Assembly: GCA_014237145.1 (NCBI GenBank)
Contig: JAAXOC010000002.1
Span: forward strand, 1 to 57,744
Direction of reading: 5' to 3'
DNA: 57,744 nt
Source of the DNA: ANME-2 cluster archaeon
GTDB lineage: Archaea; Halobacteriota; Methanosarcinia; Methanosarcinales; Methanocomedenaceae
Positions 1 through 57,744 of the stretch are shown here, in pieces; position 1 is the stretch's first letter, and the number at the start of each line of letters is the position of its first letter. The position numbers and the translations under genes are program-made. The notes beneath the pieces were generated by a model. That model had not been told where the DNA came from and did no database searches. It worked only from the letters and a program-made list of their open reading frames with translations.

Positions 1-45
1 GGAAGTTACAATATTTAAATGTTCTCTAATTTAACCCGTTGCTAA

Positions 46-291
46 GCCGAAAGTCATGTAAAAGATATTATATTTGAAAATTATAATAATTGGTTAAATG
101 AAAATAGAAATTATGAAAAAGCTACTGAAGTTCGTAAACGATTCATTACGTATATATTGGATGTAGGAAATTGTTTACAACAAAGAAAAGTAATTGAAGA
201 TAATGAAAAATGGATAAACGTTCATAATAATAATAAAAAAGTTAAAAAGATTTTAGAAGAATTATTGAGAAAATATTCTGAAAATTGTTGA
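46..291 (+). pseudogene. C-terminal remnant of an unrecognised gene
   Basis: An open frame of about 80 codons, rich in Asn, Lys and Glu, ends at a TGA at 289-291. The same frame has stops at 16-18 and 43-45, and no ATG is in frame. It is either a decayed fragment or the end of a gene that entered from the left with a frameshift. The composition is AT-rich like the neighbouring TIR genes. I do not recognise the family. The coding assignment is weak. Confidence 0.3.
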
Positions 292-321
292 TAGATCCTT
301 GTTTTTTCTATTTATCGGATA

Positions 322-372
322 GGCTCTTGGTATTATTGTCAAGCAATAGCCAATAATAAAAGTTAAAGAGCC
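322..372. terminator. Large imperfect hairpin between convergent genes
   Basis: GGCTCTT at 322-328 pairs with AAGAGCC at 366-372, and an inner arm TATTATTG pairs with CAATAATA. It lies between the end of the plus-strand remnant and the end of the minus-strand TIR gene, so it could end transcription from both sides. Only the pairing is seen. The function is inferred. Confidence 0.35.
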
Positions 373-500
373 GACCATTAACCGTTTCATTTGCCTAAAA
401 AACTACTCGTGGGTCTTAATGCTAGCGTTTTTTCCAAATGTAGAGAGTGAAAATATCGATTTTATTTTAAACTGGCGAAGATGGGTTATCATATATTCCA

Positions 501-1253
501 TCAACGTATTATTTTAATTAATAAACCTATAATTCCTCGGATTATTAGTCTTAGCTTTCTCTTCGTTCTTATATAATCTGCTAAAGGAGGACTATTTTTA
601 TAATAAAAGTTAATAAACCATCTTCCAATTAATGAGTTTTTCAACCTATGATCTCTCCATTTCCTTAAAATATCAATTTCATAAGCTAGTGGAGTCCCAT
701 AAGCGGCTGTAGCAATAAAACAATTATCGTTTTCTTGTGGCGTTGAGTAGCTTTTTTTCTCTAACGGAGCATTCCTCTCACGTAGCTTTCTCAAATTATC
801 AATCAACTCCGGTCGTTTTCTATTATTCCATGCTTGATGTATTGCATCAATTAACTTTTCGCCGACATCTTCCCATTTAATTGCAACAGCATAGCCACTT
901 TGTACATTATCTGTCAACCTGAAATGTTTCTCGTTATAATTTGGAAGATACACACCAACTAAACCATTGCGTGTTCTTTCAGCATAGGGTCTTAGTGATG
1001 CATAAATTTCCCAGTCAACCCATTTTCGCCCCCATGTGTGCTCCCCTACTAATACAACGGTAACTGTGGAATCAAGTAAATGTTCTTGCCGAATTTTATT
1101 AAGGATAGTATCTACTTGAAGGTGACTAAGGTCCATATACATTGATTTATCAATAATCGCATTTCCACCATAGAGCTCTCTTAATTTATCTGCGTAAACC
1201 TGATCCGCATCATGATGATAGCTGATGAATACTTTATGCTTTTGGGAAACCAT
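501..1253 (-). CDS. ThsB-like TIR (DUF1863/MTH538) protein with C-terminal CFI-box domain
   Basis: A 250-aa protein. Residues 5-140 form a TIR-like domain of the DUF1863/MTH538 type: strand 1 KVFISYHH, then DSTVTVVLVG and a WEIYASL helix whose Glu82 sits where TIR NADases have their catalytic glutamate. This is the family of Thoeris ThsB, which senses phage and makes a cyclic-ADP-ribose-type signal. From residue 178 (CFIATAAYGT) to about 235 there is a CFI-box C-terminal domain, a short module of unknown function found at the ends of many unrelated proteins. It ends in a basic, hydrophobic stretch (IIRGIIGLLIKIIR) that could contact membrane. It is the last gene of a minus-strand run, 30 bp after a second ThsB-like gene and close behind a TIR-SLOG gene. 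Function in defence is inferred from family and context. Confidence 0.75.
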   Translation of the reverse strand: MVSQKHKVFISYHHDADQVYADKLRELYGGNAIIDKSMYMDLSHLQVDTILNKIRQEHLLDSTVTVVLVGEHTWGRKWVDWEIYASLRPYAERTRNGLVGVYLPNYNEKHFRLTDNVQSGYAVAIKWEDVGEKLIDAIHQAWNNRKRPELIDNLRKLRERNAPLEKKSYSTPQENDNCFIATAAYGTPLAYEIDILRKWRDHRLKNSLIGRWFINFYYKNSPPLADYIRTKRKLRLIIRGIIGLLIKIIR

Positions 1254-1283
1254 CGATTATCTTCCTTAGCTATACTTATTTAG

Positions 1284-1838
1284 TTAATCTTGCCATCGGT
1301 CCCCAGTATGGTTTTTTCCATACATAGGACGATTGTTTATCGGTGTAATTTGGTCCCTTATATGAAACGCCTCGTGAATCCACTGTTGGATATCAAAAGG
1401 ATTCGTACTCCAAGGGTGAATTGCCGCGAATGGTTTTTTTCCGTCGTTTCTCTCTTTTAGATTATCATAAAGTCGAGGAGGCACCGTATATGGGGAATAT
1501 TTACGAGGTTCAGGATAATCATACGAAGGTAGAAGTATTCCGAGAAGTCCTGATCGAGGGTTTTTTTGTGTATCTCTTAAGCTTGAATAAATCTCCCAGT
1601 CAACATGTTTTCTTTGCCATGTCTGTCTACCAATTAACACGACTGTAACGGTCGAATCTCTTAGATATTCATCTCTAATCTTCTGACGAACATATTCTGT
1701 GTTTGCATTAGGATCAATATCCCCAATATCAACGGAACGTGATACGATGACGTCCTCACAAATACTTTCAAATTGCTCTCTATACCTCTGGTCATCGTTA
1801 TGATGGTAGCTTACGAACACGTTATGTCTCATAGTCAT
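1284..1838 (-). CDS. ThsB-like TIR (DUF1863/MTH538) protein
   Basis: A 184-aa protein that is a paralogue of the next gene downstream. It has strand 1 NVFVSYHH, DSTVTVVLIG, and WEIYSSL with Glu82 at the presumed catalytic position. It has only the TIR-like domain and no CFI-box tail. A good ribosome-binding site (GGAGGT) lies about 6 nt before the ATG at 1838. The gene is 46 bp downstream of the TIR-SLOG gene and 30 bp upstream of the CFI-box TIR gene, so the three are probably one transcript. Thoeris loci often carry several divergent ThsB genes, each sensing a different phage signal, with one effector. The pair here fits that pattern. The NADase or cyclase activity is inferred. Confidence 0.75.
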   Translation of the reverse strand: MTMRHNVFVSYHHNDDQRYREQFESICEDVIVSRSVDIGDIDPNANTEYVRQKIRDEYLRDSTVTVVLIGRQTWQRKHVDWEIYSSLRDTQKNPRSGLLGILLPSYDYPEPRKYSPYTVPPRLYDNLKERNDGKKPFAAIHPWSTNPFDIQQWIHEAFHIRDQITPINNRPMYGKNHTGDRWQD

Positions 1839-1884
1839 TTTTATACCTCCACGTTTTTTTTAGATATTTTATTTAGATATATTA

Positions 1885-3909
1885 CTACCTATATAAGACT
1901 TTCAAACCTTTGAATATAAAATGCATTGCCTCATCAATAAATGTGGTATTAAACAATTTTTCGTTATCGTCCTTAGAAAGGCCATTATTCAACTCTGCAT
2001 TTATTAGTTTATCTTCGATGGCTTTGTAATCAACTTTATATCGCTCACCCCTTGAATCCATGAAGCTCAACAAATCCATATAACCTGCATTATTTTGAAT
2101 TTGCCAAGCCTCTGTAAGTTCATAATTCATCACTTGCGTTTGGATGGATTTGCATATACTCGCCGTAACTCCGCCAAAACCCCCTAATAAATAGAGTGGT
2201 TTCTTTTTCTCCAATGCAATAACAATTTCTTCGAGAACACCTGGTATTTTACCTTTATATCCAGAGTGTTTCCCACCTGCACAAATGCGCACCTCACAAT
2301 CATTAATCATTGTGTTTCGCATTTCGGTTAAGCATCGACTCCACACATAAGAGTTTTGAGTATTTAACGGAGGTAAGAATGAATTCTTATCGGGAATCAG
2401 GTCAAAGACATCAGAGGGCGGTTCAATTTCCTCCATTGCCGCTATATGCCGATATTTTGCTTTCCATTCTGTCATAGCAGTGGTATTTCCCTTGAAGATC
2501 GGCCAGGCTAGATAATTCTTTAAATGAATATTATCTGTTCGTAACCTTGCCTGAAGAGCCGCAGCTTCTTTGAAAATGAAATCCGTAAACCCATTCTCTC
2601 GAAGATCGCCGCCGTATACTAATTTCGCACCACGGGCTAAAAAATGCCTTGCAAGATCTTGCGATAAGTGTATTAGGTGATAACTACCATGACCAATTTC
2701 AATTAATTCTTCATCAGAAGGATCAGATATTGAAATCCCGATTGATTTACCATGAATATTAATGGGATTAAATAATAATGGTGTGAAAAATTCAATTCCA
2801 AAATTTTTAAAGAAAGCTAGCTCTTCTTCATATATTGGTGGTTCTGGATATACTACCGATTTTTTCAGGCAATGGATACTATTGTAATTATTTATTAATA
2901 TTTTGAAAATATCGGTAGCTTCAGGAGGCCTTGACAAGATTTCAGCATCATTCGGAATCCAATTTACTTTTATATATTGAGTAAGCAACATTTTTGCATA
3001 ATAAAATCGAATGGTTTCAAGCAATGCCACACTTACTATTCGAAGTAAGTCCTTTTTCCCAGGTTCTGTATATTCCCCGATATTCACGTGAACACCAGGA
3101 ATATTTGCAGCATGAGGAAAACGCCGGTCTTCAAATTCCTCTAAACAATCAACTGCAACGATTGGGCGATGGTTTTCTTTAGCACATAAAATTTCACGTT
3201 GACACCAATATCTAGAGGAATAAGGATCAGAGTGAATGGCAATGATTGTGGACTCTTTAATGTGATCGATAATTTCGTTATCAAATTGATATCCTGGGGC
3301 AATGTCAGTCGCATCAAAAAAATTCCTCATTGAGCTGTTGTCTATAAAATTCTTTAATGCTTTAGCAAGCTTGATACCCTGCTTACCATCTTTTGCATGA
3401 CTAAGGAATATCTTCAATGCGTTATATTTGCCTGGTCTCATTATGTTAAAAGACTCATTTAGGATTAGACGATAGATTTCATGCGCTACAGAAATGAATA
3501 TTAAATAATTTGTATATAATTCTTCATATTCATAAGTCCGGATAAAATTTTTACCCTGCAGGCGACCCCCAACATTAAAGGCATAATTATCAAGTGCAAT
3601 GGGAATAATATGTATTTTATCGCTTTCGGGTAGCTTCTTGATATATTCAACCCAATCGCCATTTCCCACAATATTTTTGCTTAAAAAGATAAATATTATT
3701 GAGTTTTCAGATTCAATATTTATATTAGAAGGCACGCCTTTCTTAGCCGTTGTCCTATAAAAAATCGGTAAATTCATAGCACGAGAGAAAGGTTTGTTAA
3801 TATCACGCTGCAACATGGAAGAACAATGTTTAACCATTGGTTGGACTGTGTTTGCATCAGCGGGATGCCAAACAAAAAAAACCGAAAGCGGTGGAGTGTA
3901 ACTTACCAT
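1885..3909 (-). CDS. TIR-SLOG protein, candidate Thoeris-type effector
   Basis: A 674-aa protein. Residues 8-110 look like a degenerate TIR fold (SVFFVWHPAD, then IIFIFLSKN). Residues 164-300 are a clearer TIR domain (LKIFLSHAKDG; TIIAIHSD; WCQREI with Glu239 at the catalytic position). Residues about 375-595 look like a SLOG (Rossmann-like nucleotide-binding) domain, with LVYGGDLREN near 431, RICAGGK near 542 and LYLLGGFGG near 572. In ThsA of classical Thoeris the SLOG domain binds the cyclic ADP-ribose signal and switches on a SIR2 NADase. Here TIR takes the place of SIR2, so a signal-gated TIR NADase is a reasonable guess. It lies directly upstream of two ThsB-like genes on the same strand. 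TIR is called with good confidence. The SLOG call rests on motif pattern only. Confidence 0.7.
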   Translation of the reverse strand: MVSYTPPLSVFFVWHPADANTVQPMVKHCSSMLQRDINKPFSRAMNLPIFYRTTAKKGVPSNINIESENSIIFIFLSKNIVGNGDWVEYIKKLPESDKIHIIPIALDNYAFNVGGRLQGKNFIRTYEYEELYTNYLIFISVAHEIYRLILNESFNIMRPGKYNALKIFLSHAKDGKQGIKLAKALKNFIDNSSMRNFFDATDIAPGYQFDNEIIDHIKESTIIAIHSDPYSSRYWCQREILCAKENHRPIVAVDCLEEFEDRRFPHAANIPGVHVNIGEYTEPGKKDLLRIVSVALLETIRFYYAKMLLTQYIKVNWIPNDAEILSRPPEATDIFKILINNYNSIHCLKKSVVYPEPPIYEEELAFFKNFGIEFFTPLLFNPINIHGKSIGISISDPSDEELIEIGHGSYHLIHLSQDLARHFLARGAKLVYGGDLRENGFTDFIFKEAAALQARLRTDNIHLKNYLAWPIFKGNTTAMTEWKAKYRHIAAMEEIEPPSDVFDLIPDKNSFLPPLNTQNSYVWSRCLTEMRNTMINDCEVRICAGGKHSGYKGKIPGVLEEIVIALEKKKPLYLLGGFGGVTASICKSIQTQVMNYELTEAWQIQNNAGYMDLLSFMDSRGERYKVDYKAIEDKLINAELNNGLSKDDNEKLFNTTFIDEAMHFIFKGLKVLYR

Positions 3910-4069
3910 TTTGCTTTCCTCACTGGGTTACATCACAAAATTTGCATGTTGAGTTATTTTTCATCATATCCTGGGGGTTTTGGATAGAGACCTTATTAGT
4001 ACTTCTGTATTTCGCAAACTACATAAGCGGTTCTAGCATTTCCTGAACAAATTAAAAAGTTTCCATTAT

Positions 4070-5386
4070 CTATGTGGAGTTCTTTACTCTCACTATTTCA
4101 TTAGCAACATGATCTATGCCCTTATCAGATGATACCGCTAGTCGATCAGCAAGAATTGGTGAAAAAAATCTTACTTCTTGTTGGGTAATACCATGCCAAA
4201 TAGGAAGAATGACTTTATTTAACCCCTCTTCTCTTGCTACGAGAGCATCAAGTTCTTTTTGAGGCCATTCTTTCTCAAAGAATTTCTTGCTTAGAACAAC
4301 CACTCCGTAGCGAGAGTTAACAAGACCATTATCAATTAATCGACTTAAACTATCCCCTAGAGTTATTGTAGATTCATCAAACCAGACCTTAAGACCTCTA
4401 TCTTGAAGTTTTACAGCCAACGCTCTTACAAAAGATTCCTTATCTTCGCTTGCATGACATATAAAAACATCATATTTAAATAATTTTTTGGGTTTAGGGA
4501 TTTTTTTGAGATTTTTTTGTTTTTGTTGAGTATCAGAGACTTCTATCCGAAAATTAGGACCGCCTGGAGCATCGTTTCCCCGTGTATAACCGGATTCTTC
4601 ATACCAATGTATCCAATGCCTTTTTCCAACAACAAATTTAAAATCATAATGCCCCAGTGATACAAAAATATCTTTTTCCCAGATTTCTTTTCCTTCACTA
4701 ATTTGCTTCTGCAACCCATACTTTTTCTGGTACTTTTGGGTAGGTCGTATTAAACTGCCTTTTGGCCTAAGCCAATTATTGAATTCACCTGCTACATAGA
4801 CTTCTTTAGCATGTTCAGCTTCACGACTTGTGCAGATGAACTTGACACATTTGCCATTCTGAGGAGGATCTTGAACTTCTTCAGGCCTTTGTATCACATT
4901 TGTCTTTGGATTGCTACCAGAGGTTATTTTTTCAGCGCGCAAGCGCAGCGATCTCATTAATCGTTCGTAGCCTTTTTCTTCAAATAAATTGACCCAGTGC
5001 CAGCGTTGTAACCTTTCAGGAACATCACACTCTTCCAGCTTGAGGGGAATAAGAAATATTGTGCCTTCGGGTTGTTCTTCTGCCTTGTCCAGAGCATCTT
5101 TTATCTCTTTGTGGACATAACCAGCTTTATTTATTGCTTTATGCGAAAGGCAAACAATAACAACATCAGACGTTTGTACGGCCTTTGCAATCTCAAGTTG
5201 CCATTCTTGTCCTGGCAAAAGTTTTTCTTCATCCAGCCACGGATCAAAACCATCGCTGGATAATCGCTGATACAGGTTACTTACTGCGGGCTTATCTCCA
5301 GATGAATGACACAGGAATATGCGCAAAGGATTCGTTCTTTTATGAATCTCATCCATCATATCATACTCCATTAAAAGCCATTTCAC
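4070..5386 (-). CDS. TIR - CBM48/AMPK-like E-set - TIR protein
   Basis: A 438-aa protein with three modules. Residues 20-150 are a TIR domain (LRIFLCHSSGDK; DVVIVCLS; KEIKDAL with Glu94). Residues about 178-285 resemble the glycogen-binding E-set domain of AMPK-beta/CBM48 (VYVAGEFNNW near 197, then LGHYDFKFVVG). Residues 304-435 are a second TIR domain (YDVFICHASEDK; GVVVLSKKF; PQKELDAL with Glu378). Both TIR domains keep the catalytic glutamate. The longest frame starts at a GTG, but an SD-like GGAG about 7 nt before the ATG near 5359 makes that ATG the better start. It is about 160 bp upstream of the TIR-SLOG gene, so it may have its own promoter. A role in defence is inferred. What the E-set domain binds (glucan, or another TIR) is unknown. 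Confidence 0.75.
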   Translation of the reverse strand: MKWLLMEYDMMDEIHKRTNPLRIFLCHSSGDKPAVSNLYQRLSSDGFDPWLDEEKLLPGQEWQLEIAKAVQTSDVVIVCLSHKAINKAGYVHKEIKDALDKAEEQPEGTIFLIPLKLEECDVPERLQRWHWVNLFEEKGYERLMRSLRLRAEKITSGSNPKTNVIQRPEEVQDPPQNGKCVKFICTSREAEHAKEVYVAGEFNNWLRPKGSLIRPTQKYQKKYGLQKQISEGKEIWEKDIFVSLGHYDFKFVVGKRHWIHWYEESGYTRGNDAPGGPNFRIEVSDTQQKQKNLKKIPKPKKLFKYDVFICHASEDKESFVRALAVKLQDRGLKVWFDESTITLGDSLSRLIDNGLVNSRYGVVVLSKKFFEKEWPQKELDALVAREEGLNKVILPIWHGITQQEVRFFSPILADRLAVSSDKGIDHVANEIVRVKNST

Positions 5387-5459
5387 TTAAATGATTCTTT
5401 TTTAATAATACGGCAAGACATTAATATTTATTAAACCATCCATAAATAGAGGTAATAAA

Positions 5460-5684
5460 ATGGCAGGTGTTGTAAGAATAAAAGAGGTAAAAGGAAACGT
5501 AGTGTTACGCAAAGAAGATTTTGAAGATCTGATTGGTGAGATGGAATCTTTGATGGAAACCATAGAAATTTTAAGTGATAAGGGTTTAATGAAACAGATA
5601 AATGAAAGTGAAAATGATATAAGAGAAGGGAAGGTCTTCGAAATTAAGTCGGAAGATGATTTGTGCAATTTGTTTTTGGAGTGA
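5460..5684 (+). CDS. RelB/Phd-type antitoxin, copy A
   Basis: A 74-aa protein. The N-terminal half has a beta-rich RIKEVKGNVVLRKEDFEDL segment that suggests a small DNA-binding fold. The C-terminal half has a tail of the type seen in RelB and YefM antitoxins (ILSDKGLMKQINESENDI), which wraps the toxin. It ends 4 bp before the RelE-like toxin start. It differs from copy B at 6685 by a single residue (Gly for Asp in the ILSDK segment). The partner toxin of this copy is broken at its C-terminus, so this antitoxin may now be an orphan. It could still neutralise the copy B toxin. Confidence 0.65.
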   Translation: MAGVVRIKEVKGNVVLRKEDFEDLIGEMESLMETIEILSDKGLMKQINESENDIREGKVFEIKSEDDLCNLFLE

Positions 5685-5688
5685 TCTG

Positions 5689-6027
5689 ATGGTATATTCT
5701 CTGAAATACACCAAGATTTTCAAAAAGCAGATTGAAAATGTGAAGAAAAAAAATAAAGTGTTGATGGAAGAATTGATGCAAAAAGTGAAGAAACTGTATG
5801 ATACGCCCTACTCTGGAAAGCCTTTGAAATATCGACTCTCTAATTATAGATCTCTTAGAGTAAAAGGAAAATATAGACTTATTTATATGGTGCATGAGAA
5901 CGAAAGTGAAGTGACACTACCTCTTTGCGAGGGTACACCGCCACCAACCCCCCAATCCACACCCGTTCATTTTATGCAATACAAACAGATAAAAGCAATC
6001 TTATATATACTGAAAATACTTAGATGA
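5689..6027 (+). pseudogene. RelE/ParE-like toxin, C-terminus replaced (copy A)
   Basis: The first 76 codons are identical to the intact toxin at 6914. After the residues ESEVTL the frame runs into unrelated sequence (PLCEGTPPPTPQS and on) and ends at 6027. The lost segment holds the final strand and helix of the RelE fold, including the His-containing part of copy B (VAFGHREDIY). RelE toxins need this end for mRNA cleavage, so this copy is probably inactive. The breakpoint is at 5918/5919. Confidence 0.7.
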
Positions 6028-6040
6028 TTATAGAGTAACA

Positions 6041-6529
6041 ATGAAAAAAATGATATTAAAGTGGTGGAAACAGGCGAATAGGGATCTGCTAACTGCAAAA
6101 AATTGTATAGGTTCAGGCGACTATTATGCAAGTGTCTTCTTCAGCGAGCAGGCTATAGAAAAGGGACTAAAAGCGTTATACATCAAACTATTTAATGATT
6201 CTCCTCCAAGAATCCATTACATTGATAAGCTTGCCTCGTTGGTCAATGCACCTCTTGATATCATGGATGCGACTTACGAACTGTCTGAAGATTATATGCT
6301 TTCAAGATATCCTGATGTATCAGATGAATTGCCTTTTGAACTGTATGATGAGTACATTAATGTCACTGCACCAGCGACTCCAGCTACATTCACAAATGAA
6401 CAAAAGAAAGTAACTATTCAGCCATACATAAACGTTATCGTCAGACTGAATAGTATACAAATAGATAATTGCACACAATTGTCAAACACCTTTGAAAACG
6501 ATGAACTTAGACTCAGTATTAAAAACTAA
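6041..6529 (+). pseudogene. HEPN-domain toxin, truncated and fused to foreign sequence (copy A)
   Basis: Codons 1-104 match the HEPN gene at 8167. After the residues ELYDE the frame continues into about 58 unrelated codons (YINVTAPATPATF onwards) and stops at 6529. The lost part is the last helix, and no MNT antitoxin gene follows. The fused tail is Thr/Pro/Asn-rich and looks like a piece of a secreted or surface protein, but I cannot name it. The gene is probably inactive. Confidence 0.65.
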
Positions 6530-6684
6530 AAAATGTATCGCCATAGACACAAATGAACGGATTTTCGCCATCTGCATCCGGTCTTAAGGATGGCTGAATA
6601 GTTACAAAAGAAAAAGTAATCAGTTTTACATAATACGGCAAGATATTAATATTTATTACCCCATCCATAAGTAGAGGTAATAAA

Positions 6685-6909
6685 ATGGCAGGTGTTGTAA
6701 GAATAAAAGAGGTTAAAGGAAACGTAGTGTTGCGCAAAGAAGACTTTGAAGATCTGATTGGTGAGATGGAATCTTTGATGGAAACCATCGAAATTTTGAG
6801 TGATAAGGATTTAATGAAACAGATAAATGAAAGTGAAAATGATATAAGAGAGGGGAAGGTCTTCGAAATTAAGTCGGAAGATGATTTGTGCAATTTGTTT
6901 TTGGAGTGA
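6685..6909 (+). CDS. RelB/Phd-type antitoxin, copy B
   Basis: A 74-aa protein, near-identical to copy A at 5460. It has a basic, beta-rich N-terminal half and a C-terminal helix-tail of the RelB/YefM kind (ILSDKDLMKQINESE). The stop is 4 bp before the ATG of the intact toxin, so the pair is co-transcribed and probably translationally coupled. In such modules the antitoxin usually represses the operon. The upstream segment 6631-6684 is conserved between both copies and probably contains the promoter. Confidence 0.7.
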   Translation: MAGVVRIKEVKGNVVLRKEDFEDLIGEMESLMETIEILSDKDLMKQINESENDIREGKVFEIKSEDDLCNLFLE

Positions 6910-6913
6910 TCTG

Positions 6914-7216
6914 ATGGTATATTCTCTGAAATACACCAAGATTTTCAAAAAGCAGATTGAAAATGTGAAGAAAAAAAATAAAGTGTTGATGGAAGAATTG
7001 ATGCAAAAAGTGAAGAAACTGTATGATACGCCCTACTCTGGAAAGCCTTTGAAATATCGACTCTCTAATTATAGATCTCTTAGAGTAAAAGGAAAATATA
7101 GACTTATTTATATGGTGCATGAGAACGAAAGTGAAGTGACACTTGTTGCTTTTGGACACCGAGAGGATATCTATAAACTTATGTTGTTATCATTTGAAGA
7201 TGGACGGAAAGAGTGA
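6914..7216 (+). CDS. RelE/ParE-family toxin, intact copy B
   Basis: A 100-aa protein. The pattern YSLKYTKIFKKQIENV, then GKPLKYRLSNYRSLRVKGKY, then LIYMVHE and a C-terminal VAFGHREDIYKLM is that of the RelE/ParE superfamily. Members cleave ribosome-bound mRNA or poison gyrase. The conserved basic and aromatic residues in the middle (Arg of YRSLRV, Tyr of GKYRLIY) suggest the RelE branch. The length is normal for the family. I chose the ATG at 6914, 4 bp after the antitoxin stop, over the longer upstream frame. It is partnered with the antitoxin at 6685. Confidence 0.8.
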   Translation: MVYSLKYTKIFKKQIENVKKKNKVLMEELMQKVKKLYDTPYSGKPLKYRLSNYRSLRVKGKYRLIYMVHENESEVTLVAFGHREDIYKLMLLSFEDGRKE

Positions 7217-7309
7217 TAGAAAAAACAGTGTAATCCCTGCTCACCATGCCCAGATCCAGTACACATTTTCTTTTACCTCTTTGCGAGGGTACACCGCCAC
7301 CAACCACCC

Positions 7310-7500
7310 AATCCACACCCGTTTAATTCACTTAACCCACATTCTCGCACCGGGCACACTGCTGGAGCTACTACTCCTGCCGCAACTTCCTCTGCTGCTA
7401 TCTCTTCAACCAAACCGGCGGCGCCTCTCCCTCAACACACACCTATTGCCTGCGCGCGGTCTGAACACAGGCGGCTAGACTGGTGCGTCTGAGTTGCGCC
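7310..7500. repeat. Degenerate GC-rich repeat, left part of copy 1
   Basis: This stretch contains the core CCTATTGCCTGCGYGYGG and an upstream part that aligns with 9195-9310. It belongs to the same repeat family as the tandem copies at 9195-9780. The rest of this copy seems to lie at 7885-7990, after the two small ORFs. No protein is convincingly encoded. Confidence 0.5.
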
Positions 7501-7522
7501 TTAGAAGGGCGGTACTGTGAAT

Positions 7523-7627
7523 ATGCGTTACAGGGTTGAGGATATGCCCGACGGGCTGATCCTGACTACTAAGAAATTACCTGTGGCGATGGGATGGATC
7601 ACTATTGTTTCCACGGATTCGGTGTAA
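7523..7627 (+). CDS. Small ORF of 34 codons, unrecognised
   Basis: The frame starts at ATG 7523 and encodes MRYRVEDMPDGLILTTKK and a hydrophobic end. It stops at 7625-7627, immediately before the ATG of the next small ORF at 7628. The two appear translationally linked and interrupt a copy of the GC-rich repeat. The composition differs from the AT-rich toxin genes on either side. It could be a real small protein or a fragment of a larger lost gene. Confidence 0.35.
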   Translation: MRYRVEDMPDGLILTTKKLPVAMGWITIVSTDSV

Positions 7628-7819
7628 ATGGTTGAGCTTGATAAGGAACAGGAAAAGGCGTTTGTTAATGAGTTGATGGAGGCCAATGAGTTAAAGGGTG
7701 CTTCCAAGAAGCGGCTCATTAAGTTTTTGGGTGCTAAGTATGACTGGGACAAGCATAGAGTCCAGTTCAGGCTGACCCAGGCGCTTATTGCTGAGCGGTA
7801 TGCGGCATCGAGTCATTAA
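7628..7819 (+). CDS. Small charged ORF of 63 codons, unrecognised
   Basis: The product is helical and charged (MVELDKEQEKAFVNELMEA, then KKRLIKFLGAKYDWD). Its ATG directly follows the stop of the small ORF at 7523-7627. Codon choice looks coding (third-position bias), and the protein has no Cys or membrane segment. The pair may be cargo of a small inserted element flanked by the two halves of the GC-rich repeat. I do not recognise either protein. Confidence 0.4.
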   Translation: MVELDKEQEKAFVNELMEANELKGASKKRLIKFLGAKYDWDKHRVQFRLTQALIAERYAASSH

Positions 7820-7884
7820 AGACGGGATTTTTGTAAGGGGCTTGTGGGGGAGCCCGGGTGTGTTTTTTTTGGGTGTGCGGTGTG

Positions 7885-7990
7885 AACTTGTATTGAGCGC
7901 GAAAGCCGCGCTCCATCTGCCTGTATTTGCTACACTGAGCTCGCCACTGGTAGAGTGGTGCACTTCACATGCTCACTCGACCAGAGGTTC
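7885..7990. repeat. Degenerate GC-rich repeat, right part of copy 1
   Basis: The segment with GCGCGAAAGCCGCGCTCCAT and CTGCCTGTATTTGCTACACT aligns with 9370-9430 and 9590-9655 of the tandem copies further right. It sits directly after the two small ORFs and before the HEPN/MNT module. Confidence 0.45.
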
Positions 7991-8166
7991 AAACTCGTAT
8001 CATTATTATCCACATGAAAACTGCTGTGCACTGAATATTTCAATATGGGCAAGCATCCGTTTATAGAATTCAGTGCTACAAAAATTATACTATCATTTTA
8101 TGCAATACAAACAGATAAAAGCAATCTTATATATACTGAAAATACTTAGATGATTATAGAGTAACA

Positions 8167-8562
8167 ATGAAAAAAATGATATTAAAGTGGTGGAAACAGG
8201 CGAATAGGGATCTGCTAACTGCAAAAAATTGTATAGGTTCAGGCGACTATTATGCAAGTGTCTTCTTCAGCGAGCAGGCTATAGAAAAGGGACTAAAAGC
8301 GTTATACATCAAACTATTTAATGATTCTCCTCCAAGAATCCATTACATTGATAAGCTTGCCTCGTTGGTCAATGCACCTCTTGATATCATGGATGCGACT
8401 TACGAACTGTCTGAAGATTATATGCTTTCAAGATATCCTGATGTATCAGATGAATTGCCTTTTGAACTGTATGATGAAAATATGGCAAAGATAAAGCTTG
8501 TCAGGTCCGAAGAGATACTATCATGGGTCAGAACACAAATGGGTGAAGATAATGATCGATAA
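8167..8562 (+). CDS. HEPN-domain toxin of a HEPN/MNT module
   Basis: A 131-aa protein of the COG2250-type HEPN family. It has the typical start (KWWKQANRDLLTAKN), the helix FFSEQAIEKGLKALYI and the SRYPD motif near residue 93. In HEPN/MNT pairs the HEPN protein acts as an RNase toxin and is silenced when the MNT partner adds AMP groups to its conserved Tyr. The stop overlaps the start of the MNT gene by 11 bp. Its first 104 codons are duplicated in the broken copy at 6041. Confidence 0.85.
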   Translation: MKKMILKWWKQANRDLLTAKNCIGSGDYYASVFFSEQAIEKGLKALYIKLFNDSPPRIHYIDKLASLVNAPLDIMDATYELSEDYMLSRYPDVSDELPFELYDENMAKIKLVRSEEILSWVRTQMGEDNDR

Positions 8563-8887
8563 CACAGCAGTAGGGGATAAAATAATCCAGAGATTTCTGG
8601 CTGAAAAGATGGAAATCATTGTATCAAAGTTCAATCCTGAGAAGTTGATACTTTTTGGTTCGCGTGTATGGGGAAAGCCGACTGAAGAGAGCGATATTGA
8701 CCTGATAATCGTCTCTGACATATTCAAGGGACAGGAATTTTTGGGCAGAATGGCACAATTCCTAAAAGAAGTGCGTTTTTCCGAACACATAGATGCAATC
8801 TGTTATACGCCAGAGGAATTTGATCGGAAAAAAAGTGAGAATCTAATCATCAGTAAGGCTGTAAAGAATGGAATTAGCATTATTTAA
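8552..8887 (+). CDS. MNT nucleotidyltransferase antitoxin
   Basis: A 111-aa minimal nucleotidyltransferase. The signature is FGSRVWGKPTEESDIDLIIV (residues about 35-54), i.e. GS-x10-DxD with both metal-binding aspartates present. MNT antitoxins transfer AMP from ATP to the HEPN toxin. I chose the ATG at 8552, which overlaps the end of the HEPN gene. The frame is open further upstream, but that would overlap HEPN by more than 60 bp. Its length matches the family, and the module looks complete. Confidence 0.85.
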   Translation: MIDNTAVGDKIIQRFLAEKMEIIVSKFNPEKLILFGSRVWGKPTEESDIDLIIVSDIFKGQEFLGRMAQFLKEVRFSEHIDAICYTPEEFDRKKSENLIISKAVKNGISII

Positions 8888-9194
8888 CATTTTTTAATGT
8901 GTTGAGTGAAAAGTTGTTTGCTGTTCTTATTATACTCTCACAGATCAGAAGTAATTGATATGGCACTGCACCAAAGCTGATTCTTCAATTGTAACAACTC
9001 CACCAAGCGGCACGTTCTACCGCCACTAACCATCAACCACACATTCACAACAAGCTATGCAAACGCAACCATGCAGGGACTGGTCACTCGATGCGCATTC
9101 CGGCAGTGGTGGAATACAGCGACGCACTTCATGCATGGTAGTAGCGCCGTTCTTTTTTAAATAGTTAAACCACGCCCATCCGTCTCCCACTCTT
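8888..9194. other. Gene-poor stretch, start of the repeat region
   Basis: No convincing gene is present. From about 9000 the sequence starts to resemble 7290-7340 (runs of CCACCAACC-like and CAACCACAC-like text), so this is probably the worn left edge of the GC-rich repeat array. Confidence 0.4.
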
Positions 9195-9780
9195 CTCACT
9201 CCGCTTGGGTGCATATTTCATGAGCCGCACCCTGCCGTGTCTGGATCCACTGCCAGCTCTACAATCGAACCAGCGGCGCTTCTTGATCAACGTGCACCTA
9301 TTGCCTGCGTGTGGTTTTGGCACAGACGACAGGGCCGGTGCAGAGTCTAAACCGGATGCAAGCACGATAACCACGCCACATCTGCCTGTTTTCGCTGCAC
9401 TAAAACCACCGCCGTTTGAGTGCAGTCTCAATCGCAGGCGGGCACACTGCTTGCTCACCACTCCTTCTGCGACTGCTTTCGCTCTGGAGAACTCGATCTC
9501 CACCCGGCGGTACATCAATTAACACGTAGAAGCCGCCTGCGCGAGGTCTGAGCATAGGCTGCTGGGCTGGTGCAGGTTGAAAACTCGGAGCGGGCACGAA
9601 AACCGCGCCCCATCTCCCTGTTTTTGCTGCACTCAAGCCCACGGCCGGTGGAGTACAGTCTTGATCGCAGGCGGGCGCACGTTGCATAAGCCATCACCCT
9701 GCTGCAGTTGCACTGAAGAACTCGACCCCGTCTGTAGCGCTCATCTGTTACCAGATAATGTCACTTACGCGTACGGTCCG
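9195..9780. repeat. Degenerate tandem repeat, period about 235 bp
   Basis: Two to two-and-a-half copies are visible. Landmarks recur with spacing of 233-235 bp: TTGCCTGCGTGTGG at about 9300 and CGCCTGCGCGAGG at about 9533; CGCAGGCGGGCACACTG at about 9430 and CGCAGGCGGGCGCACG at about 9665. A split third copy lies at 7310-7500 and 7885-7990. The unit is much richer in GC than its surroundings. Similar peptides appear in several frames simply because the DNA is repeated, so I do not call a gene. It may be the relic of a repetitive-protein gene or of a non-coding element. Confidence 0.6.
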
Positions 9781-9917
9781 TGAAACCATGAACTATTCAA
9801 ACAGTGGTAAATCTCTGATAAAGTTCTAAAAAATCATGCGTAATTGTTATAGTTGTTGTTTGTAGTAATCCATATATTCTCACACCGCCTACAAAAGCAA
9901 TGTTTATTTAAATGCAT

Positions 9918-10560
9918 ATTACCTTACTTTGAAAGATCCTAAAAAATAAGCCCTTTATCTAGCGTTTTCTGTTGCCACCACAAAATTTTAAATAAAAATC
10001 TTGAATCAGCTATCTTTCAAAAATGTCTCCATTATAAGTGAAATAAAAAATCTCATTTGATCAAAGTCCACAATTTCAAACACAAACTACGGTTCACCGT
10101 TACCCTTTTTCACCAAAGCAACTCTGATCTTCTCCAGTTCTTCAATTAATGCTGCAGTTCTGCTATATTCAAAACTGGTGAGCTGTAATGAGGTTTGTTC
10201 TTCGTACATGTCGTTACTTTTTCGATGATTTCTTGTGTGCCGAGGTATTTTGACCAAACACGTTTGACTTTACCGTCAATTCTTGTTTTTCTTACATGTT
10301 GATAATATGTATTCCCTTTGACTATTTTTTCTCAAGATACAGTTTGATATTTCGAATATTTATGCATATTTTATATGTGTTGATACTATTTATAGTTGGT
10401 GGCAAAATATAGTTGCAATTCGAACTGTTGAATATTTTTTAATTTAAAATTAATTGGTGGCAACATTACGAAATCAGCAAACAATAAGAAATCGCTAACA
10501 ATAGAAGTTATAAAAAAGTTCAACAGTAAGGAAATAAGGTTATCTTTCAAAGTCAGGTAA
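9918..10560. mobile_element. Decayed insertion sequence with complex inverted ends
   Basis: The left end at 9918-9937 and the reverse complement of 10541-10560 agree at 19 of 20 bases (ATTACCTKACTTTGAAAGAT). Further in, both ends carry TTGCCACCA followed by an AATTTTAAAT-type block (9972-9997 on the left; 10433-10463 inverted on the right). Between them lies a frameshifted transposase fragment on the minus strand. At about 640 bp this is a deleted relic of a larger IS. The IS family is uncertain, but the peptide suggests the IS4/IS1634 group. Confidence 0.55.
10087..10322 (-). pseudogene. Transposase N-terminal remnant (IS4/IS1634-like), frameshifted
   Basis: On the minus strand, one frame reads KGNTYYQHVRKTRIDGKVKR then VWSKYLGTQEIIEKV. 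This is the typical start of IS4/IS1634-type transposases (a strand with an R-x-x-G-K-x-R turn, then KYLG). After a one-base shift the next frame reads TSLQLTSFEYSRTAALIEEL and stops at 10087. More frameshifts occur upstream, where a stop falls in what should be the initiator region. The catalytic domain is absent. The fragment lies within the inverted repeats at 9918-10560. Confidence 0.55.
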
Positions 10561-10580
10561 TTAACAACATTGCCACCAAT

Positions 10581-10960
10581 GATAGTGACTTTGAACATAT
10601 TGATAATATCAATGTCTGGAGACCCTGAGCGCTCTTAACTATAGTTCATTTAAACCATTGGATTCATCTTAAGGTTCCACTTTGCAAAAAGTTATTCAAA
10701 TGTCAAATTCTTTGAAAACTCTGATCTTCATGAAACAATTCAAGATGAATGCCGCCCCTTCAAAACCGAGTCATTTAATCCTCAATGAACTCTGCTCATC
10801 ACCAAATCAGGAGACTTTTTATTATCTTGTGATTGAATTAAGAACTAGCCAGAATAACTCGTTCAATGCATAAATATTTTAAATGTTGAGATTCAATCTC
10901 CTGTAAGAATCAATAATTCAGAATAAAAAGTATGACATTTGAGATTTTTTAGAGTGTTGC
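10581..10960. other. AT-rich stretch without a gene
   Basis: No convincing ORF is present. It holds one more TTGCCACC-type half-site at 10570-10580 (edge) and one copy of the 13-nt motif GAGACTTTTTATT at 10811, which is seen again at 13503 and 37023 and inverted at 12528-12540. Confidence 0.4.
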
Positions 10961-12467
10961 CACTATGGCATTTTGTACAATAAGATCTAATGCATCATCC
11001 ATATTTGATTTTAGCCCGATCTATAGGGGAAAAGCCCTTCCATTCACCGGTATTAAATCAATTTTTATTAAAAAATACAAATATATTATTACAGAAATTA
11101 TACAAACTATCATCAATTTTAAAAGATCTAGCTTGAGTGAATATATCAGATATTAAAGAGAATAATTGCTCCATCACATTATTAGTTTCTGGTGTGAATC
11201 CTTTCTTTAGTAATTTTTTATTTTGTGAATAGACTTTTTTAATGTAAGAAATTACCTTCTCAGATGCTTTCGATAACTCTATACTTGAGGCTATTTCTAA
11301 AATTTTCTGGTAGTATATCGTCGATTCAATAACAGTTTTAGCAACTATCAGACCCTGTGCAAGTCCATATAATTTTAATTCATCAAACGGAATTTTATTA
11401 ATATATTTAAATTCATTAAGATATTTCTCAGTGACATTTTGCAATTGATGAAAAACACAGAATGAATGCGAAACATTTGGAAAAATCCTTTCTATGGATC
11501 CAATAATTGCATCATCTTCATCAGAAACAATTTTCAAAATATCTTTCTCAGGTAGGCGATTTTTAATTCTATACATTAATGGTACCAATTCAATAAAACT
11601 TGGCATGCGATTGGTTATTTGGAAATCTAAAATAACTTTATCTTCAGTTGCTACAACATAAATCACTTTATGTCTAAATATTTTCCATTCATGGTCAGTA
11701 AATTTCCTTCCCAATTGAGCTTCAATATATTTTCTCCAGCCAGTTTTTACCCAATATCCATCGATGTATAAAGTTCCATTAAAATTGATTTCCTGTTCCT
11801 GCAATTCCTGGGCTGATATTTTACCTCGTATTTGTTCATATTTCCACAATGTTGTTGGACATGGAGCTCTTCCTGAGATATCAGTCAGGCCCTCCGTAAA
11901 TATTTCACCTACTGTATGTGATTTCCATAGAGTACATCTTCCATTGTATCTTACAGATTGCATTTTTTCATTGTACTCGTCACTATAATTTGCTGATCCA
12001 GTAACGCCTAATATTGTATCTGTATGATGTTTGGCACAGTCTGGATTTGTGCATATCCAATAGGTGGTTTGGACTATTATATTCCCATAGCTTGTAATTA
12101 TAATTCGTTCATAGTATTGGTTTGCAAATAAAGCACAACTACATATTTTACATTTGATTGGTGAAACCGTTGAAAATAATGGTTGCATTTGTCTTTCATG
12201 TTCAATCTCAGGTAATACCTGGTAGACTATTCCATTTTGTACTTTTTTTGATATTTCTCTATTAATTGCAATATTACCACGTGGCATTTAAATCACATCT
12301 AATAATTACTATAAAAATATACTTTTTATGTCATAAAATACCCAATCATATTTAAATGTGTCTATTCATAACGATTTATTGAGGAAAACAATCAAATAGT
12401 AATGTTATTTATTAAACAATAATTTTGAAATTACCAATGGTTTTATAGAAATACAAGCCCCATAGTG
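10961..12467. mobile_element. Insertion sequence of about 1.5 kb with short inverted ends
   Basis: The transposase gene at 11058-12287 is flanked by CACTATGG at 10961-10968 and CCATAGTG at 12460-12467, each followed inward after 3-5 bases by a TTGTA match. A 1.5-kb span suits a 409-aa transposase. I see no clear target-site duplication, so the exact ends are tentative. Confidence 0.45.
11058..12287 (-). CDS. DDE transposase (MULE/IS256-like clan)
   Basis: A 409-aa protein that appears intact. The N-terminus has a zinc-ribbon-like pair of motifs (CKIC at 46-49 and CTNPDC at 79-84) for DNA binding. The catalytic triad is probably Asp176 (LYIDGYWV), Asp256 (IVSDEDDA) and Glu373 (NNVMEQLF). A CVFH motif at 277-280 between the second Asp and the Glu is typical of the MULE/IS256/ISL3-like transposases. 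The start is ATG at 12287. Downstream there is little room before the IS end. AT-rich composition fits recent acquisition. I cannot assign a named IS family by eye. Confidence 0.8.
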   Translation of the reverse strand: MPRGNIAINREISKKVQNGIVYQVLPEIEHERQMQPLFSTVSPIKCKICSCALFANQYYERIIITSYGNIIVQTTYWICTNPDCAKHHTDTILGVTGSANYSDEYNEKMQSVRYNGRCTLWKSHTVGEIFTEGLTDISGRAPCPTTLWKYEQIRGKISAQELQEQEINFNGTLYIDGYWVKTGWRKYIEAQLGRKFTDHEWKIFRHKVIYVVATEDKVILDFQITNRMPSFIELVPLMYRIKNRLPEKDILKIVSDEDDAIIGSIERIFPNVSHSFCVFHQLQNVTEKYLNEFKYINKIPFDELKLYGLAQGLIVAKTVIESTIYYQKILEIASSIELSKASEKVISYIKKVYSQNKKLLKKGFTPETNNVMEQLFSLISDIFTQARSFKIDDSLYNFCNNIFVFFNKN

Positions 12468-12741
12468 ATTATAATATAAATTAAAATATCTAATTAAACT
12501 GATTTATATTAGCCATAATCAGAAATTAATAAAAAGTCTCCGGGTGAATTGATTTCTACTCTTCAAGCCATTTTAGGGGCAGAAATGAGCGTGGAAGCAG
12601 TTTGCTGATGCTTATAACGGTAAATCCAAGCCATTCCTGACGCTATAGATAATGTTTATATGTACAATCGTCAACATTTTATAGAATAAGTAATTATAGA
12701 TTAAGTAATAAATTTATCATAAAATATCCGGAGTGAACAAA

Positions 12742-13083
12742 ATGGAACTTCCTGTAATAAAGGTTTCAGCCGATTCCACCAGTAAAGAAATCACACCAAT
12801 AGCACTGGCTATCCATGAAATGGTAGCAGGACTTCCTGTTACTATGCGGACGTTAAACAAAAAAGGTTTAAGAATTGAAATGGGAAAAATAGTGGATAAT
12901 AATTATTCAGGCCCTATACTTGAGATGGCTCTTGAGACAAACTCAACAATTAAAACCACACCAAAATCAGGTCCATATAAAGGCATTCCGATAGTAGTAT
13001 CTACTGTTAAGGATGAAGATGGTAATGCGGTTGCAGCGATTGGAATTGTAAATGTTACACACGGTCTGAAATTTAAGCATTAG
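12742..13083 (+). CDS. DUF2111 protein, copy 1
   Basis: A 113-aa protein of the DUF2111 family, which is mostly confined to methanogens and relatives. No biochemical role is established as far as I know. Features are [33 protein letters not shown], then TTPKSGPYKGIPIVV and DGNAVAAIGIVNVTHGL. The end resembles the last strands of a small PAS/GAF-like sensor fold. The ATG at 12742 has an SD (GGAG) 8 nt upstream, so the GTG at 12733 is not the start. It is followed 27 bp later by a paralogue, and the two probably form an operon. Confidence 0.8.
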   Translation: MELPVIKVSADSTSKEITPIALAIHEMVAGLPVTMRTLNKKGLRIEMGKIVDNNYSGPILEMALETNSTIKTTPKSGPYKGIPIVVSTVKDEDGNAVAAIGIVNVTHGLKFKH

Positions 13084-13110
13084 AAATTATTAGATGTGGA
13101 GCGAAAGACA

Positions 13111-13440
13111 ATGGCATATCCTGATATAATAATAAGTGCTGATTCAACCAGTAAAGAAATCGCACCAATAGCAATGGCAATCCATGAAGTAGTTATAGGA
13201 CTTCCGGTTACTATGCGGACGCTGAATAAACGCGGCGTACGGATCGAAACAAGCAGAGTGCTGGATTATGATTATTCAGGACCTGTACTTGAAGAGGCTC
13301 TTAAGAAAAATTCAACAATTACAACAATCCCGAAAAGTGGAGATTACTCAGGTACTCCTGTAATGGTGACCACTATTAAAGATGAAAAGGGTAATGCAAT
13401 AGCAGCAATAGGGGTTGTGGATATAATTCACAGTCTGTGA
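13111..13440 (+). CDS. DUF2111 protein, copy 2
   Basis: A 109-aa paralogue of the preceding gene, with the same blocks ([60 protein letters not shown]). An SD-like GGAG about 10 nt upstream supports the ATG at 13111. Tandem duplication followed by divergence suggests the two products form a heteromer or respond to different ligands. That is inference. No function is known for the family. Confidence 0.8.
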
Positions 13441-13893
13441 AGTCTGTAAATATTATTTTTTTACGCCAAATTGTAAGGTTTTATGAGGTTGTTCTGAATT
13501 CCGAGACTTTTTATTTTCTTATGGTTGAACCAAATATGCGTCCAAACCAAACACACCTTACCAAAAAATTTCAACTGTCTTCATTAAATGATAAACAAAA
13601 ATATCCAACGTCCTCAAACAGTTATTAAATGGACAATTTTCAATGAATTTCTATTGAATTCTTTTTCAGGGCACTTAATAATTTCAAAATATAATCAACA
13701 GTCTAAAAACTTTGAGAATCATATACTTTTTTTGGACTTAATTGTTTTGATGAAATTCAGGTATTTTTTTCTTCAGGGCAAATATGGATCATAAATATTT
13801 TATTTTTGATGGGAAGCTCATAAAAAAACGGTTGTGCATGAAATATACAATTACGTACACTTTTTCGGACTTACCTATAACCCATCATAGTAG
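13441..13893. other. AT-rich stretch without a gene
   Basis: Nothing convincing is encoded here. It contains a copy of GAGACTTTTTATT at 13503. The short frame around it shares the peptide ETFY-F-L-V-E with the copy at 10811, which may only reflect a DNA repeat. Confidence 0.4.
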
Positions 13894-13978
13894 TGCGGGG
13901 AGTGGGATTCGAACCCACGAATACCTTCGTAACAGGATCTTAAGTCCTGCGCCTTTGGCCTAGCTTGGCTATCCCCGC
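13894..13978 (-). tRNA. tRNA-Leu (UAA)
   Basis: The minus strand folds as a class II tRNA. The acceptor is GCGGGGA/TCCCCGC with discriminator A, followed by a D stem GCC/GGC. The anticodon stem CAGGA/TCCTG holds the loop CTTAAGA, so the anticodon is UAA. There is a long variable arm, and the T arm is GTGGG-TTCGAAT-CCCAC. CCA is not encoded. The long variable arm and anticodon agree on leucine. Confidence 0.95.
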
Positions 13979-14194
13979 ATATGGATTGTATGATATGGGT
14001 GGTATAGATACACTTTTCTTTATTTCAAAGTATCGCATTGTGCAATCCTACAAGTTTTTTGCATCGAAACCATTAAAAGCAATTATCACCTTTTTATGCC
14101 CCTATCAGATTAATACATTCAAACTAATTAAATTGTAAGATATCTAATTAATCAAAATAGATACTAAGATTATTAATTCAAGGAGATAACATTA

Positions 14195-14344
14195 ATGGCA
14201 CGATTCCCAGAAGCTGAAAAACATATACTGCACATGAAGATATGCATGAGATGCAATGCCCGCAACCCGGTCAAGGCCACTAGGTGCAGGAAATGCAATT
14301 CCAAACAATTGCGAATGAAATCCAAAGAAAGCAGAAGCAGTTGA
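14195..14344 (+). CDS. rpl40e: Large ribosomal subunit protein eL40 (L40e)
   Basis: A 49-aa basic zinc protein, starting [20 protein letters not shown]. Four cysteines in two pairs (CMRC and CRKC) form the zinc ribbon of archaeal L40e, which stands alone in archaea rather than being fused to ubiquitin. An SD (AAGGAG) precedes the ATG by 11 nt. The gene is followed 11 bp later by GGGP synthase, so the two share a transcript. Confidence 0.92.
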
Positions 14345-14355
14345 TCCCGGTTAAT

Positions 14356-15102
14356 ATGAGCGTCGAAGCACAGCTCAATAATGTCGTGAAGACCCAGGGT
14401 GCAGTACACCTGACCCTGATAGACCCTGACAGCCAATCCCCTGACACAGCAGGTAGCATGGCAGCACAGGCCGCAGAAGGAGGTACCGATGCCATCATGG
14501 TAGGAGGTTCCACAGGTGCGGGCGGTACTGTCCTGGATAAGACCCTGAAAGCTATCAAAGAGCACACAGACCTGCCCACAATACTGTTCCCTGCCAGTGC
14601 AGGCGGTGTCAGTGCGCATGCAGATGCCATCTTTTTTATGAGCCTCCTGAACTCAAGGGATGTAAATTATATCACTACCAACCAGGCATTGGGGGCACCC
14701 CTTGTAAAAAAATACGGTGTCGAGGCCATTTCAATGGCATATATAATTATTGAGCCCGGCGGTACAGTAGGCTGGGTCGGGGATGCACGGCTGATACCCC
14801 GGAAAAAGCCTGCAATGGCTGTGGCCTATGCACTGGCAGGCAAATACATGGGCATGCACTATATCTATCTGGAGGCAGGTTCAGGTGCTGATACGCCAAT
14901 CCCGGCCGCCATGGTGGGTGCTGTGAAGCAATCAGTAGGTGAAGAGACAAAAGTAATTGTAGGCGGCGGCATCCGCACCGGGGAGATTGCAGCCAGGCTG
15001 GTCAAATCAGGTGCGGACATGCTTGTGACCGGTACTATCGTGGAACAGGTCAGCGATATAAAATCCAAGATAAGCGAACTTGTGGATGCAATAAAGCAGT
15101 AA
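14356..15102 (+). CDS. Geranylgeranylglyceryl phosphate synthase
   Basis: A 248-aa TIM-barrel enzyme that joins sn-glycerol-1-phosphate and geranylgeranyl diphosphate. This is the first committed step of archaeal ether lipid synthesis. Visible marks are HLTLIDPD near the N-terminus, IMVGGSTGAGG, the YLEAGSGAD block and VGGGIRTGEIA for phosphate binding near the C-terminus. I chose the ATG at 14356 (MSVEAQLNNV) because it follows the L40e stop. The longer frame would overlap L40e. Confidence 0.93.
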   Translation: MSVEAQLNNVVKTQGAVHLTLIDPDSQSPDTAGSMAAQAAEGGTDAIMVGGSTGAGGTVLDKTLKAIKEHTDLPTILFPASAGGVSAHADAIFFMSLLNSRDVNYITTNQALGAPLVKKYGVEAISMAYIIIEPGGTVGWVGDARLIPRKKPAMAVAYALAGKYMGMHYIYLEAGSGADTPIPAAMVGAVKQSVGEETKVIVGGGIRTGEIAARLVKSGADMLVTGTIVEQVSDIKSKISELVDAIKQ

Positions 15103-15121
15103 TATAGTTAATACTTCCAGT

Positions 15122-15841
15122 TCAGTCATCCTGGTACATTTTAAGTGTGATCAAGACCAGTGCAACCACAGAAACCTTCCATTCACTCTCCTCTAACCTT
15201 TCAACCAGCCAGTCAAGGGACCCGCCCACATCCCAGGACCTGCCATCAAGTATCAGAGATTGTACAACCAGACAGGAAGTTGCAGTATACTTCCAGTTAT
15301 CATCCGTGCACTGCGACAAAAGCCACAAAGAATTGCGCTGGATATGGTCAGACATACCTTTTACATCCTCGTGTATCAGTGCCGAGTTAATCAGGGCGAT
15401 GGTGCCCGGATGCATCCATTTTCCTGAAAAGTTATTAAGCAGCCAGTCCAATCCCTGCCTGTTCTGCCTGTCCATGACCCCAAGCGCGATAAGGGCATAA
15501 CAGGTGTCATACACATCATCGTTCCACGAACCACTGTCCGACTGCATTTCCTCCAGCCAGTCCACCGTACCCTCACAGGAAATCCCACATTCCATAAGTG
15601 CAGCACAAGCCCTGGCAGTATCCCGCACCGGATTGCCTGATTCCCAGTGGTCATCTGACCTGGCATGCTGCAGCCACTCAATTGCCTTTCTGGCATCCCG
15701 TCCCCACAGGCACAATGCCTTTGCTATCTGTGATGCCTCTTTAACACTGGTAATCTGCACACTCCCCAGCCAGTCAAGGGCACGTTCTGAAAAGCCAGTT
15801 ATTCCTTTAGGATACATTACACAATATTCCGGATTCATCAA
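15122..15841 (-). CDS. Prenyltransferase/squalene cyclase-like repeat protein
   Basis: A 239-aa protein built of about five helical-pair repeats with the pattern A-x-x-WL-x-x-x-x...(G/S)-x-W and a Gly- or Ser-rich turn (ALDWLGSVQ; AIEWLQHARSDDHW; TVDWLEEMQSDSGSW; GLDWLLNN; SLDWLVERL). This is the alpha/alpha toroid repeat of squalene cyclases and protein prenyltransferase beta subunits. It is much shorter than a real cyclase (over 600 aa), and I see no DCTAE or DxDD motif, so catalysis is not supported. It is convergent with the GGGP synthase gene. The role is unknown. Confidence 0.65.
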   Translation of the reverse strand: MMNPEYCVMYPKGITGFSERALDWLGSVQITSVKEASQIAKALCLWGRDARKAIEWLQHARSDDHWESGNPVRDTARACAALMECGISCEGTVDWLEEMQSDSGSWNDDVYDTCYALIALGVMDRQNRQGLDWLLNNFSGKWMHPGTIALINSALIHEDVKGMSDHIQRNSLWLLSQCTDDNWKYTATSCLVVQSLILDGRSWDVGGSLDWLVERLEESEWKVSVVALVLITLKMYQDD

Positions 15842-15916
15842 ATTAACAGTATCGATGTTTTTTTATCCTTTGTGACCATAATAAAAAGAGACTGTCTGGA
15901 ATAAAGGAGGCAGACA

Positions 15917-17263
15917 ATGGATGAAAAAATTGCGCCCCATGTGGACGAAATAATTAGGGCGCTTGGTACAACAGGCACAACAGTAAATCAGGCTATTATT
16001 ATAGAAGAACTTGCAAGGCTCCTGGAGTTCAAGGTGCCTCTTCAAGAGGCAAAAAGGAGCTTGCTTAAAAAATACGGGGATATCGATCTACCTTCCGTGA
16101 AAAAACTATCCGAACTTGGCGCAGGGGAGCGAAATATAGAGGTTACTGCCCGGATTCTTGAGATCAATACCAAAGTCGTTGGCATCAAGGACCAGGAGCG
16201 TACCATCTTTATGGGTACCATGGTAGACGAGACCGGGGCACGGAGTTTTACTGCATGGGAGGATTTCGGGCTTGAAAAAGGAGATGTGGTCAAGGTCACT
16301 AACGCCTATGTCAGGATGTGGCAAGGCATGTCAGAGATTAATTTCGGTGCCAGGTCGAAAGTTGAGAAATTAGACTCAAGCGCCCTGGAACCGCTCCTGT
16401 CGAAAAACCTGGAACGTCCTGTCCTGCTGGCAGATCTGAAAGAGGGCGAACCTGCCGTTCATACTGTAATAAGGATAATGGAATCCGGGCAGCAGGAGAT
16501 CAACACAAAGAACGGGCCCAGGACCATAGTAACAGGGATAGCAGTCGATAGCACTGCCAAACTCCCCTTCACTTCATGGGTACCATCTCACGAGCTTACG
16601 GTAGGAAATACAGTAGAGATCAAAAATGCATATATGAGGTCATGGCAGGGTATTCCTACTATCAATATGGGAGAATTCACTTCGGTCAGTCATTCAGAAA
16701 CTCCAATAGATGACAGTGATATTGCCGGGGTAATGGACCACGTCCCAATCAGGCTGGATAAAATAACTGACCGGGACGGAGCTTTTGATGTAAGTATAGA
16801 AGGCAACATAATCTCGGTCAGGCCTGGTTCAGGGCTTATTACCAGATGTTCTGAATGCAATAGGGTGATACAAAAGAACATCTGCCGTGTCCATGGTTTG
16901 GTGGAAGGCAGGAACGATATGAGGATAAAGTACATACTGGACGACGGTACCGGAGCCCTGACCGTAGTACTGGATGCAGACCTGACCCGGAAGATCACAG
17001 GCTATTCAATTGAAAAGGCCAGGGAAGTTGCTGGTGCGGATATGAACTTGTCTGCTGTTGAGGAAGAGATCAGGAGAAAGCTTATGGGACTGACCATGCG
17101 ATTGAGAGGTAATATGACCAAGGGCGAATACGGGATCACACTGGTGGCATCCAATGTAGAGGTGACTGAGATCAACCCTGCTGCCGCTGCCGCAGACCTG
17201 GTAAAAGAGATAGAGGGTGCAGGTCATCATTCACCCGGGCAGGGGGATAGTGACCTATGGTAG
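15917..17263 (+). CDS. Replication protein A (single-stranded DNA-binding, multiple OB folds)
   Basis: A 448-aa protein. Two OB folds of the same type lie at about 74-150 and 168-258 (each ending in a NAYVRMWQG/NAYMRSWQG block). A third, divergent OB at about 288-410 contains a zinc finger (CSECNRVI, then CRVHG). This matches euryarchaeal RPA that coats single-stranded DNA in replication and repair. An SD (GGAGG) precedes the ATG at 15917. The stop overlaps the ATG of the next gene by 7 bp, an arrangement usual for the RPA and RPA-associated protein pair. Confidence 0.9.
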   Translation: MDEKIAPHVDEIIRALGTTGTTVNQAIIIEELARLLEFKVPLQEAKRSLLKKYGDIDLPSVKKLSELGAGERNIEVTARILEINTKVVGIKDQERTIFMGTMVDETGARSFTAWEDFGLEKGDVVKVTNAYVRMWQGMSEINFGARSKVEKLDSSALEPLLSKNLERPVLLADLKEGEPAVHTVIRIMESGQQEINTKNGPRTIVTGIAVDSTAKLPFTSWVPSHELTVGNTVEIKNAYMRSWQGIPTINMGEFTSVSHSETPIDDSDIAGVMDHVPIRLDKITDRDGAFDVSIEGNIISVRPGSGLITRCSECNRVIQKNICRVHGLVEGRNDMRIKYILDDGTGALTVVLDADLTRKITGYSIEKAREVAGADMNLSAVEEEIRRKLMGLTMRLRGNMTKGEYGITLVASNVEVTEINPAAAAADLVKEIEGAGHHSPGQGDSDLW

Positions 17264-18405
17264 AGAGGGAGGTTGCCTGGAGGGTCTTTGCCCATGAATT
17301 CATTCATTCGGATTATTTCTTTCATGACGGGGATGAGTTCTCCCCCAATTACCTGGTCACTCCCACCGGTGCCAGGGTGAACCGGCTGTACTTTGTTGGT
17401 GTATTGACCGAGATCGATAATCTTGGCGCAGGGGAAGACATGTGGAGGGCAAGAGTGTCTGATCCCACCGGTGCTTTTTCTGTGTATGCAGGACAGTACC
17501 AGCCGCAAGCATCAGTGTTCCTGTCAGGACTGGATGTGCCCTGTTTTGTGGCTATAACAGGCAAGGCCAGGACCTATGAACCAGAGGACGGAACTATATA
17601 TACTTCGGTAAGGCCGGAAGAACTCAACACTGCAAGCGACAGCATAAGGGACAGGTGGATAGTTGATACTGCCCGGCTGACCTATGAGCGCATAAAATTG
17701 GTCAGGTCTGCCATGGATTCAGGTCTTAAGGGTGATGAACTGACAGCTATGCTTGTACAGTCCGGTGCCAGTCCAAAACTTGCCAATGGCATACTCTGGG
17801 CCGTTTCTCATTACACTGACCTGGACAAATACCTTAATACACTATCAGGTGTGATCGTTGATGCATTGAAGAACCTGGCGTCTGCTGACCACCAACCGAC
17901 ATCAATGCCCGTGGTTTCACACTCCATGGAAGTGGTTGCGGGAAGCAAGCCCGCAGATGCTATGGTGAAAGAGACACCTGCCCCGTATTCTGTAGAGGAT
18001 ACACAACCAACACAATCGCTACAGCCTGTCCAGTCCACAAAACCTGCCCAACTTACACAGTCCCCCCACTCTGTCCAGTCGACAGAACCTGCCCAACCTA
18101 CACAGTCTCCCCACTCTGCTCGGTCCACAGAACCTAAAACTGCCCAGGTGGTGGGAGAAGAGATCGACGTTGGAACAACAGGTAGTGAGCCCGCCAGACC
18201 TGAAGAGGACAAGCCCGAACCTGACGAGATGGTCTATGAACTGATGGGTATAATGGATAAAGGGAACGGCGTGCCTGTCACTGAACTGGTGGATGAATCA
18301 AAACGAAGTGGTCTTACCGATGAACAGATTGACGGTGCTGTGAAAACATTGATGTCAGAAGGCAGGTGTTACGAGCCCAGGATCGGTGTACTTCGCAGGG
18401 TATGA
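17257..18405 (+). CDS. RPA-associated protein (COG3390-like)
   Basis: A 382-aa protein. Residues 1-125 form an OB fold (starting VEREVAWRVFAHEF). Residues 130-210 are helical. A low-complexity linker at about 230-310 is rich in Thr, Gln, Pro and Ser, with tandem PAQPTQSPHS-type repeats visible in the DNA at 18030-18130. Residues 325-382 look like a winged helix (VYELMGIMDKGNGVPVTELV), comparable to the C-terminus of RPA2. The gene is coupled to the RPA gene. In other euryarchaea the two proteins form a complex. Linker length is likely to vary between strains because of the repeats. Confidence 0.85.
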   Translation: MVEREVAWRVFAHEFIHSDYFFHDGDEFSPNYLVTPTGARVNRLYFVGVLTEIDNLGAGEDMWRARVSDPTGAFSVYAGQYQPQASVFLSGLDVPCFVAITGKARTYEPEDGTIYTSVRPEELNTASDSIRDRWIVDTARLTYERIKLVRSAMDSGLKGDELTAMLVQSGASPKLANGILWAVSHYTDLDKYLNTLSGVIVDALKNLASADHQPTSMPVVSHSMEVVAGSKPADAMVKETPAPYSVEDTQPTQSLQPVQSTKPAQLTQSPHSVQSTEPAQPTQSPHSARSTEPKTAQVVGEEIDVGTTGSEPARPEEDKPEPDEMVYELMGIMDKGNGVPVTELVDESKRSGLTDEQIDGAVKTLMSEGRCYEPRIGVLRRV

Positions 18406-18494
18406 AAAGGCAAATGAGAACAAACATTTAATATTTTATCATACATCTTAAAATTAAAAAAAGTTTCATAACATCCCATATACCAGGTGAAATA

Positions 18495-19817
18495 ATGAAA
18501 TCGGTTGAAGAAATTCTTAAAATAATCAGTGAAAAAGACGTCAGGTTTGTAAGGCTGCAGTTCGTGGATATACAGGGTATCGTTAAGAACGTGGCCATAC
18601 CAGTATCCCAGATAGATAAGGCGCTGGATCAGGGAATATCCTTTGATGGCTCGTCCGTTGAAGGCTTTGTCAGGATAGAAGAATCAGACATGGTCTTAAA
18701 ACCGGATGTTAATACCTTCCAGATACTACCATGGAGCCATGACGGAGGCAACAGTGCCAGGATGATATGTGATGTCCACCTGCCGAATGGTGAGCCTTTC
18801 GTAGGCGACCCCAGGTATGTGCTCAGGCGTGCCATGGAAGAAGCGGCTTTAATGGGTTTTAAGATGAATACCGGACCTGAACTTGAATTTTTCCTGTTTG
18901 AGAAAAAGGACGGACGTCCTACCACTATTCCACATGACTCTGCAGGGTACTTTGACTTCGGGCCAGTGGACCTGGCAGAAAATATTCGCAGGGAGATCGT
19001 GGTCGCCCTGGAAGGCATGGGATTAGAGATAGAGGCCTCACATCATGAGGTTGCATCAGGACAGCATGAGATCGACTTCAAATACGATGATGCCCTTATA
19101 ACGGCTGACAATGTGGTGACCTTCAAATATGTCACCAGGACAATTGCTAATAATATGGGATTGCATGCAACATTTATGCCTAAACCCCTGTTCAGTGAGA
19201 ACGGCAGCGGCATGCACATCAATATTTCCCTGTTCAAGGATGGAAAGAACGCTTTTTATAACCCTGATAGCAAATATGGCATCAGTGATACTTTGAGATA
19301 CTTTATCGGCGGAATTTTGAAACATATTAAAGCTATTACTGCGATCACCAATCCAATTGTCAACTCATATAAAAGATTGGTACCAGGGTATGAAGCACCT
19401 GTATATGTTTCATGGTCAGGGGCAAACCGGAGTTCGCTTATCAGGATACCTATGGCCAGGGGGTCAAGCACAAGGATAGAATTGCGCAGTCCTGACCCCT
19501 CCTGTAATCCATACTTGTCTTTTGCGGTCATACTAATGACAGGACTGGATGGTATCAGGAATAAGATCGACCCCGGTGATCCGGTAAATGATAATATTTA
19601 CAGGATGACAGCTGATGAACGCCTGGAATGCAACATTGATTCACTGCCAGGGACTCTCAGGGATGCAATGAACGAACTGGAAAGTGATGAAATATTAATT
19701 AAATCCCTGGGCCCCCATGTTTTTAATAACTTCATGAGGTTGGGCCGTGCCGAATGGGAATTATACAGGATACAGGTACATAACTGGGAAATCCAGCGGT
19801 ATATCAATATCATGTAG
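18495..19817 (+). CDS. glnA: Glutamine synthetase, type I
   Basis: A 440-aa enzyme that makes glutamine from glutamate, ammonia and ATP. It has the N-terminal beta-grasp (FVRLQFVDIQGIVKN), the DGSSVEGF loop, NTGPELEFFLF with the catalytic metal ligands, GSGMHINISL, and the NRSSLIRIP block. There is no adenylylation-type extension, which fits the short GSI-alpha form. SD AGGTGA precedes the ATG at 18495. A TATA-like AT stretch (TTTAATATTTT) lies about 70 bp upstream. Its neighbour 18 bp downstream is an NrpR-type nitrogen regulator, so the gene is probably repressed when nitrogen is plentiful. Confidence 0.95.
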   Translation: MKSVEEILKIISEKDVRFVRLQFVDIQGIVKNVAIPVSQIDKALDQGISFDGSSVEGFVRIEESDMVLKPDVNTFQILPWSHDGGNSARMICDVHLPNGEPFVGDPRYVLRRAMEEAALMGFKMNTGPELEFFLFEKKDGRPTTIPHDSAGYFDFGPVDLAENIRREIVVALEGMGLEIEASHHEVASGQHEIDFKYDDALITADNVVTFKYVTRTIANNMGLHATFMPKPLFSENGSGMHINISLFKDGKNAFYNPDSKYGISDTLRYFIGGILKHIKAITAITNPIVNSYKRLVPGYEAPVYVSWSGANRSSLIRIPMARGSSTRIELRSPDPSCNPYLSFAVILMTGLDGIRNKIDPGDPVNDNIYRMTADERLECNIDSLPGTLRDAMNELESDEILIKSLGPHVFNNFMRLGRAEWELYRIQVHNWEIQRYINIM

Positions 19818-19835
19818 GAAAAAAAGGTACAAGTT

Positions 19836-20819
19836 ATGAACACCTTAACCTCTGACCCCCAGGTGCAGCGAAAACTTATAGAAATTCTAAGGATTATCAA
19901 TGAAAGTGATGGTGCTATCGGCGCTCGCATCATTGCTGACAAAATGAGGGAAAGAGGGTACCAGATCGGTGAGAGGGGTGTCAGGTATCATCTGAGGATA
20001 CTGGATGAGAGGGGGCTGACCGCCAGGGAAGGATATTCCGGACGGGTCATTACCGAGAACGGATTGCAGGAACTGGAAGACGGGCTCATAGGCCACAGGG
20101 TGGGATTCATCATCACAGCCATTGATGAACTGGTCTATAACACGGACCTGGATGTGGACACTGGGGAAGGTAACGTTATCGTGAACATGGCGCTGATCGA
20201 CAAGGATGATTTTGATGATGGTATTGAGATTATTGCGGCTATGAACGAATCCCCGTACTCCATAAGCCCATATATCCAGATTATCGAAGAGGACACTATT
20301 GATTACAGGGTGCCGGAAGGAAAGGTAGGCATTGCTACCGTATGCAGCATAACAATTGATGGAATACTGGCAAAGAACGGGATTCCTGTAAACACGAAAT
20401 ACGGAGGTCTCATAGCGATTAAAAATGGGGCCCCTGCCGTTTTTTCAGATCTACTGTTATACAGTGGTATAACTATCGATCCGATGAAGATATTCATCAA
20501 CCGCAGAATGACTTCGGTACTGGACGTGCTTGAGACAGGAAACGGTAAACTTCTTGCAAATATGAGGGAGATACCTGCTTCAGCTAAAGAGCATGCTATT
20601 GAGGTCTTTGACAAGGCCAAAGGTATAGATATCGACGGCCTGATTGGAATCGGTAAATCCGGCAGTCCAATATTCAAGGCACCTGTCAGCCCGGGAAAGA
20701 TAGGATTACCCATATATGCTGGCCTGAACTGTATTGTGGCAATAGAAGAAAGTGGTATTGATGTGTCGGTATTCCCCATATCCAGGATGGCTAATTATAA
20801 GAATATGACCCGACTGTAG
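19836..20819 (+). CDS. nrpR: NrpR-type nitrogen regulator
   Basis: A 327-aa protein. Residues 8-75 are a winged helix (LIEILRIINESDGAIGARII, then GVRYHLRILDERGL). Residues about 90-327 are one NrpR regulatory domain (DUF128), which in methanogens binds 2-oxoglutarate and releases the repressor from nif and glnA operators. The protein has the HTH and a single regulatory domain, as in NrpRI of Methanosarcina, where a second domain protein acts as partner. It starts 18 bp after glnA and is probably co-transcribed with it, giving feedback control. I did not find a clear GGTA-N6-TACC operator upstream of glnA. Confidence 0.88.
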   Translation: MNTLTSDPQVQRKLIEILRIINESDGAIGARIIADKMRERGYQIGERGVRYHLRILDERGLTAREGYSGRVITENGLQELEDGLIGHRVGFIITAIDELVYNTDLDVDTGEGNVIVNMALIDKDDFDDGIEIIAAMNESPYSISPYIQIIEEDTIDYRVPEGKVGIATVCSITIDGILAKNGIPVNTKYGGLIAIKNGAPAVFSDLLLYSGITIDPMKIFINRRMTSVLDVLETGNGKLLANMREIPASAKEHAIEVFDKAKGIDIDGLIGIGKSGSPIFKAPVSPGKIGLPIYAGLNCIVAIEESGIDVSVFPISRMANYKNMTRL

Positions 20820-20826
20820 TTCTTCT

Positions 20827-21310
20827 ATGGAAATCCGGGAAGGCTTACCAGACGATCTTGGAAGATTGATCGATTTCATGGAACTGGTCGACAATGAGTT
20901 TGTTCCGCCACTGTCCTTACGGGCGGGCGGTATATACGAAAGGGTATCGGGTACTCTTGCTAAGGTGGATTCTAATTTTCTTATTGGTGAGTCAAATGGA
21001 AGACTGGTTGGTGCCGTGGGATACAGGAAGAACTACAACGGGATAGAAGAAGTATTGGAGGAGGCGTATATTTCGTTCATTGCTGTTCATCCCGGGTACA
21101 GGGGGCAGAATATTGCCAGGTTGCTGGACCCGGGCACTGGCAAAAAAACTGGGTCGTGATGGGATGATACATGTCAACGTCACTACATGGTCCACAAACC
21201 CTGGTGCATACCGGATGTACCAGCAGCTTGGTTATGTCGTCTCAAAGACCTTGAAAGACCACCGTGGCCCGGGCGTGGATACCATCTATTTCAGGAAAAG
21301 TCTCAAGTGA
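20827..21310 (+). pseudogene. GNAT-family N-acetyltransferase, frameshifted
   Basis: Residues from 20827 read as a GNAT N-acetyltransferase (EIREGLPDDLGRLIDFM, then ISFIAVHPGYRGQNIARLL, the acetyl-CoA loop). At about 21124-21127 (CTGG) the reading frame shifts. The rest (TRALAKKLGRDGMIHVNVTT, then NPGAYRMYQQLGY and TIYFRKSL) is in another frame to 21310. Removing one G would restore a normal protein of about 160 aa. It is a recent pseudogene or a sequencing error. Both halves are well conserved, so decay would be recent. It starts 7 bp after nrpR. Confidence 0.8.
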
Positions 21311-21319
21311 ACCGTGACA

Positions 21320-21823
21320 TCATGCAAGGGCTTTTTTTATCTGGCTGGCATATACTGAACTGTCTACTGACTTTCCGGCCCATACCCGCTTCACATCACA
21401 GTTGTGGATAATTGCGGTCAGGGGGACTTTTTTATCCTCGTCAGGTGCGCCCTGGAAGAGCACCTGGTAAAGGGCTCCGGCCGGACTGTCTTCGCTTATC
21501 TCGAATATGGATATGGAATCACCGTACTTTTTATCCACGACCCGGATGTTAGCTTCATTTGCCAGGCATATCTTGCAGGTATCCTCTCGCTGGCGATCAC
21601 GCATGATGTTGAGTAAAACCGGTTTTGGAACTGCGCAGATGGCTTCTACCACCTGCTTTAGGGGTGCATATCGTGACTCGACCAGGTTATCCACACTGTC
21701 CCCAAACGGCTCCATGACTTCATCACTGGATATGGAATGCTTGGCGGCAAGTGATTCTACGAGCCTGGTTTTGAAGGATTGTCTGTGTTCGTCAAGTATT
21801 TTTTGCAGGTCCAATGATATCAC
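21320..21823 (-). CDS. Conserved-looking protein of unknown function
   Basis: A 167-aa soluble protein. It has a helical N-terminal half (LQKILDEHRQSFKTRLVES), a CKIC pair at about 107-110, and a C-terminal alpha/beta part (DSISIFEISEDSPAGALYQV; VPLTAIIHNCDVKRVWAG). I do not recognise the family. It is convergent with the frameshifted GNAT gene, with 9 bp between the stops. The CxxC could bind metal or be redox-active, but there is no second pair. Codon use and composition are like the core genes, so it is probably a real vertically inherited gene. Confidence 0.6.
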   Translation of the reverse strand: MISLDLQKILDEHRQSFKTRLVESLAAKHSISSDEVMEPFGDSVDNLVESRYAPLKQVVEAICAVPKPVLLNIMRDRQREDTCKICLANEANIRVVDKKYGDSISIFEISEDSPAGALYQVLFQGAPDEDKKVPLTAIIHNCDVKRVWAGKSVDSSVYASQIKKALA

Positions 21824-21949
21824 GCGCCTGATATGGATGTATTGATAGAAATCCCATTATATAAATAAATTGCAGGAAAAGTCTGATAACGCTAAAAGGA
21901 TTTTACTATACCTCCATTGGAATGGATCTTCAATACTACCACACTAGAC

Positions 21950-21957
21950 TTATATAG
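21950..21957 (+). promoter_or_regulatory. TATA box of the polyferredoxin gene
   Basis: TTATATAG lies 27-34 nt upstream of the ATG at 21984. With the archaeal spacing of about 25 nt from TATA box to start site, transcription would begin within a few bases of the ATG. No SD is present. The mRNA is therefore probably leaderless. Confidence 0.5.
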
Positions 21958-21983
21958 TTTTTTAAATATTAAATACACTGCAA

Positions 21984-23327
21984 ATGTCTGATAGTACTAC
22001 ACAAGATTCCGCAGACAGCAGCCTTGAAGTCAATGTGGAAATGGATATCCGTGATTCCCATTTCATTTACACCCAGACAGTTAACGCCTCAAAGAAGACC
22101 CTGGACTACGATTACAAACGGTGCAACGGCTGCGGGATATGTATCGATGTATGCCCTGCAAATGCTATAGAGGCAGGTCCGCTTTTCGAGATAGCCACAG
22201 GTATGGACGCACCGCCGGTGATCATCGACCAGACCAAATGCACCTTTTGCGGCATGTGTGCATCCTTTTGTCCGGTAAGGGCTATCAGGATGGACATAGA
22301 TGGCCAGGATCTACTTGACAATCCCGACTTCTCCAAACTGGACTCAAAGGTGGTCATCAATGAGAAATGCCTGCCCTGCATGTTGTGTGAAAAAGCCTGC
22401 CCCCAGGAAGCTATTAAACTGGAACTCACTTTTCCTACAAAGGAAGAAGTAGCCCCATTCAAAGAGGGGCAAAAAGGTGAGATCGCAGTGGATATGGACA
22501 AGTGCAACTTCTGCGGCATGTGCGCACACCTATGTCCTGCCTTTGTACTGGTGGAGCAAGAGCCAACGCCTGATAACCCTGTACCGTTCCAGGACCTGCT
22601 CATCGACCTGGATAAGTGCGACTATTGCAGGATATGTGAGGATTTCTGCCCTGAGGATGCCATAAAGGTGGAAGGAAAACTGGAGGCACCTGTGCCCAAG
22701 ATATCAGGTACTGTGACTATTGATGACGAAAAGTGCAGCAGGTGCGGCTGGTGTAAGGCTGTCTGTCCTTATGGAGCAGTGGATATAATAAAACCCTTTG
22801 AAGGGGAGATAGAACTTATCGAGAACAGGCTGGCTGATTGTGACCCGGTAGGCTGCCATGGGTGTTTCAATGTATGCCCTGCACATGCCTGGTATGTGCC
22901 GTCTGATAAGAAAATCGATGTGAAAAAGGATTATTGTATTTACTGTGGAGCATGCGAGAAGGCCTGCCATGTGTATGCAATAGATGTAAAACGCTCTGGC
23001 GTGCAGCATACTGAAGTAAGGGATCTGCCATGGTCGTCCCAGTGGAAGAATGCCATCAATGCGATCAAGACGGGTGATAGGTCAAGACCAGATACTGACC
23101 GCAGGGTCGAGATGGAGGTGGTGGGACCTATGCATCCTGAAGTACATGAGATCGATCTAAGGGAAAAAAATGAACACCTTGATGAGATACGCTCAAGGCT
23201 GGACAACCTGATGCCAATGCTTAATGATGTGAAAACAAGGTATGAATGGGAACGGCATAACTCCGGCTCGGTTATAAAGAGGATCAACAGGATCGACAAG
23301 ATGAATGGAAATGGCTTATCCTGTTAA
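21984..23327 (+). CDS. Polyferredoxin with eight [4Fe-4S] motifs, FwdF/FmdF-like
   Basis: A 447-aa protein with eight ferredoxin cysteine clusters from residue 46 to about 340 (CNGCGICIDVCP; CTFCGMCASFCP; CLPCMLCEKACP; CNFCGMCAHLCP; CDYCRICEDFCP; CSRCGWCKAVCP; a variant CDPVGCHGCFNVCP; CIYCGACEKACH). FwdF of formylmethanofuran dehydrogenase carries eight such clusters and wires electrons between the enzyme and partners, so an FwdF/FmdF relative is the best guess. Hydrogenase- or Hdr-associated polyferredoxins are the alternative. A C-terminal tail of about 90 aa is charged and helical (EIDLREKNEHLDEIRSRLDN) and extends beyond the usual FwdF length. No other Fwd subunit is nearby. Confidence 0.8.
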   Translation: MSDSTTQDSADSSLEVNVEMDIRDSHFIYTQTVNASKKTLDYDYKRCNGCGICIDVCPANAIEAGPLFEIATGMDAPPVIIDQTKCTFCGMCASFCPVRAIRMDIDGQDLLDNPDFSKLDSKVVINEKCLPCMLCEKACPQEAIKLELTFPTKEEVAPFKEGQKGEIAVDMDKCNFCGMCAHLCPAFVLVEQEPTPDNPVPFQDLLIDLDKCDYCRICEDFCPEDAIKVEGKLEAPVPKISGTVTIDDEKCSRCGWCKAVCPYGAVDIIKPFEGEIELIENRLADCDPVGCHGCFNVCPAHAWYVPSDKKIDVKKDYCIYCGACEKACHVYAIDVKRSGVQHTEVRDLPWSSQWKNAINAIKTGDRSRPDTDRRVEMEVVGPMHPEVHEIDLREKNEHLDEIRSRLDNLMPMLNDVKTRYEWERHNSGSVIKRINRIDKMNGNGLSC

Positions 23328-23501
23328 TCCTGTAAATCATGTCTAATAATTACCAAAATTGTATATTTTAACAGCCATGCCCGCCACCGGCATCACCCAA
23401 CAACAACCGAGGCCGCCGCCTGCATCGCAGAACATCCGCACGCCGTCTGTCACAGTCCAGAGTGATCAGGCTTCATTTTGTCAGAGAGGAGATTTTGACG
23501 T
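23328..23501. other. Short gene-poor stretch before a HicA remnant
   Basis: A GC-rich patch (CCGCCACCGGCATCACCC and beyond) that encodes no recognisable protein. Confidence 0.3.
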
Positions 23502-23597
23502 ATGCCCAGAATGCCGAGGGATGTTTCGCATAAAAGCTTATGCACAGTCTTGAGCAAATATGGTTATACAATCTCACGCCAAACAGGAATACTATAG
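23502..23597 (+). pseudogene. HicA-like toxin remnant
   Basis: The ATG at 23502 opens a frame reading MPRMPRDVSHKSLCTVLSKY then GYTISRQTGIL and a stop at 23597. This matches the first half of HicA mRNA interferases (MP-x-x-S-x-K-x-L-x-x-L-x-K-x-G-(Y/F)-x-x-x-R-Q-x-G-S-H). The frame ends just before the catalytic His should appear, so it is inactive. An SD-like GAGGAG is upstream. No HicB antitoxin remains that I can see. Confidence 0.6.
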
Positions 23598-23668
23598 GCA
23601 CAAAGTCCTAACTGGTCCGGAATCATTCCAGAATATTTAAGTGCACCATTTCCTGTCTAAGTGGCTGG

Positions 23669-24958
23669 ATGAAAAGTGCAGGATTATTGGATATTGAGCG
23701 AAGCGGAGTAACTGAGAAGCAGTATATCCTGGGCAGGCATAAAGAGAAGACTTCCCAGGGTCTGCTAAAGGTAGGGAAGTATCTTGCCATTGACGGGTCA
23801 ACAGGCTCTGATGTATATATAGACTGCATCAGACCCCATGCTGTGCTGATATGTGGCAAAAGGGGGTATGGCAAGTCGTACACAATGGGAACCCTTATTG
23901 AGGAACTAGCCAGTCAGCTGCCGCCGGTATGCGAAAATATAGCATCTGTTGTGATTGACAGCATGGGCATCTTCTGGACCATGGCACATGCGAATAAAAA
24001 AGAAGCAGATGAACTTTCTAGGTGGGGGCTTGAACCGAAGGAACTGGATATCCGGTTATTTGTTCCCGGAAGAATGACAAAAGAATATGCTGATATGGGG
24101 GTCAATATCACCCACCTTACTATTTCGGTAAGTGACCTGACCGGTTCTGACTGGTGCAGGCTGTTCGATATCAGTCCGGTACATCCTGTAGGTGTACTTA
24201 TCACCAGGATAGTGCAGGAGTTGAAGAATAATTCCGGGAAGTTCTCACTTGATGATATTTCAGGTCAGGTCAATGCTGATATTTATACTGATAATGATAC
24301 CAAGAACGCAGCTAATAATTTCATTAGTGCGGCTGGTGGATGGGGTATTTTTGAACTGGACGGGATATATATTGATGATCTCGTATCCCCTGGCTTAACT
24401 GCCGTTATTGATATTAGCAGCCTGCCAGATGAGGCGATACGTTCGATGGTGGTGGGCATTCTTGCCAGGAGGATATCACAGGAGCGTATCCCGGCACGGC
24501 GGCAGTATGAGATCAACAGGATAAATGATGCGGATGTAGCTACCATGCCAATGGTCTGGATGTTCATAGATGAAGCCCACCTGTTCGTGCCTGCAAATGG
24601 CGGCAGTCTTGCAAGGGATGTACTGGTAAATGATTGGCTCAGGCAGGGGAGGCAGCCTGGACTGTCCCTGGTACTGGCTACCCAGAGACCCTCGGCACTG
24701 CATCCTGATGTGCTCAGCCAGAGCGATATTATAATGTGCCACCGCCTGACATCTCATGAGGATATCACGGCACTTGAGAAGGTACGGCCCACTTATATGA
24801 GGCAGAGCATTGCAGATTCGATCCGCAAAATGGGAGAGGAGAAGGGTGTGGCATTCATTGTGGATGATACTTCAGAAGCATCGCATGTAGTAAAGATGCG
24901 TCCGAGGTTAACATGGCATGGCGGGGATGAGCCAAGCTCGCTGGGACATAATGGTTAA
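23669..24958 (+). CDS. HerA/FtsK-like ATPase (DUF87)
   Basis: A 429-aa P-loop ATPase. The Walker A motif is CGKRGYGKSYTMGT at about residue 63 and the Walker B motif MVWMFIDEAHLF at about 300. A short beta domain precedes them, and a sensor-like LVLATQRPSALHPDVL follows. This arrangement belongs to the HerA family of hexameric DNA translocases. HerA normally works with NurA nuclease and Mre11-Rad50 in end resection, but none of these is adjacent. HerA proper is about 500 aa with a larger N-terminal HAS barrel, so this is more likely a DUF87 relative than HerA itself. It is flanked by toxin remnants (HicA left, DUF4258 right). Confidence 0.8.
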   Translation: MKSAGLLDIERSGVTEKQYILGRHKEKTSQGLLKVGKYLAIDGSTGSDVYIDCIRPHAVLICGKRGYGKSYTMGTLIEELASQLPPVCENIASVVIDSMGIFWTMAHANKKEADELSRWGLEPKELDIRLFVPGRMTKEYADMGVNITHLTISVSDLTGSDWCRLFDISPVHPVGVLITRIVQELKNNSGKFSLDDISGQVNADIYTDNDTKNAANNFISAAGGWGIFELDGIYIDDLVSPGLTAVIDISSLPDEAIRSMVVGILARRISQERIPARRQYEINRINDADVATMPMVWMFIDEAHLFVPANGGSLARDVLVNDWLRQGRQPGLSLVLATQRPSALHPDVLSQSDIIMCHRLTSHEDITALEKVRPTYMRQSIADSIRKMGEEKGVAFIVDDTSEASHVVKMRPRLTWHGGDEPSSLGHNG

Positions 24959-25064
24959 AGGCAAAATGATAAGGATACAGAAGGGTACAGGATTTGGCGA
25001 TGGTGTGTAGAGGGATAGGAGATTGAGGTTATAATATGCTCAGTTGATATGGGAAGTTATCAAC

Positions 25065-25277
25065 TTATGCAGTTACTTTACTTCTTTTGATCTCATACAT
25101 GAAAGATTGCGGTTCAGATATATTTTCAGATGCATCAAGCATCTCAATAGACACAATCTTATTATCTTTCCCATAATCGATTATTACCCCCTCACTGATC
25201 TCTTCACTTTCTTCAATGGACATTTCCCTGAGTATCAAGGTCAGAATATCAGTATTCGGGTCGTAGATTACTTTCAT
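25065..25277 (-). CDS. DUF2283 protein, probable antitoxin
   Basis: A 70-aa protein with the DUF2283 pattern (MKVIYDPNTDILTLILRE, then EGVIIDYGKDNKIVSIEMLDAS). DUF2283 genes commonly pair with DUF4258 toxins. Such a toxin remnant lies directly upstream on the same strand, 31 bp away. The product may act as an antitoxin that has outlived its toxin. Confidence 0.8.
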   Translation of the reverse strand: MKVIYDPNTDILTLILREMSIEESEEISEGVIIDYGKDNKIVSIEMLDASENISEPQSFMYEIKRSKVTA

Positions 25278-25308
25278 AGACCATCACCGTTCCAATATTT
25301 ATCGATAT

Positions 25309-25410
25309 TTAATGTTGAGGAGGATTATTGATAAGACGCTCAACATCTCCAATTTCAATTTGTCGTCGATTTATTTCAAGGATGGCATGATTTGAAAACA
25401 CAATACCCAT
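25309..25410 (-). pseudogene. DUF4258 toxin remnant
   Basis: A 33-codon frame reads MGIVFSNHAILEINRRQIEI then GDVERLINNPPQH and stops. The FSxHAxxxxxxRxI...VExxIxNP pattern is the first half of DUF4258 RNase-like toxins, which are usually 80-100 aa. It is too short for the family's usual tail. The location before a DUF2283 gene strongly supports the reading. Confidence 0.6.
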
Positions 25411-25498
25411 TTAATTGCCCCTTGCATCCTTTTGATATCAGTGAGATAATTTAGGGTGTCTTGCTACAATAACATTAATTATTCTTTTCATCATCGCT

Positions 25499-27007
25499 TT
25501 ATCCCGATGCCGCCCTGAACCTCTCAACCACAAAGTCCCTGTCCATGGATACCAGGAAGTACCCCAGCCGTGGGCCGCTCTTGGTACCAAGCAGTGCCTG
25601 GTAGATGGTCTGGAACAGTTTCTTCGGGTTCATGTCCACTTCCCTGGCAATATTATATATTCCATCATGGATGGCCTGCCCGTCCTCGTATCCGGGCATG
25701 CGTTCTGACAATATTTTCATAACCTGCCTTTGCTGGGTATTGAAATTCCTGACTTCCGGCGGCAGGGTCTTTTGTATACTGAACTTCACCATGGGAGGTG
25801 CAAAAGATTCCAGCCATTTATCAGCATTACCGGCCCGATGCCGTACCTTCTCCACATCGGTTACATCATACCCGCCCCGCTCCAGTACAGTCAGTAGGTA
25901 ATCGAAACTGTGGTCAGCGATCTGGATTGCAGTGACCATATGCCTGAAAGGTATTTTTACACTCCTGTCCCCGCCGGCCTGGGATAACTGGTAAGCCCTC
26001 ATATCCAGGCTCTCATCCAGGTTGTCGTATTCGTCAATAAGGTTCAACAACGGCAGCCCCGGGTCGAACTCGATGTGCTTTTCAGGCTTGCTCCTGATGA
26101 TCAGGTACCTCAGCACCTCAGGAGGCAAGATTTCCAGCATATCGCTGATGGATACCGTAACCCCTGTGGAAGATGACATGGCACCCTTGCCCTTGAGCAT
26201 TATCCATTCATAGACAATGGGGTGGGGTGCAGGGTAATCGTAAATTTCGGCAGATATCCGCTTCCCGGTATCGTATGAGCCCCCTGCTGAGGCATGGTCT
26301 TTGCCGAACGGTTCGATGGTAACACCCAGGATGGGCCACCGTGCCGGCCAGTCCACCCTCCATGTGAGCTTGCCGCCACCCCGCATGGATACGGTGCCGG
26401 TTGAGCCGCAAGAACAGGAATAGTCCACGGTTTCGGCATCAGGGTCAGAGCCTGTGACCTTTGTAGTGGTCAACCTGCCGCAGTCATTGCAGATGGGGTT
26501 GAACGGGTTCCAGCCAGGTTCCAGGTTGCGGCTCGATACCTCTTCCAGAATTCTGGCGATCTCGTCCCTCTTTACCAATGCTGTCTTAATAGCGTCCACA
26601 AATGCCCCTTCCTTGTAGAGCTTATCAGCATGGTGGATCACGGGATGGATGCCCAGTTTTTCCATGGAATCAATAAAAGGTTCAAGGAAGTGTTCGGCAT
26701 AGCTGGAGTGGTCGGTGCAGGGGCATGGTATTTCGGACAGGGGTTTGCCTACATGCTCTTCATAACTGTCATCAAGGAACGGATAGACCTTACGCAGCGG
26801 GTCATACGTATCAGCGATGTATATCAGGGTGGCGTCGCCCCCTGCATCCTGCAAAGCGCGGTAGACCGCATCGGCTGTCAGTACTTCACGCATGTTGCCT
26901 ATATGGATATTGCCCGAAGGTGTTATGCCCGAAGCAACGATATGCCTGCTGCTCTTTTCAAGTGCTTCTTTTGCTACTACATCTGCCCAGTGTATAGTTT
27001 CTGCCAT
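25499..27007 (-). CDS. lysK: Lysyl-tRNA synthetase, class I
   Basis: A 502-aa enzyme that charges tRNA-Lys. The class I marks are the HIGH-type PSGNIHIGNMRE near residue 30 and the KMSKS-type GAMSSSTG near residue 277, after a zinc-binding insert (CNDCGR and CSCG). Class I LysRS is typical of most archaea. The C-terminal alpha-helical anticodon domain is complete (ending VVERFRAASG). No ribosomal or translation gene is adjacent. Confidence 0.95.
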   Translation of the reverse strand: MAETIHWADVVAKEALEKSSRHIVASGITPSGNIHIGNMREVLTADAVYRALQDAGGDATLIYIADTYDPLRKVYPFLDDSYEEHVGKPLSEIPCPCTDHSSYAEHFLEPFIDSMEKLGIHPVIHHADKLYKEGAFVDAIKTALVKRDEIARILEEVSSRNLEPGWNPFNPICNDCGRLTTTKVTGSDPDAETVDYSCSCGSTGTVSMRGGGKLTWRVDWPARWPILGVTIEPFGKDHASAGGSYDTGKRISAEIYDYPAPHPIVYEWIMLKGKGAMSSSTGVTVSISDMLEILPPEVLRYLIIRSKPEKHIEFDPGLPLLNLIDEYDNLDESLDMRAYQLSQAGGDRSVKIPFRHMVTAIQIADHSFDYLLTVLERGGYDVTDVEKVRHRAGNADKWLESFAPPMVKFSIQKTLPPEVRNFNTQQRQVMKILSERMPGYEDGQAIHDGIYNIAREVDMNPKKLFQTIYQALLGTKSGPRLGYFLVSMDRDFVVERFRAASG

Positions 27008-27221
27008 GATGTCTCACTTCAGGATGAAAGTAGATGCATTAAGCGATATTAAATGTTTAGTATCAGGGCAGTAGCGGTATGCTGGAAGTAGGGCATTGCT
27101 GCGGCACACACCAAGTTATTCGGAGATACTGGTGCATCCCGCAAAATTCATATAGAAGTACAAACATGTAAAACAAACTTGTATTAACTATAATCATTAG
27201 CAACAGGAGGAGCATATTTTC

Positions 27222-28880
27222 ATGGCAGCACAATTAGGAGGACAGCCAGTATTTATCCTTCGCCAGGGGACAGAACGTTCCAGGGGTAAGGAAGCACAGA
27301 ATAGTAATATCATGGCGGCCAGGGCAGTGGCCAATGCCGTTCGTACCACACTTGGTCCCAAAGGCATGGACAAGATGATGGTGGATTCAATGGGCGACAT
27401 TGTAATTACCAATGACGGTGCCCAGATTTTACGGGAAATGGATATAGAACATCCCGCAGCCAAGATGCTGGTAGAAGTAGCCAAGACCCAGGACGATGAA
27501 GTAGGCGACGGCACCACTACAGCGGCAGTACTGGCAGGTGAACTGCTGAAAAATGCAGAGGACCTGCTCAACCAGGAGGTTCATCCCACTATCATCGCAG
27601 CAGGGTACAGAATGGCCTCAGATCAGGCAAAAAAGATCCTGGAAGGAATGGTAAGGGAAGTATCGGAAGACGATGAAGAACTCCTGTTAAAGATAGCAGG
27701 GACTGCCATCACTGGTAAAGGTGCAGAGAACGCCAGGGAAAAACTTTCCAACCTGGCAGTTGTTGCAGTGCGCTCTGTGGTCGAGACCATCGACGGTAAA
27801 AAGAGTGTAGACCGGGAAGACATCAAACTTGAAACGAAGACAGGTGCCAGTGTAGAGGAATCGGAACTTATCAAAGGCATGATAGTGAACAAGAGCAGGG
27901 TACATGAGAATATGCCCAAGCGTATCGAAAATGCCAGGATACTGCTGCTCAATGCACAGGTGGAGATCCAGAAGACCGAAATGGATGCAGAGATCAACAT
28001 CACATCCCCGGACCAGCTGCAGTTGTTCCTTGATCAGGAAGAAAAAATGCTAAAAGCTAAGGTGGACAAGATTGCAAAAAGCGGTGCAAATGTCCTGTTC
28101 TGCCAGAAGGGTATTGATGATATAGCACAGCATTACCTGGCAAAGGAAGGGATATTTGGCATCCGAAGGTTCCTGAAAAGCGACTTTGAGAAAATGGCAC
28201 GGGCAACCGGTGCCACCATTGTCAATAATATTAACGAGATATCCGAGTCCGACCTGGGATTTGCCGGCCTGGTAGAGGAACGCAAAATGGGCGGCGAGGA
28301 TACTACATTTGTAACCAAGTGCAAGAACCCAAAGTCAGTGTCAGTGATCCTGAGGGGCAGTACCGAGCATGTGGTGAACAATGTGGAGACTGCCTTCGAA
28401 GACGCCACCAGGGTTGTAGGAGTGGTTATCGAGGACGGTAAACTGGTAGCTGGCGGCGGTTCACCTGAAGTGGAAGTGGCGCTTAGGTTAAAGGAATACG
28501 CAGCTACGCTCAAGGGCAGGGAGCAGCTTGCAGTGACCGCCTTTGCTGAAGCACTTGAAGTAATCCCGCGCACACTTGCCGAGAACGGCGGCCTGGACCC
28601 CATCGACAAACTGGTGGAACTGCGCAGCGAGCATGAGAAGGGCGTGAAGACTGCCGGCCTGAATGTGATTACCGGTGAAGTGACAGATATGTGGGAAGAA
28701 GGCGTGGTGGAGCCTCTTAGGGTAAAGACCCAGGCATTGAACTCTGCTACAGAGTCTGCTACAATGATCCTCAGGATCGATGATGTCATTGCATCCAGCG
28801 GTACCGGTGGCATGGGCGAGGGAATGCCACCAGGTGGAATGCCGCCAGGCGGCATGCCGGATATGGATTTTGACATGTAA
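27222..28880 (+). CDS. Thermosome subunit (group II chaperonin)
   Basis: A 552-aa chaperonin. It shows [18 protein letters not shown] near residue 43, [22 protein letters not shown] near 94, and the GGGSPEVE region near 405. The C-terminus has the flexible GGM tail ([19 protein letters not shown]). The family forms double rings that fold proteins in ATP-driven cycles. A strong SD (AGGAGGAG) lies 9 nt before the ATG. An AT-rich promoter sits about 70 bp upstream, as expected for a highly expressed heat-responsive gene. A terminator hairpin follows. Confidence 0.97.
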
Positions 28881-28888
28881 ATCACTGT

Positions 28889-28930
28889 GCTGTGCCTACG
28901 GGCACAGCCAATATCTTTTTGCTTTTTTTT
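28889..28930 (+). terminator. Terminator after the thermosome gene
   Basis: A perfect 8-bp stem (GCTGTGCC at 28889-28896 and GGCACAGC at 28901-28908, loop TACG) is followed by T-rich sequence ending in a run of eight Ts. It starts 9 bp after the thermosome stop. Confidence 0.75.
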
Positions 28931-29248
28931 AGTTCCTTTTTGCCTTCTTCCGCAAAAATATAGTCTTCAGATTTTGTTTTATCTTCGGAACATATTATTT
29001 GTTGGATTATCAGTGAGTAGGAGGTTCGCCGCTTTGTATTTATCAGCAAAAACGTGAAAAATGATGGAACAGGCAATGTTTTTCCAAACTGTGATTCATA
29101 TTACTATTTTACCTTAACCGAATCAATTATATCTGCTTCATTACAAGAGAATAACGCTATGGCACAGACCCTGTCCCCCAGGGATATGGAAATACTAAAA
29201 AAAAAGTACCAGACCTGGAATTTGTTGATCATATAAAGGAGGAACAGC
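28931..29248. other. Intergenic region upstream of the marker 8 gene
   Basis: No clear gene is present. A short frame starts at the ATG at 29160 (MAQTLSPRDMEILKKK) and ends within 26 codons. It contains a run of nine As, and I doubt it is real. The promoter of the following gene must lie here. Confidence 0.35.
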
Positions 29249-30100
29249 ATGCCGCATATCATGGAGATCCTTGGACGTACAAAGGTGGTAATAAAGGATG
29301 GCAAGGTAGTGGAGGTGGGTGAGCCGAAGGTTAAGTGGTGCCCACTTTGGAACAAGGCCACCGGTGTGGAGAATATCACCCAAGAGGCTGCCAGGCAGAA
29401 TATAGAGCAGCGTATCAGGGAATTTGGCATGTTCACACCAGACCGGCGGTTTGATCTGGGTGTATTCGCCAGTTTTGGTATTTCAGAGGTGATGATGACT
29501 GCCCTTACCAGAGGCCTGATCGATTCCACGGTAACGGTATGTGACGGGGCCGGGACTGTGGTCACATCCAGTCCTGCACTTGTCCAGGGTATGAATGCCC
29601 AAATATCGGGCCTGGTGGAAACCGAGCCTATCCCTGAAGTGATAGATGCCATACACAGGATGGACGGTCATGTGCTTGACCCAGCCACTGCCAGGATAGA
29701 CCAGGCCGCAGGACTGGAATTTGCAGCCAAACAGGGATGCAGCAGGATCGCAGTATCAGTGGTTGACCCTGCTACGGCCACGCTTTTGCGTGAACTTGAA
29801 GCCCGGCTTGGGATTCAGGTGGTATTAATGGCAGCCCACCTAACCGGCATATGTGAGGATGATGCCAGGAACATGATAAGCCAGGTAGATATAATCACAA
29901 GCTGCGCTTCAGGAAATATAAGGGAACAAGTGGAACCTCTCATCCAGGTGGGTACTGCCATACCCCTGTTCGGACTGACCCAATCAGGTAAAGAGATCCT
30001 GATCGAAAGAGCAAAAGAAGTACAGTCCCCACTTCTGGTAAACACCATACCCCTTCCCGTTTTGCCTGTAGAAAAACAGCCCAGGCCATTGGTTGATTAA
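29249..30100 (+). CDS. Methanogenesis marker protein 8 (DUF2099)
   Basis: A 283-aa protein of the DUF2099 family, known as methanogenesis marker 8. It has KWCPLWN near residue 30, FGMFTPDRRFDLGVFASFGIS and VTVCDGAGTVV, with TSCASGNIRE near the C-terminus. The family is found almost only in organisms with methyl-coenzyme M reductase. Its exact job is unclear to me. A role in assembly or maturation of MCR or its cofactors has been suggested. A strong SD (AAAGGAGG) lies 8 nt before the ATG. It is monocistronic here. Confidence 0.85.
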   Translation: MPHIMEILGRTKVVIKDGKVVEVGEPKVKWCPLWNKATGVENITQEAARQNIEQRIREFGMFTPDRRFDLGVFASFGISEVMMTALTRGLIDSTVTVCDGAGTVVTSSPALVQGMNAQISGLVETEPIPEVIDAIHRMDGHVLDPATARIDQAAGLEFAAKQGCSRIAVSVVDPATATLLRELEARLGIQVVLMAAHLTGICEDDARNMISQVDIITSCASGNIREQVEPLIQVGTAIPLFGLTQSGKEILIERAKEVQSPLLVNTIPLPVLPVEKQPRPLVD

Positions 30101-30208
30101 TTACTTGCCTTTTTTTCTTTGTGAAATAGCCTCAATGTGCCTGAATTCATTTTCTGCGGTTTTAATCTCATTCAGTCTCTTTATTTTCTCCTGGTCAATG
30201 AAGGTCAT
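30101..30208 (-). CDS. Small helical ORF of 35 codons
   Basis: The frame reads MTFIDQEKIKRLNEIKTAEN then EFRHIEAISQRKKGK and stops directly against the marker 8 gene end. The frame stays open upstream through a possible TTG start (LLKITMTF...). The charged helical content looks coding, but the gene is unrecognised and may be the tail of a decayed gene. Confidence 0.35.
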   Translation of the reverse strand: MTFIDQEKIKRLNEIKTAENEFRHIEAISQRKKGK

Positions 30209-30253
30209 TGTTATTTTCAATAGGTCAACTCCCTGTAAATTCTCCCCTTTGCA

Positions 30254-30277
30254 ACGACGGGCTTTCCTTCCCGCCGT
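30254..30277. other. Stable hairpin
   Basis: ACGACGGG at 30254-30261 pairs with CCCGCCGT at 30270-30277 (one G-T wobble, loop CTTTCCTT). On the minus strand it precedes the small ORF at 30101-30208. It could be a mobile-element end of the IS200/IS605 sort or a regulatory structure. The sequence does not decide between them. Confidence 0.35.
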
Positions 30278-30481
30278 TAAGAAAATGCTTACTTCGTTTG
30301 CATTTTCTAGGCCTACAGAAAAGTGTATACTTTCCTATAGGTTAAAAAATGGTTCGTTTTTCTGACTAAAAACATTTTGATACCAGATATGGTAAATAAT
30401 GAATTTTTATTATATTTTGAATTCTTAATTTATTCCAGATGTGTGGCAAATTATTTATACGGCGACTCCCCATCAATAATT

Positions 30482-31540
30482 ATGACATGGCATAGCATAG
30501 ATGCTATAGACACAGCATTAAAAAGGACTAAAAATGCACTGATTGAACCTTTTAATTTTTGGAAATGGATCAAAATTGGGATTATCATTTTCTTTCTTGG
30601 CGGCAGTGGAGGAGGAGGAGGAGGGGGCGGTGGATCCAACTTTGGCGGTTCAGGTCAGGGTTTCAGTGGAATTGGTGATGGCGGAGAACCAGTAATTACA
30701 GATTCCCAGTTTTTGGAATTTCGTGAAACGTTCACTCAATTCATTGACACTAATTTGATATTTATCCTGTTAGGGATCGGATTTTTCATAGGGATTATAT
30801 TGCTCCTGTCCTATATTTCAAATGTCATGGAATTTGTCTTTGTGCATTCCCTTGTCACCAATGTCGTGACATTCTGGGCATATACAAGTCAATACCTGCG
30901 TCAGGGTTTTAATCTGTTCATAATCCGGTTAGTCCTGGGTCTGGTATTTCTTTCCATATTAATAATATCCATGCTGCCGATAGTCTTGCCGATACTGAAT
31001 TCACCAGGTGATTTACATATTGGAATGTTGATAGGGGGTATTTTCTTATTGATAGGTGTTCTGCTCATACTTGCCATTATCAGCGGAATAATCGAGTCAT
31101 TCATTAATCTCTCCATACCTATGTCCATGTACCAGAACACCGGCATTATTGCTGCTTTTAAGAAAGTCCTGGGCTTATTCAAGACCGACTGGAAGCAGAT
31201 AATAGTCTACTGGGTGGTAAGGTTCTTCCTCTGGATAATAGTAGGGATAATTGTGGCGCTGGCAACACTGATACTGTTCATTTTAGTATTTGGCATCGTT
31301 TCCATACTGGGCCTGATAATTTACCTTCTATTGTCATGGGCCGGACTGGGAATAGGGGATGCCGTGTTCTGGGTAATTATGGCACCATTCGGACTGGTAG
31401 TATTTGTTATACTATTCGTATTCTCACTGCTGGTGTCGGTGCCTATGCCCGTATTCATGAAATACCATATGCTAAGCTTCCTTAAGTCATGGTACCCTGA
31501 ATCCCAAATTCCTTTCTTTGAACTGGCTCAGGAAAAATAG
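30482..31540 (+). CDS. Polytopic membrane protein with Gly-rich loop
   Basis: A 352-aa protein. A short cytoplasmic helix (SIDAIDTALKRTKNALIEPF) precedes the first membrane segment. A loop at about 40-70 is almost pure Gly and Ser (DNA run of GGAGGAGGAGGAGG near 30611), and about six further hydrophobic segments follow. The arrangement resembles haloarchaeal and methanogen DUF7544/YihY-like membrane proteins of unknown role. I chose the ATG at 30482 (MTWHSIDAIDT) because residues before it look non-coding. The gene is convergent with the protease gene next door. Replication slippage in the Gly run may make its length variable. Confidence 0.65.
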   Translation: MTWHSIDAIDTALKRTKNALIEPFNFWKWIKIGIIIFFLGGSGGGGGGGGGSNFGGSGQGFSGIGDGGEPVITDSQFLEFRETFTQFIDTNLIFILLGIGFFIGIILLLSYISNVMEFVFVHSLVTNVVTFWAYTSQYLRQGFNLFIIRLVLGLVFLSILIISMLPIVLPILNSPGDLHIGMLIGGIFLLIGVLLILAIISGIIESFINLSIPMSMYQNTGIIAAFKKVLGLFKTDWKQIIVYWVVRFFLWIIVGIIVALATLILFILVFGIVSILGLIIYLLLSWAGLGIGDAVFWVIMAPFGLVVFVILFVFSLLVSVPMPVFMKYHMLSFLKSWYPESQIPFFELAQEK

Positions 31541-31547
31541 TAAATAT

Positions 31548-32342
31548 TTAATTGAACAATGGCAGGATGTGCATGGTCTCATGCAATCTTGCCAGTTCTT
31601 CCTTTTGAGCAGGGCTAAAGTCTTTTGGGTACCAGGTTTCTACCACATCATCAGGGGACGGTCCGTTTTTATAGACTTCGAACTCTGCGTTCATAATATT
31701 ATCACTCTCATCGGTGTGGCCAAATCCCCAGATATGCCCCAGTTCGTGCAGTAAAATCGTGGTTTCTATATCATTTTTGGGCAAGGAATCCTTGAATATT
31801 ATTATGGAATCGGCGGCATAGCTGACACCAACCGAATACGGGTTTGTAGAAGCTGCAGACATACGATTCGAATAATCCTGGTCTTCCTGGTGCCATACAG
31901 TATCCAGGTATAGGATATAGAGAGTGATGTTCCCACCAAACCATCCGGTCCGGTAGTCCCTGTTTTGTTCCTGGAGCATTGATGTTACCTTAAAGAGGTC
32001 ATTCCCGCGGATCACAGCTGGAACCTCATCTTCTTCAATATCCTGATTGAGGTATATCAAAACGTCCTTGCCTGAATACATCTTGATCTGCTGCTGCAAG
32101 GCTTCAACGGTTTCCGGTGCAGGTTCCATACCAGGCTGGTAGTCTATTTCAACAACAATTGTTTTGTATGGAGAGTATTTTGAAAGGTACAGGGCATTGT
32201 AAGACCCGGGGATGTGAATCTCACCATAATGGACATAAGCCGGCACTAGTATCAATACGACAGCCAATGCTAAAGCTAGCATCAGTGTAGCAGTATAAAT
32301 GACCAATGTTTTGAGGACTGATTCACCCATTTGATCGCTCAA
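31548..32342 (-). CDS. Membrane-anchored matrixin-like zinc metalloprotease
   Basis: A 264-aa protein. One N-terminal membrane segment (residues 13-36) works as a signal anchor, placing the rest outside the cell. The zinc site is HELGHIWGFGH at about 196-206, the HExxHxxGxxH motif of metzincins, and NIMNAEF a little further on supplies the Met-turn. It resembles predicted matrixins of archaea. There is no obvious cysteine-switch propeptide. The stop lies 7 bp from the stop of the membrane protein gene. Substrate unknown. Confidence 0.8.
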   Translation of the reverse strand: MSDQMGESVLKTLVIYTATLMLALALAVVLILVPAYVHYGEIHIPGSYNALYLSKYSPYKTIVVEIDYQPGMEPAPETVEALQQQIKMYSGKDVLIYLNQDIEEDEVPAVIRGNDLFKVTSMLQEQNRDYRTGWFGGNITLYILYLDTVWHQEDQDYSNRMSAASTNPYSVGVSYAADSIIIFKDSLPKNDIETTILLHELGHIWGFGHTDESDNIMNAEFEVYKNGPSPDDVVETWYPKDFSPAQKEELARLHETMHILPLFN

Positions 32343-32387
32343 ATAATATCTATTTTATATTATAAATTAGTTATTATAACGTATTTG

Positions 32388-32855
32388 TTATTCATCCACA
32401 TTGAATTCTATATTCCTGTTTTCCAGTTCCCTGATGATCTCCTGGAAGAATACGCCCTGTCCCTGTGTGTGGGTGTGGCCAGCCTCATGCAGGCGTCCTC
32501 CTTTCATACCGGTACTGGTGGTAAGGGTGCCGCACGAGGGACTCCCCTTTACACCGACCAGCCTGATACTGTGACCTGCTTCATAGAGCATCTGGATGGT
32601 GTCGGCTGTGGGCTGTAGAATGCGGCGGCAGAAACTCCTGTAATTTGGGATATCCAGTTGCTCGGAAGTTATTTCCCACCGTTTAGGTCCAAGATAGATG
32701 AATTCCGGGCAGGGAAGTTGAATTATGCTACCTGTAATATCCGGACGGCTGTGGGATCTCAGCCCTTTTAGCCGCACGTTGGGGTTTACCAGGCAGTGGG
32801 CGATCACCTGTATCTCCTGCATGTAAATAGGATAGGATACCATTGGAATTAACAC
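32388..32855 (-). CDS. DUF523/TudS-like cysteine protein
   Basis: A 155-aa protein with conserved cysteines as in the DUF523 family: HCLVNPNVR near residue 20, LPCPEF near 48, and GVKGSPSCGTL near 101. Members include TudS, a thiouracil desulfurase that uses a [4Fe-4S] cluster held by three such cysteines. The start is uncertain: GTG at 32855 has GGAG upstream, but a second GTG just before IAHCLVN has its own GGAG and would give a more typical N-terminus. Function is inferred from the cysteine pattern. Confidence 0.7.
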   Translation of the reverse strand: MLIPMVSYPIYMQEIQVIAHCLVNPNVRLKGLRSHSRPDITGSIIQLPCPEFIYLGPKRWEITSEQLDIPNYRSFCRRILQPTADTIQMLYEAGHSIRLVGVKGSPSCGTLTTSTGMKGGRLHEAGHTHTQGQGVFFQEIIRELENRNIEFNVDE

Positions 32856-33034
32856 TTTTCACTCCAGGCGCAACAGTTGTATTCATATCTAAAGTTCTTG
32901 TTAGGTATCCAGACCGGAGGCGTACAGCGCCTGAGCCGGATTGATCATATTGAAAATGACCCCTTGGTTATGGTAACTCTTACCAATCCCTACTGATTTA
33001 TATAAAATCACATATATAAAGAATATCTGTCCAG

Positions 33035-33862
33035 GTGAGAAACATACCAGAAATAAAAGTCAACGGGATAAACCTCTACTATAAAAAAAGAGGAAAAGGA
33101 AATCCTATGTATGTACTGCATGGAGGTCCGGGACTTGACCACAGGTACTTTGGCCGCTCACTGGCCGGACTTGAAAGTTACCGTGAATTGTATTACATAG
33201 ATTTCAGGGGGCACGGCAAGTCCTCAAAAGCTGGTAAAAAAACCTATACTCTCGATACTTTTACAGATGATATAAATGCCCTGCGTGAAGCTCTCGGGCA
33301 CGAGACTGTTGAGATACTGGGTCATTCCATGGGAGGTTTTGTGGCGCTGTTGTATGCACTGCGCTACCCCAGGCATCTTGATACATTGATCCTGGTAGAC
33401 ACAACAGCAAAACAAATCGGCATAAAAGGGTATTATCCCTTAAAAGCTGTCCTGATGTATACGAACCTGAAATACTATTTACAGTACAGGGTGAAAAAAA
33501 CAATTGACAAGGAATCCTTTGCCAGGGAGATTCTACTGAAAAGCTGGCCCATATATGTTTCTGACAGATTGCTTCCTGAATATTCGGATTATATTAAATC
33601 CCTGCGGGGTGTTAGTATCTTCTTTGATATGCAGCAGGAATTACAATTGTTCGATGTAACTGGGGAACTTGAAAATATCCACCAGCCCACCCTGATTATC
33701 TTTGGTGAAAAAGACCCGTTAATGGAAGGCGGTCGCCTGCTCAAAGGGATAAGACAATCCAGGTTCTCTGTGATACCATCTGCTAAACACCTGCCGTTCC
33801 TGGAAGATGAGAAATACTTCAACATGGTGGTTCGGGAATTCCTTACAGGTAAAATGTTATGA
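33035..33862 (+). CDS. Alpha/beta hydrolase, proline iminopeptidase-like
   Basis: A 275-aa serine hydrolase. The oxyanion region is VLHGGPGLDHRYFG (residues 28-41), the nucleophile elbow GHSMGG at about 95-100, an acid in IIFGEKDPL at about 229, and the base in SAKHLPFLED at about 254. HGGPG is typical of proline iminopeptidases and related hydrolases. GTG at 33035 is the start, with AGGTGA just upstream. No signal peptide is present, so it acts in the cytoplasm. Substrate unknown. Confidence 0.85.
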   Translation: MRNIPEIKVNGINLYYKKRGKGNPMYVLHGGPGLDHRYFGRSLAGLESYRELYYIDFRGHGKSSKAGKKTYTLDTFTDDINALREALGHETVEILGHSMGGFVALLYALRYPRHLDTLILVDTTAKQIGIKGYYPLKAVLMYTNLKYYLQYRVKKTIDKESFAREILLKSWPIYVSDRLLPEYSDYIKSLRGVSIFFDMQQELQLFDVTGELENIHQPTLIIFGEKDPLMEGGRLLKGIRQSRFSVIPSAKHLPFLEDEKYFNMVVREFLTGKML

Positions 33863-33959
33863 TCTTTATGTGCTGGATCGTGTGGATTTAATGTGACCGT
33901 TTGAAGAAAGGTAATAATATAAAGAAATCTTTTTTTATATTACCCCCCAATGTCTACCT

Positions 33960-34502
33960 ATGCTTACCACCAAAGAACTTTCAGGTATTGTTGAGACCAT
34001 GGTTGTAGTATCTGAGGAAGAGATAATCGACATTGCCCAGGAACTGGCATATTTACGGGACGATGAGACTCCTGATCTGGAATACCTCAGGCAACTAATC
34101 ACCTTGGCAATGAAGATACACTGGCTTGAACCCATACCGTCCACAGCAGTATTTAACTGCCCACAAAGTTCAATGTTATATATAGCAGGCCCTGCTTCAT
34201 TTGGCACAGTGCCGCCTGAACTGAGCGAGATCATGGATACAATTGAATTTAAGGGGTGCAGGTCCTTTGACTGGGGCATGGTCACTTCAAATGTTATTCC
34301 TGATATATCACGTAGACTGGATCGGTTGGAAGCACTGGTGGAGGACGCTGCCGACGGGATCGAAAAAGTAGAAACAGAATACAGTGAACTGTTCAACCTT
34401 TACTATGATTATGATTTCTGGCTGCCCGATGGTCTACCCGGAATCGGCGGGAGACTGGAAGACATAAGCCAGCGACTAAAAGAGATAAAAGAAGCAGATT
34501 AA
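33960..34502 (+). CDS. Uncharacterised archaeal protein (DUF7109-like)
   Basis: A 180-aa soluble protein. The N-terminal helical half (LTTKELSGIVETMVVVSEEE) resembles the start of haloarchaeal DUF7109 proteins. A middle beta stretch (SSMLYIAGPASFGTVPPEL) follows, and the C-terminus is helical, perhaps a short coiled coil (RRLDRLEALVEDAADGIEKV). It is 22 bp upstream of iorA on the same strand and may be co-transcribed. No function can be given. Confidence 0.65.
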   Translation: MLTTKELSGIVETMVVVSEEEIIDIAQELAYLRDDETPDLEYLRQLITLAMKIHWLEPIPSTAVFNCPQSSMLYIAGPASFGTVPPELSEIMDTIEFKGCRSFDWGMVTSNVIPDISRRLDRLEALVEDAADGIEKVETEYSELFNLYYDYDFWLPDGLPGIGGRLEDISQRLKEIKEAD

Positions 34503-34524
34503 CAACATACTGAGGAACATATCT

Positions 34525-36357
34525 ATGCCAAAAAGTAATATTCGCTACCAGTTAGGTAATCATGCTATTGCACAGGCATTATACGATAGCGGGGTGGACC
34601 TTGTATCAGGTTATCCAGGCACCCCTTCATCTGAGATCATCGAGGCCCTTGCCCGGTTGAAACCGGATTGTCATGTGGAATGGTCCGTAAATGAGAAAGT
34701 TGCGCTGGAAGTGGCCATCGGTGCCTCATGGTCAGGGGCCCGCAGCGCAGCTACTATGAAACACGTAGGTCTTAACGTAGCATCGGACCCGTTCATGACC
34801 CTTGCATATGCAGGCGTTAAAGGCGGCCTGGTCATAATCTCTGCCGATGATCCCGGATGCCATTCGTCCCAGAACGAGCAGGATAACAGGCGGTATGCAC
34901 AATTTGCCTGCATACCCTGCCTGGACCCGGCCACGCCGCAGGAAGCCTGCGATATGGTGTCCTATGCTTTTAATTTCTCAGAGAAGTATGAGATGCCAGT
35001 GATACTTCGCCCCACCACCAGGGTGTGTCACGGCAAATCCGACATTACAATATCTGAAACTGAAAAACCAGGCAAAAAGATTGGTTTTGAGAAGAGACCG
35101 CAGCAGTGGGTGATGCTCCCTGCCCATGCCAGGGTGCGCCATAAAGTGCTAATGGAAAAACAGGATATAATGGCTGAAACACTTAGTTCTTCAAAATGGA
35201 ACCAACTGGATATTATTAAGGGCGCTGAACTGGGGATCATCGCGTCGGGTGTGGCATCGGTCTATGCCAGGGAGGCCTTGGACCGGCTCGGTATCAAGGC
35301 ATCCTTTTTGAAAATATCTACTTATCCGGTGCCCATTAACCTGATAGAACAATTACTGGACTCGGTGGGACAACTGCCGGACCAGGTGGGACAGGTACTG
35401 GTGATAGAGGAGCTGGAACCTGTTGTGGAAGAGGCCGTAATGTCAATATCGGGTACAAGGAACGTGGATGTGCATGGAAAAGACATGGTTCCAAGGAACG
35501 GGGAACTGAATGTATCGATCGTGGAAGCTGCCATCTCAAAATTTGCCGGTCTTGACCATACTCCCCATGTACCTGAAGGGTTGTCAGTTGAACTGCCGAA
35601 CCGTCCACCTGTCATGTGTCCGGGGTGCCCGCACAGGGCCACCTATTATGCCATGAAAAAGGCCTTTGGCAATTCAGCAGTATTCCCTGGCGATATCGGA
35701 TGCTATACCCTTGGTGTCCAGATGGGGACAATGGATACCTGCCTGTGCATGGGTGCCAGTATCACCACAGCTTCTGGCATATACCATGCAGGTGAGACCG
35801 AACCGATCTGCTGTTCCATTGGCGACTCCACCTTTTTGCATACCGGCATTCCCGGGCTGTTGAATGCCGTATACAACGGTGCAGATATCACAGTCACGAT
35901 CCTGGATAACAGGACCACTGCCATGACCGGGCACCAGCCCAATCCAGGCACAGGATTGAACGTACTGGGTGATGCTACGTTCATGGCCTCACTGGAAGAT
36001 ATTTCAAAGTCGTGCGGTGTGGAGTTTGTTGAGGCGACCGACCCGTTTGATGTAAAAGAAACTATTCATGTGTTCAAACAGGCCAGGGAGCATAAAGGGA
36101 CGGCAGTGGTCATTTCAAGACAGGAATGCATCATCACGGCCCGCAGGCGTGGAATAAGGCTCACTCCGTTTACAGTCGACCCGGATGAATGCCAGGGCTG
36201 CAAGGCATGTATCAGGTTCGGGTGTCCTGCGTCTTCATTCGTTGAATCCACAGAGGAAGGGCAAAAGGGGAAGGCTCTCATCGGTGAACTTTGTGTGGGC
36301 TGCGGGGTATGTGCCCAGGTCTGCCCGTTCGATGCTATTAAGGAGGTCTCAAAATGA
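34525..36357 (+). CDS. iorA: Indolepyruvate:ferredoxin oxidoreductase, alpha subunit
   Basis: A 610-aa enzyme subunit that oxidatively decarboxylates aryl pyruvates to aryl-acetyl-CoA with ferredoxin as acceptor. The pyrimidine-binding domain is N-terminal (SGYPGTPSSEI, NEKVALEVAIGASW). The ThDP domain has CPGCPHRATYYAM at about 365 and IGDSTFLHTG near 430. At the C-terminus two [4Fe-4S] clusters are visible (CQGCKACIRFGCP and CVGCGVCAQVCP). The stop overlaps the start of iorB by 4 bp (ATGA), as usual for this pair. The size is normal. Confidence 0.95.
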   Translation: MPKSNIRYQLGNHAIAQALYDSGVDLVSGYPGTPSSEIIEALARLKPDCHVEWSVNEKVALEVAIGASWSGARSAATMKHVGLNVASDPFMTLAYAGVKGGLVIISADDPGCHSSQNEQDNRRYAQFACIPCLDPATPQEACDMVSYAFNFSEKYEMPVILRPTTRVCHGKSDITISETEKPGKKIGFEKRPQQWVMLPAHARVRHKVLMEKQDIMAETLSSSKWNQLDIIKGAELGIIASGVASVYAREALDRLGIKASFLKISTYPVPINLIEQLLDSVGQLPDQVGQVLVIEELEPVVEEAVMSISGTRNVDVHGKDMVPRNGELNVSIVEAAISKFAGLDHTPHVPEGLSVELPNRPPVMCPGCPHRATYYAMKKAFGNSAVFPGDIGCYTLGVQMGTMDTCLCMGASITTASGIYHAGETEPICCSIGDSTFLHTGIPGLLNAVYNGADITVTILDNRTTAMTGHQPNPGTGLNVLGDATFMASLEDISKSCGVEFVEATDPFDVKETIHVFKQAREHKGTAVVISRQECIITARRRGIRLTPFTVDPDECQGCKACIRFGCPASSFVESTEEGQKGKALIGELCVGCGVCAQVCPFDAIKEVSK

Positions 36358-36941
36358 CAGAATTCGACCTGGTAATTGTGGGTGTTGGCGGGCAGGGTAC
36401 CATACTGGCTTCTGATATAGTGGGCATGGCGGCAGTGAATGAGGGGCTGCCTGTACAGGCTTCTGAGACACATGGCATGGCGCAGCGCGGCGGTTCGGTG
36501 ATCAATCATGTGAGGCTGGATTGCAGGTACGGCTCACTGATACCTGCGGGCAGGGCCGATGCTATTCTTGGTCTGGAACCGGCAGAGGGGCTAAGAGCCA
36601 TAGATTTTCTCTCACCGGATGGTGTGGTGGTAGTTAATACAAATCCTATTTTACCAATTACTGTTCTGTCAGGTGCTTCAGAGTACCCTGAGGTGGATGC
36701 CATGCTGGGTGAACTGAAGGGGCACTGTAAACACCTGGTGCCTTTGGATGCAGACAGGATAGCAATTGAGGCAGGTCATCCGTTAACAGCTAATGTGGCA
36801 CTGGTAGGTGCACTTTCTAATTTCCTGCCACTGGATGTCGGGAGCCTTGAAGAGAGTATAAGTAATCTGGTGCCGCCTAAGACAGTGGAAGTGAACCTTA
36901 AGGCTTTCAGGCTGGGGCGGGAGTCGGCGGGAGTGGATTAA
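36354..36941 (+). CDS. iorB: Indolepyruvate:ferredoxin oxidoreductase, beta subunit
   Basis: A 195-aa gamma-type oxidoreductase domain (LVIVGVGGQGTILASDIVG at the start, ASETHGMAQRGGSVINHVR near 38). It partners IorA in aromatic amino-acid breakdown, or in reverse for synthesis of aromatic amino acids from aryl acetates, a route known in methanogens. The start overlaps the iorA stop, which indicates translational coupling. Confidence 0.95.
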   Translation: MTEFDLVIVGVGGQGTILASDIVGMAAVNEGLPVQASETHGMAQRGGSVINHVRLDCRYGSLIPAGRADAILGLEPAEGLRAIDFLSPDGVVVVNTNPILPITVLSGASEYPEVDAMLGELKGHCKHLVPLDADRIAIEAGHPLTANVALVGALSNFLPLDVGSLEESISNLVPPKTVEVNLKAFRLGRESAGVD

Positions 36942-37311
36942 ATCAAAAGACGAAAGAAAACATAGTAAATTAATTCTACCAAAGAAGACTAAAATATGTA
37001 GAATGTCGAAATGTCAGATTATGAGACTTTTTATTGTTTTCTGGTTACACTTGATGATCAGTTCTGTTAACCGCGGATGAACACAGATACGATGCAGCAA
37101 ATCTGCGTTCATCTGCGTTTATCTGCGGTTCGTTATAGTTAAAAGACCAGAAAAAATTTAAAAGAATCGATTAGAATCAAAAACCAAACAATTCAAACAA
37201 ATATTTGCGGTGAACAAAATCATACACCGTAAAGGACGCCAAGGGCGCAAAGTGTTCAGGATATATATCAAAGATGTTATGTTCTTGACTATAATAAAGG
37301 AAGCACAATAA
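36942..37311. other. Intergenic region with dispersed repeat motifs
   Basis: No gene is present. It holds GAGACTTTTTATT at 37023, a block TCTGCGTTCATCTGCG plus TTTATCTGCGGTT at about 37103-37131, and CGCCAAGGGCGCAAAG near 37238. The second block is the reverse complement of the coding repeat in the GxxExxY genes at 38972 and 39252 and recurs at about 39735. It marks the left border of the R-M island. Confidence 0.6.
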
Positions 37312-38883
37312 ATGTCAAAAACAAACGGAAATGGTGAGAAAGAAAAATCCATGGAAAGCTGGATCTGGGGTGCAGCTTGCAGTATTAGAGGTGCGGCTGA
37401 TGCAGCTAAATTTAAAGAATACATTTTACCATTAATATTTGTAAAACGGCTGTGTGATGTGTTTGATGATGAGATCGATCGCATTGCAGAAAAAGTAAAA
37501 CGCAGAACCAAAGCCCTGCAATTGGTGGAACGTGATAAAAAATTGGTGCGTTTTTATCTGCCAATAAAGCCCAAAGACCCCGAAGAAGAAAGAACATGGG
37601 ATGTTATTAGAACGCTGTCTGATAAAATTGGAGAGAAACTCACCAATATTCTTCGTGATATAGCCAAAGAGAACAAAGACCTGCAGGGAATCATTGACCG
37701 TGTTGATTTTAATGCAACCACACACGGGCAGCGTGATATTGATGATGACCGTTTAAGCAAACTGATTGAAAAGATTACCGAGAAGCATTTGGGATTGAAA
37801 GATGTGGAGCCTGATATTATCGGGCGCAGTTATGAATACCTGATACGCAAGTTTGCCGAGGGCAGCGGAAAAAGTGCCGGAGAGTTCTACACACCTACCG
37901 AAGTGGGCTTTATCATGGCAAAGATAATGGATGCCGAGTCTGGCATGGAAATTTATGATCCCTGCTGCGGCAGCGGCGGTTTACTCATTAAATGCGAACT
38001 GGTGATGGAAGAAAAAATGGCTTTAAGCTCCAGAGAGAAATATGCACCACTTCAACTGCACGGACAGGAGTTTACGCCTGGCACCTGGGCTATGAGCAAA
38101 ATGAACATGGTGATACACGACATGGAGGGCGAAATTGAAATTGGCGACACATTGAAAAATCCCAAGTTCAAAGACGGTGGCAAACTGAAGACGTTTGACC
38201 GTGTGGTTGCAAATCCCATGTGGAACCAGAGCAAAGACAGCTTACCTTATATCAATGACGATTTTTTTATCAATGATGAATTGGAACGCTTCCCGGCAGG
38301 CCCTTGCGGGGGCAAGATTGACTGGGGCTGGATTCAGCATATTTACAGCAGCTTGAATGATGCAGGTAGGGGAGCCGTGGTACTGGATACGGGAGCCGCC
38401 AGCCGCGGCAGTGGAAATAAGGGGGGCAACAAAGAAAAAGAGTGCCGCAAATGGTTTGTTGAAAATGACCTGATCGAAGGTGTGATCTACCTGCCTGAAA
38501 ATTTGTTTTACAATACCTCTGCACCGGGAATTATTATTTTCCTTAACAAAGCCAAGCAGCACACAGACAAGATTTACCTGTTGCATGCCGGTAAAGAGTT
38601 TGAAAAGGGTGATCCGAAGAACTACATCACACAGGAAGGTATAGAACGCATTGCTGAAACCTATAAAGGTTTTAAAGAAGAAGTAAAATTTTCCCGTCTG
38701 GTTGAGAAGGATGAGATTGTAAAAAATGATTATAATATTTCTCCCAGCCGGTACATTCAGGTTAATGATGCCTACATCTACCGCCCCATTGAAGAGATTG
38801 TGGATGAACTTAGGGAACAGGAGAGTGAATATACTATTATTGATGCTGAAGTGAAAAACATTTTAGATAAATTGGGTGTATGA
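37312..38883 (+). CDS. hsdM: Type I restriction-modification DNA methyltransferase (HsdM)
   Basis: A 523-aa N6-adenine methyltransferase. The helical N-terminal domain covers residues 12-170. The SAM motif DPCCGSGG is at 216-223, and the catalytic motif IV reads NPMW at 301-304, a variant common in this HsdM subgroup. The C-terminus (YIQVNDAYIYRP on) is typical. HsdM works as M2S with HsdS, and as R2M2S with HsdR cuts unmodified DNA. Composition is more AT-rich than the core. The last 40 codons are repeated in part behind the gene by a tandem duplication. Confidence 0.95.
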   Translation: MSKTNGNGEKEKSMESWIWGAACSIRGAADAAKFKEYILPLIFVKRLCDVFDDEIDRIAEKVKRRTKALQLVERDKKLVRFYLPIKPKDPEEERTWDVIRTLSDKIGEKLTNILRDIAKENKDLQGIIDRVDFNATTHGQRDIDDDRLSKLIEKITEKHLGLKDVEPDIIGRSYEYLIRKFAEGSGKSAGEFYTPTEVGFIMAKIMDAESGMEIYDPCCGSGGLLIKCELVMEEKMALSSREKYAPLQLHGQEFTPGTWAMSKMNMVIHDMEGEIEIGDTLKNPKFKDGGKLKTFDRVVANPMWNQSKDSLPYINDDFFINDELERFPAGPCGGKIDWGWIQHIYSSLNDAGRGAVVLDTGAASRGSGNKGGNKEKECRKWFVENDLIEGVIYLPENLFYNTSAPGIIIFLNKAKQHTDKIYLLHAGKEFEKGDPKNYITQEGIERIAETYKGFKEEVKFSRLVEKDEIVKNDYNISPSRYIQVNDAYIYRPIEEIVDELREQESEYTIIDAEVKNILDKLGV

Positions 38884-39119
38884 TGGAAGGTTGTAGAATA
38901 TAGTGGAGTATTCGGTAAAAAATTATTGAATCTTTGATATGAGAATTGTGATTATGGACCATCGAGAAATGGAACCGCAGATAAACGCAGATGAACGCAG
39001 ATTGAATGTTATGTCTGAGGGAATTATAGGGGTAGCATTTGAAGTTAGCAATGTTCTTGGTGCAGGTTTTCTGGAGAAGGTCTATGAAAATGCCTTGAAT
39101 GTTGAGCTTAATTTGAGAG
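38846..39119 (+). repeat. Tandem duplication, unit 1 (hsdM tail plus GxxExxY start)
   Basis: Bases 38846-39119 align with 39120-39400 (ATTGATGCTGAAGTGAAAAA at the start of each). The unit covers the last 13 codons of hsdM, the following gap and the first part of the GxxExxY gene. Units differ at scattered sites, so the duplication is not brand new. Confidence 0.85.
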
Positions 39120-39124
39120 ATTGA
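38939..39124 (+). pseudogene. GxxExxY protein, truncated by tandem duplication
   Basis: The frame encodes the N-terminal 60 residues of a GxxExxY protein (GVAFEVSNVLGAGFLEKVYE with the GFLEKVY signature) and is cut where the second duplication unit starts. The nuclease-like core present in the next copy (EIIIEVKAV) is missing, so it is probably not functional. Confidence 0.8.
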
Positions 39125-39219
39125 TGCTGAAGTGAAAAATATTTTACAAAAATTTGGTGTATGATGGATGGTTGTAGAATATAGCAAAGTACTTGATAAA
39201 AATTTATTGAATCATTGAT

Positions 39220-39645
39220 ATGGCAGTTGATATTATGGAATATAGAAAAATGGAACCGCAGATAAACGCAGATGAACGCAGATTGAATGCTATGTCGGAG
39301 GAGATTATAGGGGCGGCATTTGAAGTTAGCAATGTTCTTGGTGCGGGTTTTCTGGAGAAGGTTTATGAAAATGCCTTGAATCTTGAACTTAATTTTAGGG
39401 GAATAAAAACACTTCAACAGGCGCCATTAAAGGTATTTTATAAGGAAGAATTGGTAGGAGACTACATAGCAGATATTTTAGTTGAAAATGAAATCATAAT
39501 TGAAGTTAAGGCTGTAAAGGAAATCGATACAGTACATTTAGCCCAATGCATGAACTATCTAAGAATAACAGGGCTGAAACTTTGCCTTTTGTTAAATTTC
39601 AGTAAACCAAGGGTAGAGATTAAAAGGGTTGTGAATGGCATTTAA
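39220..39645 (+). CDS. GxxExxY protein (PD-(D/E)XK-like)
   Basis: A 141-aa protein named for its GFLEKVYENAL motif near residue 48. The central part has GDYIADILVENEIIIEVKAV, a D...ExK pattern of the PD-(D/E)XK nuclease fold, so a nuclease or a degenerate relative is likely. The N-terminus carries the repetitive EPQINADERRLN peptide, which recurs in many members of this family and is encoded by a DNA repeat also found outside genes nearby. It sits between hsdM and hsdS. The job in the R-M island, if any, is unknown. Confidence 0.8.
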   Translation: MAVDIMEYRKMEPQINADERRLNAMSEEIIGAAFEVSNVLGAGFLEKVYENALNLELNFRGIKTLQQAPLKVFYKEELVGDYIADILVENEIIIEVKAVKEIDTVHLAQCMNYLRITGLKLCLLLNFSKPRVEIKRVVNGI

Positions 39646-39798
39646 ATTTGTGGTGACTGATGAGTGTAAATAGAAATCAATCAAAAATAATCCCAAAACC
39701 ACTGTATTTACAATGGATTAATCCAGTGCAACAAATCTGCGTTCATCTGCGTTTATCTGCGGTTAATATTTTCTTGATTATTATTTAGTTGGGGTAGG
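39646..39798. repeat. Intergenic region with inverted copy of the GxxExxY coding repeat
   Basis: CTGCGTTCATCTGCG followed by TTTATCTGCGGTTAA at about 39737-39766 is the reverse complement of the N-terminal GxxExxY coding repeat. No gene is seen. Confidence 0.6.
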
Positions 39799-41088
39799 AT
39801 GACAGAGTGGATAAGAATTGAATTAGAAAAAGTATGTTCAAAAGTGGGTAGCAATTATCAACCAAAAGAATCGAGTAATCTACCTTATGTTGGCCTTGAG
39901 CATATTGAATCTGAAAAATCAATGTTGACAAATCATGGATTTGAAAGTGAGATAAAAAGTTCTAAAACAATGTTCAAAAAAGGTCAAATTCTTTATGGAA
40001 AACTTCGACCATATTTGGATAAAGCTGTTATTGCCCCTTTCGATGGCATTTGTTCAACTGACATTCTCGTCTTTGATAGTAATACTGAATCTATGAATGA
40101 ATTTCTGATTCATTTAATACATAGCCAAGAGTTTATAGATTATGCCAAAGCCACCACTAACGGTGTTCAACATCCAAGAACTTCATGGAATTCTCTAAGA
40201 CAATTTGATTTTTTACTCCCTCCTCTCCCCGAACAGCGCAAAATCGCCCACGTATTAAGCAAGGTGCAAAAAGCTATCGAGCAGCAGGACAAGCTCATCC
40301 GCACCACCACCGAGCTGAAAAAAGCTCTCATGCAGAAACTCTTTACTGAAGGCACCAGAGGCGAACCCCAGAGAGAAAGCGAAATCGGTTTAGTACCGGA
40401 GAGTTGGAAGGTAAAACTGTTTTCAGAAATTTTTAAAATTATTAAAACCCAATCTCATTCCAGAAATAAATTAACCTATGAAAAAACAGATACTAAGATT
40501 TTAAATATTCACTATGGTGATATTCATGCTAAATTTAAAGACAACATCGTTGATTTAGAATTAGAAGAAGTTCTTTATATAATTGATGAGTATGTTGATG
40601 AAAACAAAAATAACCTTTTGAGAGATGGAGATATCGTAATTGCTGATGCAAGTGAAGATTTAATTGATATTGGAAAGTGTATTGAATTAAAAAATGTAAA
40701 AAATAAAAAAATTATTGGTGGGTTACACACCATAGTCGCGAGAGATAAAAATAACTTGATTCAAAAAGGGTTCGGAGCATATATTTTTAAGAATAAATAT
40801 GTTTCTACTGAAATAAGGTTAATTGCAACTGGTATTTCTGTTTATGGAATTTCAAAAGGAAATTTACTCAAAATGTTAATACCAATTCCGCCAGCACAAG
40901 AACAAGTTGAAATTGCAGAAACAATGGATAGATGCAATAAAAAAATCTTTTATCACCAAAAGAAAAAACAAACCCTCACCGACTTATTTAAAACCCTGCT
41001 GCACGAGCTGATGACCGGGCAGCGCAGGGTGCATGATCTGGATTTTGATGGGATAATGAAGGAATATAATACAAATAAGAGGTGTTAG
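39799..41088 (+). CDS. hsdS: Type I restriction-modification specificity subunit (HsdS)
   Basis: A 429-aa protein with two target-recognition domains, each ended by a conserved coiled-coil. TRD1 covers residues 1-135 and is closed by LPPLPEQRKIAHVLSKVQ at about 140. TRD2 covers about 200-360, followed by IPPAQEQVEIAETMDRC near 366 and the final HELMTGQRRV. HsdS chooses the bipartite target of the complex. The spacer helices look intact. The next gene starts 4 bp after the stop. Confidence 0.95.
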   Translation: MTEWIRIELEKVCSKVGSNYQPKESSNLPYVGLEHIESEKSMLTNHGFESEIKSSKTMFKKGQILYGKLRPYLDKAVIAPFDGICSTDILVFDSNTESMNEFLIHLIHSQEFIDYAKATTNGVQHPRTSWNSLRQFDFLLPPLPEQRKIAHVLSKVQKAIEQQDKLIRTTTELKKALMQKLFTEGTRGEPQRESEIGLVPESWKVKLFSEIFKIIKTQSHSRNKLTYEKTDTKILNIHYGDIHAKFKDNIVDLELEEVLYIIDEYVDENKNNLLRDGDIVIADASEDLIDIGKCIELKNVKNKKIIGGLHTIVARDKNNLIQKGFGAYIFKNKYVSTEIRLIATGISVYGISKGNLLKMLIPIPPAQEQVEIAETMDRCNKKIFYHQKKKQTLTDLFKTLLHELMTGQRRVHDLDFDGIMKEYNTNKRC

Positions 41089-41092
41089 GATA

Positions 41093-43672
41093 TTGAACAG
41101 CATAAATCATATTGAATTATATGAACATTTAAAAAAATTCCACAATTTGACGGATAAATTGAATTTTATTCAACAAAATAACATCAAACCCTCTTATAAA
41201 CTATTATTTGATTTTTATGAGAATCAAAGTCAACAATTGACTGTATTTTTTAAAGCAGAATACTATAAATTATTAAAAGATGTCATACTTATCAATAAAC
41301 CTAAAACTATGCTTGATCCTTTCTGTGGGTTGGGCACTTTGTTGTTTCATCTTCCAAAAGAAATTACATTACATGGTCTTAATGTAAATAAATCTGAAGC
41401 TAAAACTGCACATTATTTTAATCCAAATGCTAAAATCGAATGTAAGGATGCGTTTAATGAGACCTTCAATACTACTTATGATTGCATTGCTTCAATCTTG
41501 ATTCCATTTGGTCAAAAACATAATAATTTAAGCAAATTAACTTTGAAACTTCTCAATAGCTTGAATGATAACGGAAGTTTATTTCTAACGGTTCCTTCTA
41601 ATTTTCTAAGTGCAACAGCTTTTCATAATATTAGAAAATCAATCTTGAAGGAATATAGTCTTGAATTTATTGCTGAATTACCAAGAAATAGATTTCAAGG
41701 AATAAAATTTAATTTAATACATATAAAAAACCAAAAACAACGCAGCAATGTATTACTTACTATAATAGATGATTACGATAAAAATCAAATAATAAGTGAT
41801 TATGTTAACCAAAAAGGTCAATTTTGGATTCCACAGAATCAACTAATTCACCGCTGGGATAGAAACTTCCATGATCCAAAATATTTAGAGATTGAAAATG
41901 AGTTAAATAAACAAGATACAAAGCCACTTGATGAAATATCGGAAGAAATTCGATTTGGGATTCATATTCCTGCGGAATACAGAAAAGATAAAGGTGATTA
42001 CTTAGTACTTACCCCCGGTAATATTAAATCGAATTCATTGATTATTAGTGAGCGCCAATATTATTGTAATGCAGAGGATAATAAGAACATACGGAATTTT
42101 AATCGGGTAATTCTTAAACCTGACGACATACTTCTTTCTTTATTTGGTCAAACGTTTAAATTATACATATACAATGAAAACGATCCTAAAGCAGTTGCAA
42201 ACCAAAATTTTGCTATTATTAGAGCATGTGATAATAAATATATTAAAGCATACCTTGAAAGTGAAACAGGATATAATGCATTTCTACAACAAGCCCAAAG
42301 AAGAAGTAGTGGAACGACTATTCAAAAGCTAACATTATCTGATTTACGAAAAATTAAAGTTCCCATTTTACCATATGAACAGCTTAACGATCTAATTCCA
42401 GAACCGGATAAATTAACATCCTTTTCTGAATCTAAAATTGCCTTAGTTCTGGAAGAAAAACTCAAAGAAAAGGGATGGTCAATTAAAAGGGAATATAGAG
42501 TAAATAATATAATCATAGATTTAGCTTTATGTATTGAAGATAAGCCTATTGGGCTGGTGGAAATAAAACAATATAAATCAGATCTTGATATAAGCCAAAT
42601 AGAAAATCAACTAAAGCATTTAATTAATACGACTGGCTTTGAACTTGCATTCACATATTTTAATAATCAATTATTTGAATATAATGGAATTGAATTTATT
42701 CCAATTGAAGATTTTCCTTCAATAAATAAGGAATTAAAAAACAGATTTGAAGTTCAAGAATCTGTATCTATTTATCAAAGTCAGCCTTCGAGTTATGCTA
42801 CAAAATTTATGTTAGAGATTATTGGTTTACAAATTCAAAAAATGAGTTCAGACATTAAGGCAATTAAAGAGACAACTAACAGGACGGAAGAAAAAATAGA
42901 TTTAATTATTGATTTGGTTTCAGATTTAAATGAAGAGTTTAGAAATATAAAAAGCGAACCATTTGAAATAGAAGAAAAACTTATTTTATTTAATAAAGAA
43001 CTTGATGAAAAAATAAGAGAATTGCAAAATCAAAAACAGGATCAATTAGATAAGTATATAGAGATAGTAAAATCTTGGTTAAGCTATGATTGGGAAAGAT
43101 TAGACGAATTAAGTAAACAATATTTACCTTCAGCGGAATTTATTTTTTCACAATTATCAAATCTTACTAATACCGATTTTTCTCCTTTTATCATACAATA
43201 TTGCAGGGCTTTAGAGACTGAATTATTAAATAAGGTCTTTAAGGCATATATAGATGAACTCAAGGCAAAAAACACTAACATAGAAGATAAATTTGCATGG
43301 GATTTCGAAAAGAAAGAAAATGGTAAACACAATAATGAAAATACATTTAAATTAGCCAAACATATACAAAAATGCTTAGATATAGACAGATCTGAATGGT
43401 TCTTTGAATTGGGAACCATGGAAGTCAATTTACGCTATTTAACAGGAAAAACTTCCAGAAAAAGCCCAATACTTGCTGATTTAAAGAAGTTCTTGCTTAC
43501 TTACTTTGAAGAAAACATTCTTGAATTAGAATTTTTAAATGAATTAAATCGCATTACTAAAGAATATAGAAACCGAGCAGCTCATTCCAATATAATAACT
43601 TTACATGAAGCAAAAAAAGGAAGAACAGAAATCAAAGAATTATTAAAGCAATTCTTTGAGTTTTATAAATAG
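41093..43672 (+). CDS. Multidomain protein: degenerate methyltransferase, TRD-like, PD-(D/E)XK, coiled coil, HEPN-like
   Basis: An 859-aa protein between hsdS and hsdR. Residues 50-215 resemble an N6-adenine methyltransferase with SAM motif DPFCGLG at 75-81, but motif IV reads LIPF (136-139) in place of NPPF, so catalysis is doubtful. Residues 270-430 resemble an HsdS recognition domain (LDEISEEIRFG, ILLSLFG, KLTLSDLRKIKVPILPYEQ). Residues 445-545 show a PD-(D/E)XK pattern (Asp476 in IIIDLAL; Glu490-x-Lys492 in GLVEIKQY). Residues 575-660 form a coiled coil. The rest is helical and ends with YRNRAAH (Arg826, His831), an R-x4-H motif of HEPN RNases. It is flanked by gaps of 4 and 3 bp, so it belongs to the operon. 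I know no described protein with this order. HEPN and nuclease calls are by motif only. Confidence 0.6.
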   Translation: MNSINHIELYEHLKKFHNLTDKLNFIQQNNIKPSYKLLFDFYENQSQQLTVFFKAEYYKLLKDVILINKPKTMLDPFCGLGTLLFHLPKEITLHGLNVNKSEAKTAHYFNPNAKIECKDAFNETFNTTYDCIASILIPFGQKHNNLSKLTLKLLNSLNDNGSLFLTVPSNFLSATAFHNIRKSILKEYSLEFIAELPRNRFQGIKFNLIHIKNQKQRSNVLLTIIDDYDKNQIISDYVNQKGQFWIPQNQLIHRWDRNFHDPKYLEIENELNKQDTKPLDEISEEIRFGIHIPAEYRKDKGDYLVLTPGNIKSNSLIISERQYYCNAEDNKNIRNFNRVILKPDDILLSLFGQTFKLYIYNENDPKAVANQNFAIIRACDNKYIKAYLESETGYNAFLQQAQRRSSGTTIQKLTLSDLRKIKVPILPYEQLNDLIPEPDKLTSFSESKIALVLEEKLKEKGWSIKREYRVNNIIIDLALCIEDKPIGLVEIKQYKSDLDISQIENQLKHLINTTGFELAFTYFNNQLFEYNGIEFIPIEDFPSINKELKNRFEVQESVSIYQSQPSSYATKFMLEIIGLQIQKMSSDIKAIKETTNRTEEKIDLIIDLVSDLNEEFRNIKSEPFEIEEKLILFNKELDEKIRELQNQKQDQLDKYIEIVKSWLSYDWERLDELSKQYLPSAEFIFSQLSNLTNTDFSPFIIQYCRALETELLNKVFKAYIDELKAKNTNIEDKFAWDFEKKENGKHNNENTFKLAKHIQKCLDIDRSEWFFELGTMEVNLRYLTGKTSRKSPILADLKKFLLTYFEENILELEFLNELNRITKEYRNRAAHSNIITLHEAKKGRTEIKELLKQFFEFYK

Positions 43673-43675
43673 ATT

Positions 43676-46600
43676 ATGACAATACCAACTGAACATAAAA
43701 GCGTACAATCCCGCATACTAAAATATGCAAAGGAAATCGGCTGGGCAGTGGTTTCACAAAGCGAAGCCGAGCTGTGCAGAGGCTTTGATCCATCCGGCGC
43801 TTCACCCAGAGAAAGAGCCAAGCATGCTTCCCGGTTTTTCACTGATACCTTATTTGAAAAAGTAAAACAATTCAATCCAAAATTCAAAGACAGCAAAGAA
43901 GAACTCCTTCGCAAACTCGATCTGCCGTTACCCACCATTGCAGGCAACCGGGATTTTTTACAACACCTTCAAGGTGAAAAAACTTTTTTCAGCAAAGAAG
44001 AAAACCGTGAGTTTAACCTTATTCTGATAAACTATGACAAGCCAGACAAAAACATCTATGAAGTAACTGAAGAATATTATCTCTTCAACGGACAATATGC
44101 CAACCGGGAAGATGTGGTTTTTCTCATTAATGGCATTCCGGTTCTGGTTATTGAATGTAAGAACGCCACCAAAGACGAAGCGATTGCCATCGGCATAGAC
44201 CAGATCAGACGGTATCACCGCGAGACCCCTGAGTTTTTCGTTCCCCAGCAGATCTACACAGCAACAGAGAGTATTGGTTTTTCATATGGCGTGACCTGGA
44301 ATACCATCAAAAGAAATATTTTCAACTGGAAAGAAGAGGAAATCGGCAATCTGGAAGCAAAAATAAAATCGTTTTGCGATAAGCAGAACATACTTGATTA
44401 CCTAAAAAAGTTCATAATTTTTGCCGAGCAGAACGAAGAGTTAAACAAATACATCTTACGCCAGCACCAGAAAACAGCCGTTGAAAAAGTGGTGGAACGG
44501 GCAATTGACCCGGACAAGACAAGGGGTTTAGTGTGGCATACTCAGGGAAGCGGCAAAACCTACACCATGATAAAAACAGCCGAGTTGTTGTTTAAAGCTC
44601 CAGAAGCAGAAAAGCCTACTATTCTTTTATTGATTGACCGCAATGAGCTGGAAGACCAGATGCTCAAAAACCTCGATTCGGTCGGTGCAAAAAATGTGGT
44701 ACAGGCAGAGCGTATCAAAGACTTGCAAAAAATACTGAAAAACGATTACAGAGGAATAATCGTCAGCACGTTACATAAATTCAGGGATATGCCTGCTGAA
44801 GTTAATACTCGTAAAAATATTTATGTCTTGATTGATGAAGCCCACCGTACCACAGGAAGCGATTTGGGTAATTATCTGATGGCTGCTGTCCCCAATGCCA
44901 CCTTCATAGGTTTTACAGGTACACCCATTGACAAAACAGTTTACGGTAGAGGAACATTCAAAACCTTTGGTATAGAAGATAAATCAGGTTATCTGCATAA
45001 ATATTCCATTGCAGAAAGTATTGAAGACGGTACAACCTTACCCCTCTTTTACGGTGTGGCTCCAAACGAGCTATTAGTACCAAAAGAAATTTTAGAAAAA
45101 GAATTTCTCAACCTGGCGGAAGCTTATGGAGTAAATGACATTGAGGAATTGAATAAAATTCTGGAACGTGCTGTAAATACCCGTAACTTTTTGAAAGGAC
45201 AGGAACGAGTAGAAAAGGTAGCTGAATATGTAGCAAAGCATTACACAGAAAATGTGGAGCCAATGGGCTATAAGGCATTCTTAGTTGGGGTTGACCGTCC
45301 GGCATGTGCCATGTATAAAAAAGCGTTAGATAAATTCCTGCCACCTGAATATTCAGAAGTAGTCTATACAGGAAATAACAATGATACACCAGATTTAAAG
45401 AAATATCACATTGACAAGAAAAAGGAAAAGGAAATCCGAAAGAAGTTCACCAAAATAGAAGAACAACCGAAAATCCTGATCGTTACTGAAAAACTGTTAA
45501 CTGGATTTGATGCGCCAATTTTATACGCCATGTATCTGGATAAACCCATGCGTGACCATACTCTTCTTCAAGCCATTGCAAGGGTAAACAGACCATATGA
45601 GAACGAAGAAAAGGACATGATAAAGCCCCATGGCTTTGTCTTGGACTTTGTAGGCATATTTGAAAATCTTGAAAAAGCCCTTGCATTTGACAGCGACGAA
45701 ATAAATGCGATAGTAAAGGATATTCAATTGCTGAAACATTTATTCAAGGCAAACATGGAAGAAAAGGTTCCTCCATACTTGCAACTATTAAAATATGGGT
45801 TTAACGACAAAGACACTGATAATCTCATTGCATACTTCAGGGATAAATCCAAACGAAAAGAATTTTTCAAATTATACAAAGAGGTGGAAATGCTATACGA
45901 GATCATTTCACCTGACAAATTCCTGAGACCTTACATTGATGATTATGCTACACTTTCTGCCATTTATAAAATTGTAAGAAATGCTTACACAAAAAGAATA
46001 CAGGTTGACAGGGAATTTCAAAGAAAAACCAATGAGCTGATCCAAGAAAAAATTGGCATGGAAAATTTGCAGCAAACCTATGAATTCTTTGAGATCAATG
46101 AAGATACAATTCAAAAAATAAAAGAAAACCAAAGCAATTACAATACACGGGTAATCAACCTGGTTAAGAGTATTGAAAAAATTGCAGAGGATAATTCCGA
46201 TGATCCATTTTTAATTGGTTTGCTGGAAAGAGCCGCACAGGTAGAAGAACACTATGAAGACAGACAAATCAGCACACAGGAAGCATTAGAAGAAATTAAA
46301 AAGATTTGTGAAGATGACATACAAAGGAAAAAGGAACAGGCAGAAAAAGGATTTGATGGCTTAACATTCTTCATTTACCGTACACTTCTTGACAAAGATA
46401 TCAAAAATGCAGATGAAATAACCAGGCAGATTAAAGCAGAGTTTATGAATAATCCGAATTGGAAAACAAGCGAAAAGGAATTGAGAGATTTAAGAAAAGG
46501 AGCAACTTTTGCAGTACTTAACGAAGAAGAGGATATTGACAAAGCTGCCGTCATTGTAGAAGAATTATTTTATCACCTATTCAAAGCCTACGATCTATGA
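43676..46600 (+). CDS. hsdR: Type I restriction-modification endonuclease and translocase (HsdR)
   Basis: A 974-aa protein. The N-terminal nuclease has Asp146 in the EDVVFL strand and Glu160-x-Lys162 (VIECKNA). The SF2 motor follows, with Walker A HTQGSGKT at 289-296, DEAH at 387-390, GFTGTP and the LLQAIARVNRPY motif VI. The C-terminal region is helical and binds the M-S core. Length is normal for the family. It starts 3 bp after the multidomain gene. Its TGA overlaps the ATG of the YgjP gene. Confidence 0.95.
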   Translation: MTIPTEHKSVQSRILKYAKEIGWAVVSQSEAELCRGFDPSGASPRERAKHASRFFTDTLFEKVKQFNPKFKDSKEELLRKLDLPLPTIAGNRDFLQHLQGEKTFFSKEENREFNLILINYDKPDKNIYEVTEEYYLFNGQYANREDVVFLINGIPVLVIECKNATKDEAIAIGIDQIRRYHRETPEFFVPQQIYTATESIGFSYGVTWNTIKRNIFNWKEEEIGNLEAKIKSFCDKQNILDYLKKFIIFAEQNEELNKYILRQHQKTAVEKVVERAIDPDKTRGLVWHTQGSGKTYTMIKTAELLFKAPEAEKPTILLLIDRNELEDQMLKNLDSVGAKNVVQAERIKDLQKILKNDYRGIIVSTLHKFRDMPAEVNTRKNIYVLIDEAHRTTGSDLGNYLMAAVPNATFIGFTGTPIDKTVYGRGTFKTFGIEDKSGYLHKYSIAESIEDGTTLPLFYGVAPNELLVPKEILEKEFLNLAEAYGVNDIEELNKILERAVNTRNFLKGQERVEKVAEYVAKHYTENVEPMGYKAFLVGVDRPACAMYKKALDKFLPPEYSEVVYTGNNNDTPDLKKYHIDKKKEKEIRKKFTKIEEQPKILIVTEKLLTGFDAPILYAMYLDKPMRDHTLLQAIARVNRPYENEEKDMIKPHGFVLDFVGIFENLEKALAFDSDEINAIVKDIQLLKHLFKANMEEKVPPYLQLLKYGFNDKDTDNLIAYFRDKSKRKEFFKLYKEVEMLYEIISPDKFLRPYIDDYATLSAIYKIVRNAYTKRIQVDREFQRKTNELIQEKIGMENLQQTYEFFEINEDTIQKIKENQSNYNTRVINLVKSIEKIAEDNSDDPFLIGLLERAAQVEEHYEDRQISTQEALEEIKKICEDDIQRKKEQAEKGFDGLTFFIYRTLLDKDIKNADEITRQIKAEFMNNPNWKTSEKELRDLRKGATFAVLNEEEDIDKAAVIVEELFYHLFKAYDL

Positions 46601-46920
46601 TTATGAAATGGAACGATAAATCAGAATTCAAGGCAAGAGTAAGAGAGTTTGCCGGGAAAATGGACATTGAAATAAAGGCACTTGCCATTCGACCTATGAA
46701 AAACAAATGGGCTTCATGTTCGACAGATTGTAATTTAAATTTCAATAAAGAACTGCTTGAGCTGGACAAAGAGATTGGCGAATATGTAATTGTGCATGAA
46801 CTGTTACATTTTAATATTCCCAACCATGGCAAACTTTGGAAAAGCCTAATGAGTGCTTACCTGGGCGACTATAAGAACATGGAAGAGAAATTGAATAAAA
46901 TAACAAATGGGGATAAATAG
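46597..46920 (+). CDS. YgjP/DUF45-like zinc metallopeptidase
   Basis: A 107-aa protein with HELLHFNIPNHGKLW at about 68-82, the zinc site of the YgjP/SprT-like group (HExxH with a further His). It also has the RPMKNKWASC segment typical of the family. It is shorter than stand-alone YgjP proteins (about 230 aa) because most of the N-terminal half is lacking. YgjP genes commonly follow hsdR. The start overlaps the hsdR stop as ATGA; an ATG at 46603 is the alternative. Its role in the R-M system is not known. Confidence 0.85.
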   Translation: MIMKWNDKSEFKARVREFAGKMDIEIKALAIRPMKNKWASCSTDCNLNFNKELLELDKEIGEYVIVHELLHFNIPNHGKLWKSLMSAYLGDYKNMEEKLNKITNGDK

Positions 46921-47065
46921 ATAAAATTAATTCAGTCTTCGCTTCCTGGCTCCAGCTAATGATTGTAATGTCAAATTAAACCTGGCTTGGGCTGACCTAT
47001 AAATAAAGTTAAGTAATCCTGTTCCGTTAAGATATTAAAATTCATCACATATCCGGAGAACCAAG

Positions 47066-48274
47066 ATGTACAGCCAGAAATGTATCCAGTGCAATGCAGA
47101 ATATACCCCGCAGGAGATCGTTTATACCTGCCCGAAATGCGACGGCCTGCTTGAGATAATCTATGACTGGTCAGACCTATCCATCGGCAGGAAGGACTTT
47201 GAGGGAATTCCGCTGTCTGTATGGAAATATAAAGCTCTCCTGCCTGTTGAGCGGGAACCTGTCTCAACCAACGAGGGCGGTACACCCCTGTATAAATGCA
47301 GCCCCCTGTCCGAAAAGATCGGCATCGATACCATGTATGTGAAACATGAAGGTCTTAATCCCACTGGCAGTTTCAAGGATCGGGGCATGACTGTCGGTGT
47401 ATCCAAGGCACTTGAGTTGGGTATGAAGACAGTGGCATGTGCGTCCACTGGCAATACTTCGGCTTCCCTGGCTATCTACGGGGCCAAGGCAGGTATTCCT
47501 GTTGTGGTACTGCTTCCGGCAGGAAAGGTGGCAATGGGCAAGGTGGCCCAGGCAATGATGCACGGTGCCAAGGTACTGAGCATAAAGGGCAATTTTGATG
47601 ATGCCCTGAAACTTGTCAGGGACCTGTGTGATAATGAGGGATTCTATTTATTGAATTCAGTTAACCCGTACAGGCTTGAGGGACAGAAGACCATTGCTTT
47701 TGAGATCGCTGACCAGCTTGGATGGGAAGTGCCTGATAAACTGGTACTGCCAGTGGGTAATGCCGGTAATATCACTGCCATTTACAAGGGGTTCAGGGAG
47801 TTCTACGAACTGGGACTGACTGAGCGTATCCCGACGATGATTGGGATACAGGCCGAAGGGTCCTGTCCTGTAGTAAATGCATTCAAGCAGAACCAGAAGG
47901 ACATTGTTCCTGTAACCAACCCCGAGACCATAGCAACTGCCATCAGGATAGGCGACCCTGTGAATGCGGTGAAGGCACTACGGGCAATATACCAGTCGGG
48001 AGGGCTGGCTGAATCTGTATCGGATGACGAGATAGTGGCAGCACAAAAGGACCTGGCCCGGCTTGAGGGTATCGGTGTGGAGCCTGCCAGTGCATCTTCA
48101 GTGGCTGGTCTTAAGAAACTGGTGGATATGGGTGCGATTAAGTCTGATGAGACTGTGGTCTGTATTACCACAGGGCACCTGCTCAAGGACCCTGAGGAAG
48201 TTATGGATATGTGCGAGAGCCCGATAGTAGTTGATGCCACTGCCGAGTCTGTGCGAAAGGCAGTATTTTCATAG
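47066..48274 (+). CDS. thrC: Threonine synthase
   Basis: A 402-aa PLP enzyme that turns O-phosphohomoserine into threonine. An N-terminal zinc ribbon (CIQCNAEYTPQ, CPKCDGLLE) is seen in archaeal enzymes. The PLP lysine sits in GSFKDRGMT at about 101-109, and the phosphate loop is VGNAGN near 233. SD GGAG lies about 10 nt upstream of the ATG. The size is normal, and the composition returns to core values after the R-M island. Confidence 0.93.
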   Translation: MYSQKCIQCNAEYTPQEIVYTCPKCDGLLEIIYDWSDLSIGRKDFEGIPLSVWKYKALLPVEREPVSTNEGGTPLYKCSPLSEKIGIDTMYVKHEGLNPTGSFKDRGMTVGVSKALELGMKTVACASTGNTSASLAIYGAKAGIPVVVLLPAGKVAMGKVAQAMMHGAKVLSIKGNFDDALKLVRDLCDNEGFYLLNSVNPYRLEGQKTIAFEIADQLGWEVPDKLVLPVGNAGNITAIYKGFREFYELGLTERIPTMIGIQAEGSCPVVNAFKQNQKDIVPVTNPETIATAIRIGDPVNAVKALRAIYQSGGLAESVSDDEIVAAQKDLARLEGIGVEPASASSVAGLKKLVDMGAIKSDETVVCITTGHLLKDPEEVMDMCESPIVVDATAESVRKAVFS

Positions 48275-48346
48275 ATGAAAAGGCTCAATATATCCTCATG
48301 GAAAATATCCCATCCGGCACTGATACAATAAATACCAGCTAATTGA

Positions 48347-48385
48347 ATCGAAAAAAAAAAGGAACGGTGAGACCAGGGGTCTCAC
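48347..48385 (-). terminator. Terminator of ftr
   Basis: A perfect 8-bp stem (GTGAGACC at 48367-48374 and GGTCTCAC at 48378-48385, loop AGG) overlaps the ftr stop. Read on the minus strand, it is followed by a run of ten Ts. Confidence 0.75.
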
Positions 48386-49278
48386 TTGACTATATCGTGC
48401 AGATTAAATTTATGGGGTCCCAGGTTGCCGCCAAAATTACCGGCAGTTATTTTCTTCATGCCTGGTATCTGTACCGCAGCTTTAATGCCTGCCAGCATTG
48501 CCTCTGAGATTACTTTTGCATCCAGTCCGTTGATGACGATCTCATAGATGCCGTTCACATCAGCAGGTACATTGCTGCCTTCTACTTTATCCTTGACACT
48601 GGGCGAGAACTTCTCATTTGAAGTGGCCTTCATAAATGAGTAATTATTTGCACCGACCTTTGAACCGCTGGCAACAATGCCGCCCGGGAAGGGTGTAATT
48701 ACGCCTTCAACTTTAGCGATGGCATCCACTGCAACTTCGGCTGCGGCCAGTGCAGCCATCTGGTTATCTGCCAGCATAAAGAAATTACCACCGGCAATGC
48801 CCTCCACGGCACCGATACTGTGCTCTGTGATAAAATCACCTTCCATCATCGGAACAGCGTATGATTTCCTGCCACCCACATCGAGTTCGGACTCTATCCC
48901 ATCGCCGAAGAATTTGAGCTTAAAGCCTGTATCAAATTGCTTCTCGGCATCTGGCAGCCCATTGAACATATGTGCAGTAGGTGCTGTAAGTACGCACTGT
49001 CCAAGCCTGTTCAGTAGTTGTTCATCCATGGCCTTGTACCCGAAAGTACATATCTGTATGTACACACCAGGTCTGCCGTCTGGGGTTTCATCTCCACCCA
49101 CAACTTTTTCGATCCCTGCTTCTGCCGGGCATGCGATCACTGATGTACCAAAACCTGTGGCTTCTCTGGCTGCCACAAGGGCCCATCGTTCTGTAGCTCC
49201 GGTGATCAGTACTCTTGCAATCTTTATCGGAAAAGCTTCTGCGAAAGTATCTTCGATTTCTATACCATTTAATTCCAT
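48382..49278 (-). CDS. ftr: Formylmethanofuran:tetrahydromethanopterin formyltransferase
   Basis: A 298-aa enzyme that moves the formyl group between methanofuran and H4MPT, the second step of CO2 reduction to methane or, in reverse, of methyl oxidation. Family marks: EIEDTFAEAFPIKIARVLIT at the start, ETPDGRPGVYIQICTFGY, GQCVLTAPTAHMFNG, and TPFPGGIVASGSKVGANNYS. The length is normal and the sequence is close to the canonical form. A terminator overlaps its end. A divergent second copy lies at 55260. Confidence 0.97.
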   Translation of the reverse strand: MELNGIEIEDTFAEAFPIKIARVLITGATERWALVAAREATGFGTSVIACPAEAGIEKVVGGDETPDGRPGVYIQICTFGYKAMDEQLLNRLGQCVLTAPTAHMFNGLPDAEKQFDTGFKLKFFGDGIESELDVGGRKSYAVPMMEGDFITEHSIGAVEGIAGGNFFMLADNQMAALAAAEVAVDAIAKVEGVITPFPGGIVASGSKVGANNYSFMKATSNEKFSPSVKDKVEGSNVPADVNGIYEIVINGLDAKVISEAMLAGIKAAVQIPGMKKITAGNFGGNLGPHKFNLHDIVK

Positions 49279-49649
49279 ATATATCCCTACAAGTAACTGA
49301 TTTTACTGATGTCTACATATACTCTTCGAAATTGTTCGGTTATGTATTTTATTCATGTGGTTGAACAAAAAGCGTTCAAAATCAGGTAAATTTTACAAAC
49401 AGATACTCACTAACATAAATATTATAGCAAGAACATAATATTCATTAAATATCATGTGACCACTTTGCGTTCTGTGCATACTTTGCGTTAATAAATAAAT
49501 GTAGTGGGAGATATTGTTTTTAAACATCTTGCTATTGCAAATAGTGCAAAGAGTAAGTTTTATTTGTTTGGTTTTTAACTATGGTGTTGTTATGATGGAA
49601 AAATAATTAATTATTTTGCCGTTATAACATCAAATATATATAACAATAT
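49279..49649. other. Intergenic region between ftr and a YgjP gene
   Basis: No gene is present. The ftr promoter must lie in the right-hand part near 49300. A doublet of CTTTGCGTT (near 49464 and 49482) is similar to the CGCAAAG text at about 37250. Confidence 0.4.
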
Positions 49650-50183
49650 ATGGCCATTACCATGACTGACAAAGAGCCTACTGTTGAAATAATCCGAAGC
49701 GTACGACGTAAAAAAACGATCCAGGCAAGACAGGATGGAAATAAATTAAAGATCTATCTGCCTGCCGGATTAAGCAAACAGGAAGAGGTGCAGTGGATAG
49801 AAAAAATAAAAGCAAAGGTAGAGAAAAAAAGCTTAAAAAAAGAACTCAATGATGACCAATATCTCCAAAAGCGGTTCAGTGAGTTCAATAACAAGTATTT
49901 CGGCGGCCAGCTTAGTGTAAATTCCATCAGGTACGTAACAAACCAGAATGCCAGAAGTGGAAGCTGTACACCTGCAAGTGGCACCATCCGTATCTCTCAT
50001 AAGCTGGCAGATATGCCGATCTGGGTACTGGATTATGTGATCATGCACGAGATAACACACCTGGTATATCCTGACCATTCAAAACGGTTCTGGAACAAGG
50101 TAAATGAATACAGGTATGCAGAACGTGCCAGGGGTTTTCTGATCTGCCGGGGTATGGAAGATAACAACGGGTCTGATAAGTGA
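49650..50183 (+). CDS. YgjP/DUF45-like zinc metallopeptidase
   Basis: A 177-aa protein with VIMHEITHLVYPDHSKRFW at about 131-149 (HExxH plus a downstream His) and a preceding SGSCTPASGTIRISHKL stretch. It is longer than the hsd-linked relative at 46597 and has the N-terminal beta part (VEIIRSVRRKKTIQARQDGN). Core composition and conserved context suggest a housekeeping peptidase. The substrate is unknown. Confidence 0.85.
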   Translation: MAITMTDKEPTVEIIRSVRRKKTIQARQDGNKLKIYLPAGLSKQEEVQWIEKIKAKVEKKSLKKELNDDQYLQKRFSEFNNKYFGGQLSVNSIRYVTNQNARSGSCTPASGTIRISHKLADMPIWVLDYVIMHEITHLVYPDHSKRFWNKVNEYRYAERARGFLICRGMEDNNGSDK

Positions 50184-50242
50184 GGCTGACCATCTTTGAT
50201 GGTTTGTCATCAAAACATTGAATAGTCAACCAGACAAATCAG

Positions 50243-51502
50243 GTGATATCTATGAACAAACACCCAGATCAGGTGATGACTATGAACGAACACCCAACCC
50301 TTCTACTGACCGGCACTTTATCCGCCACCCTGAAGAACAGGACTATAGTACTGGCAGTCACGGGCAGCATTGCTGCGGTACGCACCATCGAACTGGCAAG
50401 GGAACTTGTGCGCCACGGTGCCACTGTCAGGGTGGTGATGAGCCAGGCCGCCCAGGGAATAATCCATCCGGATGCACTGCATTACGCAACCGGGCACCCG
50501 GTCATGACAAGGATTACGGGTGCAGTGGAACATGTGGAGTACTGCGGGGAGGAAGGTACTGCCGACCTGCTGCTGGTAGCGCCGTGTACTGCCAATACTA
50601 TCAGCAAAATGGCACTTGGTATCGACGATACCCCGCCTACTACCTTCGCCACCACAGCCATGGGCAGCGGCATACCTTTGCTTGTTGTACCTGCAATGCA
50701 CGGTTCAATGTATAACCACCTGGCAATACGGGAAAACATCGAGAGACTAAAAAGCATGGGAGTACTGCTCCAGGATCCGCTCATCGATGAAAAGACCGCC
50801 AAAATAGCAGCTAATGAGGATATAGTACTGGAGGTGCAGCGAATACTGGGAGACGGCAGCCTAGATGGCAGGAAGGTGTTGATCACAGGCGGCGGGACAA
50901 TAGAACGTATCGATGCCATCAGGGTGCTTACCAACCGCTCATCCGGCCGAACTGGTGTGGAACTGGCCAGGGAGGCATACCGCAAGGGTGCGGATGTGAC
51001 ACTGGTGCATCCCGGGCTGCAGGGGCTGTACGGCATAACTGAGGTAGAAGCGGTGTCAGCAAAGGACATGACCCGCAGTGTGCTGGATGAGATCAAAAAA
51101 GGCTGCGACCTTTTCATTAGTTCTGCAGCAATTTCAGATTATACTGTTGAACCTGTGGACCATAAGATCAAGTCGGGCCAGGAAGCACTCATCCTAACTC
51201 TTCGACCTGCCCAAAAGCTGACGCAAAAGGTCAGGGAAAATTATCCTGAACTGGATATTATCGGTTTCAAGGCCGAAGCCAATGTGGACAAGGACGGGCT
51301 TATTGCAAGCGCAAAAGAATTGATGGCAAAGTATGGTCTTTCAATAGTAGTGGCCAATGATGTGGGAAAGGGCGGAATGGGAACCCGGGATAATACTGTC
51401 TATATCCTGGATAGCCCTGGTGGTGAGACCGGTCCGGTTACAGGGGATAAACAGGTCATTGCAGGGGCTGTTCTTGACAGGTTCATAGAGGTAAATGGAT
51501 GA
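50243..51502 (+). CDS. coaBC: Phosphopantothenoylcysteine decarboxylase/synthase (CoaBC)
   Basis: A 419-aa bifunctional CoA enzyme. The CoaC flavoprotein half has LAVTGSIAAVRTIELA at about 35-50, the active-site His in GAVEHVEY, and VVPAMHGSMY. The CoaB half starts near 205 with KVLITGGGTIERIDAIRVLT and has ISSAAISDYTV and VANDVG. The first ATG at 50243 gives an extra 10 residues over the ATG at 50282. Either could be used. Its stop overlaps the pantoate kinase start by 4 bp (ATGA). Confidence 0.93.
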   Translation: MISMNKHPDQVMTMNEHPTLLLTGTLSATLKNRTIVLAVTGSIAAVRTIELARELVRHGATVRVVMSQAAQGIIHPDALHYATGHPVMTRITGAVEHVEYCGEEGTADLLLVAPCTANTISKMALGIDDTPPTTFATTAMGSGIPLLVVPAMHGSMYNHLAIRENIERLKSMGVLLQDPLIDEKTAKIAANEDIVLEVQRILGDGSLDGRKVLITGGGTIERIDAIRVLTNRSSGRTGVELAREAYRKGADVTLVHPGLQGLYGITEVEAVSAKDMTRSVLDEIKKGCDLFISSAAISDYTVEPVDHKIKSGQEALILTLRPAQKLTQKVRENYPELDIIGFKAEANVDKDGLIASAKELMAKYGLSIVVANDVGKGGMGTRDNTVYILDSPGGETGPVTGDKQVIAGAVLDRFIEVNG

Positions 51503-52416
51503 CTTTAACGGCATTTGCGCCGGCTCATATCACTGGTTTTTTTGCAGTAAGGCCCGATCCTGACCCTGTTAAGGCCGGATCGGTTGGCTGTGGGCTGTGT
51601 CTTGAAACAGGAGTGACCGCAAGAGTAACAATCGGTACAACAGGTACGACCGATACAACCGATACAACCGATATAACAGGTACACTAGATACAGCCGATA
51701 TAACAGGTTCAGGGGCGCTTATAAGATTAAATGGTGAGCAGATAGACCTGCCCACCGTTGAGTATGTGGTCGAATCGCTGCTTCGTGCCGGGCATTCCAG
51801 GCTGATCGTTGACCTGACAGCAGATGTTCCTCTGGGTTATGGTTTCGGGGTGAGCGGTGCGGCTGCGCTGGCAACTGCCCTGGCAATAAATGCCGACCAG
51901 GGGCAGGGCCTTACTATGGAACAGGCGGCTGCTGTGGCCCATTCTGCGGAAGTGGTGAACAGGACAGGGATGGGGGATGTGGCAGGACAGTATACAGGTG
52001 GCCTGGTTATCAGGACAGCAGCAGGGGCACCCGGGGTTGGTGCGGTCAAAAAAGTGCCAGTAGATGCCATGGAAGTGTCATGGGTCTGCCTGGGTGAGAT
52101 ATCGACCTCATCGGTGCTGGATGATGAGAAAACCATGGAGAGTATCAATATACTGGGCCAACGGGCATTGAAGGCACTGCTCAAACGGCCAGGGCTTGAA
52201 TATTTTATATCCCTTTCAAGAGATTTTGCATTTGATACAGGACTTGTCAGTTCAAGAGCTGCAGATGCCATTGAAGCAGTGGAAGCCGCTGGCGGACTAG
52301 CCAGTATGGCTATGCTGGGGGACACCGTATTTGCGCTGGGGGACGGTAGTGCTCTAATGGAATTCGGGCAGGTCGGTAGCAGCAGGATAGGAACCACGGG
52401 TGCACATAATCTTTAA
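51499..52416 (+). CDS. Pantoate kinase
   Basis: A 305-aa GHMP-type kinase that phosphorylates pantoate in the archaeal CoA route. The start AFAPAHITGFF, GSVGCGLCLE and VPLGYGFGVSGAAALATALA (the P-loop-like GHMP motif) are present. It is coupled to coaBC, which supports the function. At about residues 48-72 there is an insert of Thr, Asp, Ile repeats (TTGTTDTTDTTDITGTLDTA), from a short DNA repeat at 51640-51710. The insert looks like recent slippage. Confidence 0.9.
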   Translation: MTLTAFAPAHITGFFAVRPDPDPVKAGSVGCGLCLETGVTARVTIGTTGTTDTTDTTDITGTLDTADITGSGALIRLNGEQIDLPTVEYVVESLLRAGHSRLIVDLTADVPLGYGFGVSGAAALATALAINADQGQGLTMEQAAAVAHSAEVVNRTGMGDVAGQYTGGLVIRTAAGAPGVGAVKKVPVDAMEVSWVCLGEISTSSVLDDEKTMESINILGQRALKALLKRPGLEYFISLSRDFAFDTGLVSSRAADAIEAVEAAGGLASMAMLGDTVFALGDGSALMEFGQVGSSRIGTTGAHNL

Positions 52417-52519
52417 ACAGTATACAGAGTTTAGATAACCCCTTGACAAGCGATAAATTAAATAATCCCACTAACAATACAGACCTCTTAATTATCATTA
52501 ATAATATAGGTGTAATACT

Positions 52520-52750
52520 ATGGATAATAAGGATAAATCAAGGATCAGGACAAGGACCAAACGTTATATCAAGCAGTTGATTCATAATTTCCGGTTTACA
52601 TACGAGGACATAAGCAAGAGTAGTGGCATCGAAATTAACAGATTAAAGGCCATCAATAAAAAGGAAGACCCTACTTTTGAAGAGTACATGACCTTAAAGA
52701 AAATAGCTATAGAATTATCAGATGAACGAGGCCAGGATTCGGCAGATTAA
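52520..52750 (+). CDS. Small helix-turn-helix-like protein
   Basis: A 76-aa basic protein. The middle (FTYEDISKSSGIEINRLKAI) reads as an HTH (helix, turn Ser-Gly, recognition helix), and KKEDPTFEEYMTLKKIAIEL resembles the end of XRE-type domains. It may be a transcription regulator. It has an SD-like GGTG only. It is located in a gap between CoA genes and a DUF445 gene, alone on the plus strand. Confidence 0.55.
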   Translation: MDNKDKSRIRTRTKRYIKQLIHNFRFTYEDISKSSGIEINRLKAINKKEDPTFEEYMTLKKIAIELSDERGQDSAD

Positions 52751-52762
52751 TTATTCCCTGCC

Positions 52763-53353
52763 TTATTTTCCAAGGTAAAAGACCATCTGGATAAGGCCCA
52801 CCAGAAATCCCAGGACACCGCCAATAATGGTGATGTATCCCAGTTCTTTTGAGGATACCCTGAGTACTATGTCCTCCAGTTGGTCAAGGTCATAGGATTC
52901 TATGTTCTTCACTATGATGTCCTTGAAGTCCACGTTCCTTTCGATCTCACAAATGAACTCACTTATCAGTTCGTCCTTATTGGCATTGATTGACTTCTTG
53001 ACCCTGGAGTGCAGGTAAGCATTGATCGTAGTATTGATCCTGCCAAGTATCTCGCTTTTTCCATTGTACTCGGATGATTCAAAAAAACCGTCCACCATCT
53101 TATCTATCTCTGGCCCCAGGTCAAGTGCTTTTAGCACCTTGGTAAGGTCTTTCATTGAGATCAGTTCATCCTCTACCGTGGCAGCAATGCTTTCTGAAAT
53201 ATCGTTCCTGCGCTTTGGGAGCAGACCCTGTATCTTGAAGGGTCCGATGCCTATGGGCTTGTGGGGCCGAAAGAGCATCTTTACTGCGATATAATTGGTT
53301 GAGTATCCTATCAGGCACCCGATGATAGGGAAAAGGTAGGGGGCGTACTCCAT
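52763..53353 (-). CDS. DUF445 membrane protein
   Basis: A 196-aa protein with the DUF445 start (LFPIIGCLIGYSTNYIAVKM, then LFRPHKPIGIGPFKIQGLLPKRR) and one C-terminal membrane segment (GYITIIGGVLGFLVGLIQMVF). The middle is helical and charged. Members resemble YheB-like proteins of unknown role. It is shorter than bacterial forms (about 380 aa). No function can be assigned. Confidence 0.8.
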   Translation of the reverse strand: MEYAPYLFPIIGCLIGYSTNYIAVKMLFRPHKPIGIGPFKIQGLLPKRRNDISESIAATVEDELISMKDLTKVLKALDLGPEIDKMVDGFFESSEYNGKSEILGRINTTINAYLHSRVKKSINANKDELISEFICEIERNVDFKDIIVKNIESYDLDQLEDIVLRVSSKELGYITIIGGVLGFLVGLIQMVFYLGK

Positions 53354-53398
53354 ATTAGTAGATATATGCCGGAATATAATTTAATGTTGGTGTAAGTC

Positions 53399-53440
53399 TG
53401 CCAGGGGTTTCTAGGTGGACAGAGGTCCGCATCCCTGGCA
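53399..53440. other. Inverted repeat in an intergenic region
   Basis: TGCCAGGG at 53399-53406 pairs perfectly with CCCTGGCA at 53433-53440. GTTGGTGT occurs just before it and again just after it, and AGTCAATTACG-type text recurs at about 53454 and 53501. It could be a small structured RNA or the end of a mobile element. Confidence 0.35.
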
Positions 53441-53594
53441 TAGGTGTTGGTGTCAATTACGGTAAAAAATTGCAAATCAACTACGAAGCGAAGTCCGGAG
53501 TCAATTACGTTCTTATCCTTGATTAGGACATATAGATTTATTTACCGGTGAATCACCTTTACATTAACCTAAAAAAAGAATAATAGGAAATAAA

Positions 53595-54194
53595 ATGCGT
53601 CTGATATATGAAAAACTGCTATCTGTACTTGGACACCAGCACTGGTGGCCGGCCGATACACCCTTTGAAGTGGTAGTTGGAGCACTACTGACCCAGCAGA
53701 CCCGGTGGAGTAATGTAGAACAAGCTATCTCAAACCTGAAATCACATTCCCTGTTGGATTCAGACAGGCTTGCCTGTGCAGATACCCTAAAACTCGAAGA
53801 ACTGGTCAGGTGTACAGGCTTCTACCGCCAGAAGGCCAGGCGGCTCAAGAACCTGGCCCGATATTTTTCCTTGCATGGTGATGCCATGTACGACAGGCCT
53901 GTGCAAGACCTGCGAAAGGACCTGCTTGAACTTGATGGTGTGGGGGAGGAGACCGCTGACAGCATTATACTTTATGCTATTAACAAGCCCAAGTTCGTGA
54001 TCGATGCCTATACCCGCAGGATACTGGGATGCCTGGGTTTAAGTGGCAGCTACCGTTCGCTCCAGGAGATGTTTGAGTCGGAACTTAAACACGATACTGA
54101 GATGTTCAAAGAATACCATGCCCTGATAGTGGAATATGGTAAACAGTATTGCGGGAAGAACAGATGTGATGAATGTGTGCTTGTGGAAAAATAA
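53595..54194 (+). CDS. Endonuclease III-type DNA glycosylase (MagIII/Nth-like)
   Basis: A 199-aa HhH-GPD protein. The substrate pocket region TPFEVVVGALLTQQTRWSNV is N-terminal. The helix-hairpin-helix LLELDGVGEETADSIIL is followed by the catalytic Asp in FVIDAYTRR. At the C-terminus there are three cysteines (YCGKNRCDEC) rather than the four needed for the [4Fe-4S] cluster of Nth. This fits the short, cluster-less or altered forms such as 3-methyladenine glycosylase MagIII. In that case it would remove damaged bases without a strand-cutting lysine. I cannot see a Lys in the HhH at the Nth position. Confidence 0.85.
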   Translation: MRLIYEKLLSVLGHQHWWPADTPFEVVVGALLTQQTRWSNVEQAISNLKSHSLLDSDRLACADTLKLEELVRCTGFYRQKARRLKNLARYFSLHGDAMYDRPVQDLRKDLLELDGVGEETADSIILYAINKPKFVIDAYTRRILGCLGLSGSYRSLQEMFESELKHDTEMFKEYHALIVEYGKQYCGKNRCDECVLVEK

Positions 54195-54346
54195 TACTCT
54201 GGCGCTGTTGGTCTGAGAAATTGGTAACAAGCGATATTATCCATATCCGTATGCCACGAAATTACATTCGCCATGTGTATAATCAAAACCCTGTGAATCC
54301 AGCTTGTCCCTACTGGACATGAGGTTTCAGGTAATAGAAATATGTC

Positions 54347-55024
54347 TTAACCGGTGCCGTAAATTCGTTTCATGTCCGGTCTCTCAGTCGTATAATAATG
54401 AACCCAGATGTAGATCTGGCTAAATAAAGCTACCAGCAGCGCTGCCCCTGATGAATATAACAGTCCGGGTATCAATAGTATTGCAATTCCGAAAATATAC
54501 ATTGGATTCTTGAAATACTTGAAGATCCCCTCGTTTACCAATGGTTTATTTCTATAGGACATATCAAAGTGGTCGATCCCCACAGCACGATTGTAGGGAA
54601 AAAACCTGCCAATAGAATAAAATAGATACACGGCCGGCAATGTGACTGCCAGTGCCATGATATTCAATATGAACTGGTCTACAGGCAGGGTGTTCCTGCT
54701 GGAAACTGCCAGTAGTATTACGAAAATTATCCTTAATATTGCAAGTATGAAAAAACCAGTTGAATAATAGGCAAATCCGTTCCAGCCAAATAACCTGGTG
54801 ATCAATGAATAATGCAATTGTACCCGCCAGCAGAACAATACATAGACCTGGTGCAATACGGCAATAGCGATGGCAAGCACGAACCATGCTACAGTATCGA
54901 TACCAAGAATTTGCCCCTCCATGAATTTGCCAGTCTTAACAAGAATAGATATTCCTGCCAGGAGAACCGCTAATATGACCAGATGTATATGTTGTCTTTC
55001 TAACAGTAATCCAACATTTTTCAT
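54347..55024 (-). CDS. Membrane methyltransferase (PEMT/ICMT-like)
   Basis: A 225-aa protein with about six membrane segments. The C-terminal signature PLVNEGIFKYFKNPMY followed by HYYTTERPDMKRIYG is the pattern of phospholipid N-methyltransferases and isoprenylcysteine methyltransferases (a (R/K)NPMY and a later E-R-x-D/E). I chose the ATG at 55024 (MKNVGLLLERQH). The longer frame adds 20 non-typical residues. It probably methylates a membrane-bound substrate with SAM. Which one is unknown. Confidence 0.65.
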   Translation of the reverse strand: MKNVGLLLERQHIHLVILAVLLAGISILVKTGKFMEGQILGIDTVAWFVLAIAIAVLHQVYVLFCWRVQLHYSLITRLFGWNGFAYYSTGFFILAILRIIFVILLAVSSRNTLPVDQFILNIMALAVTLPAVYLFYSIGRFFPYNRAVGIDHFDMSYRNKPLVNEGIFKYFKNPMYIFGIAILLIPGLLYSSGAALLVALFSQIYIWVHYYTTERPDMKRIYGTG

Positions 55025-55259
55025 TGTAGAATAGTATTTTATGAAACATATAAAACTTTTGGGACTGCACAATAAGACCTTCAATGAACTATGTCCCGGT
55101 TATCCTCTTACGGACCACAAGTATGAACATGTGCCATGCATCAACGATACCGATACCGATTCCAATTTCGCTATCGCTCAAATTCAACAAAAACAGTGGC
55201 AGCAAAAAGAATGAGAAAATATAATTACTAAGAAATGCAGTAATCTTTAAGAGATAGGT

Positions 55260-56165
55260 ATGAAATTGAATATAAATAACATCACTGTGGATGATACCTA
55301 CTGCGAAGCCTTCAGCGGCGTATTTACCAGATTTATCATCACTGCCGGCGACAAGAAGCGGCTCAAACGTGCTGCTTACCTTTCCACTGCCCTGCCGTCC
55401 ACCGTATTCGGGAAATCCGAGGGCGGTATAGAAGCCTGGCTTGACCCTGCCGACACTCCCGATGGCAGGATAGGGGCTGTTGTCCAGATATGGGTGAACG
55501 ATATCAAGGACTCTGACCGGATACTGGCCTTTGAACTGGGCTGGCGGATCAGACAAGGCATCCTTGTTGTGCCCACCACATCAGTGTTCAATGCCCTGGA
55601 ATCCGGGACTTCCATTGATCTGATGGCACCTGTAGGATACTGTGCTGACGGCTATCAGGTAGAAGAAAAGCGCTACGGCAGGCAGACCATTGTGCTTCCG
55701 CTTATGATGGGGGAGTTCATCATCGAGCGGTACCTCTGCACGGCAAGGGGTGTTATGGGTGGAAATGTATGGTTCTTCTGCGATTCAATTGATTCAGCCC
55801 TGGAAGCAGGGGACAAGGCAGTAGTGGCTGTAGATGGCGTAAAAGGTGCGGTATCGACCTTTGATATCTGCTCTGCCGGTTCCAAGCCAGTTTATCCCGG
55901 GCAAGCACATCCTGAGGTAGGACCAAGTACCAACCATCCTTACTGCCCCACGTTGAAAGGAAAAATCCCGGATTTTGCAGTACCGGATGGCATAGAGTCC
56001 ATACCCGAGATCGTGATAAACGGTGTTGATGAAAAGGCTGTGGGAAATGCCATGAAAGCAGCTATGTATGCAGCATCCGGGGTGCAAGGTCTAAAACGTA
56101 TCTCTGCTGGCAATTATGATAGGAAACTGGGGAAATTCCGGATATACCTTAAAGACCTGTTATAG
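55260..56165 (+). CDS. Formyltransferase paralogue (Ftr-like)
   Basis: A 301-aa divergent Ftr paralogue. Blocks shared with Ftr: the VDDTYCEAFSGVFTRFIIT start, ADTPDGRIGAVVQIWV, RQGILVVPTTSVFNAL, MMGEFIIER, and LKRISAGNYDRKLGKF at the end. It differs from the canonical Ftr at 48382 in the TPFPGG block (here STFDICSAGSKP), a segment that is strongly conserved in active enzymes. A second Ftr-like gene is known in several methanogens, where its role is unclear. It converges with a PfkB kinase gene, and their ends overlap by 17 bp. Confidence 0.85.
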   Translation: MKLNINNITVDDTYCEAFSGVFTRFIITAGDKKRLKRAAYLSTALPSTVFGKSEGGIEAWLDPADTPDGRIGAVVQIWVNDIKDSDRILAFELGWRIRQGILVVPTTSVFNALESGTSIDLMAPVGYCADGYQVEEKRYGRQTIVLPLMMGEFIIERYLCTARGVMGGNVWFFCDSIDSALEAGDKAVVAVDGVKGAVSTFDICSAGSKPVYPGQAHPEVGPSTNHPYCPTLKGKIPDFAVPDGIESIPEIVINGVDEKAVGNAMKAAMYAASGVQGLKRISAGNYDRKLGKFRIYLKDLL

Positions 56166-57123
56166 CCGCATCCAGCTGGTCCTTGTGGGGTAATCCGCTG
56201 CGTGCACCGCGTTTTGTTATTTTAATTGATGCAGTGATGTTCCCCATCAGAGCGCTGGTCGCTATGTCCTTACCCTGCAGCATACCATAGATAAAACCGG
56301 CATTGAATGCATCACCGGCACCTGTAGTGTCTACCACATTCACTTTTTGCGCAGGGATCTGTTTTTGTATGGTTCCGTCTGCAACATAGCATCCATTTGC
56401 CCCCATCTTGACAGCGACCCATTGTGCCCCGGCATCGATAAGCATACTGGCACCTTCCTGAATATCCTCACATCCGGTCATGAGTTTTAGTTCATGTTCG
56501 CTTGGCAACACCACCCTGGCCTGGCTTATGAATTCCATTAATGCTTCCATGCCCAGCTCGGCATATAGTGTGCCAGGGTCCAGGCTTATGTCTGCGGTAG
56601 TACTGGCCGCAACATGCTTTTGGGTATTAAAGGATGTGTCAGAATTCCTGCATACAAAAGAGGTCATGTGGATGAGGGCGGCACTGTTGAGCTGGTCCAT
56701 ATCCACATCTGCTATGGAAATGGTATCATTAACACCAGGGTCTACAAGTATACCCCTATCTCCCCTGCCGTCCACCATGATCAGGCATTCACCGCTCCTG
56801 TCATTCTGGTTATTGGTAATACTTACACCTGTTGTATCCACACCTTCGAACGACAGGTCATCAAGTAATATCCTGCCGCTTTCATCTCCAGCTACTTTTC
56901 CTATGTAGCCGGTTTCGGTGCCCAGTCTGGACAGACCTACAATGGTGTTGGCTGCTGACCCGCCGGGGTGGTTTTCTGTGGAACTTATAAAACCTTCTTC
57001 ATCGGGCCTGACAATCCTGTCTACGTAGTATATCCTGTCAAGGTTCAGTGCTCCGAAACCAAGTATTGTGTGGGGGGTGTGGTTGGTGTTATTTGGGGGT
57101 GGGTGTTGTTGTGGTGTGGTCAT
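56149..57123 (-). CDS. PfkB-family carbohydrate kinase
   Basis: A 324-aa ribokinase-like sugar or nucleoside kinase. The first PfkB signature is at NHPGGSAANTIVGLSRLG near residue 51 and the second at VVDTTGAGDAFNAGFIYG near 267, with the catalytic Asp in GAGDAF. The N-terminus has 17 residues rich in Pro, Thr and Asn before ILGFGALNLDRIYYV, so a later start may be real, but no better one is in view. Substrate cannot be told by sequence alone. Confidence 0.88.
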   Translation of the reverse strand: MTTPQQHPPPNNTNHTPHTILGFGALNLDRIYYVDRIVRPDEEGFISSTENHPGGSAANTIVGLSRLGTETGYIGKVAGDESGRILLDDLSFEGVDTTGVSITNNQNDRSGECLIMVDGRGDRGILVDPGVNDTISIADVDMDQLNSAALIHMTSFVCRNSDTSFNTQKHVAASTTADISLDPGTLYAELGMEALMEFISQARVVLPSEHELKLMTGCEDIQEGASMLIDAGAQWVAVKMGANGCYVADGTIQKQIPAQKVNVVDTTGAGDAFNAGFIYGMLQGKDIATSALMGNITASIKITKRGARSGLPHKDQLDAAITGL

Positions 57124-57492
57124 GGTTTAGAGATATGGAGGTATTTTGTGTTTTTTTTATAGGACTATAAATAATCTTTATGGAATATTAAATAAGTTGT
57201 TTTTTCTAAAATGATTGTGCATAATCGATCGTAAAATCGTTTCCTGAACATTACCATCATAATCTAAGCAGGGCGGATGGGCAAGTACTTTACTCACCAA
57301 GATCTTCACTTCTATCCAGCAGATATCCTAAATTTCTTTTGATGATCTCCTGCCGCCTTAAGTTCAGCGAGTTTTTCAGAGTTCTCACCTTCAAGTTTAG
57401 ACCTTTGTACTTCTATTAATACTGCGGTTCATTAGAAAAGGTAAAATACTAAAAAGAGACTACTAAGAACACCCCCAACATCCCACCTTAAA
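57124..57492. other. Intergenic region with a possible gene remnant
   Basis: On the minus strand, one frame that ends at 57290 reads NSLNLRRQEIIKRNLGYLLD then RSEDLGE, and another frame reads SKLEGENSEKLAELKAAG. Both look partly coding, which would fit a small frameshifted gene. No ATG is found, and the family is not recognised. Confidence 0.3.
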
Positions 57493-57567
57493 GGGGCCGT
57501 AGGGTAGCCTGGACCATCCTGCAAGGCTGGGGGTCTTGCGACCGGAGTTCGAATCTCCGCGGCCCCA
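57493..57567 (+). tRNA. tRNA-Pro (GGG)
   Basis: The acceptor stem is GGGGCCG/CGGCCCC with discriminator A. The D arm is GGGT...ATCC and the T arm CGGAG-TTCGAAT-CTCCG. The anticodon stem CAAGG/TCTTG (one G-T pair) holds the loop CTGGGGG, giving anticodon GGG. No CCA is encoded and no intron is needed. The window's repeat array starts just behind it. Confidence 0.85.
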
Positions 57568-57584
57568 TTTTACTATAACAAGTA

Positions 57585-57744
57585 GCGAGCTGCACATGTA
57601 CTCACCCCTACTCTAGCCAGTAGCAGGCTGCACACGTATGCAGCCCTGCGGGCTCCATACGTGGACTTGAGGTTGTTAGTGATATTATAGCAATAGGTGG
57701 CTGGACATGTATGCAGCTCTGCGGGCTCCATACGTGGACTTGAG
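57585..57744. repeat. Hairpin-containing tandem repeat array, cut by the window end
   Basis: A 36-nt core at 57636-57671 recurs at 57709-57744 with one mismatch (period 73). Each core is a hairpin: ACGTATGCAGCCC pairs with GGGCTCCATACGT at 57634-57662 (12 of 13 pairs, loop TGC). Looser copies of the upstream flank (AGTAGCGAGCTGCACA and AGTAGCAGGCTGCACA) precede it. More units may continue beyond the window. Confidence 0.7.

Follow-up and report, generated by a model that had tools for sequence, protein, structure and literature searches.

A gene of the GxxExxY family in an ANME-2 cluster archaeon lies between mirror-image copies of a dispersed repeat, an arrangement that suggests an unrecognized kind of tiny mobile DNA element. 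On balance, sequence comparison leads us to cautiously favor the reading that the gene and its two arms form one small insertion unit, a mobile palindrome that resembles RAYT/REPIN systems but has an unrelated nuclease at its core. In the mechanism that we propose, the loop of a palindrome would house the gene for a restriction-fold nuclease, each arm being a short tandem array in which a 7-nt core recurs about once per DNA turn, and gene-less palindromes (loops of 6-22 nt here) would be the non-autonomous form of this unit. By recognizing the units repeated in its cognate arms, and by cutting the arm ends or extruded hairpins, the nuclease would cause the unit and its gene-less relatives to be copied or moved inside a genome, the unit only rarely between genomes. 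Comparison of genomes provides the architecture, the dispersal, the presence or absence at the same site and the co-variation of arms and protein; from these we infer that the protein may bind the units, cut and cause the spread, the nuclease role being put forward as a hypothesis.

The Element and its Surroundings

The stretch of DNA analyzed (the window) is 57,744 nt long. Within it, GAACCGCAGATAAACGCAGATGAACGCAGATT occurs on the forward strand at 38972-39003 and 39253-39284, and its reverse complement is found exactly at 37100-37131 and over 31 nt at 39734-39764. The 30-nt block consists of three units of about 10 nt, in sense orientation at 38973 and 39254 and inverted at 37101 and 39735. 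An earlier note had placed this block in two GxxExxY genes and, inverted, outside them; the repeat copies are as described, but only one of the two genes is intact and the other is a 5' fragment. The whole element (39254-39764, forward strand, 511 nt) comprises a 5' arm (39254-39283, forward strand) of three CGCAGAT units at 10-nt spacing, translated in frame as PQINADERR, the gene, and a 3' arm (39735-39764, reverse strand) that is an inverted copy of the first; the arms are perfect 30-nt inverted copies with 451 nt between them. The GxxExxY gene occupies this whole interval and is the only gene in the unit, which has a PF13366 match alone. The intact GxxExxY/PDDEXK_3 gene (39220-39645, forward strand), recognized by TIGR04256 and PF13366 profile matches, encodes 141 aa from the first ATG, with an alternative start ATG at 39250. 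The truncated fragment of 61 aa (38939-39124, forward strand; 37 bits, profile positions 3-37 of 116) has its own 5' arm at 38973-39002 and is the leftover of a tandem duplication. Both copies of this duplication are 279 nt long and on the forward strand, the first (38839-39117) holding the hsdM tail and the 5' part of GxxExxY and the second (39120-39398) extending into the intact gene; the duplication starts within the hsdM tail, its copies are 88% identical, and genome G004 has the same two-copy arrangement (L017/L028).

The copies at 37101 and 39735 had been taken for a pair of borders around hsdM and the GxxExxY genes. Both have the same orientation, and the real border pair is that at 39254 and 39735, around GxxExxY alone. 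The copy at 37101 belongs to a separate solo palindrome without a gene (37069-37130, no strand assigned), with arms at 37069-37088 and 37101-37130 and a 12-nt loop, which folds as a single strand with an MFE of -17.5 kcal/mol (z -4.5, 0/200 shuffles). A lone arm of a sister subtype lies at 37226-37252 on the forward strand, read by eye as ACCGTAAAG GA CGCCAAG GG CGCAAAG, and no partner was seen nearby by eye. What the earlier note listed as a further motif at 37238 is present and turns out to be units two and three of this arm.

The surrounding genes on the forward strand are hsdM (37312-38883), an hsdS-like gene (39799-41088) and hsdR (43676-46600). The position of the window copy between hsdM and hsdS, together with hsdM upstream of the copies in G004 (L017) and G007 (L010), would fit an operator function of the arms, serving a defence or toxin-antitoxin gene that regulates itself and is tied to a type I restriction locus. 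This is extremely improbable, however, as most other copies adjoin unrelated genes and dozens of palindromes have no gene. Membership of GxxExxY in the type I restriction system was rejected, the association with hsd being inconstant and the neighbors mostly unrelated genes.

The GxxExxY Protein

The intact protein scores 141.5 bits against TIGR04256 (cut-off 35) and 139.7 bits against PF13366 (cut-off 22), and contains D, E-x-K and a Q-x-x-x-Y motif. Among the relatives listed, D, E and Q are conserved in 76/76, K in 75/76 and Y in 72/76. GxxExxY belongs to the PD-(D/E)XK nuclease superfamily, with the restriction-endonuclease fold. In the PDB, the structure predicted by AF2 (pLDDT 95.2) matches SSO0001 best (4ic1; E 4.3e-4, Z 9.4, 99 residues aligned at an rmsd of 3.4), followed by Hjc (Z 7.0) and LHK-Exo (Z 6.5), these predicted fold matches holding at the superfamily level only (Foldseek TM about 0.55). 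A sequence search for solved relatives gave none at E up to 1. We are not aware of any stand-alone mobilizer among the nucleases of this fold class, in which SSO0001, lambda-type exonucleases and Hjc come closest. The frame is broken before the end of the match in 5 of 80 broad loci (best 80 of at least 569 relatives). The accessible parts of the literature mentioning GxxExxY or PF13366 contained nothing on repeats, and a search for the unit sequences, repeats with GxxExxY and the four-helix-bundle case described below, with most subscription journals outside it, gave nothing relevant.

Dispersal of the Arms in the Host Genome

A degenerate arm pattern has 74 exact matches in the 2.97-Mb host genome vs. 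0 for the reversed pattern, and a looser CGCAGAT pattern has 59 vs. 0 in the control. That the arm sequence spreads as DNA, as the earlier note proposed, agrees with this dispersal and with the single arm, among 65 tested, that falls in a stop-free frame of at least 200 aa; that it is merely tolerated as protein agrees with the many relatives whose start codon falls 3' of the arm. An inward-facing partner within 700 nt exists for 35/74 arms and an outward-facing one for 0/74. Many arms form short-loop palindromes: the loops of paired arms measure 6-22 nt, one 70 nt, and then 386, 451, and 576 nt, and all three long-loop pairs enclose GxxExxY. At unit positions, the two arms of solo pairs are no closer to each other than random pairs from this genome (mismatch 10.8% vs. 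7.1%; 15 pairs).

Arms at GxxExxY Loci Elsewhere

Arms bound GxxExxY in 13/14 complete loci read in the host family, the 14th stopping at a contig end. Inverted flanks scoring at least 18 were found at 27/36 loci of the class sample, which leaves out L010 and L219, both at contig ends, and counts the near-orthologues L001/L007, L003/L017, and L009/L012/L018. The broad sample, the best 80 of at least 569 relatives, leans to sequences near the query and loses L037 to a short flank; here such flanks occur at 40/79 loci in about 15 phyla, against 6/775 control ORFs and 16/469 mispaired flanks. The six control matches are two further GxxExxY genes, one ORF antisense to one of these, two four-helix-bundle genes and one unassigned ORF, and among the 775 control ORFs arms thus enclose hardly any other type of gene. 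The enrichment near GxxExxY genes on which the earlier note had staked its reading is about 21-fold within 300 nt in the 80 loci (best 80 of at least 569 relatives). Within this same best 80, the flank score is below 18 at 39/79 loci and below 14 at 23/79, and at 21/80 the regex finds no arm on the sides where arms are expected; therefore either GxxExxY can do without arms or they have degenerated. The arms are three-unit tandem arrays with a period of 8-10 nt, and those listed, judged by eye, open with AACC/TTCACC and close in units.

At the level of whole genomes, arms occur in 47/50 with GxxExxY and in 43/141 without; 25 of the latter, counted as lacking a GxxExxY above the cut-off, have at least five, including G179 (53 arms, 96% completeness). 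Arms without the gene would be expected if the palindromes were spread by an IS200/RAYT-type enzyme, by replication slippage or by template switching at hairpins, with GxxExxY as mere cargo, and it also speaks for this reading that PF01797 is present in 140/191 genomes and that the same layout recurs, with different arms, in a second, unrelated family. We nonetheless think it quite unlikely, as arm presence tracks GxxExxY (odds ratio 36) far above Y1_Tnp (2.8), genus g23 is rich in Y1_Tnp genes and nearly armless, and almost no other gene type lies between arms. RAYT as the driver was rejected, with arms in 75/140 genomes with Y1_Tnp vs. 15/51 without (p 0.003), a link much weaker than that to GxxExxY. 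Phage or plasmid cargo was also rejected, a single query protein finding GxxExxY in 0/50,697 phage records and 8/72,556 plasmid records. There is one confirmed viral contig with GxxExxY, and the nine plasmid or viral loci have flank scores of 37, 18, 22.5, 11.5, 10.5, 10.5, 11, 12, and 23, so that 4/9 reach 18.

Co-variation of Arms and Protein

Arm similarity correlates with protein similarity (Mantel 0.39, n = 54, 0/2000 permutations) across loci with a score of at least 18, arms no longer than 60 nt and an unbroken frame. The value is 0.28 in the broad sample (n = 35, among the relatives listed) and 0.47 in the archaeal one (n = 19), with 0/2000 permutations each; arm subtype tracks protein subtype. 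The two arms of one locus mismatch at 6.9% of unit positions vs. 49% of spacer positions, which points to reading of the units; the unit/spacer regex itself fixes part of each unit, and random pairs under it mismatch at 23.7% of units and 64.8% of spacers. These figures also bear on the possibility that the arms act as an RNA stem, excision of which would free the GxxExxY message from a host operon in the manner of 23S rRNA intervening sequences. Several copies do lie within gene strings (hsdM-hsdS here; radA and the next gene in Bacteroidaceae), and excision of rRNA intervening sequences by RNase III offers a precedent in the available part of PMC2672173. However, spacers differ this much while units agree, so that whole-stem pairing is seemingly not what is kept, and many solo palindromes lack the gene, making this explanation very unlikely.

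Filled and Empty Sites

G007 holds a solo palindrome, with an extra arm directly upstream, where G000 (the host) and G003 hold GxxExxY in homologous flanks; the flanks matching between G000 and G007 are 45-64 nt long (0/500 shuffles each). At the radA junction of Bacteroidaceae the element is present in six genomes and the site is empty in at least 11, and at a cobalamin-gene site the element is present in 3/26 readable cases. Neither a target-site duplication nor an intermediate was seen, the empty radA junctions (about 4-50 nt) being too short to read duplications.

Such sites could also reflect homing. Here something else would maintain the palindromes, and GxxExxY would invade their loops as a homing-type nuclease: once an empty palindrome has been cut, its repair would copy the gene into it by way of the matching arms. 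A solo palindrome and a gene-in-loop at one site, loops that are either short or long with one exception, and arms (74) that far exceed complete elements (3) are consistent with homing. Yet arm subtype goes with protein subtype across genomes, and at the empty radA site those 11 or more loci show a bare gap instead of a gene-less palindrome; homing is thus unlikely, though it deserves some weight.

Comparison With Known Systems

The closest likeness of the GxxExxY unit is to the IS200/IS605-derived RAYT/REP/REPIN systems, as far as the available parts of PMC2817692 (RAYT gene and flanking repeats) and PMC3116915 (REPIN) describe them: the gene is bracketed by two copies, inverted to each other, of a repeat that also forms dispersed short hairpins lacking the gene; the repeats co-vary with the gene and follow its presence, and the gene evolves faster than its neighbors. 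The enzyme there is a Y1/HUH tyrosine transposase (PF01797), whereas the GxxExxY unit has a PF13366 PD-(D/E)XK protein, arms that are tandem arrays, and a range of archaea and bacteria (about 15 phyla among the relatives listed). The GTAG/CGTC tag named in the title of PMC3733652 is, by eye, absent from the GxxExxY arms listed. MITE and insertion sequence pairs also share terminal inverted repeats between gene-bearing and gene-less forms, but the GxxExxY unit has no DDE transposase. Homing endonucleases are alike in placing a small nuclease gene within its presumed recognition sequence and in presence or absence at a fixed site; the GxxExxY site differs in being a dispersed palindrome family, not one conserved gene, with no intron or intein.

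A further parallel is the hairpin-bounded insert of 23S rRNA intervening sequences with their four-helix-bundle protein (PF05635/TIGR02436). A 23S rRNA intervening sequence can carry a small gene. Free-standing four-helix-bundle genes also show inverted tandem arms in a GxxExxY-like layout, although the protein is unrelated and the arm period is 7. To our knowledge four-helix-bundle proteins are not enzymes, and their similar layout weakens the case for nuclease activity as the driver. Heptamer repeats are known in cyanobacteria. It is conceivable, and we propose it tentatively, that tandem-armed palindromes form a broad class in prokaryotes, with one small gene per loop and a family-specific arm period (8-10 nt for GxxExxY, 7 nt for the four-helix bundle), in which each protein would read its own arms and scattered gene-less palindromes, possibly including the cyanobacterial heptamer repeats, would be non-autonomous offspring.

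GxxExxY is found in many phyla and has no known function, and its tie to the arms gives the protein a testable substrate. The arm repeats (CACAGAG, CGCAGAT, CGCAAAG, and CACGGAT types) often show up in translations as junk N-termini, and the link between GxxExxY and arms accounts for a widespread class of intergenic repeats. If confirmed, a restriction-fold enzyme would join the few that maintain populations of palindromic repeats, and the parallel layout at four-helix-bundle genes suggests a general principle.

Palindromes in the Host Genome

The only intact GxxExxY gene in the window, encoding a small PD-(D/E)XK nuclease (TIGR04256/PF13366), lies at 39220-39645. The earlier note had placed a block coding for PQINADERR in two such genes. 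The block is confirmed base for base (AACC, then three CGCAGAT units at a spacing of 10 nt), but the second gene is only a 5' fragment, contained in a 279-nt tandem duplication (38839-39117 and 39120-39398) that starts within the hsdM tail and spans the 5' part of GxxExxY. This two-copy arrangement recurs in the congener G004 (C17). The inverted copies described outside genes are also base-exact, but they are not one pair of borders. The copy at 39735-39764 is the 3' arm of the intact gene, perfectly inverted to the sense 5' arm (39254-39283) and 451 nt from it, whereas the copy at 37101-37130 belongs to a separate gene-less hairpin as its right arm (37069-37130; loop 12 nt; fold z -4.5). A further motif at 37238 is present and belongs, as read by eye, to an arm (37226-37252) of another subtype. 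The restriction operon also encodes an 859-aa protein (41093-43672) with a weak specificity-subunit match and no Pfam family at E 0.001.

Across the host genome, the arm pattern AACCRCRRAKN{1,3}CRCRRAKN{1,3}CRCRRAK has 74 exact matches vs. none when read backwards; the reading covered the window, two gene loci and 51 stretches around arm sites. An inward inverted partner (score of at least 14, within 700 nt) was found for 35 of the 74 arms and an outward partner for none. Loops of paired arms measure 6-22 nt (28 arms), 70 nt (one) or, in three pairs comprising six arms, 386, 451, and 576 nt; a GxxExxY gene sits in each of these three long loops. Stop-free frames of at least 150 aa contain 6/65 arms, compared with 51% of random 30-mers from the same stretches, and those of at least 200 aa contain 1/65, compared with 35%. 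Given the arm pairing, the loop contents and the rarity in long open frames, the repeat is an extragenic palindrome, with GxxExxY as the filling of its loop.

Distribution of Arms and Elements

Both arms are present at 13 of 14 complete GxxExxY loci of the host family, the 14th stopping at a contig end, and the arm subtypes (CACAGAG, CGCAGAG, CGCAGAT, CACGGAT, and GACACAGATTTCAC) vary between loci but match within each. A broad sample took the best 80 of at least 569 relatives, all from named genomes and, going by record titles, spanning about 15 phyla. Flanks, 300 nt on each side of the gene, were scored by their best inverted match to each other. Among these best 80 of at least 569, scores of at least 18 occurred at 40/79 GxxExxY loci vs. 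6/775 control ORFs of the same loci and 16/469 mispaired flanks, and scores of at least 14 at 56/79 vs. 13/775 and 50/469; a strong arm pair is absent at about half of the loci, and 21/80 have a regex arm on neither expected side. The tie between block and gene drawn in the earlier note holds in the same best 80 of at least 569: arms are enriched 21-fold near GxxExxY genes (126 within 300 nt vs. 58 in the other 477 kb; shuffled sequence 0, reversed sequence 9), in the expected orientation (upstream 47 sense and 19 antisense, downstream 50 antisense and 10 sense). A class-wide archaeal sample reached 18 at 27/36 loci. Dispersed arms occur in 44 of the 50 genomes behind named loci, with up to 206 per genome, and reversed-pattern matches in none. 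Among 191 archaeal genomes at least 80% complete, arms were found in 47/50 with cut-off GxxExxY, but also in 43/141 without; label shuffling equaled this link in 1/10,000 trials within families and, more weakly, 184/10,000 within genera.

Presence and absence at the same site are also seen. Upstream of the conserved gene adjoining locus L001, the related genomes G000 (the host) and G003 carry the element, G009 a 3' remnant with its arm and G007 a short-loop solo palindrome with homologous flanks on both sides; seven other genomes have no element within the stretch read. The strongest rival explanation is homing, in which the nuclease enters loops of existing palindromes. In another archaeal genus, an intact gene occupies 3/26 readable orthologous sites by profile; by eye, 11 of these sites included three further with C-terminal remnants and one with arm-like remains. 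Between radA and the next gene in Bacteroidaceae, the element occurs in 5/30 fetched loci and a B. finegoldii record, with three arm subtypes; at least 11 loci have a bare gap of about 4-50 nt, and four have arm-like remnants (by eye). Since GxxExxY identity to the B. finegoldii protein (48-59%) is far below that of RadA (83-92% over 102 aa), the GxxExxY proteins there reflect either repeated arrivals or very fast evolution. Separately, upstream of a cobalamin-cluster gene at L233 and L244, a different GC-rich palindromic element seems by eye to lie inside CGCAGAT-type arms, as if such palindromes were insertion hot spots.

Arms and Proteins

Arm similarity tracks protein similarity (Mantel 0.28 for 35 broad loci from the best 80 of at least 569 relatives, 0.47 for 19 archaeal loci; 0/2000 permutations each). 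In archaea, FEVSNVLG-type proteins go with CRCAGAT arms, QVHxTLG-type with CRCAGAG, and YKVHNTLG-type with GACACAGATTTCAC or GACACGGAT. The two arms of a gene-bearing locus differ at 6.9% of unit positions vs. 23.7% for random pairs, and at 49% vs. 65% of spacer positions (31 pairs). As the arms agree at units and hardly at spacers, selection for complete pairing along the stem is less favored than a reading in which the repeated units, spaced at about one per helical turn, are what is recognized. In the protein, the D, E-x-K, and Q-x-x-x-Y motifs hardly vary, and the structure model (mean pLDDT 95.2) lies nearest to SSO0001 (a Cas4), LHK/lambda-type exonucleases, and archaeal Hjc; together these show a nuclease fold whose active site is intact.

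The six control ORFs scoring at least 18 include two further GxxExxY genes, one ORF antisense to one of these, one unassigned ORF, and two four-helix-bundle genes, which led us to this family (TIGR02436/PF05635). Among 12 fetched of 25 plasmid records with the gene (L298-L309), 11 have inverted tandem arrays at a score of at least 18 and all 12 at least 14, vs. 6 and 11 of 132 mispaired flanks; 3/4 such genes from the earlier GxxExxY sampling also reach 18. Inverted period-7 arrays likewise flank four-helix-bundle genes at L101:1400-1759, L059:644-1003, and L108:88-483. Arm period is 7 or 14 in 15/15 four-helix-bundle cases vs. 8-10 in 34/37 GxxExxY arms, so that period goes with protein family; the former arms may be linked to cyanobacterial heptamer repeats. 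Three of the 12 plasmid genes (L299, L303, L307) adjoin cas1, and in two of these cases cas2 lies on the other side. An unannotated match in Monoglobus (L305) lies between hsdS and hsdR; compare the window GxxExxY between hsdM and hsdS.

A second family with inverted arms keeps a further explanation alive, namely that other machinery spreads the palindromes with GxxExxY as cargo. In the reading we favor, a GxxExxY unit would turn its nuclease on its own arms, and this action would spread both gene-bearing and gene-less palindromes. Such spread is already proposed for RAYTs and REPINs in two papers (PMC2817692, PMC3116915). A literature search, with most subscription journals outside its scope, found no paper on arms with GxxExxY or with four-helix-bundle genes. 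Because the logic is shared, though the enzyme and repeats are not, we class GxxExxY elements as a variant of the REP/RAYT kind.

Follow-up and report, generated by a model that had tools for sequence, protein, structure and literature searches.

PrrC, encoded in the EcoprrI type IC locus, is a HEPN RNase that lies within a type I hsd operon and acts as a second-line effector, kept silent by the type IC enzyme linked to it and released by the phage protein Stp (PMC3710099). At least 16 clades of HEPN domains are linked to restriction-modification (R-M) systems, and a 2013 survey described them as joined to REases, helicases and ATPases “but not to the methylases” (PMC3710099). Here, we describe a protein, X, encoded in a type I R-M operon of an ANME-2 cluster archaeon, in a window of 57,744 nucleotides (the whole stretch of DNA analyzed). 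Its location is that of PrrC. PrrC senses via an ABC NTPase, whereas X instead carries a degenerate methyltransferase domain and a target recognition domain (TRD), together with a PD-(D/E)XK nuclease domain. The N-terminal ABC/SbcC-like NTPase of PrrC and RloC is missing, as the preliminary description of this DNA had proposed: no NTPase profile occurs among the Pfam, NCBIfam and PADLOC matches of X.

Another well-described protein with comparable parts is DndH of the DndFGH system, in which a TRD, an inactive methyltransferase and an REase form a triad (PMC10853773). Unlike X, DndH averages 1700 residues, is found in dnd loci and arranges its domains in a different order. It contains a HerA/FtsK ATPase and two TRDs, and its core as described lacks a HEPN domain. 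HsdM-HsdS fusions and the type IIG and BREX PglX enzymes share with X a methyltransferase followed by a TRD in a single chain. However, the methyltransferase-TRD proteins that we compared (L050, L052 and G423) keep the catalytic NPPF motif, which X has lost while gaining effector domains. Identity with type IIG or BREX PglX enzymes was rejected: the PglX match covers only 73 residues (3.6e-5), no type IIG model was among the matches listed, and NCBIfam gave no full-length match of this kind. The MADS system, with its MAD2 methyltransferase and MAD5 specificity subunit, is also similar, in that the PADLOC model mads_2 is among the best matches of the X N-terminus (1e-12). Unlike MAD2, X is not matched by the NCBIfam MAD2 equivalog model and is predicted to be inactive, and no other MADS-specific genes were identified among the operon proteins scanned.

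The R-M-linked HEPN families DUF4145, Abi_2/Swt1, RiboL-PSP-HEPN and MAE_28990 resemble the C-terminus of X in having an Rx4H motif at a helix end, and HEPN models of this kind weakly match members across its C-terminal family. Unlike in these families, the HEPN-like domain of X is fused to a (pseudo)methylase and a TRD, which, if true, runs counter to the 2013 survey (PMC3710099). We found no description in the open-access literature searched of a pseudo-methyltransferase/TRD protein with a HEPN or TIR domain. R-M-linked HEPN effectors (PrrC) and the triad of TRD, inactive methyltransferase and REase (DndH) are thus already known; what appears to be new, judging from a few example sequences, is a pseudo-methyltransferase/TRD protein with a HEPN-like end.

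The type I operon and its embedded gene

The genes hsdM, hsdS and hsdR form a complete type I R-M set, with X placed between hsdS and hsdR (Table 1). The preliminary description had X packed between these two genes and co-expressed with them. Both points hold: the open reading frame was recovered as given, the gaps are only 4 bp (41089-41092) on the hsdS side and 3 bp on the hsdR side, and the operon is complete. Just before the hsdS stop, at 41079-41084 and 8 nt upstream of the TTG start of X, is a GAGGTG ribosome-binding motif. The G+C content of X is 27.8%, compared with 42% for the window, 43% for hsdM, 34% for hsdS and 38% for hsdR, which suggests a separate origin for the gene.

Table 1. 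Features of the type I operon and of protein X, with positions in the window.
Feature	Position	Strand	Basis
hsdM	37312..38883	+	N6_Mtase 2e-87, HsdM_N 6e-23; catalytic motif IV is NPMW
hsdS	39799..41088	+	Methylase_S 1.3e-19, two stretches
X, 859-aa pseudo-methyltransferase / TRD / PD-(D/E)XK / helical linker / HEPN-like protein	41093..43672	+	Intact ORF, TTG start
Degenerate N6-adenine methyltransferase domain (residues 31-222)	41183..41758	+	N6_Mtase, PADLOC mads_2, alignment with HsdMs and relatives
HsdS-type target recognition domain (residues 276-434)	41918..42394	+	Methylase_S, PADLOC Specificity_I, BLAST to relatives
HsdR-type PD-(D/E)XK nuclease domain (residues 446-537; D476, E490, K492)	42428..42703	+	HSDR_N, NucS_C, MTES_1575
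Long helical linker, putative coiled coil (residues 567-664)	42791..43084	+	Helix prediction only
C-terminal helical HEPN-like domain (residues 665-859)	43085..43669	+	RNxxAH family, weak HEPN Pfam matches, AF2 model
RNRAAH motif (R826-H831), predicted RNase active site	43568..43585	+	Conservation in C-terminal family
hsdR (HSDR_N nuclease and SWI2/SNF2 motor)	43676..46600	+	TIGR00348 1e-143, HSDR_N 2e-24

Domain composition of the protein

A Pfam scan of the whole of X yielded no match above cut-off, yet its separate segments do match, and none of the models in Pfam, NCBIfam, PADLOC and PHROGs spans its full length. For the layout that the preliminary description raised as possibly new, the libraries searched thus hold no described full-length family. 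A sequence search of the PDB with full-length X returned methyltransferase- and specificity-type matches, and nothing credible for the PD-(D/E)XK segment or the C-terminus. The full-length AF2 model, built from three sequences, had a pLDDT of 38 and was discarded.

The N-terminal segment matches N6_Mtase at 2e-5 (24.6 bits against a curated cut-off of 20.4). Alignment with HsdMs and relatives shows that motif I (DPFCGLG) is retained and that motif IV reads SILIPFG, without the catalytic Asn. The signature of active N6-adenine methyltransferases, [DNS]PP[FYW], is absent from X, which has LIPF (L136-I137-P138-F139), and from its near-full-length homologue, from Anaerolineales, which has GLPF. 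The methyltransferase-like fold with LIPF in place of NPPF that had been read from the letters therefore stands, and on this alignment the domain is catalytically dead. Motif IV is lost in three R-M-embedded proteins, namely X, the Anaerolineales homologue (TGLPFG) and G048 from a related archaeon (SMESFG), and is intact (NPPF) in the orphan protein G423. The Anaerolineales homologue has lost motif I as well (DIHCRVGQ).

The HsdS-like recognition region proposed for X is borne out by Methylase_S (1.1e-6, 29.4 bits against a cut-off of 22) and by PADLOC Specificity_I (7e-13). Residues 9-446 of X match the Anaerolineales homologue at 9e-56, and the TRD matches that of a TIR protein from Chloroflexota (G622) at 2e-18. 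On a two-sequence model, the G622 TRD scores 106 bits, whereas other HsdS proteins and M-S fusions reach ~20-46. BLAST of the X TRD against the HsdS of its own operon found no match. The idea that X recognizes DNA itself is not supported as stated: the TRD is unlike the local HsdS, but it is conserved among effectors of different operons, so that a fixed ligand, whether DNA or a protein surface, would suit it as well as a private DNA target. This conservation speaks mildly against X reading the DNA target of the local HsdS.

Between the TRD and the linker, a segment matches HSDR_N at 5e-5, with 23.7 bits, 1.4 below the curated cut-off of 25.1, and two further nuclease models, NucS_C (0.0013) and MTES_1575 (0.028). 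The profile match is in register with Asp476, Glu490 and Lys492, the residues already picked out as a PD-(D/E)XK pattern, and the D476-x13-E490-x-K492 spacing equals the D146-x13-E-x-K spacing of the operon's own HsdR. All residue positions named earlier, including R826 and H831, proved correct. The bare D-x9-16-E-x-K pattern was rejected as evidence because it occurs in 94% of shuffles of this K/E-rich protein. In the alignment, the PD-(D/E)XK insert is absent from the Anaerolineales homologue, and the nuclease is thus optional; the earlier suggestion of two effector activities does not extend to the family. The linker is conserved in that homologue. Its reading as a coiled coil agrees with the helices predicted for this segment of X, which come solely from a very low-confidence model.

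The C-terminal domain belongs to a family of 23 domains, drawn from X, its homologue, archaeal TPR proteins and McrC-like PD-(D/E)XK proteins from Chloroflexota. The RNxxAH motif is kept in 21 of the 22 complete members, the sole exception being L090, and appears in only 0.24% of shuffles of X. A bare Rx4-6H pattern was rejected as evidence, since 83% of the shuffles contain one. Sixteen Pfam models weakly match some member of the family, and six of these are HEPN or HEPN-like: DUF4145 (three members), RiboL-PSP-HEPN (0.001), Swt1 HEPN, Abi_2, MAE_28990 and Csx1 HEPN. HEPN models make up a small share of Pfam's 24,736. An AF2 model of residues 657-859 is all helical, with RNRAAH at a helix end before the last helix (pLDDT 67.5). 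A Foldseek search with this model returned no match at E ≤ 0.001 in the PDB and none usable among viral structures. With hhalign, the family scored 22.8 against an alignment of MAE_28990 HEPN domains, and 40 shuffles of the columns gave no more than 17.9; the match spans only 22 aligned columns and its support is weak. The domain is thus likely a HEPN domain by its sequence; of the HEPN-like end proposed earlier, the motif conservation and the enrichment of HEPN models stand, and the fold search did not confirm it.

The same domain is carried by TPR proteins without R-M genes nearby (L016 and L083), and it is therefore not tied to R-M everywhere. Five McrC-like proteins from Chloroflexota (L056, L067, L069, L070 and L074) end in an RNxxAH domain, the first of them with a weak PDDEXK_7 match, indicating that the pairing of PD-(D/E)XK and HEPN recurs outside type I operons.

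Relatives and their gene neighborhoods

Relatives were sought in ~2000 genome scans over several searches, with some genomes repeated, and 84,980 species genomes were also covered by two pattern scans. The first pattern scan of genome contigs, with X alone, found none, and no full-length homologue occurs in the viral contigs, plasmids and phages searched. The only near-full-length relative is the Anaerolineales homologue (L015:3142-5406), which is ~33% identical to X and longer than 755 aa; its contig ends ahead of the RNxxAH position. It combines a degenerate methyltransferase, a TRD, the linker and the C-terminal domain, and is encoded two genes behind hsdS. A 151-aa gene with weak DUF4365/PDDEXK_5 matches lies in between.

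The one TIR-type relative found, G622 (L078:9497-10612), is 371 aa long and consists of a TRD, a coiled coil and a TIR domain (TIR_2, 6e-25). Its gene follows hsdS by 3 bp, in a type I operon that also includes hsdR, an NB-ARC-TPR gene and hsdM. Both relatives thus lie behind hsdS, which fits an R-M-linked effector. The NB-ARC-TPR gene (L078:3553-6507), between hsdR and hsdM, is a second defense-type module in the G622 operon.

G048 (L079:7867-9516), a degenerate methyltransferase-TRD protein, is encoded in a type I operon whose order is that of the window, and is more distant from X (E 8e-10). A gene for a 260-aa protein of no known family (L079:9509-10291) overlaps the G048 gene and possibly encodes an effector acting in trans. 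Besides its intact N6-methyltransferase, the orphan G423 (L080:674-2587) has a TRD-like region, and its helical C-terminus contains RNETIGH. Pfam gave no match to this last part; G423 is possibly another methyltransferase-HEPN fusion.

A possible R-M-coupled effector and its alternatives

We hold, with about as much belief as doubt, that X is an R-M-coupled, PrrC-like abortive-infection or defense effector that works without an NTPase. The degenerate HsdM-like domain and the HsdS-like TRD would serve as a sensor or docking platform, the N-terminal half mimicking an M/S half-complex and binding to the type I complex itself or to the DNA on which that complex acts. Expression from the hsd operon would keep the level of X matched to the R-M enzyme and, by analogy with PrrC, the intact R-M complex probably holds X silent. 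The trigger, the RNA target and the toxicity of X we infer as follows: once a phage anti-restriction protein blocks the R-M complex, or the complex is stuck on DNA beyond clearing, released X would cleave RNA (perhaps tRNA) and DNA and halt the infected cell. The HEPN-like domain with RNxxAH would be the toxic effector, an RNase, and the HsdR-type PD-(D/E)XK domain inserted in X a second nuclease.

An unlikely alternative is that X is a second restriction enzyme, methylation- or sequence-dependent in a type IIG-like or DndH-like manner, with the degenerate methyltransferase and TRD recognizing DNA, the PD-(D/E)XK domain cutting it and the C-terminus only dimerizing or binding nucleic acid. The HSDR_N match in X is in keeping with such an enzyme, as is the precedent of DndH, whose triad has been likened to the type IIG enzyme BpuSI (PMC10853773). 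However, the sole near-full-length homologue shares the C-terminal domain and has no PD-(D/E)XK domain, the TIR protein has a TRD of the clade seen in X and no nuclease, and RNxxAH conservation at the level found here would be unusual for a mere dimerization domain.

Less probable again is direct activation by DNA, in which X would sense its own target via the TRD and fire on unmodified invading DNA, the R-M complex being unneeded. Sequence-reading TRDs usually diversify fast, whereas that of X has been kept in both an archaeon and Chloroflexota, across different operons; the loss of motif I in the Anaerolineales homologue means that SAM or methylation sensing is no family trait. In favor of this reading, the TRD of X is complete and no copy of the local HsdS TRDs, and X retains a motif I through which it could bind SAM. 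We see only a slim chance that X is an independent toxin-like hitchhiker with no working R-M link, as its low G+C relative to the hsd genes and its few relatives might suggest, because such genes are found behind hsdS in three different operons (the window, L015 and G622) and X is itself assembled from M- and S-like parts.

TIR, HEPN and PD-(D/E)XK domains are recurrent effectors of prokaryotic immunity. Behind related platforms we find PD-(D/E)XK with HEPN (X), a HEPN-like domain alone (L015) and TIR (G622). The loss of the catalytic Asn beside a working hsdM, the conservation of the TRD across operons and the exchange of effectors together fit a sensor or dock that stays fixed while its effectors change. 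More tentatively, and with doubt somewhat outweighing belief, we propose a modular class of type I R-M guards, in which a degenerate methyltransferase and/or a conserved TRD would act as the fixed sensor and a swappable effector (HEPN with or without PD-(D/E)XK, or TIR) would complete a suicide switch without an NTPase. Its examples are few, namely one near-full-length relative and one TIR relative. If true, R-M systems can make a death switch of their own from recycled HsdM and HsdS parts, with interchangeable TIR and HEPN effectors, a modularity resembling that of other modular immune systems, and the question raised by PrrC, how restriction failure is sensed, becomes testable without an NTPase.

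The hsd block of the window holds further genes and repeats. The last 4 bp of hsdR are shared with a YgjP-like metallopeptidase gene (46597-46920), and a GxxExxY-type PD-(D/E)XK gene lies at 39220-39645. Between hsdM and the latter gene is a 279-nt tandem duplication (38839-39398, 88% identical), and a 46-nt inverted repeat of CGCAGAT units (39239-39284 / 39734-39779) brackets the GxxExxY gene, whose predicted N-terminus (EPQINADERR) is probably repeat rather than protein.
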